Shown here: piece by piece, positions 1 through 32,054 of the stretch
Position numbering within the stretch: position 1 is the first letter of the stretch
How the letters are laid out: each line of letters starts with the position of its first letter
IMG/VR virus record: IMGVR_UViG_3300025769_000488
Span: 1 to 32,054 of that record
Length of the DNA: 32,054 nucleotides
Source of the DNA: a virus
Direction: 5' to 3' (one strand)
Translations under genes and position numbers: made by a program
The notes under the pieces: generated by a model
What the model was told of the DNA's origin: nothing
The model's input: the letters and a program-made list of their open reading frames with translations, nothing else
Database searches by the model: none

Positions 1-1123
1 AATGACGTATGTAATCTTCTTCGTCTCCAAAATTCTTACCTATACCTATAATAATGTCAGCCTCAGCGGCCTTGCCTGTACGGGAGTTTTCTAACATGCC
101 AAAATCAATCTCCTGTCTGTTATGTGCTTCATAACTAGCTTGTGATACTGCCCATACCATACAGTCTCTTCTCTTTGCTATAGCTCTTGATGTTTCATAG
201 ATAGCTCTTAGTTTTTCATCTACTCTAGCGTAAGTGTCATTAATGCTCACCTTGTCTAGCTGATCTACAAAAATAATGTCAGGCTTATGTGTTTCCACAA
301 ACTTGTCAATCTCTGTAATAGATATCTGTCTGCCTTCTAACAAGGACAACTTCGGCTTAATCTCATTGCTGTACACCTCATCTGCACTCTTAACATCTTC
401 TCGTAACTCATTGACTGTTTTGCCTAAATAGGAACAAAAGATTCTACCCTTAACCATTCTTCCCGGTTCTTCATTTGCAAAGTACGCTACCTTGTACCCT
501 TGTTTAATGTATTCCGACACTAAGTATGTACAGAAAGTTGTCTTACCAGTCTCTGGTCTAGCAAAGATAATACCTAGATTGCCTCTACCCACACCATTTA
601 TTCTGTCACGCAACGGTGCAAGTTCAAACTGAAAGTCAAACCCTTTGTCACAGCTTTCTAGATACTCTGACACATTGTCATCTACTCTTACAAAATTACT
701 GTCATCCGTAGGCTGTTTGTCAATTAACTTGTCAACTAAGTTTTGCAGTCCAGCGTAGTCACCATTGTGACCCAACCAAATGTCAGTCGCCTTTGATCCT
801 ATCTCGTGTGCTTGATTACGTCTCCAAAAATTTATCACCAAGTCTTTTGCTAACTCTGAATTGCCTGTATAGTTTTTTAAATCTCTAATTACTTCTTCTA
901 TCATATCACGGCTACTATCTGGCATTGCAGGGAACTTGTCTCTATGTAGATTAACAAGTTCCTCTACAGTCAAATCGCTGTCATACTTTACATGAGCATA
1001 AGCAATAGTATCGAATATAGTACCCACTCCATTGGCAAACATCTCCTTTCCTATAATGTCATTTACTTCTTGATAGAAGTCTCTTTTTAAACAGTGTGCT
1101 AGTAATTGTTTTTCTATTGTCAT
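1..1123 (-). CDS. DnaB/gp4-type replicative helicase (C-terminus cut by window edge)
   Basis: My own reading of the complement gives 374 residues before the window ends, so the C-terminus is missing. The N-terminal ~165 residues are helical and DnaB-N-like. The RecA-like ATPase core follows: Walker A ARPETGKTTF at about 188-197, a catalytic-Glu-like NEEPGR at 217-222, Walker B DIIFVDQLD at 282-290, and a VSQAS sensor at 326-330. By family this is a ring helicase that unwinds phage DNA at the fork. ATG at 1123 overlaps the stop of the primase gene as ATGA, so primase and helicase are translationally coupled. Primase and helicase are separate proteins here, unlike the fused T7 gp4. A RecA-like recombinase is less likely, because the linker plus EE and SQ motif order is DnaB-like. 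Confidence 0.9.
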   Translation of the reverse strand, partial: MTIEKQLLAHCLKRDFYQEVNDIIGKEMFANGVGTIFDTIAYAHVKYDSDLTVEELVNLHRDKFPAMPDSSRDMIEEVIRDLKNYTGNSELAKDLVINFWRRNQAHEIGSKATDIWLGHNGDYAGLQNLVDKLIDKQPTDDSNFVRVDDNVSEYLESCDKGFDFQFELAPLRDRINGVGRGNLGIIFARPETGKTTFCTYLVSEYIKQGYKVAYFANEEPGRMVKGRIFCSYLGKTVNELREDVKSADEVYSNEIKPKLSLLEGRQISITEIDKFVETHKPDIIFVDQLDKVSINDTYARVDEKLRAIYETSRAIAKRRDCMVWAVSQASYEAHNRQEIDFGMLENSRTGKAAEADIIIGIGKNFGDEEDYIRH

Positions 1124-1905
1124 GAACTATACACTCTGAATCTCTCGTTAATTTTGTCAACGTCCCACGTCTTGATATCTGTCTCTATGAATAGATTGTG
1201 CACAGCAACATGTGCAAACAACTCTTTAGATATTGTCAGTGACTTTTTACTTGCATCTTTGTCAAGGGCAACGACTGCTGTCTTGAACTTCTTGATGTAG
1301 TTTACATAATTGTCAATCAAGTTTGTACCCATCAGTGCTATACCGACTACTCCTCCTTGTGTTACTGCACAGGCAGATGCACAATCCTCCACGATCACAC
1401 AAGTGTCACTCTTATTATTTGTCACGAATGGCACACGACTAGCACAATATCGCTTCCACTTTGGTTTGCGATTTGTCAGTGATCTACCCACAGCATCTAC
1501 CAAAACATTGTCAGCGTCATACACGAGAAACACCACTCTATTTTCTCTAACATCAAGTTCTAGACTGACCCACTTTTGGGAGTAGGCTGTATAGATATTA
1601 TTATCTTTTATATACTGTACAGCCCTTTGTGATCTAGATACAGGCACGAAATATTGCCTGTACATACTAAGTGTCAGTCGTTTTCTTTCTTTCTGCATAC
1701 GAGCAGTTGAAAACAATCCGTGCTTAACTTTGCCACGAATACCACAGTCAGCGTAAAAACAATTATACACCACACTACCACCAAGGTTAGTAGCAGAGAA
1801 ACTGTTTTTGTGACCACAGACAGGACAGTCACTACGCATTGTGATACCTTCCTGTATAGCCATTGCATCAATGTAACCATTTATGTTTACTCCTTTATCT
1901 TTCAT
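1120..1905 (-). CDS. DNA primase, T7 gp4-type (zinc finger + TOPRIM)
   Basis: 261 residues. The zinc-binding motif is C27-x2-C30 (SDCPVCGHK) with C49 and C54 (YNCFYADCG), as in bacteriophage primases. A TOPRIM core follows: E173 in VIVEDCASA and the acidic pair D215/D217 in VVALDKDAS, which bind metal during primer synthesis. The length is that of a stand-alone primase without helicase. The zinc finger of this family reads a short template trinucleotide (5'-GTC in T7), which matters for the TTGTCA repeats in this window. ATG 1905 overlaps the stop of the upstream small gene as ATGA, and the gene ends inside the helicase start. Confidence 0.92.
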   Translation of the reverse strand: MKDKGVNINGYIDAMAIQEGITMRSDCPVCGHKNSFSATNLGGSVVYNCFYADCGIRGKVKHGLFSTARMQKERKRLTLSMYRQYFVPVSRSQRAVQYIKDNNIYTAYSQKWVSLELDVRENRVVFLVYDADNVLVDAVGRSLTNRKPKWKRYCASRVPFVTNNKSDTCVIVEDCASACAVTQGGVVGIALMGTNLIDNYVNYIKKFKTAVVALDKDASKKSLTISKELFAHVAVHNLFIETDIKTWDVDKINERFRVYSS

Positions 1906-2039
1906 ATATTCACCAACAGCAATACCAAGCTAATAACTAGCAGTACAGGAAAAATATGATTGACCCATAGATTTCCTTGTTGCTGTTTAGCAAACCATTT
2001 ACCTGTAGCTCTAAGCCTTCTCTCTCTGTCCTTGCTCAT
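1902..2039 (-). CDS. 45-residue single-pass membrane protein
   Basis: Short gene read directly from the complement: ATG at 2039, TGA at 1904-1902. The first ~25 residues are basic and polar (MSKDRERRLR start) and the last ~17 form one hydrophobic segment (FPVLLVISLVLLLVNI). This predicts one membrane span with the N-terminus in the cytoplasm by the positive-inside rule. A purine-rich GGGAGAAGG lies just before the start. It overlaps the zinc-ribbon gene by 29 bases and the primase start by ATGA. Function is unknown; its place in the replication operon could suggest membrane tethering, which is inference only. Confidence 0.6.
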   Translation of the reverse strand: MSKDRERRLRATGKWFAKQQQGNLWVNHIFPVLLVISLVLLLVNI

Positions 2040-2184
2040 CCTTCTCCCTTTTGCCCCAATACACTAAATGAAATGCCTCACACTTAGGACAAGTTAAATT
2101 TGTCACTATCTCATGCTCCTCGTCATCTTCACAATCGTGATCGCCACCCCAAATTAATTCTGTCTGACAGTTGTAACACTTCAT
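2011..2184 (-). CDS. 57-residue zinc-ribbon protein
   Basis: Read from the complement. Two CxxC knuckles, CYNC at residues 3-6 and CPKC at about 32-35, are separated by an acidic segment (HDCEDDEEHE), the layout of a small zinc ribbon. The start ATG at 2184 overlaps the upstream nuclease stop as ATGA, which supports it as a real coupled gene. Such proteins often bind nucleic acid or act as small adaptors. Nothing here tells which, and the very acidic middle would not favour non-specific DNA binding. Confidence 0.7.
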   Translation of the reverse strand: MKCYNCQTELIWGGDHDCEDDEEHEIVTNLTCPKCEAFHLVYWGKREKDEQGQREKA

Positions 2185-2714
2185 TCCACGTCCAATGCTG
2201 TCTTAATTATCTTCTTCACATCAACATGAAAAAACGGTTCTTTTAAATGTGGTGCATCAACATGCCGTGAGTTCTGTATAGTCTGTACAGGACTTTTTTC
2301 TAAAATGTCATGCGATATAAACCAACCTTGATCCAAGTGCCTGTTCAACACGACAAATGTCAACTGATACGGTCTGACAAACTGTTGCATATTATTATCC
2401 TGTGCAAACTCTTTTGCATTGTTTGTCTCGTGGTAAAATTTGTCAATCAATCTTTGTTTACGCTGTGGTATTCTTACTTCCTTCCAATTCTCATTCCATA
2501 CCTTGCCCCACTGATTCTTGACTTCTACCTCCCAAAAACATGCACAGCCTGTGTCTGACACTGTGGACAAGTCCCAAGAGAAGTTTTCCTTATCATCTGT
2601 GATTGTATGATCGCTGTTTATCAGATACTTCTTCAGTGCAGTCTTCGCCCTGCCGTCATTGGCTGTATAGGATAGTTGGTTAAACCTTCGATTGTGATGT
2701 CTTCTTGTTAACAT
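2181..2714 (-). CDS. Putative PD-(D/E)XK-type nuclease
   Basis: 177 residues from ATG 2714. A second ATG six bases upstream (2720) sits only one base from the GGAGG at 2722-2726, while 2714 is seven bases from it, so 2714 is the better start. A possible catalytic signature is D48 (FSWDLS) then E64-x-K66 in FWEVEVKNQW, with 16 residues between D and E, as expected for the PD-(D/E)XK fold. The rest is rich in Trp, His and basic residues. The position among replication genes fits a junction-resolving or DNA-degrading enzyme of the T7 endonuclease I kind, but I do not recognise a named family and the call rests on this motif. Confidence 0.5.
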   Translation of the reverse strand: MLTRRHHNRRFNQLSYTANDGRAKTALKKYLINSDHTITDDKENFSWDLSTVSDTGCACFWEVEVKNQWGKVWNENWKEVRIPQRKQRLIDKFYHETNNAKEFAQDNNMQQFVRPYQLTFVVLNRHLDQGWFISHDILEKSPVQTIQNSRHVDAPHLKEPFFHVDVKKIIKTALDVE

Positions 2715-2901
2715 AACCATACCTCCTTAGCATCACGTTGATACCTTTATTTTCACCTTGCCTGTATGCAATATTATAATAGCTTTTAATCAGATTAAAC
2801 TGATGAGCTGTCAACTTTGTGTCACCTAAAATGTCAACCAATCGCTGTTCGTAAAATGACTCATCAAAATCAAGTGTTATTTTGTTCTTGCTCGTACTCA
2901 T
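2680..2901 (-). CDS. Hypothetical protein, 73 residues
   Basis: Starts MSTSKNKITLDFDESFY, with AGGAGG seven bases before ATG 2901. It ends 35 bases inside the nuclease gene. The middle (LTAHQFNLIKSYYNIAYRQG, then NVMLRRYGY) is helical and could form a small helical bundle or HTH, but no family is recognised. The overlaps on both sides place it in the same leftward transcript. Confidence 0.7.
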   Translation of the reverse strand: MSTSKNKITLDFDESFYEQRLVDILGDTKLTAHQFNLIKSYYNIAYRQGENKGINVMLRRYGYVNKKTSQSKV

Positions 2902-3130
2902 TCATAGCCTCCTGTTGTTTGTCATACCATACTTCTTGCCAGAGTTCTCTGACATCATCCTCAAATTCATTCCACGAATATCCTGTCGGTAGAAACATCT
3001 TACCCTGTATCATTTGTTTATCGCAGGATTGTAAAACTTCCTCTACAGCTTCACTTTCTAAACACATTTTCTGTATAGCATACCACTGTTTGTTTTCTTG
3101 TTCCTGTATATACTGTTTGTATTTACCCAT
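2870..3130 (-). CDS. Hypothetical protein, 86 residues, acidic and helical
   Basis: Starts MGKYKQYIQEQENKQW with GGAGGG eight bases upstream of ATG 3130. Rich in Glu, Gln and Trp (ELWQEVWYDKQQEAMNEYEQ), predicted mainly helical, with two cysteines and no recognised motif. It overlaps the next gene by 32 bases. Function unknown. Confidence 0.7.
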   Translation of the reverse strand: MGKYKQYIQEQENKQWYAIQKMCLESEAVEEVLQSCDKQMIQGKMFLPTGYSWNEFEDDVRELWQEVWYDKQQEAMNEYEQEQNNT

Positions 3131-3138
3131 TATCCCTC

Positions 3139-3309
3139 CTAAAACTTCGGCTCATAAATCACTCCTTCCTTAAGTAATCGTTCATAATGATCTGCCTGTT
3201 CTTTATAAAATACAGCATCCTCGTGTCTGTCTTCCCACTCTGCATCATGCTGTTCCTGTCTAGTACGTTTATATTCTGCCTGTACATCAATAAAATGATC
3301 AGCTCTCAT
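3139..3309 (-). CDS. Hypothetical protein, 56 residues, helical
   Basis: Read from the complement: start MRADHFIDVQAEYKRTRQEQ, end IYEPKF. It is charged and probably one long helix or coiled coil. ATG 3309 shares its A with the stop of the repressor gene (TAATG), so the two are coupled. The GGAGGG just after its stop serves the next gene. Function unknown. Confidence 0.6.
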   Translation of the reverse strand: MRADHFIDVQAEYKRTRQEQHDAEWEDRHEDAVFYKEQADHYERLLKEGVIYEPKF

Positions 3310-3482
3310 TAGAAATTTCCTAATGGCATGTTGTAAACTTCTCTGATCCTCTTCATCAGTTTGATACTAGGATTAGCCTTGCCTTCCATCATGTTGTATA
3401 CATGCGTGATAGATACATCCACTGATCTAGCAAAATCCTTAGGATCAATCTTTTTATCCTGTATAATCTTTTTTACATTCAT
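3309..3482 (-). CDS. Cro/CI-type (XRE) HTH DNA-binding protein, 57 residues
   Basis: Read from the complement; shorter than usual listing cut-offs. The sequence starts MNVKKIIQDKKIDPKDFARS, and the five-helix pattern of the lambda-repressor fold is visible: DFARSVDVSITHVYNMMEG is the HTH, followed by ANPSIKLMKRIREVYN. It is a bare DNA-binding domain, as in Cro. Its likely role is controlling the divergent early promoters at about 4600-4715, where inverted repeats are present, but no direct link can be shown. ATGA and TAATG overlaps couple it to both neighbours. Confidence 0.8.
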   Translation of the reverse strand: MNVKKIIQDKKIDPKDFARSVDVSITHVYNMMEGKANPSIKLMKRIREVYNMPLGNF

Positions 3483-3664
3483 TTGTTTTCCTCCTCTAAA
3501 ATATCTGCAATATAAAATTCTTCGTGTACAAAATCAAACGTGTCTTTTGTCAGTAAGCGATCCATTTTCTTCTTCACGTCCTGTACACTTGTACCTTCTA
3601 CAGTTCGCTTATAGTAAGCCACTTCTCTAGCATAGACAATGTATTTCTTTTTCTGTACAGTCAT
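3479..3664 (-). CDS. Hypothetical protein, 61 residues
   Basis: Starts MTVQKKKYIVYAREVAYYKR. The beta-rich N-terminal strand pattern followed by EGTSVQDVKKKMDRLL looks like a small alpha/beta phage protein, but no family is assigned. It is coupled by ATGA to the genes on both sides. Confidence 0.7.
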   Translation of the reverse strand: MTVQKKKYIVYAREVAYYKRTVEGTSVQDVKKKMDRLLTKDTFDFVHEEFYIADILEEENK

Positions 3665-3831
3665 TTTCTCTTGTTTAATAAATTATGGTAATAAGTCCAC
3701 AGCCTTCTATCCGTAGCATGTACATCTCCTGTGATCCTCCACCACTCCTCGCTTTGTTTCCAACCTTTGTAATATCTACCCTCTATAGCATCAATTCGTT
3801 GCTGTATTTCTGTACAGGTGAGTTTACTCAT
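3661..3831 (-). CDS. Hypothetical protein, 56 residues
   Basis: Read from the complement: start MSKLTCTEIQQRIDAIEGRY, end HNLLNKRK. Rich in Trp, Arg and Tyr (KGWKQSEEWWRITGD). Its stop overlaps the next start as ATGA and its start lies eight bases inside the upstream gene. No known family. Confidence 0.6.
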   Translation of the reverse strand: MSKLTCTEIQQRIDAIEGRYYKGWKQSEEWWRITGDVHATDRRLWTYYHNLLNKRK

Positions 3832-4042
3832 TAGTCTTCACTCCCACAACCAACAGCGTCAATTTGTCAGCCACCTTTTCTTTGTCAAACACTTGGCATA
3901 CTTCGTCCCACGCACCGTCTTGAAAGTCATCGTGGTATAAGTCTAGAAATCTAGCGTTTGGGATTACCTCCCAATCCACTCCCTTCAACTCCTTCTGCTG
4001 TTCAGCTGTCAAAGTCCATTTGCCTGTTTCTGGTTTATGCAT
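3824..4042 (-). CDS. Hypothetical protein, 72 residues
   Basis: Starts MHKPETGKWTLTAEQQKELK and continues with WEVIPNARFLDLYHDDFQDG, ending VVGVKTNE. Acidic alpha/beta protein without a recognised motif. The start overlaps the end of the 55-residue gene upstream by eight bases. Confidence 0.65.
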   Translation of the reverse strand: MHKPETGKWTLTAEQQKELKGVDWEVIPNARFLDLYHDDFQDGAWDEVCQVFDKEKVADKLTLLVVGVKTNE

Positions 4043-4202
4043 CTTGACTCTCCCTCATATCTAATACATCTGATTTTAATTGTTCTGGCTCATAATCTCC
4101 ATTAGCTATTTCACATAAAACTTCTAACACAAACTGTTTAGGATAATCTCCTCTCTTATCTGTGCCTATCCACAACTCCATATCTTCTAAGTTAACTCTC
4201 AT
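4035..4202 (-). CDS. Hypothetical protein, 55 residues
   Basis: Read from the complement: start MRVNLEDMELWIGTDKRGDY, end MRESQDA. GAGGAG lies eight bases before ATG 4202. It is acidic, with a helical C-terminal half. It overlaps its neighbours by 11 and 8 bases, the spacing seen across this operon, which supports it being translated. Function unknown. Confidence 0.6.
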   Translation of the reverse strand: MRVNLEDMELWIGTDKRGDYPKQFVLEVLCEIANGDYEPEQLKSDVLDMRESQDA

Positions 4203-4482
4203 CTCTATGCTCCTCAGACTCTTTTTCTACAATGTCATCTAACACGGATGATATACAGCCTAACAATATATTCGTAGCACATGTATTAGTGGGTGCTGTG
4301 TCAAAAGCCAATTGACAATTAAATAGCTGTATAGCCTGTACCATGTTGGGAATTGTCACTCTCTCTGATAGTTCCTCAGACAAGTCTAATAATTTGTCAC
4401 GCACTAATGCTATCTGTCCACTGTCAGACAATGGTGCTTTCTTTGGTTTTAGTTTTACTAGTTTTGGTTTTGTATTTGTCAT
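4192..4482 (-). CDS. Hypothetical protein, 96 residues; first gene of the leftward operon
   Basis: Lysine-rich N-terminus (MTNTKPKLVKLKPKKAPLSD), helical body (ALVRDKLLDLSEELSER) and acidic C-terminus. AAGGAAGG lies seven bases before ATG 4482; another ATG at 4489 is in a different frame. As the promoter-proximal gene of the replication operon it would be made first and in high amount. No known family. Confidence 0.7.
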   Translation of the reverse strand: MTNTKPKLVKLKPKKAPLSDSGQIALVRDKLLDLSEELSERVTIPNMVQAIQLFNCQLAFDTAPTNTCATNILLGCISSVLDDIVEKESEEHRDES

Positions 4483-4597
4483 TTGTCATCCTTCCTTGTT
4501 GTTCGTGGTAACAGATTTAGCATAGTCACTTTTAATCTAGATACATACCTAACTGTCACCACTAGACTTATAAACGATAAGCAATATAAAACTTTGT

Positions 4598-4627
4598 TTG
4601 AATAAATCATGTTTAGCTAAATATACT
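4598..4627 (+). promoter_or_regulatory. Candidate rightward promoter for the early plus-strand genes
   Basis: TTGAAT (4598-4603), 18-base spacer, TATACT (4622-4627). A second possibility is TTGACT (4680-4685) with GATACT (4701-4706) at 15 bases, closer to the first gene. Either would read through the early gene string starting at 4774. Confidence 0.35.
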
Positions 4628-4646
4628 AAGACTGACACACGGTCAA
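4620..4646 (-). promoter_or_regulatory. Candidate leftward promoter for the replication operon
   Basis: On the minus strand, TTGACC (complement of 4641-4646) and TATATT (complement of 4620-4625) are 15 bases apart. The spacer is short, so the match is moderate. It would give a leader of roughly 130 bases before ATG 4482. Its -10 overlaps that of the rightward candidate at 4598-4627. Confidence 0.3.
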
Positions 4647-4699
4647 GCATAATAAACGCTGTACAGTATCTTTTTCATATTGACTAGCGTCAGTCGATT

Positions 4700-4715
4700 T
4701 GATACTTATGTATCA
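4700..4715. promoter_or_regulatory. Inverted repeat TGATAC-TTAT-GTATCA, possible operator
   Basis: Perfect 6-base arms with a 4-base spacer, overlapping the second rightward promoter candidate, as an operator for a small Cro-like protein would. A shorter repeat CTTAT-AAACG-ATAAG lies at 4567-4581. A run of seven G at 4732-4738 follows. The rest of 4483-4773 holds no gene. Confidence 0.35.
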
Positions 4716-4773
4716 CCGTCCAAATTTGGTTGGGGGGGTTTACATATATATCCTATACAGAAAGGAAGGGATT

Positions 4774-4992
4774 ATGCAAAGACAGATAGTAAAGAACCTT
4801 ATTAGTATCTATACAGCAAAGATTCTTGATGCTAAGACTAATATAGATGTATTGATGATCAATCCTACGTCTATACCAGAGCATAGTGATTTTACTAAAG
4901 AGTTAGATAAACATATAACTGAGATAGCTACAGCAAAAGAAAAGATTGCTGTATTGGAAGATGATTTATCCTATCTAGGAAAGGATCACTAA
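4774..4992 (+). CDS. Hypothetical protein, 72 residues, helical
   Basis: The frame is open from a TTG at 4699, but AAGGAAGGG at 4762-4770 sits just before ATG 4774, and the residues upstream are translated promoter sequence, so 4774 is taken as the start. The protein is helical (MQRQIVKNLISIYTAKILDA) with a C-terminal heptad-like stretch (ITEIATAKEKIAVLEDDLSY). It is the first gene of the rightward early transcript. Function unknown. Confidence 0.65.
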   Translation: MQRQIVKNLISIYTAKILDAKTNIDVLMINPTSIPEHSDFTKELDKHITEIATAKEKIAVLEDDLSYLGKDH

Positions 4993-4993
4993 T

Positions 4994-5191
4994 ATGGATG
5001 TAGAAACTTTAATAGAAGTATTACAGCAAGTAAAAGATAAGAAATTACTTGTTAGCATTTCTGTTCCTTATAATTCAAAGGCAGGGAATGATGACTATCC
5101 TAACTATTGGCTACATAGCATATTTGTACATAACAAAGGCGACTCTGGTTATGAAGAAAACGGTGAAGTAACTTTATGGGGTGAAGAATGA
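4994..5191 (+). CDS. Hypothetical protein, 65 residues
   Basis: Starts MDVETLIEVLQQVKDKKLLV, followed by a beta-strand-rich, acidic C-terminal half ending VTLWGEE. It begins one base after the previous stop and overlaps the next gene by four bases. No family recognised. Confidence 0.65.
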   Translation: MDVETLIEVLQQVKDKKLLVSISVPYNSKAGNDDYPNYWLHSIFVHNKGDSGYEENGEVTLWGEE

Positions 5192-5448
5192 AGATTACAC
5201 CAAAGGGAGGTTTATCTTGGTATGTAAAATGGACAGCAACAGTATTCATAGTCGGTGGTATGTTGATTAGAAGTGCTTGGTACTTGATGCCTTATGATCT
5301 GATGCTGTCTTTAGTAGGGACGATCTTATGGGGTTATGTTGGTTACTTATGGCATGACCGTTCATTAATAGTTCTCAATACAGTATGCTCAACAATATTG
5401 CTGTATGGGATAATTAGATTTTATTCACAAGGAGGGTTTGTAGGATGA
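5188..5448 (+). CDS. Small membrane protein, three predicted spans
   Basis: 86 residues with hydrophobic segments at about 14-33, 37-54 and 60-78 and a conserved-looking YLWHDRSLIVLN between the last two. It resembles a family of small marine-phage membrane proteins that I recall as DUF6552; that name is from memory and unverified. The GTGAAGAATG junction overlaps the previous stop (ATGA), so it belongs to the early operon. Role unknown; a lysis function is less likely because a holin is encoded beside the lysozyme at 19.9 kb. Confidence 0.75.
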   Translation: MKITPKGGLSWYVKWTATVFIVGGMLIRSAWYLMPYDLMLSLVGTILWGYVGYLWHDRSLIVLNTVCSTILLYGIIRFYSQGGFVG

Positions 5449-5630
5449 GGATGAGTGACAGTGATTTTCACAATGTCGACAGCGAACTACCACACTTTTT
5501 ATCGCAGATATTAGATATACATATTAATTGGCAAGATGAAAAAGAGGTAGATAATTATCATAATTTTAGAAACATATTTGTTAGATTAGTAGAGAGGAGG
5601 TATTTACGATATGACGGAAGAGATGTATAA
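5445..5630 (+). CDS. Hypothetical protein, 61 residues
   Basis: Starts MRMSDSDFHNVDSELPHFLS, with AAGGAGGG upstream in the end of the membrane-protein gene. Histidine- and aspartate-rich, helical C-terminus (FRNIFVRLVERRYLRY). ATG overlaps the previous stop by four bases. Function unknown. Confidence 0.6.
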   Translation: MRMSDSDFHNVDSELPHFLSQILDIHINWQDEKEVDNYHNFRNIFVRLVERRYLRYDGRDV

Positions 5631-5847
5631 GAAGACGATAAAAGACTTACAAGAAACTTTGTATACAGCATATACAAGGATCAAGGAACTCACAGAGCAA
5701 CTTGAGAAGATTAAGAAAGATATGATAGAACTACGGTTGCTGTTACCAGAGAATAGAACGACAGCTACAGAGTATGTAGACGGAGATTCTGGACAGCAAG
5801 ATTTAGAAACTTATTTACAGAGAGTGAGGAAGAATGAAGGACAGTAG
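5611..5847 (+). CDS. Coiled-coil protein, 78 residues
   Basis: Residues 5-45 form a clear heptad pattern (IKELTEQLEKIKKDMIELRL), the rest is acidic and Gln-rich. AGAGAGGAGG lies just upstream, inside the previous gene, which it overlaps by 20 bases. Probably an oligomerising small protein; partner unknown. Confidence 0.65.
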   Translation: MTEEMYKKTIKDLQETLYTAYTRIKELTEQLEKIKKDMIELRLLLPENRTTATEYVDGDSGQQDLETYLQRVRKNEGQ

Positions 5848-6157
5848 TATAAAAGAAGAATTAGAAATGTGGAGAGGGCATGGCGTTGTCATTGCTTCTC
5901 TCACCAATGAAGAGAAAAGTAAGTATATACAAGAGAAGGTACAAGGGAAGATATTCTCTGTATCTTTTATAAAGAAGGACGGCACAGAGAGAAATATGGT
6001 TTGTCGTTTGGGTGTACAGAAATATTTGTCAGGTGGGAAAAGTGTCAACGATCCTAGCAAGTATCTGACTGTATTTGATATGCAGAAGAATGCATATAGA
6101 AATGTCGCTTTGGAAACTATCTACAGATTGAGGTGCAAAGATGTGTTCATTGGGTGA
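5834..6157 (+). CDS. SH3-like beta-barrel phage protein
   Basis: 107 residues. The body follows the pattern seen in small SH3-barrel proteins of marine phages: a strand with KKDGTERNMVCRLG, then a loop, then VFDMQKNAYRNVALETIYRL. By family these are uncharacterised, small, basic beta proteins that may bind nucleic acid. The start ATG 5834 is preceded by GAGTGAGGAAG inside the coiled-coil gene. The gene carries the first two of the plus-strand TTGTCA sites in this half (5886 and 6026). Confidence 0.6.
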   Translation: MKDSSIKEELEMWRGHGVVIASLTNEEKSKYIQEKVQGKIFSVSFIKKDGTERNMVCRLGVQKYLSGGKSVNDPSKYLTVFDMQKNAYRNVALETIYRLRCKDVFIG

Positions 6158-6332
6158 TATCAACATAAAACAATTGTCAGCTGTTATGGATGATTTCGAG
6201 GATAATAAATTGTCAACAGACTGTATAGCACAAAAGTATAATTTGTCAGTCAAGGAAGTAATACAAATTGTCAACGAATTGTCATACTTCCGTAAGAACC
6301 GACATAAATTTGTCACAGAAATTGTCAGCTAA
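6141..6332 (+). CDS. Putative HTH protein, 63 residues
   Basis: Starts MCSLGDINIKQLSAVMDD. The stretch KLSTDCIAQKYNLSVKEVIQ fits a homeodomain-like helix-turn-helix. It overlaps the SH3-like gene by 17 bases. Its DNA contains seven TTGTCA copies, read mainly as Leu-Ser, so the coding sequence and the repeat array share the same bases. A link between the protein and the repeats is a guess. Confidence 0.55.
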   Translation: MCSLGDINIKQLSAVMDDFEDNKLSTDCIAQKYNLSVKEVIQIVNELSYFRKNRHKFVTEIVS

Positions 6333-6341
6333 AATTTGTCA
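6174..6341 (+). repeat. Iteron-like cluster of eight direct TTGTCA repeats
   Basis: Copies start at 6174, 6210, 6243, 6268, 6279, 6310, 6322 and 6336, all in the same orientation. Flanking bases agree too, giving a consensus close to AAATTGTCAR. Spacings are 36, 33, 25, 11, 31, 12 and 14 bases. The array lies in AT-rich DNA across two overlapping small genes, 140 bases before a sigma70 promoter. This is the look of an iteron or multi-site protein-binding region. Confidence 0.6.
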
Positions 6342-6471
6342 ATACTGTACAGCAAACGCTGTGATCTACCAATGGGATAAATGGTTGTGTTTCAAACATT
6401 GGAAGATCGAGAGAGATATTCAAGAGAAAAAAGAAAAAGAATATAAAGAAAAGTTTGCTGTACAGAAATAA
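6268..6471 (+). CDS. Small Cys-rich protein with TTG start
   Basis: The frame has no ATG. TTG 6268 has AAGGAAG nine bases upstream and is the best start; TTG at 6310 or 6322 would give a shorter protein. The core is KICQYCTANAVIYQWDKWLC followed by FKHW, a CxxC plus Cys/His pattern suggesting a small zinc site, then a long charged helix to the end. The N-terminal part is read from the repeat array in a second frame and may not be under protein-level selection. Confidence 0.5.
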   Translation: MSTNCHTSVRTDINLSQKLSAKICQYCTANAVIYQWDKWLCFKHWKIERDIQEKKEKEYKEKFAVQK

Positions 6472-6477
6472 ATTATC

Positions 6478-6507
6478 TTGACAGCATTATTGATCTTGCT
6501 GTATAAC
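6478..6507 (+). promoter_or_regulatory. Sigma70-type promoter before the DUF932 gene
   Basis: TTGACA (6478-6483), 18-base spacer, TATAAC (6502-6507): a perfect -35 and a five-of-six -10. Transcription would start about 6514, giving a ~35-base leader with AGGAAGGAA before ATG 6549. The DUF932 gene can therefore be expressed independently of the genes upstream. Confidence 0.65.
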
Positions 6508-6548
6508 ATTATTTGTTATTAACCAAATTATTTTAGGAAGGAAATAAT

Positions 6549-7592
6549 ATGACAAATACAAATGATGTAATGGGAGTTGTAAAACCTACGACTCATATTC
6601 ATAACAATATAGACGATCTATCTTTTTTTGATTTCAAGGTTGAGAAGAGACCGTTGTTTTTTGAGAATGATACTAACGGTCAAGTGATCTCTTATGACGG
6701 TCAATCTGTTATGACTAAAATTGACGGTAAACACGCTGTAGTCAGAGCAGATACCAATCAATGCTTAGGAGTACACGGCAGAACTTATAAGATTGTACCA
6801 CATATTGATGTCTATAAGAGACACGCAGAGTCTATTAAGAACAGCAGTGCTTACGATCCACAGCAAATTGAGATTATAGATCAGCTTTGGGATAAAGGTG
6901 CAAAGGCACGTAGGACTATACACTTTCTTAATCACACTAAGAGAGTATCAGAGAGTGATGTAGTAACTATGCGATCTGACACTTTTAACAGTTTAGACGG
7001 ATCATTTGCATTTCAAGTATTCAGTGGAATGTATAGAGCATTATGTTTAAACACTTTGGTATTTGGTGGTGAGAAGTTTTATCATAGTAAACAAAAACAC
7101 ACGTCCAACATTAACTATGCTAGTGCTGTTTCTAAGATTGCTAACTCAGTAGACTTATACAATAGGGACTATGACAAGTTATGCAATTGGAGAGATACCA
7201 AAGTAACTGACGAGCAGGTGGCAATGCTGTTTGCAAATACCATTGCTAAGAGAAAGTCAGAGTCAGCTACCGTTATTAAAGAGGCACTGAAGGAAGAGGG
7301 AGTAGAACTAAAACAATTGATCAATGTTAAACTCAATGACTTCCTAATGCACCAATATGGTAAAGAAAAAGAGTCACTTGGTGGGACGCTGTATGCAGTA
7401 TACAATGCATTAACTCATTGGAGTACACACACAGACAGCAGTTGGGAGAGAACCAATTCTAAAGGCGAAACTGTCACAGCGTATACTTCTAGGAATGGTA
7501 GCAATGTAGGATCAGTACAAATTGAGAGAGAGAACAAGGTGCGATCTTGCTTGGATTCTGATCATTGGAATGAACTACAGATGGTTGCTTAA
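6549..7592 (+). CDS. DUF932 domain protein (phage/plasmid type)
   Basis: 347 residues, matching the usual length of the DUF932 / phage-plasmid-like protein family. Family-like features are a GVHGRTYKIVPH motif near 84-95, RRTIHFLNHT, and the central FQVFSGMYRALCLNTLVFGG. The C-terminal third is helical with Trp and Ser-rich loops. Biochemical function of the family is not established; it is common in plasmids and phages next to replication or anti-defence genes. It is the largest early plus-strand gene, has its own promoter and AGGAAGG ribosome site, and is coupled by TAATG to the next gene. Confidence 0.85.
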   Translation: MTNTNDVMGVVKPTTHIHNNIDDLSFFDFKVEKRPLFFENDTNGQVISYDGQSVMTKIDGKHAVVRADTNQCLGVHGRTYKIVPHIDVYKRHAESIKNSSAYDPQQIEIIDQLWDKGAKARRTIHFLNHTKRVSESDVVTMRSDTFNSLDGSFAFQVFSGMYRALCLNTLVFGGEKFYHSKQKHTSNINYASAVSKIANSVDLYNRDYDKLCNWRDTKVTDEQVAMLFANTIAKRKSESATVIKEALKEEGVELKQLINVKLNDFLMHQYGKEKESLGGTLYAVYNALTHWSTHTDSSWERTNSKGETVTAYTSRNGSNVGSVQIERENKVRSCLDSDHWNELQMVA

Positions 7593-7753
7593 TGCCTAAT
7601 AAAGTTATATTAAAAGCTCACAATGACATTCAAAATATATACAAGAGTGTCATTGTGCTTATTGAAGACGACAGTGAGAGAAATATAATCCATTGTCTAT
7701 TTCAAGACTTGTCGGATAAACTGTTGGATAATATAGAAAGGGAGGAGAAATAA
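7592..7753 (+). CDS. Hypothetical protein, 53 residues
   Basis: Translated directly: MPNKVILKAHNDIQNIYKSV start, LDNIEREEK end. It starts with TAATG at the DUF932 stop and ends immediately before ATG 7754 (TAAATG), with GGGAGGAG for that gene inside its end. Helical, acidic, no family. Confidence 0.55.
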   Translation: MPNKVILKAHNDIQNIYKSVIVLIEDDSERNIIHCLFQDLSDKLLDNIEREEK

Positions 7754-7939
7754 ATGGCAAGGAATAGTTTAGATATTGCTATGCTAATTACAGATGCTGT
7801 TCTTAATGAATTTGAAAAGAATGGCATTTGTAAGATACCATTGGACGAGTCAAAAGATTCGAAACCGTATTCGTGGGATTTACAAGATGTAATTCAAGAC
7901 GAATTAGATAAATTGTCAGATAAAAAATTGTCAAACTAA
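7754..7939 (+). CDS. Hypothetical protein, 61 residues
   Basis: Starts MARNSLDIAMLITDAVLNEF, acidic, helical ends around a short loop (PLDESKDSKPYSWDLQDV). The C-terminal KLSDKKLSN is encoded by two TTGTCA copies 15 bases apart (7913 and 7928). AAAGGGAGGAG precedes the start. Function unknown. Confidence 0.6.
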   Translation: MARNSLDIAMLITDAVLNEFEKNGICKIPLDESKDSKPYSWDLQDVIQDELDKLSDKKLSN

Positions 7940-7940
7940 A

Positions 7941-8213
7941 ATGCTGTTTGCAATATTCTTTCACTTCTGGAGCATCTTCGCCACGCTGTTAATAGTTGGA
8001 GGAGATGCTCGGACTCTGGTTGCTGTACTTGGAATGCTTCTAATATCTTTTTTATTTATGGTATTGATTTCTATTCATATTTATAATAGTGTATACAGCA
8101 ATAGTAATTTTAATAATTTTAATGGAAGGAATAAAAATGACTATGTATTTAAAAGATCAAATAAGAGAATTAAGCCGATTAATTCTAAAAGCTCAAGAAA
8201 TAAAAGGCTATAA
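7941..8213 (+). CDS. Small membrane protein, possibly shorter than annotated
   Basis: Residues 1-50 hold two hydrophobic spans (about 2-20 and 26-48). The remaining 40 residues (Asn/Lys/Ser-rich, FNNFNGRNKNDYVFKRSNKR) lie largely opposite the coding frame of the next gene and look like out-of-frame sequence. Either the two genes truly overlap by 77 bases or an ancestral stop near 8100 was lost. Ribosome site weak, inside the preceding gene. Function unknown. Confidence 0.45.
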   Translation: MLFAIFFHFWSIFATLLIVGGDARTLVAVLGMLLISFLFMVLISIHIYNSVYSNSNFNNFNGRNKNDYVFKRSNKRIKPINSKSSRNKRL

Positions 8214-8442
8214 CATAAGTAATTCAATTCACACTACAGCACAGATGCACGAACACGATTATTTAGATAATCATCTGTTGCTGTTGGTAGATGACTTGAA
8301 AAAGTTAAGAGATAATTTACTAAAAGAACAAGCGTTGATGCAATCAAACTTATGGCAAACTCAATGCTATTTACACGATGCATTAAAACAAAATAATAAA
8401 CTGATGAAATTAGATAAAGAGGGGAAGGTGAAAAGTGCCTAA
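8137..8442 (+). CDS. Hypothetical helical protein, 101 residues
   Basis: The frame is open from 8089, but GGAAGGA at 8124-8130 points to ATG 8137. The protein (MTMYLKDQIRELSRLILKAQ start) is almost wholly helical, with a coiled-coil-like LLLLVDDLKKLRDNLLKEQ. It overlaps the next gene by eight bases. No family recognised. Confidence 0.65.
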   Translation: MTMYLKDQIRELSRLILKAQEIKGYNISNSIHTTAQMHEHDYLDNHLLLLVDDLKKLRDNLLKEQALMQSNLWQTQCYLHDALKQNNKLMKLDKEGKVKSA

Positions 8443-8782
8443 ATTTATAAGTAAAAAACATTTAGAAATATGTAACAACTTGAGTTATGACTTGGGTTAT
8501 AATCAGACTATTGAACCAAAACTATTTAAGTATTTACCAAATACTTTCTTCGAGATAGTTTTTGCAATGCCACACGGTGGGGACGATCACGTAAGGACTA
8601 GAATATCTTTCCCAATTACTAAGGAATTAAGAAAGAAGTTTCCTAAACAAAAAGGCTACCATTTTGAATTAAATATGGATCTAACTTGGGAGGATTATGA
8701 GAGCTTAAACGAATGGGACAGCTTTACGCAGATATTATTAACTCACGAACTAGAACAAGAGGAGAGGAGGTTGAACCAATGA
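8435..8782 (+). CDS. Hypothetical protein, 115 residues, GTG start
   Basis: GTG 8435 follows GGGGAAGG by six bases. The sequence has alternating strands and loops (FFEIVFAMPHGGDDHVRTRI), then KKFPKQKGYHFELNMDLTWE and an acidic helix. No conserved catalytic motif is evident. It ends with an ATGA overlap to the next gene. Confidence 0.65.
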   Translation: MPKFISKKHLEICNNLSYDLGYNQTIEPKLFKYLPNTFFEIVFAMPHGGDDHVRTRISFPITKELRKKFPKQKGYHFELNMDLTWEDYESLNEWDSFTQILLTHELEQEERRLNQ

Positions 8783-9072
8783 GTAGAGCGTATCCAATTT
8801 GGAATGATGTACAAGCTTGTATTTATAACAGTAGTAAATCATACGGAGTTAAGAAGGACGGCATTGTAAATGTAAAGGTTGGCACGAGTAAAACCTATTC
8901 TTATGACTTTGTACAGCATAGAACGAGTATACGAGAAATAGATAAACATACGTTAGAATATAGATTTTTCGTGAATGGTAAATTGATTAAGAGATCGCAG
9001 TTTAATAAGAAAACAAAAATATATTCTGACAATTTGCCTATTAATAACCATCAACAGTTAATGGGGGAATAG
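8779..9072 (+). CDS. Hypothetical protein, 97 residues
   Basis: The frame is open from 8713, but GAGAGGAGG just before ATG 8779 and the ATGA overlap favour 8779. Beta-rich and basic (KKDGIVNVKVGTSKTYSYDF, then KHTLEYRFFVNGKLIKRS), so it could be a small nucleic-acid-binding protein. No family recognised. Confidence 0.65.
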   Translation: MSRAYPIWNDVQACIYNSSKSYGVKKDGIVNVKVGTSKTYSYDFVQHRTSIREIDKHTLEYRFFVNGKLIKRSQFNKKTKIYSDNLPINNHQQLMGE

Positions 9073-9159
9073 ATGGAAGGATTCATAAGTTTAGTATATA
9101 AATTGTGTATGTCTTTGCTAATAATTGCTGTTATTCTTATAGTATTATTAGTAATATAA
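9073..9159 (+). CDS. 28-residue transmembrane microprotein
   Basis: Translated directly: starts one codon boundary after the previous stop (TAGATG), begins MEGFISLVYKL and continues into one hydrophobic span (MSLLIIAVILIVLLVI) to a TAA at 9157-9159. A GGGGGA lies upstream. It is the last gene before the terminator. Short single-span peptides like this occur as lysis or toxin-like proteins, but no role can be assigned. Confidence 0.45.
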   Translation: MEGFISLVYKLCMSLLIIAVILIVLLVI

Positions 9160-9163
9160 TTAG

Positions 9164-9206
9164 AAAATACCGTTGCTGTATGTAGGTTATACTCAACGGT
9201 ATTTTT
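9164..9206 (+). terminator. Rho-independent terminator ending the early transcript
   Basis: Perfect 12-base stem AAAATACCGTTG (9164-9175) with its complement CAACGGTATTTT (9194-9205), 18-base loop, then T. A-rich on one side and T-rich on the other, so it may work in both directions and insulate the early genes from the late region. Confidence 0.85.
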
Positions 9207-9421
9207 ACATCTGGCTCAAGTACCTACTTAATTCGTAAACTACTGATAATATTGAAATACACTTGGGTTGAATGACACGCCCACCAGCTGGTAAACATTA
9301 GATTTTAATTAGATTAAACCAGAAATTTGTCATATATACTTTATACACATACGCATATATATAGAAACTTACAAAAGAGTTTGTTTTATGTTGGTGCTTG
9401 GTTGTAGTTTGTAAGTTATTT

Positions 9422-9451
9422 TTGACATATTTAATAAGAAAATAATATAAA
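9422..9451 (+). promoter_or_regulatory. Sigma70-type promoter candidate
   Basis: TTGACA (9422-9427), 18-base spacer, TATAAA (9446-9451). The surroundings are very AT-rich. It would give a leader of about 340 bases to the small terminase gene, reading through the inverted repeat at 9461-9494. Confidence 0.45.
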
Positions 9452-9664
9452 AATACTCAATATGGGTATGCTTGGGACACGGGGGGTACCCATACATGTA
9501 TATGCAATGGAAATAATAAATTTCTAAAAATGGAGGATTAAACCAGACTGGTTGCTGTACCTAAGTAAGACCCCGTTGCTGTCTATAAGTATACCTATAT
9601 ATATGCTCCCCCAAAGGCTTACCTTTTATTATACACCCCTATGAGCAACCTGTCAAGAAAAAAC

Positions 9665-9692
9665 TTGACAAAGTGTGTATATACAGTATAAT
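9665..9692 (+). promoter_or_regulatory. Consensus sigma70 promoter for the late (packaging/structural) genes
   Basis: Perfect TTGACA (9665-9670) and perfect TATAAT (9687-9692) with a 16-base spacer. It lies about 50 bases upstream of the leader peptide and 105 upstream of terS. It suggests that host RNA polymerase, not a phage polymerase, drives the late genes. A second TATAAT at 9695-9700 is too far from the -35. Confidence 0.75.
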
Positions 9693-9743
9693 TATATAAT
9701 AAGGCATAAACTTCGTTCAGGTCTCGCCAATTACAACACAGGG

Positions 9744-9803
9744 ATGAACAGGGGACAGCAACCGTTTATGCTGGTTTCCAACTTAACACAGCAACAGAAA
9801 TGA
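9744..9803 (+). CDS. Possible 19-codon leader peptide coupled to terS
   Basis: An open frame begins MNRGQQPFMLVSN at ATG 9744 and ends in TGA at 9801-9803, overlapping the terS ATG at 9800 as ATGA. terS has no clear ribosome site of its own, so coupling through this leader would explain its translation. The leader's own ribosome site is weak (CAGGG right before ATG). Confidence 0.3.
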   Translation: MNRGQQPFMLVSNLTQQQK

Positions 9804-10210
9804 ATCAAGGATTACTAAAAGAAAAATCCAGAGAGCTCACCGAAAAACAGCAATCGTTCTTGACAGAACTATTTAAGTGCGGTGGTAATATTACAAAGGC
9901 ACTAGAGCTGGCTGGTTACAAGCCATCTTCTAGACAGCACGTATTACAGTCTCTCAAGGATGAGATTATAGAACAGGCAAAGGTAGAACTTGCAGCACAC
10001 TCGGTTACAGCAATCAATCGTGTAGTTGAGGGTATGAATGATGTAGGTGAACACCCTAGAGCAGAGTTGCGACTTAAGGCTGCACAGACACTTCTCGACA
10101 GGGTCGGTCTGGGCAAACAAGAGAAGATTGATGTAGAAGGTAAGTTACTTCACGGTGTGGTATTGATGCCAGCTAAGAAAGAGATGCCTACTGTAAGTGT
10201 AGAAGATTAA
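9800..10210 (+). CDS. terS: Terminase small subunit
   Basis: 136 residues. Residues ~14-52 (LTEKQQSFLTELFKCGGNIT, then KALELAGYKPSSR) form the helix-turn-helix typical of small terminases, followed by a long helical oligomerisation region (EQAKVELAAHSVTAINRVVE) and a flexible C-terminus. It binds phage DNA at the packaging start and delivers it to TerL. First gene after the consensus promoter; the next gene starts at its stop codon (TAATG). Confidence 0.85.
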   Translation: MNQGLLKEKSRELTEKQQSFLTELFKCGGNITKALELAGYKPSSRQHVLQSLKDEIIEQAKVELAAHSVTAINRVVEGMNDVGEHPRAELRLKAAQTLLDRVGLGKQEKIDVEGKLLHGVVLMPAKKEMPTVSVED

Positions 10211-10905
10211 TGGCTGAGAAAAATAAAAAACAATTTAAACAACAATTGTTGGGAGATATTGAATATGCAGCAGAAGTTCTACGTAAAATTAAAAAACAAA
10301 TACCTGAAGAAAATATTGATTTAGGTGTTAGAGTAGGTTTAGATGCATACGCTTTTGATCAAGGTAAATTGTCTAAAGAAGACTTTAAAGAAAAATTATT
10401 AAAGATAAAAAATGACCCTAGAAGAATGGGTATAAAAATGGGAAATAATTTATTTAAAGAGACTAGAGGAGCCTACGACTCTACTGATTCTATTACTTTG
10501 TATAAAGGTTCTGAGGCATATGAGAGAGAACTTACACCAGACCCTGAAGGAGGCCGTAGTTATAAAAGCACTCCTAGAAGTGAAGAAGCAGGTAGGTTTA
10601 TGATTGCTGTTCACGAAATAAAACATAGAGGTAATGCTTTATTAAATAGTTTGGGATTAATAGACTATAATGTTGATAGGCATTCTGATACAGATTATGA
10701 TGATAGCAAATTAAGAGATAAATTAAATATTAGACACACTCAGCCAAAGTATGAAAAACAAGGCGATGAAAAAAGGTCTAAAACAAGAAAAAAGAAAATA
10801 AAAAAGATTTATAAAAAAAGTAAAGCATTACAGGATAGGTACCCCGGTGCTTACAATAGAGGCGGTAAAGTATACGCCAACCAACCAAGGAAGGTAAGAG
10901 TATAA
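10210..10905 (+). CDS. Putative zinc metallopeptidase-like protein (HEXXH)
   Basis: 231 residues, with base use richer in A and T than its neighbours. A helix holds the HExxH signature, AVHEIKHRG at residues 133-141 (H135, E136, H139), as in zinc peptidases; candidate third ligands follow at H158 or D157-D160. The last ~45 residues are strongly basic and end in YNRGGKVYANQPRKVRV, a tail similar to that of the next protein. The gene sits between the terminase subunits, so a role in head assembly, such as cleaving a virion protein, or in entry is possible. Enzyme activity is unproven. Confidence 0.5.
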   Translation: MAEKNKKQFKQQLLGDIEYAAEVLRKIKKQIPEENIDLGVRVGLDAYAFDQGKLSKEDFKEKLLKIKNDPRRMGIKMGNNLFKETRGAYDSTDSITLYKGSEAYERELTPDPEGGRSYKSTPRSEEAGRFMIAVHEIKHRGNALLNSLGLIDYNVDRHSDTDYDDSKLRDKLNIRHTQPKYEKQGDEKRSKTRKKKIKKIYKKSKALQDRYPGAYNRGGKVYANQPRKVRV

Positions 10906-10906
10906 A

Positions 10907-11182
10907 ATGGACGAACAAGAAAAAGCATTTGAAGAATTTTATAAAAGAGAAGCACAAGAAGACATGGCAGATATTGAGCACGACATGGAGCGTACTAACA
11001 ACCCTAGAGTGCAAAAAGAAGAAGAAGAGAGATTAAAAGAAATACTTAGAAGAAAAGGCGTGCCTGTACCGGGTGAACAAGAGGTAAAGAAGAAAAAAAA
11101 GAAAAAGACTTTAGTTTCTAAATATAATTATAAAAAAGGTAAAGCATACGCACAAAGTCCTAGATCAGTAAAAACAGCATGA
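10907..11182 (+). CDS. Hypothetical charged protein sharing a C-terminal tail with its neighbour
   Basis: 91 residues: acidic helical N-terminal 60 residues (EEFYKREAQEDMADIEHDME), then eight consecutive Lys-rich positions, then YNYKKGKAYAQSPRSVKTA. The tail aligns with YNRGGKVYANQPRKVRV of the preceding gene. AAGGAAGG lies upstream of ATG 10907. Unknown function; the tail may be a shared targeting or binding peptide. Confidence 0.65.
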   Translation: MDEQEKAFEEFYKREAQEDMADIEHDMERTNNPRVQKEEEERLKEILRRKGVPVPGEQEVKKKKKKKTLVSKYNYKKGKAYAQSPRSVKTA

Positions 11183-11325
11183 GCATAGCTTGTTTGGTAT
11201 TGGATTTCGTAACGAAAGAGTATTACACGATTAGTGAACTAGAGAAGATACAGAAAGATAGAAAAAAACAGCAACCGTTTAACTCGAAAGAGTCGGAAGT
11301 AGGGAAGACCGAAGAAACGCACTAA
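11179..11325 (+). CDS. Hypothetical protein, 48 residues
   Basis: Read directly: ATGA overlap with the previous stop, start MSIACLVLDFVTKEYYTISE, end KTEETH. Charged C-terminal half. It includes the 14-base sequence ACAGCAACCGTTTA (11268), also found in the leader at 9755. Both copies are read in the same phase, giving QQPF. Function unknown. Confidence 0.45.
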   Translation: MSIACLVLDFVTKEYYTISELEKIQKDRKKQQPFNSKESEVGKTEETH

Positions 11326-11345
11326 CTTTAATTAGGAGGTGTGTT

Positions 11346-11429
11346 ATGAGTAAGCAATTTTTATATTGTTTATTACAAGAGAAAAAAAGGATTGAAGAAA
11401 GTAAAATCTTAAAAGCATTATGCAAATAA
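11346..11429 (+). CDS. 27-residue microprotein with strong ribosome site
   Basis: ATG 11346 follows AGGAGGTG, one of the best ribosome sites in the window. The peptide starts MSKQFLYCLLQEKKRIEESK and ends KALCK, a basic amphipathic helix. Good initiation signal but very short, so it could also act as a leader for the gene at 11464. Confidence 0.45.
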   Translation: MSKQFLYCLLQEKKRIEESKILKALCK

Positions 11430-11463
11430 GAAACTTTAGAAAACAGAGGAAGGGTATGAAAGT

Positions 11464-12204
11464 ATGGTTGATCCAGTTACGGCACTGGCTACAGCAACTG
11501 CAGCTTTTAACGTCATTAAGAAAGGCTTTGAGGTGGGTCGTGACGTGGAAAGCATGTATGGAGATATGGGTAGATGGATGGGTGCTTGCTCCGATATCAA
11601 CCAAGCTCAAAAGATGTCGCAGAAGCCTCCGCTATTTAAAAAGATATTTGCGGGTGCGTCTATTGAAGAGGAGGCGTTAAATGCTTTCGCAGCTAAGAAA
11701 AAAGCTCAAGCGATGGAGAATGAACTTAGGACGTTCATTAACCTTGCACATGGGCCGAATGCATGGAATGAACTTTTGCAAATGCAAGGAAAAATTAGAA
11801 AACAAAGACAAGAAATGATTTATAAACAGCAAGAGAGACAGAGAAAGATGATAGAGATATCTTCTATAGCAGTGGTAGCATTACTAGCAGCAGCCATGAT
11901 GATATGGATTGCCACAGCAGTAGCTAGTAAAGTAAATGCACACGAACTCTGTGGTGAGTTTAAAACGGGCTACGCTATCTGTATAAACGAAGGATACGAT
12001 CAGGCACACGCTAGTATGTTTGGTAAGAGGTTTCCTAAACACGAGAGATATATAAGTTGCAAGCTGTCGGAGTATAGACCATACAACAGCAACGATATGG
12101 AAGGTATGCAATGTAGATACAGATTTCCTAATCAGGATAGTTTTACTATTGTTACCTACGAGGGTATGTGCCCAGAACAATTAACATGTACGGTGAGTAA
12201 TTGA
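11464..12204 (+). CDS. Membrane-anchored protein with Cys-rich outer domain
   Basis: 246 residues. The N-terminal 130 residues are helical (coiled-coil-like KIRKQRQEMIYKQQERQRKM before the span), one transmembrane segment follows at about 133-156 (IAVVALLAAAMMIWIATAV), then ~85 residues with six Cys (163, 173, 199, 217, 236, 242), enough for three disulfides in the periplasm. Basic residues before the span put the N-terminus in the cytoplasm. Proteins of this layout are seen near terminases of marine phages, with unknown role. GGAAGGG upstream; it overlaps the next gene by a TTGA junction. Confidence 0.65.
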   Translation: MVDPVTALATATAAFNVIKKGFEVGRDVESMYGDMGRWMGACSDINQAQKMSQKPPLFKKIFAGASIEEEALNAFAAKKKAQAMENELRTFINLAHGPNAWNELLQMQGKIRKQRQEMIYKQQERQRKMIEISSIAVVALLAAAMMIWIATAVASKVNAHELCGEFKTGYAICINEGYDQAHASMFGKRFPKHERYISCKLSEYRPYNSNDMEGMQCRYRFPNQDSFTIVTYEGMCPEQLTCTVSN

Positions 12205-12428
12205 GAAGAACAACATCAACCATCCCATTTGGATATGAACTATCCGAGGATGGAAAAGAATATATTCCTATAGAGAAAGAATTGGAATTGTTAGAAAAGG
12301 CGTTTACATTCGCAAACAGCTGTGGGCCTGCAAAAGCTGCGAGATGGCTAAGTGTAGCATCGGGTAGGAAGATATCAAATCCCGGTCTGACAAAGCGAAT
12401 GAAAATAGGTGTACACTTAGATAGATGA
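12201..12428 (+). CDS. Small protein resembling the serine-recombinase 'Recombinase' DNA-binding segment
   Basis: 75 residues from TTG 12201, overlapping the previous stop. The pattern TIPFGYELSEDGKEYIPI, then a helix, then AARWLSVASGRKISNPGL, follows the PFGY...G...iA.WLN..G motif of large serine recombinases' middle domain. Here it stands alone, with no catalytic domain. A DNA-binding helper for the adjacent terminase is possible. It ends in an ATGA overlap with terL. Confidence 0.55.
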   Translation: MRRTTSTIPFGYELSEDGKEYIPIEKELELLEKAFTFANSCGPAKAARWLSVASGRKISNPGLTKRMKIGVHLDR

Positions 12429-14110
12429 CAGAAGAACAGAAACCAAAAAGAGGTAGACCTCCCAAGAAAGAGGGAGAACCAAAGACGAGTTATAACTGGT
12501 CTAGAAAGATGAAGGCCAGATTGGCTACTCAGAGACAGCTTTCTGAAAAGAAGCGAAGAGCTGAAAGACTGACGAAACAGGCTAAGAAAGCGAGGCGTTC
12601 AGCCAAGGAAGCTCAAGAAGCTGCTGTCAAGGTGGACAATGCTCTGAAGGGAAGACAGAAGTCCGTCAGTGTGATCACAGATGAGGACTTGAAGAGGGTG
12701 CCTCAAGCTGTACGTGAGCATTTACAGCACCATGACGTAGTATTTAGGGCTAACGAAGGCCCACAGACTATGTTCCTTGAGTCACCTGAAAGAGATGTCT
12801 TATACGGAGGAGCAGCAGGAGGGGGAAAATCCTATGCATTACTAGCAGATGTGCTGCGAGATGCATCAAATCCCAACCATAGGGGCTTGCTGTTAAGAAG
12901 AACACTGGCAGAATTGACCGAATTGATAGACAAAAGCAAGCAACTCTATCCAAAAGCGTTCCCCGGAGCTGTATTTAAGGAGGCAAAGTCCATCTGGCAG
13001 TTCCCATCAGGTGCTAGGATATGGTTTTCATACGTAGATGATGACCGAGACGTGACTAGATACCAAGGACAAGCGTTCAATTGGATAGGAATAGACGAAA
13101 TTACACAGTATCCCACACCATACGTGTGGAATTACTTACGTTCTCGACTGAGAACAACGGATAAAGACTTAGGAATGTACATGAGATGTACAGCAAACCC
13201 CGGAGGAACCGGTGGTTGGTGGGTAAAAAAGATGTATATCGACCCAAATCCACCAAATGACCCCTTCTGGGCTAAGGATTTTGACACTGGTAAGGTTTTA
13301 AAGTACCCAGTGAACCACCCAAAGGCCGATCAGCCGTTATTTTTACGCAAATTCGTGCCTGCGAGGTTGACAGACAACCCATATCTGTTTGATGACGGTC
13401 AGTATGAGGCGATGTTGATGTCTCTACCGGAAATAGAGAGAAAAAGGTTGTTAGAAGGTGACTGGGACGTAGCAGATGGCTCTGCTTTCACTGAATTTAG
13501 CCGTGAGACACACGTTGTAGAGCCGTTTGATGTGCCATCGGGCTGGGCTAGGATACGATCAGGCGATTATGGGTATTCTTCACCCTCATGTATCCTCTGG
13601 GGAGCCATAGATTGGGACAATAACATATGGATTTATAGAGAACTCTATGTAAAAGGGTTCACAGGAGAAAGGTTAGGAGATTTGATAGTACAAATGGAAA
13701 GAGAAGACCCACCAATGCAGCAAACAACGCTGGATTCTTCCTGTTGGAACAAAACAGGCTTGGGGCCTTCTATTGCCGAGACTATGATACGAAGAGGAGC
13801 ACGATGGACACCAGCAGACAGGAACAGAATTGCAGGGAAGATAGAAGTCCACAGGAGATTAGCCTGTGATGACCACGGTACTCCTAGGCTTCGCTTTTTT
13901 TCTACGTGCAACAATACAATCAGGACTCTACCTACACTACCTATATCTAAAACTAACCCTGAAGATGTGGATACGAAAGCTGAAGATCATGCTTACGATG
14001 CGTTGAGGTATATGGTAATGAGTAGAACTCTGATGAATGTGCATTCTCCACATAGGATGACAAGACAGACACAGCAATATGAACCACAAGATCAGATATT
14101 TGGGTATTGA
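12425..14110 (+). CDS. terL: Terminase large subunit (packaging ATPase/nuclease)
   Basis: 561 residues. A Lys/Arg-rich N-terminal extension of ~90 residues precedes the ATPase: Walker A GGAAGGGKS at 128-136, Walker B with catalytic Glu WIGIDEIT at 220-227, coupling motif CTANPGG at 255-261. The RNase H-like nuclease follows, with D381 in RSGDYGYSS, D437 in QTTLDSSCW, and the C-terminal acidic motif AEDHAYDALRYM near 517-528. It drives DNA into proheads and cuts the concatemer. The basic extension is longer than in many TerL proteins. Directly followed by the recombinase-like gene. Confidence 0.95.
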   Translation: MTEEQKPKRGRPPKKEGEPKTSYNWSRKMKARLATQRQLSEKKRRAERLTKQAKKARRSAKEAQEAAVKVDNALKGRQKSVSVITDEDLKRVPQAVREHLQHHDVVFRANEGPQTMFLESPERDVLYGGAAGGGKSYALLADVLRDASNPNHRGLLLRRTLAELTELIDKSKQLYPKAFPGAVFKEAKSIWQFPSGARIWFSYVDDDRDVTRYQGQAFNWIGIDEITQYPTPYVWNYLRSRLRTTDKDLGMYMRCTANPGGTGGWWVKKMYIDPNPPNDPFWAKDFDTGKVLKYPVNHPKADQPLFLRKFVPARLTDNPYLFDDGQYEAMLMSLPEIERKRLLEGDWDVADGSAFTEFSRETHVVEPFDVPSGWARIRSGDYGYSSPSCILWGAIDWDNNIWIYRELYVKGFTGERLGDLIVQMEREDPPMQQTTLDSSCWNKTGLGPSIAETMIRRGARWTPADRNRIAGKIEVHRRLACDDHGTPRLRFFSTCNNTIRTLPTLPISKTNPEDVDTKAEDHAYDALRYMVMSRTLMNVHSPHRMTRQTQQYEPQDQIFGY

Positions 14111-14113
14111 TAG

Positions 14114-16138
14114 ATGACAGATAGATTAGCATTAAAAAAAATAAAAGATTTTAAGTCGTTGGTAGAGCAATTGGAAATATCTTCTATAGAGGATATTCCT
14201 GAATTAGATGATTTAACAGAAAAATTTCAAACTGGTAATGCTTCTCTTAAAGATGCTTGGTTTGCTAAATTATACAAACAAGGTTTAAAAATACAACAGA
14301 CTGCTATTAATGCTCCTGAAATGGGAGATTTAAAACAGCTTGCGTTGAACATGCAAAAAAGATTTCCTTCTCAGTTAAAAACAAAAGCGGGAACCGGATC
14401 ATTAGCAAGACAAATAAAATCAATGAAAAATAATTTTTCAAAACAAGGGGTGGAGAATGCTCTAGATCAATCTTACTCTAAAGACATGTTTAAAAAAGGT
14501 TTCTCTAGGACTGACGTAAAAGCATTAGACACTGCAGTTGAAACAGTAAAATTAGGTTTAGGAATAAAGCCGGAAGTAAAATCTAAAATATTTAAAAGTA
14601 TACCTACAAATGAAATGGTAAAAAAAGTTGTAGCAGGTATTGCAAACATACCTGATCAAGAAACTAAAAGATTAATTCTTTTAGGATTATTTGGTACTAG
14701 AGGAGCTCAAATAAACGATATAACTAGCGATGTATTTTATGGTGAAGATATAGGCAGGCCTTATTATGATCGTGAAAAAGGCATTATGATGGGTGTTGAA
14801 ATTGAAGAAGGTAGAAAAGGTCTAGCCGCTAAAGTTCCTTTTGGCCCCCTTATGAAAGATGTGATGGATTACCAATATGATAAAGCTACAGATGGTGGTA
14901 AAAATTTAACTAGGGCTTTGTTTAGTGAAGAGTTAAATCTTGGAAATGTTATTAACAAATATTTGTTTAATAAAAATGGTAAACCTGTTTTAACAGATGG
15001 AGAATTAGCTAAATTAGGTAGAACATCAATAGGTGGTTTTACAGATTTAAGAAGAATGATATTATCATGGGCTGCTGATAAAAGTGGAGAAAAAAAACTG
15101 GCAGCTGAACTTTTAACTCATGGTTCAGATGCAGACATGGATAAAAGTGTTACTGGTAGATTTTACATACCGGGTGAAGGAACAGACGTAAACAAACTAC
15201 GTGAATTTACAACCGGTATAGAACAAAACATAGCAAAACTTCTTGGTCATAAAAATTACAAATCTTTTATGGATGAAGATTTAGGTTTAAACATACAGGC
15301 GTATGACACAGAGACAAATAAAGTAAAAAAATTTACAAGTAAAGTTGCTGTTCCACAGTTAGAAACCAAAGTCGTACAAGGCAATGTTACTAAAACAGTA
15401 GAAATTACAAAATCTGCAAAAGATATTGCTAGAGAAGCAGAGGCAGAAAGTTCTCTTAAAGTTACTGAAACAGTTATAGCTGACGAATTAGCAATAAAAG
15501 AAGGTGCTAAAAAATTAGGAATCAGCGAAGATGAAATGAGACAGAGGATTGCTGATAAAACAAAAAAAGGCCCTAAAAAGAAAAAAACAGTAGTCCCTGC
15601 TACAGATACATCTTGGTTTCAAACTATTATTGATGAAGAAGGCTTAGACGTTGATATAAAAACTTTAGAAGGTAAAAGTTGGAAAGAAATAAACAAAATA
15701 CTAGAAACCGCTAGGGCAAAAACAAGTGTAAAACCTGAAGGGCAGGAGTTTAGAACTGACGATATAGATGCTCCAAAAGTAAGAAGTTACGGTGCTACAT
15801 TAGAAGCTACTGCTCCTGATTTTTTAGATTTCGTAACAGACCCAGAAACATTAAAAAAAGCAGGTAAAGTGGCAGCCAATGTAGTTGGAGGTATTCCCGG
15901 AAAAGTATTAAAAACAGGTAAATTTATTTTAGGTAATCCCGTAAAAAATGTAGCAGATAGACCTGTTGAAGACCCTACAGGTGCACAGGCAGAATTAATG
16001 GAAGAAGGAAGACAACAAAGAATACAAGAACAAATGGCGGATATAGAAAGTAAAATGGTAAATGTGCCAGAAGAAAACATTGTTCCTGAAACGACTGAAG
16101 AAAGAACTCAAAGAAGAATGAGTGAATTAGGATTTTAA
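14114..16138 (+). CDS. Large protein with tyrosine-recombinase-like catalytic core
   Basis: 674 residues. Residues ~70-180 look like a core-binding domain. Then come LILLGLFGTRGAQINDI with box I R196, KGLAAKVPFG with K235 or K240, FTDLRRMILSW with R313 (T310 in the usual His place), LLTHGSD with H336, and GRFY with Y351. The order and spacing match the R-K-H/x-R-H-Y set of tyrosine recombinases. The C-terminal ~300 residues are Lys/Glu-rich, low in complexity, and end in TERTQRRMSELGF. An integrase is unusual between TerL and portal, so a structural or injected role is possible. Lys is nearly always AAA and Leu TTA, unlike terL, which hints at separate ancestry. Confidence 0.6.
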   Translation: MTDRLALKKIKDFKSLVEQLEISSIEDIPELDDLTEKFQTGNASLKDAWFAKLYKQGLKIQQTAINAPEMGDLKQLALNMQKRFPSQLKTKAGTGSLARQIKSMKNNFSKQGVENALDQSYSKDMFKKGFSRTDVKALDTAVETVKLGLGIKPEVKSKIFKSIPTNEMVKKVVAGIANIPDQETKRLILLGLFGTRGAQINDITSDVFYGEDIGRPYYDREKGIMMGVEIEEGRKGLAAKVPFGPLMKDVMDYQYDKATDGGKNLTRALFSEELNLGNVINKYLFNKNGKPVLTDGELAKLGRTSIGGFTDLRRMILSWAADKSGEKKLAAELLTHGSDADMDKSVTGRFYIPGEGTDVNKLREFTTGIEQNIAKLLGHKNYKSFMDEDLGLNIQAYDTETNKVKKFTSKVAVPQLETKVVQGNVTKTVEITKSAKDIAREAEAESSLKVTETVIADELAIKEGAKKLGISEDEMRQRIADKTKKGPKKKKTVVPATDTSWFQTIIDEEGLDVDIKTLEGKSWKEINKILETARAKTSVKPEGQEFRTDDIDAPKVRSYGATLEATAPDFLDFVTDPETLKKAGKVAANVVGGIPGKVLKTGKFILGNPVKNVADRPVEDPTGAQAELMEEGRQQRIQEQMADIESKMVNVPEENIVPETTEERTQRRMSELGF

Positions 16139-16166
16139 TTTTTAACAACCAAAAAAGGAGGTAAAC

Positions 16167-16409
16167 ATGCCAAAAGGAACTTACGATAAAGGTTACATCA
16201 TGGGACAAATGTCCAAACAAGGTGTAATGAACGAGGCTAACGAAGGTTCTCTATACAGAGAAGGTTTAGATCAGATGTTGTTAGGCTCTACAGACCTTAA
16301 TTCCTACAATGTGGCAACCCCAAAACCAGCTGGAAACAGACATATGGGTCAAGCAGGTTACATCATGGGGCAGACACAAAAGCAAGGCTATCAAGGCACA
16401 GAGGGTTAA
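16167..16409 (+). CDS. Small protein with duplicated GYIMGQ motif
   Basis: 80 residues. GYIMGQMSKQG (9-19) recurs as GYIMGQTQKQG (64-74), one at each end of the chain, separated by a polar middle. The perfect AAAGGAGGTAAAC ribosome site predicts high expression. A duplicated short motif at both ends suggests a linker binding two identical partners, perhaps in the head, as it sits just before portal. No family recognised. Confidence 0.65.
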   Translation: MPKGTYDKGYIMGQMSKQGVMNEANEGSLYREGLDQMLLGSTDLNSYNVATPKPAGNRHMGQAGYIMGQTQKQGYQGTEG

Positions 16410-16412
16410 TAG

Positions 16413-18521
16413 ATGAGTGATCCTGTAGACGTATCTACAGAACTTGACGATAGTCAAGCTCCGGGACTTGTAGGTTTAATCAATGGTTATCAGCGAGAGG
16501 CAGAAAACGGTAGATTAGTTCATGAAGAACGCTGGCTAAAGGCTTATAAGAACTTCAGAGGTGTATACGACTCTAGTACACAGTATACAGACACTGAAAA
16601 GTCTAAAGTATTCATAAAAATAACCAAAACTAAAGTGTTGGCTGCCTACGGGCAGATAGTAGATATCTTATTTGCAAACAAGAAGTTTCCACTTACTGTG
16701 GAATCTACGCCTGTACCTGAAGGTATAGCTAAGTTTGCACATTTGAAAACACCGATAGATGAAATGAAAAGTCCCTATGGGTTTGAAGGAGATGGTAGAG
16801 AAATGCCACCCGGAGCTACTCAAGCCACAGAACCAGACTATTTAGGTGGTCTGAAAGAAAAATATGAAGGTGCACCGATAGCACAAGGGCCTGCTTTGAT
16901 GGGAGAACCACAAATATCTCCTGCACAGGAGGCAGCAATGCGTATGGAGAAGGTTATACACGATCAATTGACAGAATCCAACGCTGTAAGCACGTTACGA
17001 AATTCTATATTTGAGTCTGTATTATTAGGTACAGGTATCGTAAAAGGCCCTTTTACACATACAAAAACGGTGCATAAATGGCAAAAAGACGACAATGGTG
17101 AGAGAATGTACTCACCGTACTATAGAGATGTACCAAGAATAGAATCTGTATCTTGCTGGGATTTATATCCAGACCCTATAGCAACGAACATACACGATGC
17201 AGATTATGTAATACAAAGACACAGGATGAACAGAGAACAGCTTCGTGGTCTTATGGACATGCCGATGTTCGACCCTGATGCTATTAGAACTGTGTTGACA
17301 GGTGGTGGAAACTACATAGATAAGTATTTCGAGAGTTTAATTAGAGATGATGAGTATCTATCAAGAGCTGCAAACGAAAGATATGAAGTATTAGAGTATT
17401 GGGGTGCTGTAGACGTATCTTTTCTTCAACAGATAGGAAAAGATGTAGGCGATGTAGACCCATTGGGTAAAGTACAGATAAATGCATGGATATGTGGTAA
17501 TCAGGTATTGCGTGCTGTAATCAACCCATTTACACCCCACAGAATACCATATCAGGTATTTCCATATGAAATAAGCCCTTATCAAGTGTGGGGCATTGGA
17601 GTACCAGAGAACATGGAAGATGCACAGATGTTAATGAATGGTCATGTAAGAATGGCTATTGATAACTTGACACTTGCAGGTAATTTAGTATTTGATATAG
17701 ATGAAACATCATTAGTTCCCGGACAGAATTACGATATATTTCCGGGTAAGATATTCAGAAGACAGTCTGGCGTTACAGGAACAGCAGTAAATGGTATTAA
17801 GTTCCCTAATACCGCTGGTGAGAACATACAGATGTATGATAAAGCTAGACAGTTGGCTGATGAAGAGACTGGGATTCCCAGTATTATGCATGGGCAGACA
17901 GGCGTTAGTGGCACAGGCAGAACAGCAGCTGGCCTATCAATGTTGTTAGGTTCGGCTGGTTTATCCATAAAAACGGTGATTAAAAACATGGATGATCATC
18001 TTTTGAAACCGTTGGGAGAATCACTATTTCAATGGAACATGCAGTTTAACGATGAACAGCCTGACATTGTAGGAGACTTAGAGATCAAACCAAAAGGTGT
18101 GTCTTCTGTAATGCAGAAAGAAGTACGTTCACAAAGACTGACAATGTTACTACAGACAGTGGTAAACCCAATGTTAGCTCCGTTCATTAAGATTCCTAAT
18201 CTTATAAAAGAACTAGCTATCTCACAAGATATTGATCCGGACAGTTTAGTCAATGATATTAACCAAGCTCAAATATACGCAGAAATGCTGAAAGGAATGC
18301 AAAATGCCCAACAACCAACAGAACAACAACAATCAGGAGGTGCTGAAGCAGCTCTCCCCGGTAGTGAACAACCCGCAGGTATGGCAGGCCCTACAGAAGC
18401 TCCTTCAGGGGCTCAACCTTCAGACCTTACAGGGGCTGGTAACGGCACAATCGGAACTGGAGCTGTACCGACTGCAGGGGAAAGCCAGTTTGCTGGCAAT
18501 GCTCCTCAACTTGAAGAATAA
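16413..18521 (+). CDS. Portal (head-to-tail connector) protein
   Basis: 702 residues, the size of the large portals of short-tailed phages. The N-terminal half has HEERWLKAYKNFRGVYDSST and the conserved helix KVFIKITKTKVLAAYGQIVD. The core holds SVSCWDLYPDPIATNI, PYQVWGIGVPENMEDAQMLM and GRTAAGLSMLLGSAGL, typical of P22/T7-type portals. The last ~70 residues are Gln/Gly/Pro-rich and disordered. Twelve copies form the ring through which DNA enters. The C-terminal part shares its DNA with another gene in a second frame (18304-18558). Confidence 0.9.
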   Translation: MSDPVDVSTELDDSQAPGLVGLINGYQREAENGRLVHEERWLKAYKNFRGVYDSSTQYTDTEKSKVFIKITKTKVLAAYGQIVDILFANKKFPLTVESTPVPEGIAKFAHLKTPIDEMKSPYGFEGDGREMPPGATQATEPDYLGGLKEKYEGAPIAQGPALMGEPQISPAQEAAMRMEKVIHDQLTESNAVSTLRNSIFESVLLGTGIVKGPFTHTKTVHKWQKDDNGERMYSPYYRDVPRIESVSCWDLYPDPIATNIHDADYVIQRHRMNREQLRGLMDMPMFDPDAIRTVLTGGGNYIDKYFESLIRDDEYLSRAANERYEVLEYWGAVDVSFLQQIGKDVGDVDPLGKVQINAWICGNQVLRAVINPFTPHRIPYQVFPYEISPYQVWGIGVPENMEDAQMLMNGHVRMAIDNLTLAGNLVFDIDETSLVPGQNYDIFPGKIFRRQSGVTGTAVNGIKFPNTAGENIQMYDKARQLADEETGIPSIMHGQTGVSGTGRTAAGLSMLLGSAGLSIKTVIKNMDDHLLKPLGESLFQWNMQFNDEQPDIVGDLEIKPKGVSSVMQKEVRSQRLTMLLQTVVNPMLAPFIKIPNLIKELAISQDIDPDSLVNDINQAQIYAEMLKGMQNAQQPTEQQQSGGAEAALPGSEQPAGMAGPTEAPSGAQPSDLTGAGNGTIGTGAVPTAGESQFAGNAPQLEE

Positions 18522-18558
18522 TTTTGATCAGATGAAAAAGGAAGATAAGAAAAAATAA
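18304..18558 (+). CDS. 84-residue protein overlapping the portal 3' end in another frame
   Basis: ATG 18304 lies inside portal and runs 37 bases past its stop to a TAA that overlaps the next start as TAATG. The sequence is ordered and Leu-rich (NNPQVWQALQKLLQGLNLQT, then LYRLQGKASLLAMLLNLKNN), unlike the low-complexity portal tail encoded by the same bases. It resembles the small helical proteins that follow portal genes in other phages, with the LQGK...LLNLK pattern. The coupling and good helices support a real gene; the exact start is less sure. Confidence 0.65.
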   Translation: MPNNQQNNNNQEVLKQLSPVVNNPQVWQALQKLLQGLNLQTLQGLVTAQSELELYRLQGKASLLAMLLNLKNNFDQMKKEDKKK

Positions 18559-19910
18559 TGGCTTTACCACAAACAAATCAAGGATTTTTAGGTAATATAG
18601 AAACTGTAAATACAGATGTTACATCTGAGAGTGTGCCTAGTGCTTTTTTAGGTAAAGAAGCTCTACAGCCAACTTATGAAGTAGCATCTTTACAGAGAAA
18701 TATTCCTACTGTTCCTACCATTGATGTAACAGGCAGTGGTGATTTGTACAGTGGTTCAAACGATCTTAGTTACATTGTGGACTTGACAACAGACCCTGAG
18801 ACTATAAAGAAAAGAAGAGAAGAAGAAAAAAAGCTAAGAGCAAGATTAGACCCAGATGTAGACCCTTTGTTTGCTACAGACCCCGGAGTAGATATTACAG
18901 CTGCGGGTATCTCTGCTAACGTGCCAGATTTTAAAGTAGAAGGTACAGGGCCTACTATTGAAAGGGGTAGGTTAGATACCTCTACAGACATTACAGATAG
19001 AATTGTAAGATTTGGAGAAGCTGTAGAATTAGGTAGTAGAGTTGTTAGTGATCCTTTTAAGATAGATTTTTTGAAAACAGAGGTAAAAGAACAAGTTACA
19101 GGAGCTGGCCAAAAAGCTGCTGGAGAATTAGTTAAGGACTTATTTAAATCTGGCGTGCCGTATAGAGATGTTGCTAATCCTTTTGCTACATCTTACCAAG
19201 CAGCCACTGTTCCAAACCCCGCTACTTCTTCTTATCAACCTAGGCTTGTAAAACCCGGTGGCCCTCTTGCTGGTACTGGTTCTTCTACAAGTAGTTTTAT
19301 GAGCACTGCTGGAAAAGTAGCAGGAGCAGCCGGAGCAGCATTTTCTGCTTATAATGCATATGATGCTTTTAAACAAGGAGATACTTTGGGTGGTTTAACA
19401 AATGCAGCAGCCACCGCAGCTTTTTTCATACCCGGAATGCAGCCTGTAGCAGCGGCTCTAACTGCTTTAAACTTCGTAAGTGGGTTTAGAAAAGGTAAAC
19501 CAAAACCGGGCATGGGTGGTTCAGAAATTAAATATGATAAAGACACTGGTCAGTTAGCTCACAGTATGACTTGGAGTTACAACGGTTTCAATCCATCACA
19601 GGCTAAACAGCATACAGATAAAGCCATAAAATTTGTAAACGATTATATGAAAGAATTTAACGTAAAATTAAATCCTGAAAAATTTCCACAGGGACAATCT
19701 AATTGGCAGTATCTATCTAGAATAGATGTGAGTCCTTATAAAAACGGATCACAAAGTGCCGGTGAGTTAATAGAAAGATGGATGTCTTCAGGAGCATTTA
19801 CTGGTAATCCTTCTTATTATGATGCAGACGCAGGGGAGAGAAGATTTTTTACATCACAAGAAGAATATGAAGCTGCAGTAAACAATTTTTCAAACAGAGT
19901 ATTTTCGTAA
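18558..19910 (+). CDS. Internal virion protein, probably ejected
   Basis: 450 residues. N-terminal ~230 residues are polar and extended, a central Ala/Gly-rich segment (AGKVAGAAGAAFSAYNAYDA; then AAFFIPGMQPVAAALTAL) at about 255-310 could insert in membranes, and a compact C-terminal domain follows (LAHSMTWSYNGFNPSQAKQH ... YYDADAGERRFF). The position after portal and before lysis genes, plus the membrane-active look, suggests an internal head or ejection protein. AT-rich codons as in the 14114 gene. No named family. Confidence 0.55.
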   Translation: MALPQTNQGFLGNIETVNTDVTSESVPSAFLGKEALQPTYEVASLQRNIPTVPTIDVTGSGDLYSGSNDLSYIVDLTTDPETIKKRREEEKKLRARLDPDVDPLFATDPGVDITAAGISANVPDFKVEGTGPTIERGRLDTSTDITDRIVRFGEAVELGSRVVSDPFKIDFLKTEVKEQVTGAGQKAAGELVKDLFKSGVPYRDVANPFATSYQAATVPNPATSSYQPRLVKPGGPLAGTGSSTSSFMSTAGKVAGAAGAAFSAYNAYDAFKQGDTLGGLTNAAATAAFFIPGMQPVAAALTALNFVSGFRKGKPKPGMGGSEIKYDKDTGQLAHSMTWSYNGFNPSQAKQHTDKAIKFVNDYMKEFNVKLNPEKFPQGQSNWQYLSRIDVSPYKNGSQSAGELIERWMSSGAFTGNPSYYDADAGERRFFTSQEEYEAAVNNFSNRVFS

Positions 19911-19919
19911 GGAGTAAAC

Positions 19920-20285
19920 ATGTTACAATTTTTAAGCCCAATAGCAAACCTAGCAGGAACATGGTTGAAGGGTAGACAGAAGAAAGCAGAGATAAAACAG
20001 AAACTAGAAGTAGCAAAGATAGAAGCACAGGTAAAAAGAGTGCAGAGTGATGCGAACTGGGAAGAGAAAGCAATGGATGCTTCTGCAGATAGCTGGAAAG
20101 ATGAGCTCTGGACAATTTGTTTCATCTCTATCATAGTAGCGTGCTTCATTCCTGCTGCACAGCCATATTTATCTGATGGGTTTAGGTTCTTGAGAGAGGA
20201 TTGCCCTGATTGGTTAAGCTGGGGTATCCTTGCAAGTATCGGTGCTAGTTTTGGTTTGAAATCAATAGGACAATTTAAAAAATGA
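19920..20285 (+). CDS. Holin-like membrane protein
   Basis: 121 residues. Helical, charged N-terminus (KKAEIKQKLEVAKIEAQVKR), then SWKDELWTICFISIIVACFI starting the first span at about 64-86, and WLSWGILASIGASFGLKSI as a second. This matches phage holins of the type with a cytoplasmic coiled coil. It would form the membrane lesion that releases the lysozyme encoded next, which it overlaps by four bases. AAGGAGTAAAC ribosome site. Confidence 0.7.
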   Translation: MLQFLSPIANLAGTWLKGRQKKAEIKQKLEVAKIEAQVKRVQSDANWEEKAMDASADSWKDELWTICFISIIVACFIPAAQPYLSDGFRFLREDCPDWLSWGILASIGASFGLKSIGQFKK

Positions 20286-20755
20286 TAAACGAAGAGACAA
20301 GAGAAAAATTAATAGACAAGTTAGTATTGCACGAAGGTATGCGATTGAAAGTGTACGATGATGCAAACGGAAACGAAGTAAGAGCTGGAGATACGCTTGT
20401 GGGACATCCTACCATTGGTGTAGGTAGAAACATCGCAGGAGACGGGTTAGGTATCACAGAAGAAGAAGCAAAGATGTTGCTGTCTAATGATGTAGACAGA
20501 GTGTTGAAAGAAGTAGATCACTGGACTTTTATGAAAGACCTGAACGAAGTGAGAAAGACTGTAATTATAGACATGGTGTTCAACATGGGCGTATCTAGAT
20601 TTAATCAGAGAGAATGGCCTAACTTTTTTGGTTCTGTAATAGAAGGTGATTTTAAAAGAGCCAAAAAAGAAATGCTGGATAGCAAATGGGCAAGTCAAGT
20701 GAAGACAAGAGCAAACATATTAGCAAACATGATGGAAAGTGGTGAATGGCTATAG
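20282..20755 (+). CDS. Endolysin, T4-type lysozyme (GH24)
   Basis: 157 residues. Catalytic triad arrangement of T4 lysozyme: E18 in LVLHEGMRLKVYDD, D26/D27, and T44 in HPTIGVGRN, with a longer loop than usual between Asp and Thr. The C-terminal lobe has VIIDMVFNMGVSRFNQ and WASQVKTRANILANMM, as in the family. It cleaves the glycan strand of peptidoglycan. No signal peptide, so export depends on the holin upstream. Confidence 0.92.
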   Translation: MINEETREKLIDKLVLHEGMRLKVYDDANGNEVRAGDTLVGHPTIGVGRNIAGDGLGITEEEAKMLLSNDVDRVLKEVDHWTFMKDLNEVRKTVIIDMVFNMGVSRFNQREWPNFFGSVIEGDFKRAKKEMLDSKWASQVKTRANILANMMESGEWL

Positions 20756-21705
20756 CAAACGAAAATATGATAGCAAACGGTGAGATACCTGTAGAACAGC
20801 CTGTGCAACAGCCAGCAGGTCTATCTATGGAGCAGTTAGACCATGAGTTTTTAGGTAGAGGTGATCCACAAGTAGAAGGTTTAAGACTAGGCGAACAATA
20901 TGAAAAAAACCTAACACCTGAAGAATTAACAAGAATGAAACAGCTTGCACCTGCAGTAGAAGAGTTTTTCATACTAGATCATAAAGGTAGAACAGGCGAG
21001 CTACCAGAGGGTGAAAGAGAAATGCCAGAAGGTTCTCTACCAGCAGAAGAAGAAATAACTGTAGAAGAGTACGGTGACTTGTACAATGCAGAAAACAAAG
21101 AAGAGGTGCTAGCTGAGTTATTCGGACAGAAACAACCATTACAGCCGCAGGGAGCAGACATACCGCCAAAAGAAGTAAAGAGAGAAGAACCAGCACCTAC
21201 ACCACAGCCTGTTCAACAGCCTGTAGTAGAGGCAGCAAGAGGATTAGAAGTACCCGCAATGCCACAAGAAGACATGGTAAACACAGATGCTAATCCACAG
21301 AAGAATGGAATGATTGATGTCCCCGGAAAGAGTAACACAGGTATAGCAGATGATGTACCGATGGATTTACCAGAGGGGTCATTCGTAATCAACGCAGCTG
21401 CTGTAGAGTTTGCAGGACTAACAGACATTGAGCAGATGATAAAGAAAGCTGAAGAAGAAGAAGGAAGATTAATAAATCAAGGAACATTAAAACAAACAGA
21501 TCAGGGCGGTAAAACACCTGTTCTTGTATCTAACAGAGAAGTAGTAATCAGACCAAACATAGCAAAAATCATAGGTCTAGATAAGTTAGAAAAGATAAAC
21601 AATAGGGGGAAAGCCGAAACAGAGAGAGCTATACAGGAAGAACAGTTAGCAGAAGGCAATCCACAACCCGAAAGAGTTCAGTCACCTAAAGGTAGGATGA
21701 CTTAA
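20746..21705 (+). CDS. Acidic virion-associated protein of unknown role
   Basis: 319 residues starting inside the lysozyme end. Glu/Pro/Gln-rich N-terminal ~180 residues (PAPTPQPVQQPVV repeats), then a more ordered part with GKSNTGIADDVPMDLPEGSF and VINAAAVEFAGLTDIEQMI, then SNREVVIRPNIAKIIGLDKL. The 'DDVPMDLPEGSFVI' type of motif recurs in structural proteins of marine phages. The place between lysis genes and scaffold suggests a head component. No named family. Confidence 0.6.
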   Translation: MAIANENMIANGEIPVEQPVQQPAGLSMEQLDHEFLGRGDPQVEGLRLGEQYEKNLTPEELTRMKQLAPAVEEFFILDHKGRTGELPEGEREMPEGSLPAEEEITVEEYGDLYNAENKEEVLAELFGQKQPLQPQGADIPPKEVKREEPAPTPQPVQQPVVEAARGLEVPAMPQEDMVNTDANPQKNGMIDVPGKSNTGIADDVPMDLPEGSFVINAAAVEFAGLTDIEQMIKKAEEEEGRLINQGTLKQTDQGGKTPVLVSNREVVIRPNIAKIIGLDKLEKINNRGKAETERAIQEEQLAEGNPQPERVQSPKGRMT

Positions 21706-21709
21706 AAAG

Positions 21710-21731
21710 TTTTAGTTGATGATAACTAAAA
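21710..21731 (+). other. Hairpin after the acidic protein gene
   Basis: TTTTAGTT (21710-21717) and AACTAAAA (21724-21731) form a perfect 8-base stem with loop GATGAT. AT-only pairing apart from one G-C, no T-run after it, so a weak hairpin on its own; it opens the structured spacer before the scaffold gene. Confidence 0.5.
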
Positions 21732-21734
21732 GTT

Positions 21735-21768
21735 CCAGCCACCCGATTTGCCTCGGCACTGGATTTTT
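21735..21768 (+). terminator. Hairpin copy 1 of a tandem RNA element; terminator-like
   Basis: CCAG (21735-21738) pairs CTGG (21759-21762) and CCGA (21743-21746) pairs TCGG (21753-21756), with CCAC on one side and CA on the other as internal loop, then ATTTTT. It shares its outer stem and internal loop with copy 2. As a terminator or attenuator it would lower transcription into scaffold and coat; as an RNA element it could affect processing. Confidence 0.55.
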
Positions 21769-21781
21769 ATAAACCCGTAAA

Positions 21782-21805
21782 CAGCCACCCTCGTGAGAGG
21801 CACTG
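21782..21805 (+). ncRNA. Hairpin copy 2 of the tandem RNA element
   Basis: CAG (21782-21784) pairs CTG (21803-21805); the internal loop is again CCAC / CA; CCTC pairs GAGG around a GTGA (GNRA-type) tetraloop. The inner stem differs from copy 1 yet still pairs. It ends six bases before GAAAGGAATAG of the scaffold ribosome site, so it lies in the 5' leader of the scaffold message. Confidence 0.5.
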
Positions 21806-21821
21806 AGAAAGGAATAGTAAA

Positions 21822-22718
21822 ATGGCAAAAAGAAAGACTAATGTACGCAATAAAGCAGAAGCACTAGGTGCAGACCCTCGTGAAGATATGTACAAGGGAA
21901 AGGACAGAGTAACTACTGCTGAGGAAGAAGAAACAGAAACTGAGGACACTGACATCAAGGCCACGATGGAAGCCACTCCAGAGGTAGAAGGTTTTATAGA
22001 TTCCACCCAACCTGAAAGTAAAGAGGAACCAGTTCAGGAAGACGAAGGTAAGTATAAGAAAAGATACGATGACCTTAAAAAGTATTACGATCAGAAGCTG
22101 TCTGAATGGAAGCAAGAAAAGGAAGTCTTAGAAGCACAAAGTAAGGCTGCTGAAAAAGCACAACCTAAGTATGCTCCACCAAAGACACCGGAAGAACTTG
22201 ATAAGTTTAGGGAACAGTATCCAGATGTATACCAAGTTGTAGAGACCATATCTCATAATATGGCATCGAAACAAGTTGAAGACCTTCAAGCTGAAATAGG
22301 TAGATTGAGTGAGAAAGAAAAGAAACTCAAAGTGCAATCAGCCTACAAACAGCTTCTGAACAATCATCCAGATTTCGATGAGATCAAGAAATCACCTGAT
22401 TTTTTAGGATGGTTAGAACAACAGCCCAAAAGCATTTCTGAAGGTATCACAAAGAACAATACCGATCCTGTTTGGGCAAGTAGGACTGTTGATTTGTATA
22501 AAGCGGACATGGGTATGAATAGGAAACCGACTTCTGATAAATCTAAACAGGCTGCCAGAGCCGTGACGAAGACTGCTGCAAAGCAGATAAACACCACTGG
22601 TCAGACTGGAAGGGTTTGGAAGATGTCTGACATTCAGAAACTCAAGCCATGGGAGTTTGAGAAGTATGAAGCGGAGATTGATCAGGCCGTCAAATCTGGT
22701 CAAGTTGTAAATGATTAA
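21822..22718 (+). CDS. Scaffolding protein
   Basis: 298 residues, very charged. Acidic N-terminus (TTAEEEETETEDTDIKATME), long coiled coil at ~75-115 (KKRYDDLKKYYDQKLSEWKQ) and ~145-170 (VEDLQAEIGRLSEKEKKLKV), then a basic C-terminal part. This is the usual composition of podovirus scaffolds, and it lies directly before the coat gene. It guides prohead assembly and leaves before or during packaging. GAAAGGAATAG upstream. Confidence 0.8.
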   Translation: MAKRKTNVRNKAEALGADPREDMYKGKDRVTTAEEEETETEDTDIKATMEATPEVEGFIDSTQPESKEEPVQEDEGKYKKRYDDLKKYYDQKLSEWKQEKEVLEAQSKAAEKAQPKYAPPKTPEELDKFREQYPDVYQVVETISHNMASKQVEDLQAEIGRLSEKEKKLKVQSAYKQLLNNHPDFDEIKKSPDFLGWLEQQPKSISEGITKNNTDPVWASRTVDLYKADMGMNRKPTSDKSKQAARAVTKTAAKQINTTGQTGRVWKMSDIQKLKPWEFEKYEAEIDQAVKSGQVVND

Positions 22719-22740
22719 CTAGCTAATAAAGGAGGAAAAC

Positions 22741-23697
22741 ATGGCTACTATGTCATCCGCTGCCGGATACCAAAACTTACCGGTTGGTAACTGGGCACCA
22801 GCGATATACAGTCAAAAAGTTCTCAAATATTTCCGTAGGGCATCAGTCGTAGAAGCTATTACTAATACTGACTACACTGGGGAAATCGAGAATTTTGGCG
22901 ATACGGTAAACATCATCAAAGAACCAACTATCACAGTCAAAGACTATGCTAGAGGTCAAACTGTAAATACAGAGAACCTAGACGATAATCAAATTCAATT
23001 GACTATCGACCAAGGTAGTTACTTTGCATTTAAAGTAGATGATATCGAAGAAAGACAGTCACATATCAACTTTGAAGCATTAGCAACCTCTTCAGGTGCT
23101 TATGCATTAAAGAAGAATTATGACTATAATGTGTTAAAGTACATTTTTGATAACGCTGTAGCATCTACAGGTACATTAGGAACTCAAGGCACATCAGCAG
23201 ACACTGGTGACAAAATTGCTGACCTTGTAGCTCAAGCTGCTGCTGAATTAGATAAAAATGACGTACCAGAAGAAAACAGATGGCTTGTTGCACCACCTCA
23301 ATTTTATCAAAATTTGAGAGGAGCAGCATCTAAAATTATGGATATGTCTGTAACTGGTGGAGGAGCATCTCCTTTACTAAACGGTAGAGTTACTGATAGT
23401 AAATTACATGGTTTTGATTTATATCAAACTAATGCAATTGGTGTCGGTACTACTGGTAGTGCAGCTACTCAGATTTTTGGATCATCAAGCACAGCTGGTC
23501 AAACATTAATCCTATACGGACATATGTCTGGTGTTGCTACTGCATCTCATATTGCAAAGACTGAAGTGATAAGAGACCCAGATAGTTTCTCTGACATCGT
23601 AAGAGGATTACATGTTTATGGTAGAAAAGTTCTAAGAGCTGAATCTGATACAGGCTTCAAAGGCGTGTTCAAAGGGCTTATGGACTTAGACTCTTAA
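22741..23697 (+). CDS. Major capsid protein
   Basis: 318 residues. N-terminal SQKVLKYFRRASVVEAITNT, then FGDTVNIIKEPTITVKDYAR and TIDQGSYFAFKVDDIEERQS follow the HK97-fold coat proteins of P22-like and marine podoviruses; the domain continues with ENRWLVAPPQFYQNLRG and HGFDLYQTNAIGVG. AAAGGAGGAAAAC is a strong ribosome site, fitting the most abundant virion protein. Preceded by scaffold and followed by a decoration-type gene. Confidence 0.9.
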   Translation: MATMSSAAGYQNLPVGNWAPAIYSQKVLKYFRRASVVEAITNTDYTGEIENFGDTVNIIKEPTITVKDYARGQTVNTENLDDNQIQLTIDQGSYFAFKVDDIEERQSHINFEALATSSGAYALKKNYDYNVLKYIFDNAVASTGTLGTQGTSADTGDKIADLVAQAAAELDKNDVPEENRWLVAPPQFYQNLRGAASKIMDMSVTGGGASPLLNGRVTDSKLHGFDLYQTNAIGVGTTGSAATQIFGSSSTAGQTLILYGHMSGVATASHIAKTEVIRDPDSFSDIVRGLHVYGRKVLRAESDTGFKGVFKGLMDLDS

Positions 23698-23722
23698 TCT
23701 TAATTTGGAAAGGAAATAAAAA

Positions 23723-24214
23723 ATGGCTACATATAATGTAACTGGTGCCGGTGGCACTGCTGGTCATCCTTCCAATGGAAGGGTACCATATTTAGTTGAA
23801 AACACAATTGACATATCTGCAATTAATGGAGATTCAGGAGCAGCTCAAAATGATGTTCTTCAATGTATCGACATTCCGGCAGAAACAGTAATTTTACACG
23901 CTGGATTAGAAGTTTTAACAGCGTGTTCAAGTTCTGTAGTTCTTGATCTAGGTATCACAGGAAGTTCAGCTGGGTTCTCAGACCCAGATGCTTTTGTTGA
24001 TGCTTACGATGCTACGGGTGCAACTTATGCACCAAGAGACGTTGCTGATGCAGCACCTGTATTGACTACGAAAGTAGCAGATACACTTGATGTGTTAGTG
24101 GCTGGAGCAGCCTCAACTGCAGGTAAAATTCGTGTTTTTGCTATTTTGTGTGACGTATCAGGTATTGAAGAAGACGATTTAAATACTGCTACACAGCACG
24201 ACACCGCAGTTTAA
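23723..24214 (+). CDS. Probable capsid decoration protein
   Basis: 163 residues, Ala/Gly/Thr/Asp-rich and beta-stranded (LQCIDIPAETVILHAGLEVL, SSVVLDLGITGSSAGFSDPD), no membrane segment or catalytic motif. GGAAAGGAAATAAAAA upstream. The position immediately after the coat gene, the composition and a terminator behind it suggest an outer-surface head protein. The assignment is from context. Confidence 0.6.
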   Translation: MATYNVTGAGGTAGHPSNGRVPYLVENTIDISAINGDSGAAQNDVLQCIDIPAETVILHAGLEVLTACSSSVVLDLGITGSSAGFSDPDAFVDAYDATGATYAPRDVADAAPVLTTKVADTLDVLVAGAASTAGKIRVFAILCDVSGIEEDDLNTATQHDTAV

Positions 24215-24226
24215 CACTAAATAACT

Positions 24227-24258
24227 TTGAGGGAGGGGTTATTCTTCTCCCTCAATTT
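24227..24258 (+). terminator. Rho-independent terminator after the capsid genes
   Basis: Stem TTGAGGGAG (24227-24235) with CTCCCTCAA (24247-24255), perfect 9 bases, GC-rich for this genome, loop of 11, then TTT. It would separate the highly expressed capsid genes from the tail genes, with partial read-through. Confidence 0.75.
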
Positions 24259-24273
24259 AACAAAGGAAAATAA

Positions 24274-24480
24274 ATGGCAACACATGATTTGAGAGCCACT
24301 CAAAAAATACATAAAACAAGTGCTGTAAGCAATAAGGAAATAAATTCCTTAAACAAAAGAATGGAAACTATGGAGACAGCACTAAATTTAATATTACAAA
24401 AGTTAGATAACAACGATCAGGGGAAGGTAGAACAGGAGAAACAACTTGAGCTACCTAATTTCAAATATCCCACACTTTAA
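24274..24480 (+). CDS. Coiled-coil protein, 68 residues
   Basis: Basic start (MATHDLRATQKIHKTSAVSN), then a heptad pattern (INSLNKRMETMETALNLILQ) and a charged tail. AAAGGAAAATAA upstream. It overlaps the next gene by 35 bases. Possibly an oligomeric assembly helper; no family. Confidence 0.65.
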   Translation: MATHDLRATQKIHKTSAVSNKEINSLNKRMETMETALNLILQKLDNNDQGKVEQEKQLELPNFKYPTL

Positions 24481-25144
24481 GTGTTGGGTACGTAAGGAGT
24501 TTACGCATAACCACATGAAATACCACGGTGAGTATTTACATGGGTTAGCAATAGCAGTCAACACAATACCAGACAGATGTCTTAGTTTTCAGGTGGTGTT
24601 TACTGGTATCGAAGAAGAAGACAACGTAGTCGGTGGTGCGATGTGGGCACGAATGCCAATCACCAGTTTGATTGCGGATGAGGTGTTAGATGAAATGCCA
24701 GAACGAATGGATACACACCTCGCACAGCCTTGGGACTGTTCCTCAAGAGGTCACTCAGTAGTAGTGATGGACAGAGTAAGTTCAAGCCCATGGATATGCA
24801 AAATAGGAGGGGATTTTTACAAGGGTCGATATCTGTTTACGGTTGATTATACAGACAGCCACATATCAGACGATCCTGCACAGCATAAACAGAGTCATGT
24901 ACTCCAGTTGATAGATGCTGATAAATGGACAGGCAACATAGTTGCATTACCAAACAACAGGGTTCGTGTTACTAATCCTGCTCTGTGGGTAGCAGGCGAA
25001 GGGCCACCAGACTTTGCACCTAGCCAGTATGTACACTCTGCAGAGATACACGATACGTACACTGATCCTGACGTAACTTTTAATAACTTATACAACCAAT
25101 CAGAAAGGAAGACAAATGCCCGGAAGAAAAACAACAAAAAATAA
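24446..25144 (+). CDS. Conserved-looking structural-region protein, TTG start
   Basis: 232 residues. TTG 24446 has AGGAGA six bases upstream and its N-terminus (MSYLISNIPHFKCWVRKEFT) reads as an ordered strand/helix, so it is preferred to internal ATGs. Trp-, His- and Asp-rich beta protein (WARMPITSLIADEVLDEMPE, YLFTVDYTDSHISDDPAQHK) with a basic tail. No motif allows a function call; the head-tail position suggests a virion or assembly role. Confidence 0.65.
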   Translation: MSYLISNIPHFKCWVRKEFTHNHMKYHGEYLHGLAIAVNTIPDRCLSFQVVFTGIEEEDNVVGGAMWARMPITSLIADEVLDEMPERMDTHLAQPWDCSSRGHSVVVMDRVSSSPWICKIGGDFYKGRYLFTVDYTDSHISDDPAQHKQSHVLQLIDADKWTGNIVALPNNRVRVTNPALWVAGEGPPDFAPSQYVHSAEIHDTYTDPDVTFNNLYNQSERKTNARKKNNKK

Positions 25145-25301
25145 AGCGAAGATGATGAAAGGCGGAATGGCTAAGAAAAAAATGATGGGCGGAGGAAAGA
25201 AGTCCAAATATATGGCTAAAGGCGGTATGAAGAAATCTAAATACATGGCTAAAGGCGGTATGAAGAAGTCAAAGTACATGTCAAAAGGCGGCAGAAGATA
25301 A
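25116..25301 (+). CDS. Lys/Met/Gly repeat protein, 61 residues
   Basis: Highly basic. Starts MPGRKTTKNKAKMMKGGM and contains three 11-residue repeats of the form KKSKYMAKGGM. No acidic residue, so it should bind DNA or another polyanion; related repeat proteins occur in marine phage head-tail modules. GGAAGACAA upstream; it overlaps the preceding gene by 29 bases and ends directly before the next ATG. Confidence 0.65.
   Translation: MPGRKTTKNKAKMMKGGMAKKKMMGGGKKSKYMAKGGMKKSKYMAKGGMKKSKYMSKGGRR
25197..25295 (+). repeat. Three tandem 33-base coding repeats
   Basis: Units at 25197-25229, 25230-25262 and 25263-25295, each coding KKSKYM(A/S)KGG(M/R). Copies differ at silent positions, so the repeat is kept at protein level and is not a fresh duplication. 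Confidence 0.8.
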
Positions 25302-25583
25302 ATGGCTAAAACACCAGCTTGGCAAAGAAAAGAGGGTAAGTCTAAATCAGGAGGCTTGAACAAGAAAGGGATTGCCTCCTACAGAAAGGCTAACCCCGGC
25401 TCTAAGTTGAGCATGGCTGTAACGACTAAACCATCTAAGTTGAAGAAGGGTTCTAAAGCTGCCAAACGCAGAAAGAGTTTCTGTGCGAGGATGAAAGGCA
25501 TGAAGAAGAAGTTGACGAGTAAGAAGACAGCTCGCAATCCTAATTCAAGAATTAATAAATCATTACGTAAATGGAATTGTTAA
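25302..25583 (+). CDS. Small basic phage protein (DUF6321-like)
   Basis: 93 residues with the layout TPAWQRKEGKSKSGGLNKKG at the start, RRKSFCARMKGMKKKLTSKK in the middle and LRKWNC at the end. I recall this pattern as DUF6321, seen in many marine and soil phages; the name is from memory. Very basic with two Cys, probably DNA- or RNA-binding. It abuts both neighbours with no spacer. Confidence 0.75.
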   Translation: MAKTPAWQRKEGKSKSGGLNKKGIASYRKANPGSKLSMAVTTKPSKLKKGSKAAKRRKSFCARMKGMKKKLTSKKTARNPNSRINKSLRKWNC

Positions 25584-26684
25584 ATGGCAACTACTTACTT
25601 AACATTAGTAAATAATGTACTAAACGAGCTGAATGAATCAGAGTTGACATCTGCTACATTTGCAAACAGTAGAGGTGTGCAGACAGCTGTAAAGAAGTTC
25701 GTGTTGAAAGCTATGCACGAGATATACAGCACTCTACAAGAAGTGCCTGACTTGTACATATCTACAAAACAGGATACGCAAGTAGGACAGAGAGTGTACG
25801 ACCTACCCACTGCAAACTCTCCACAGACAGGAGACGCTGAGTATAGAAAGATTGACTATGACACTTTTCGTATCGTACCAAAAGAATTGGTCACAAACGG
25901 AGAGTTCACATCAGCTATTACCAGTTGGACTACAGGGTCAGGAACACCTGCATACAACAGCGGTGGTAATGGTAGATTAAGACTGAATGCAGCAGCTGCA
26001 TATCAATCCTTATCCACAGTGAAGAACGTACAGTATAGATTACAGGTGAGACTTATAGACAGCAGCTCTAGTGGTGGTAACTTGAAAGTGTTGGTAGGAA
26101 CATCTGCAGAAGCTAGTGACGTGCTAAATGAAACACTTGCTGTTACAGATTTTGGTGCTGGTAACATCTTAAACACCACGTTTACAGCAACAGCAGCTAC
26201 TACTTTTATAACACTAGACAACGATAACTCTACAAACTTAGACGTAGATTATGTGCGTATATCTGAAGACACTGGCATTAAGAAACTAAAATATATAACT
26301 TACGACAACTGGGCTAGTAGATTCCTAGAGACAGATTTAGAAAACTCTAGTGAACACTATGGACTGCCAGAGCTAGTGTATACTACACAGGATAAAAAGT
26401 TTGGTTTGCATCCTATACCAGACAAGGACACTTACACTGTTGAGTATGAATATTGGAAAGTACACACAGATTTATCTGCAGCGACAGACACTATGGACTT
26501 AAATGACAGGTTCAAAGATGTGATAATTACAAGAGCAAAGTATTACACTTATGTGTTACGTTCTGATCCACAGGCTGCACAGATGGCATTGGCTGAATAT
26601 AAGTTACAATTACAAATATTAAGAAGTGAATATATAAACACAAAAGCATATATGCGAGATACGAGGGTTCATGTAAATGCCTGA
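25584..26684 (+). CDS. Tail adaptor (T7 gp11-like) with an inserted beta-sandwich domain
   Basis: 366 residues. Residues 1-100 (VNNVLNELNESELTSATFAN, then KFVLKAMHEIYSTLQ and QVGQRVYDLP) and 231-366 (IKKLKYITYDNWASRFLETD ... KYYTYVLRSDPQAAQMALAE) together form the tail tubular protein A / adaptor pattern that joins portal to nozzle. Residues ~101-228 (VTNGEFTSAITSWTTGSGTP onward) look like a carbohydrate-binding-module type beta sandwich inserted between them. The gene overlaps the next by eight bases. Confidence 0.75.
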   Translation: MATTYLTLVNNVLNELNESELTSATFANSRGVQTAVKKFVLKAMHEIYSTLQEVPDLYISTKQDTQVGQRVYDLPTANSPQTGDAEYRKIDYDTFRIVPKELVTNGEFTSAITSWTTGSGTPAYNSGGNGRLRLNAAAAYQSLSTVKNVQYRLQVRLIDSSSSGGNLKVLVGTSAEASDVLNETLAVTDFGAGNILNTTFTATAATTFITLDNDNSTNLDVDYVRISEDTGIKKLKYITYDNWASRFLETDLENSSEHYGLPELVYTTQDKKFGLHPIPDKDTYTVEYEYWKVHTDLSAATDTMDLNDRFKDVIITRAKYYTYVLRSDPQAAQMALAEYKLQLQILRSEYINTKAYMRDTRVHVNA

Positions 26685-28221
26685 TACCTCGATCATATCA
26701 CCATTTAACGCAAGCTGTGCAGGCGGCTTAGTATTGAACAAAGATGTGTACAGCATGGCTCCGGGTGAAGCACTACAGCTTACAAACTTTGAACCGGACA
26801 TTACTGGTGGTTATCGTAGAATAAACGGCACGACCAAATTCAACACGAACATAGTGCCACAAGTATCTTCATCTACAGAAAGAATAATGTTCTGTGCGAT
26901 ATTTAATGACTTAGTAGTTGCTGGCCGTGGGGGCACAATATATACAGGAACTACAAGTGGTAGTTGGACAAGTAGAGCTACAGGTAAAGGAACAGAATAT
27001 ACGTATGATTTTGATAGATTTAATTTTGATGGGACTGATAAGATTATTATAGCTACAGGCTCTACCAATGCTTTTACTCTAAACACTAGCTACGCAGAAG
27101 ATATAATAAATGGCACAGGTGGAGGAACAGCACCAACAGCACCAAAGTTTGTAAAGACATTTGCCAACCACATGTTCTACGCAGGTATGAGCAACAGTAA
27201 AGCAGAAGTGATATTTAGTGCACCGTTTGCAGAGGATGACTTTGACGCTAGTGATGGTGCAGGATCATTTAAAATAGGTACAGAAGTTACAGGTATGAAA
27301 GTTTTCCGTAATGAATTATTTATATTTGGAGAGAACAAGATATTTAAACTTACAGGAACCAGTTTATCTAACTTTGCACTTGCTGAGGTAGCGAAAAGTG
27401 TTGGCACAATTGCACATCATTCCATACAGGAACTGGGAGGAGATATTATATTTCTATCAGCTGACGGATTAAGAACAATCGCTGGTACAGAAAGAATTGG
27501 TGACGTTGAATTGGGTACGGTATCTAAACAGGTACAGGAACGAATAAATGAGATTGGTTATGACAACGTCACAGCAACTGTAATCAGAAACAAAACACAA
27601 TATAGATTGTTCTATCCTGCTACTGGTGGACTAGAATCTGTACAGAAAGGTTTAATTGCTGTAATTAAAATAAACCCAAACACAAAACAAATGGGTTATG
27701 AATACTCAGACTTAAAAGGATTAAAAGTTGCTGATTGTGATTCAGACTTAATTAGCAATGTAGAAACTACCATACATGGTGGGTATGATGGTTATATCTA
27801 CAAACAGGATTCAGGTAACGTATTCACTAGAGCATCTGGCACGAGCATTATAGATGCCACATATAGATCACCAGACATAGTGATGGGTGATGCAGGTATA
27901 AGAAAAAGTATGCAAAGGGTAAACCTAAACTGGAAACCTGAAGGAGAAGTAAATGCCAGTTTATTTGTACGATATAACTACGATGACGTAAACACACCAC
28001 AGCCTAACGTAATTAGTTTAGCTACATCAGGAAGTGGTGCTTTGTACGGAACAGCGTTGTTTGGTACAGCCGCATACGGACAAGGTGATTTGCCTATTAC
28101 AAGACAGAGTGTCGAGGGCTCTGGTTTTTCAGTGGCAATCAAGATAACAGATACAAGTACAAACATACCTTTTGCAATAAAAGGTTTTCAATTAGAATTT
28201 ACACCGGGAGGGAGAAGGTAA
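26677..28221 (+). CDS. Tail nozzle protein (T7 gp12 / P22 gp10-like)
   Basis: 514 residues, beta-rich with repeated blades typical of a propeller: SPFNASCAGGLVLNKDVYSM near the start, NFEPDITGGYRRINGTTKFN, FANHMFYAGMSNSKAEVIFS, FRNELFIFGENKIFKLTGTS, and the GALYGTALFGTAAYGQGDLP loop near the C-terminus. It would extend the tail tube from the adaptor. The order adaptor-nozzle-fibre is that of podoviruses. Confidence 0.8.
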   Translation: MPDTSIISPFNASCAGGLVLNKDVYSMAPGEALQLTNFEPDITGGYRRINGTTKFNTNIVPQVSSSTERIMFCAIFNDLVVAGRGGTIYTGTTSGSWTSRATGKGTEYTYDFDRFNFDGTDKIIIATGSTNAFTLNTSYAEDIINGTGGGTAPTAPKFVKTFANHMFYAGMSNSKAEVIFSAPFAEDDFDASDGAGSFKIGTEVTGMKVFRNELFIFGENKIFKLTGTSLSNFALAEVAKSVGTIAHHSIQELGGDIIFLSADGLRTIAGTERIGDVELGTVSKQVQERINEIGYDNVTATVIRNKTQYRLFYPATGGLESVQKGLIAVIKINPNTKQMGYEYSDLKGLKVADCDSDLISNVETTIHGGYDGYIYKQDSGNVFTRASGTSIIDATYRSPDIVMGDAGIRKSMQRVNLNWKPEGEVNASLFVRYNYDDVNTPQPNVISLATSGSGALYGTALFGTAAYGQGDLPITRQSVEGSGFSVAIKITDTSTNIPFAIKGFQLEFTPGGRR

Positions 28222-31017
28222 ATGGCAGTATATACAAGACAAAGTTCATCTGGAATTGTTGATGGTGGTGTTATTGAGGCTTCAGATTTAAATGCAGAAT
28301 TTGATCAGTTAGCTTCAGCATTTCTACAGCCTACGTTTGGTACGGGGGCAGCAGGGACAGACATAGCCCTGACATTCGATGGGGAAACCAACGATGGTAT
28401 TATAACATGGATGGAAGACGAGGATTACTTTCAATTCTCTGATGACATACTGATGACAACTACTGAGAAGTTGCAATTTAGAGATACTGCAATTTATATA
28501 AATTCTAGCACAGATGGACAGCTTGATTTAGTAGCAGACACTGAAATACAAATAGCAGCAACTACTGTGGACATAAACGGTAACGTAGACGTATCAGGTA
28601 CACTGACTGTAGCAGGTGCTGTAGACTTTGGTGATGCTGCATTATCTAACGTAGGTGCTGTACAGCTAGACTCCATAGCCGGTGATGCAGACACAAACAC
28701 AAGCATTACATTCAGTGGTTCAGATGTTATTACAGTAGCAACTGGTGGTTCAACTGCATTCACTGTAAACGCTTCACAATTAATTACAGCATCCGGTGGT
28801 ATTACATCCACAGCTGCTTCAAACACTTTTGGTGCTACTTCTTTTAACGATGCAGACATAACCAACGTAGGTAGCATTGCATTAGACACTATAACTAATG
28901 ATGGTACAGATGTTACTATAGACTCCGGGGGAGACATTGTACTGGACGCAGGTGGTGCAGACATCACATTAAAAGATGACGGCACAACTTTTGGTAGCTT
29001 ATCACAATCAAGCGGTGAGTTAGTAATCAAGTCTGGCTCTACACCAACTGCTGCGATTACAATGAGTGGTGCAAATGTAACTGTGGCTGGAGACTTAACA
29101 GTATCTGGCGATGACATTACTATGGGCACAAACACTGCTGGTAACTTACTAATAGCAGATGGTACAAACTTCAACTCAGTTGCTGTTGGTTCTCTATCTG
29201 AAATATCTACTGTAGCTAACGATGATGTATTCTTAGCTGTAGATACATCTGGCGGTGGTCTGAAGAAGATCACAAGGAGTGCTGTTGTAGCAGGACTTGC
29301 AACATCTAGTGCGATATCAAACGTATCAGAGGATACGACTCCGCAATTGGGCGGTGACCTTGATGTTGATGGAAACGATATTGTTTCTACATCAAACGGA
29401 AATATTAATTTATTACCAAATGGTAGTGGTAAAGTTATCATGGATGGTAATGGAAGCTCTGGCGGTGTTAGCATAACTGATGGTAACATTGATATACGCA
29501 CAGGAACAGGTGCTGTATCTAAAGTAAAATTTTATTGTGAATCTTCAAATGCTCATGCACAAACATTACAGGCACAGCCACATTCAGCCGGTAGTTCAGC
29601 TGTACTAACTTTACCTACTGCAACAGGTACGTTGATTGGCACTGGTGATACAGGAACATTACCTGTAGCCGCCATAGATATAGATGGAGCAACTGATATC
29701 GGTGCTGACATTGTAGATGCTGATTTATTTATAATTGATGATGGTGCTGGTGGTACGAACAGAAAAGTTGCAGCCTCCAGAATTAAATCATACGTAGCTT
29801 CTGCTACTGCTGCTGATGATATAGGAACTGGTGACGCTGCTGTGACCATTGCTACATCTTCTGGTAACATCACTTTAGACGCACAGGCTAGTGACACAGA
29901 CATTATCTTCAAAGGAACTGATGGTGGTGCAGATACTACTTTCTTAACTCTTGATGGTAGTGATGCTGGTACAGCCATATTCAACCATGATATAAAAATA
30001 GCAGACGATGGACAAATTGGTTCTGCTTCTGCTGCAGACGCTATGATAATATCTTCAGGTGGTATTGTAACTTTTAAAGATGATATTTTAATTAAAGATG
30101 GTGGTACAATTGGTTCTGCCTCAGACGCAGATGCTATAGCAATCGCTTCAGACGGTGTAGTAACCATGAACCAAATACCAGTGTTCAGTGCTGGTATCAA
30201 TGTATCTGGTGGTTCAATAGCAGGTACACTTTCTACTGCTGCACAGGCAAATATTACAAGTTTAGGTACACTTACAGCGTTGACTGTGGATGACGTAAAT
30301 GTGAACGGCAAGGTCATAACCATGACAGGATCAACAGATGACACTGCTGTATTTACTGCAGGCACGAATGGTGCGTTAACTATAGAAACAACAGACACTG
30401 CTGCTGCTGCTGCGAACATACAGATAACAGCAGACGGTACATTTGAAGTAGATGCTACTACAATAACATTAGATTCTGCAGGAGACATTGCACTTGATGC
30501 TGCAGGTAATAACGTAACATTTAAATCTGGCGGTACATCAATATTAGATTTTAGTAACAGCTCAAGCGATGCTGTAATTACTTCTAGCGTGCAGGACAAA
30601 GATATTATATTCAAAGGAGATGACGGTGGCAGTGCTGTAACTCCTCTGACTATGGACATGTCTGCAGCTGGTAAATTGCTGTTGGGTGCTGGTGCTGTAG
30701 GAAGCACGTTGACAGATACATCTAATTCTGGTAGTATTGTACTAGATTTTGATACCTATCAAAACTTTGTACTTACAGCAACAGGAAATATAACATTAGC
30801 TAATCCGTCCACGGAGTCTGCAGGACAATCAGGGATTATTATACTCATTCAGGACGGCACTGGAAGTAGAACACTATCATTAGGAACAGATTATGAAACT
30901 GCTGGCGGAGCAGGTCTTACAATTTCAACAGCTGCGAATGCTGTAGACGTGATACCATACTTTGTAAAAGCCAGTGGATCAATTCAATTAGGAGCACCAC
31001 AACTTGCATTTGCTTAG
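28222..31017 (+). CDS. Repetitive tail fibre protein
   Basis: 931 residues, Thr/Ala/Gly/Asp-rich. Short head domain (MAVYTRQSSSGIVDGGVIEA), then many degenerate beta repeats such as GDIVLDAGGADITLKDDG and GDIALDAAGNNVTFKSGG. A longer unit, DIIFKGTDGGADTTFLTLDG near 29902, returns as DIIFKGDDGGSAVTPLTMDM near 30601. The C-terminus (VIPYFVKASGSIQLGAPQLA) lacks an obvious chaperone domain. A trimeric fibre for host contact is the expected role. Starts right after the nozzle stop. Confidence 0.85.
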   Translation: MAVYTRQSSSGIVDGGVIEASDLNAEFDQLASAFLQPTFGTGAAGTDIALTFDGETNDGIITWMEDEDYFQFSDDILMTTTEKLQFRDTAIYINSSTDGQLDLVADTEIQIAATTVDINGNVDVSGTLTVAGAVDFGDAALSNVGAVQLDSIAGDADTNTSITFSGSDVITVATGGSTAFTVNASQLITASGGITSTAASNTFGATSFNDADITNVGSIALDTITNDGTDVTIDSGGDIVLDAGGADITLKDDGTTFGSLSQSSGELVIKSGSTPTAAITMSGANVTVAGDLTVSGDDITMGTNTAGNLLIADGTNFNSVAVGSLSEISTVANDDVFLAVDTSGGGLKKITRSAVVAGLATSSAISNVSEDTTPQLGGDLDVDGNDIVSTSNGNINLLPNGSGKVIMDGNGSSGGVSITDGNIDIRTGTGAVSKVKFYCESSNAHAQTLQAQPHSAGSSAVLTLPTATGTLIGTGDTGTLPVAAIDIDGATDIGADIVDADLFIIDDGAGGTNRKVAASRIKSYVASATAADDIGTGDAAVTIATSSGNITLDAQASDTDIIFKGTDGGADTTFLTLDGSDAGTAIFNHDIKIADDGQIGSASAADAMIISSGGIVTFKDDILIKDGGTIGSASDADAIAIASDGVVTMNQIPVFSAGINVSGGSIAGTLSTAAQANITSLGTLTALTVDDVNVNGKVITMTGSTDDTAVFTAGTNGALTIETTDTAAAAANIQITADGTFEVDATTITLDSAGDIALDAAGNNVTFKSGGTSILDFSNSSSDAVITSSVQDKDIIFKGDDGGSAVTPLTMDMSAAGKLLLGAGAVGSTLTDTSNSGSIVLDFDTYQNFVLTATGNITLANPSTESAGQSGIIILIQDGTGSRTLSLGTDYETAGGAGLTISTAANAVDVIPYFVKASGSIQLGAPQLAFA

Positions 31018-31025
31018 GATTACAT

Positions 31026-31760
31026 ATGTTTAAAGGAGAGTTTTTTCATACTTCTGCAGCAGGTGCTGGTGAATTTTATTCACATCAAATAGAACAGTCA
31101 GTTAGACTAGATAGAGCATCAAGTTCTTATTTTAGTTATGATGTTCCTAGTGGTGCAGGTGGTAGTTCAAATTGGACTGGTTCTTTATGGTTTAAAAGAG
31201 GACAATTGAGTTATAATTATGGAGGTTTATTTGCTAGTGGCTCTGGATATATGAGAACTAGAATTAATAATGATGATACTTTTCAATTTCAAACACAAAC
31301 AAATTTTGCTAGTTCTTTAAAAGTAAGAGATACTAATGGTTGGACACATCTAGTTATAAATTCACAAGATACAAATAACTGTAAATTATATATTAATGGA
31401 GTAGACCAAACATCTGATTTAACAAAAAGTTCTGTTGCAAGTATGGTGAGTTTTTTTCAAGGAGGACAACCTGCTTGGTTAGGAAATGATAGTACAAGTG
31501 GTTCTGCTTTTGATGGATATTTTGCAGAGGTACATATGGTATATGGATTAAATAAAGCAGCTAGTGATTTTGGAGAAACTAAAAATGGTGTTTGGATACC
31601 TAAAGAATATACTGGTGGACATGGCACTTATGGAGCCTATCTTAAATTTGAAAATGCAAGTGATTTAGGTAATGATAGTTCAGGAAATAATAACGATTGG
31701 ACAGCAAACAATATGGGAACAGACCATCAAGTTCCTGATAGTCCAACATTTGGGAGTTAA
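31026..31760 (+). CDS. LamG/concanavalin-like tail protein
   Basis: 244 residues. Jelly-roll pattern of a LamG/laminin-G-like domain: SSNWTGSLWFKRGQLSYNYG, DTNGWTHLVINSQDTNNCKL, YINGVDQTSD, and PAWLGNDSTSGSAFDGYFAE. It continues with NDSSGNNNDWTANNMG and stops at TAA 31758-31760 after PTFGS. In similar marine phage proteins such a sequence continues without break into a second domain, which here begins in the same frame at 31767. Likely glycan binding. Codons are A/T-ending, unlike the fibre gene. Confidence 0.75.
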   Translation: MFKGEFFHTSAAGAGEFYSHQIEQSVRLDRASSSYFSYDVPSGAGGSSNWTGSLWFKRGQLSYNYGGLFASGSGYMRTRINNDDTFQFQTQTNFASSLKVRDTNGWTHLVINSQDTNNCKLYINGVDQTSDLTKSSVASMVSFFQGGQPAWLGNDSTSGSAFDGYFAEVHMVYGLNKAASDFGETKNGVWIPKEYTGGHGTYGAYLKFENASDLGNDSSGNNNDWTANNMGTDHQVPDSPTFGS

Positions 31761-31766
31761 ATAGAT

Positions 31767-32054
31767 ATGGCAAGTAGTGGAAATTTTATGACATGGAGTT
31801 CTTTATGGAGTTGTGATAGTGGTTCTTATCCTCCTTCACCAGATGTTCTTTCTAATGGTAATTGTAGATATTCTAGTTCAAATTCAAATAATGGTTTTGG
31901 AGCTACACATTCTTTTTTGAGTGGTAAATGGTATTGGGAAGTATATATAGTTGCTAATGGAAATAAACAACTTATTTTAGGATTAGTTACACCAGAAACT
32001 AAAGTTGTAACTGACCAATTATGGAACAGAGATGGTATTTATGGAGTAACAAGT
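31767..32054 (+). CDS. SPRY-like tail protein domain (C-terminus cut by window edge)
   Basis: 96 residues to the window edge. ATG 31767 is in the same frame as the LamG gene, two codons after its stop; GGGAG at 31752-31756 can serve as ribosome site. The sequence (MASSGNFMTWSSLWSCDSGS; SFLSGKWYWEVYIVANGNKQ; LILGLVTPETKV) follows the GKWYWEV signature of B30.2/SPRY-type domains. It probably acts with the LamG protein at the tail tip. Confidence 0.65.
   Translation, partial: MASSGNFMTWSSLWSCDSGSYPPSPDVLSNGNCRYSSSNSNNGFGATHSFLSGKWYWEVYIVANGNKQLILGLVTPETKVVTDQLWNRDGIYGVTS

Follow-up and report, generated by a model that had tools for sequence, protein, structure and literature searches.

The window, by which we mean the whole stretch of DNA analysed, is a 32-kb virus contig whose gene order, primase, helicase and terminase relate it to phages of the HMO-2011 type, such as Pelagibacter phage HTVC033P. 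Judged over the genome as a whole, homologues of the primase, PolA, helicase and TerL genes occur in the module order of that group, which has been described as dominant and widespread in the ocean (PMC9038755). Leftward genes, including those for the helicase and the primase (1-4482, − strand), and a rightward early operon (+ strand, from after 4773 to about 9.1 kb) flank a divergent intergenic region (4483-4773); past the early operon come a 0.7-kb AT-rich gap, TerS, TerL and the structural genes. The replicative helicase (1..1123, − strand), truncated by the start of the window, is an open frame that is 43% identical to the helicase of the relative G005 and, by position, homologous to annotated DnaB-like helicases. 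Next to it lies a zinc-ribbon/Toprim DNA primase with the knuckle CFYADC (1120..1905, − strand; PHROG DNA primase, 1.6e-19), which is homologous to annotated HMO-2011-type primases; its Toprim_2 match is weak and below the Pfam cut-off, and a search of solved structures gave weak DnaG matches only. A Cro-like protein is encoded at 3309-3482 and a DUF932/TIGR03299-like protein at 6549..7592 (+ strand). We dropped the idea that the latter is a recombinase, its predicted model being too poor (pLDDT 40).

The AT-rich intergenic region (9073..9799) is a candidate origin or packaging region. It contains a perfect 12-bp inverted repeat (9164-9205; AAAATACCGTTG...CAACGGTATTTTT), followed by a T-run on the + strand, that is terminator-like and possibly bidirectional. 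It also holds a divergent pair of sigma70 promoters (9628..9692; TTGACA/TATAAT, 12/12), the sole perfect matches in the window, which are kept in G002, G003, G007, G008, L008 and L009.

Within the early operon, eight direct copies of TTGTCA lie in 168 bp (6174..6341, + strand), the densest cluster of this word. All copies, starting at 6174, 6210, 6243, 6268, 6279, 6310, 6322 and 6336, have the single orientation that an earlier note on this DNA had described. Random placement of 36 sites in 9.4 kb, repeated 20,000 times, never gave eight within 168 nt, and no other hexamer of the window reached this density. Since the copies occupy two reading frames, they are not a protein repeat. Their spacings (36, 33, 25, 11, 31, 12 and 14) show no helical phasing (Rayleigh R 0.19-0.41). 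The extended consensus AAATTGTCAR, proposed from the array, was exact in just three of its eight copies (6207, 6265 and 6319) and had to be given up; the consensus over all 36 sites of the window is A-W-TTGTCA, with the following base not fixed.

The array overlaps the gene for a small protein of 63 amino acids (6141..6332, + strand). Its description as HTH-like was borne out by a predicted model with helices at residues 9-20, 26-32 and 37-52 (core pLDDT about 90); a fold search with this protein gave no match at E < 0.001. A second small gene (6268..6471, + strand) starts within the array, a TTGTCA copy offering it a TTG start codon. This frame had been suspected of being a by-product, but its C-terminal half is probably a real gene, because the conserved CxYC...WLCFKHW is kept in relatives. 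The sigma70-type promoter that had been noticed shortly after the array is present as TTGACA-N18-TATAAC (6478..6507, + strand), between the array and the DUF932 gene, and is likewise kept in relatives.

The array is just the most crowded part of a one-strand field of 9 kb that the earlier note had overlooked. Between 303 and 9332, TTGTCA occurs 36 times on the + strand and 5 times on the − strand; the rest of the window contains 0 copies on + and 8 on −. The field runs across the divergent promoters without a strand switch, so that the word is antisense to the genes of the leftward primase/helicase operon but has the sense orientation in the rightward one, which rejects a general coding-strand asymmetry. 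We compared the counts with those after synonymous codon shuffles, which preserve the proteins. The leftward genes contained 16 sense TGACAA against 4.5 expected and the rightward early genes 11 sense TTGTCA against 1.5, with the opposite orientation at expectation in each case; a by-product of protein sequence or codon usage was ruled out by these shuffles in both gene directions. In an unbiased scan, all hexamers were scored by strand across both gene directions against protein-preserving codon shuffles. TTGTCA ranked first, with z 9.5 in the window, 10.6 in G002, 8.2 in G005 and 8.3 in G004, the relatives being non-independent samples and each z-score referring to its own genome alone. Promoter-like matches in the region were only at shuffle level, and −35 promoter boxes were rejected. 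The findings support a sequence-specific function at the DNA level, probably one linked to replication. A strand-specific six-base field that is readable from sequence alone offers a direct way into the copying or processing of DNA by such phages.

The field-bearing relatives are, like the window, all metagenomic contigs. In three long relatives the + sites fell into one arc of 7-10 kb (41/43 in G001, 36/40 in G004 and 37/41 in G005). Sites were intact at 33/35 positions in G002 and 15/15 in G009, relatives in which about half of all hexamers are unchanged, and at 26/33 in G001. Identity was 0.95-0.98 at the six positions of the word, against about 0.90 in the three bases preceding it and 0.82-0.85 following it; the relatives keep exactly these six bases, which form the conserved unit. 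Copies of the array were partly lost in close relatives and others gained, the array overall persisting; in G007 and G008, some copies are gone and new ones were gained via insertions. Loss of the repeats in close relatives that keep the proteins had been named as evidence against the earlier reading, but they survive together with the HTH protein even where its sequence is no more than 51-57% identical. A second field-bearing clade, which includes G005, is distant, its primase being 38-41% identical to that of the window clade. By BLAST, the two clades have only primase, helicase and DUF932 in common within the field, yet they use the same word, which loosens to WTGTCA in the G005 clade. The DUF932 gene lies close to the right border of the field, and a site pair downstream of it (7913..7933, + strand) has a counterpart at the DUF932 3′ end in the distant clade. 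No homologue of the small array proteins of the window was detected there.

Outside the field, + WTGTCA was depleted in G004 and G005 in genes of both directions (3 vs 16.6; 2 vs 15.7), with the − strand near expectation after leaving out one repeat-rich gene. In the window clade the + depletion had the same sign but was weak (0 vs 1.6; 1 vs 4.6), and phages without the field showed no + depletion pattern of this sort. One strand, then, is read and the other ignored; selection on one strand, with the other neutral, makes a simple duplex-binding protein or duplex nickase less likely and favours a process that works on a single strand.

Two sister-clade loci, L064 and L065, contain most of the G005 field genes at 44-92% protein identity but no field. 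The two genes that carry the G005 cluster hold 7 sites in G005, 6 in G004 and 0 in L064/L065. The persistence of repeats alongside proteins held in close relatives and not here: L064 and L065 keep both array-bearing proteins (52-63% identity) but 0 of 6-7 sites, these proteins being different from those of the window. The field-bearing primases examined all had the zinc knuckle CFYADC, and four sister-clade primases without the field had CFSANC, residue 51 being invariably D with the field and N without it. A fifth sister-clade primase, that of L063, has CFYANC. L063 (1-4682) is an apparent recombinant, with a helicase 96% identical to that of G005 that keeps its sites and a sister-clade-type primase whose gene has few. 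The correlation between knuckle and field points to the primase but is suggestive only, because similar changes exist in DUF932 and an exonuclease; it amounts to one or two independent changes, and other sister-clade proteins changed too. Among 160 further relatives surveyed, none had CFYADC and none a comparable one-strand field. Some CRP603-like loci had a moderate excess of the word on one or both strands, unlike the field, and the isolates HMO-2011, CRP-1, CRP-212, CRP-345, CRP-603 and HTVC033P showed no enrichment comparable to it. TGGTCG, considered as a possible substitute for TTGTCA in the sister clade, was rejected, having few copies and an orientation that follows transcription. The existence of clades with and without the field that carry the same genes makes the reader testable.

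What could read a six-base word on one strand? Among the proteins common to both field-bearing clades, only the primase is known to read a short single-stranded DNA word, so that the best explanation, which we put forward tentatively, is that TTGTCA marks template-strand start sites for the phage's own zinc-finger/Toprim primase. The primase encoded inside the field would read 5′-TTGTC(A)-3′ on single-stranded + DNA and begin its primer with pppACAA; ACAA is one of four primers that T7 is known to make. On this view the field would serve as an extensive region of single-strand initiation, from which the complementary strand is primed many times, and 6174-6341 would be its densest cluster of priming sites. 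We infer the primase as reader, a + strand that is single-stranded in vivo and the location of the origin, possibly at the AT-rich right border (9.1-9.8 kb).

The T7 primase recognizes 5′-(G/T)2GTC-3′ and makes ACCC, ACCA, ACAC and ACAA (PMC12839067). Every copy here contains TTGTC, one of the four pentamers of this pattern, which by arithmetic occurs in a random hexamer on a given strand with a chance of about 0.8%; the corresponding primer would be ACAA, and, as with the gene 4 sites of T7, a zinc-ribbon/Toprim primase is phage-encoded, here with Toprim_2 below the Pfam cut-off. That only one strand is read is also easier to reconcile with a displaced single strand than with a protein that binds the duplex. 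T7 sites, too, exceed the codon-shuffle expectation: in a control to the right of the T7 origin, (G/T)2GTC was over-represented on the + strand (123 vs 85.9, z 5.0, codon shuffles), and GTC alone was not. However, the T7 pentamer was over-represented on the − strand as well (z 3.0), and here the A after GTC is required and matches the core in conservation, a feature not expected from T7-type recognition. The likeness to T7 concerns the recognition word and the type of primase. Moreover, T7 sites are spread over the genome, whereas those of the window and its relatives crowd into a one-strand field of 9 kb and are depleted from the same strand outside it. If the + strand were the lagging template of a moving fork, sites would be needed genome-wide; given their depletion outside the field, a special replication mode must be assumed. 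One such mode, which we consider quite unlikely, would be asynchronous strand replication, in which a leading strand proceeds from the AT-rich right border round the genome, the + strand is displaced as a single strand almost devoid of priming sites, and about 40 primase sites in the last-exposed 9-kb field start the second strand. This would explain why + sites are purged outside the field, and it resembles the sso/dso layout of rolling-circle plasmids; if true, a tailed dsDNA phage would possess an origin field devoted to its second strand.

Priming sites might instead follow an ordinary replichore layout, with + as the lagging template inside the field and − everywhere else. The switch of one-strand use at the field borders irrespective of coding direction fits this, as does a slight excess of − sites outside the field in G004 (z 1.9). 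But the − enrichment was traced partly to one repeat gene, without which it vanishes in G005 (25 vs 24.0), it is absent in the window clade, and the two replichores would differ greatly in size, 7-9 kb against about 40 kb; we regard this layout as improbable. Strand-specific nicking of the packaged genome seems unlikely, though less so. The anatomy of the field matches that of phages T5, phiKMV, tf and Rembedalsseter, whose nick motifs are short, on one strand, gene-independent, kept in diverged relatives and concentrated on the right side of terL-oriented genomes (PMC3517423, PMC11780129). TTGTCA sites are likewise concentrated at the far end of terL-oriented genomes, the field being the last part of the genome ahead of TerS and TerL, and isolated + copies outside it are purged. 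Yet the motifs of nick phages are rare or absent on the other strand, and here − copies are at chance level both inside the field (5) and outside it (8); nick motifs have about 7-16 bases, and the present word has six, with copies 2-3 times more numerous. The tf motif is absent, no nickase was identified, and the nicks of those phages are in their packaged genomes, the present sites being known from sequence. Least probable are Chi-like polar recombination signals shielding the DNA from a nuclease that enters where it is broken close to the terminase genes. A Chi-type enzyme coming in at the right border would read the + orientation, extrapolating from E. coli Chi, but the sites are confined to 7-10 kb, wrongly oriented Chi should be neutral although + copies outside the field are purged, and the word is missing from sister phages.

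We also think it unlikely that the sites bind a phage regulator, such as the HTH protein (6141-6332), the Cro-like protein (3309-3482) or an RHH-like protein, that silences or organizes the early region. The window array does overlap the HTH gene, the field spans the divergent early promoters, and a seven-site cluster in G005 overlaps a small gene whose product is RHH-like by eye, with no Pfam match, and which has diverged where the field is missing. However, no homologue of the small candidate regulators is detectable in the second clade with the field, a mere six bases lacking both phasing and partner repeats offer little to a duplex-binding protein, and one-strand selection and purging would be left unexplained. 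Of the earlier proposal of a replication origin or operator array, the sequence-specific function is supported; a classical iteron or operator array is not, given the six-base unit, the irregular spacing, the spread over 9 kb of genes in both directions and the selection on one strand. Iteron origins of plasmids and phages resemble the array in their clustered direct repeats near replication genes but have units of about 17-22 bp with regular helical spacing, in contrast to the six-base constraint, the spacings of 11-36 and the 9-kb extent found here; no Rep family match, as for an initiator, was found among the proteins scanned. The stoperators of cluster A mycobacteriophages are also dozens of asymmetric sites in and around genes, with a possible HTH reader as the point of likeness, but they are 13 bp long and their orientation follows transcription (PMC9283540). 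TTGTCA lies on the same strand in leftward and rightward genes, and stoperators were rejected. The primase remains our preferred, if tentative, reader.

Several minor observations were made in the same genomes. A repeat-rich structural protein gene of G005 (133-2850, locus L045) has DNA repeats that mimic TGACAW enrichment and are a trap for word statistics. The G005 field includes a C5 cytosine methyltransferase gene (Pfam PF00145; L046, 12522-13667). In the window, a glutamine riboswitch aptamer (RF01739, 52.5 bits) lies at 11274-11323, upstream of the gene at 11464-12204. Finally, another word, TTGCTGTA/TACAGCA, is over-represented in the window clade, on both strands, for example at 9173, 9552 and 6500; TGCTGT occurs in 47 and 50 copies in the window, about 8 per strand being expected from length alone, and the 8-base form is almost missing from G004 and G005.
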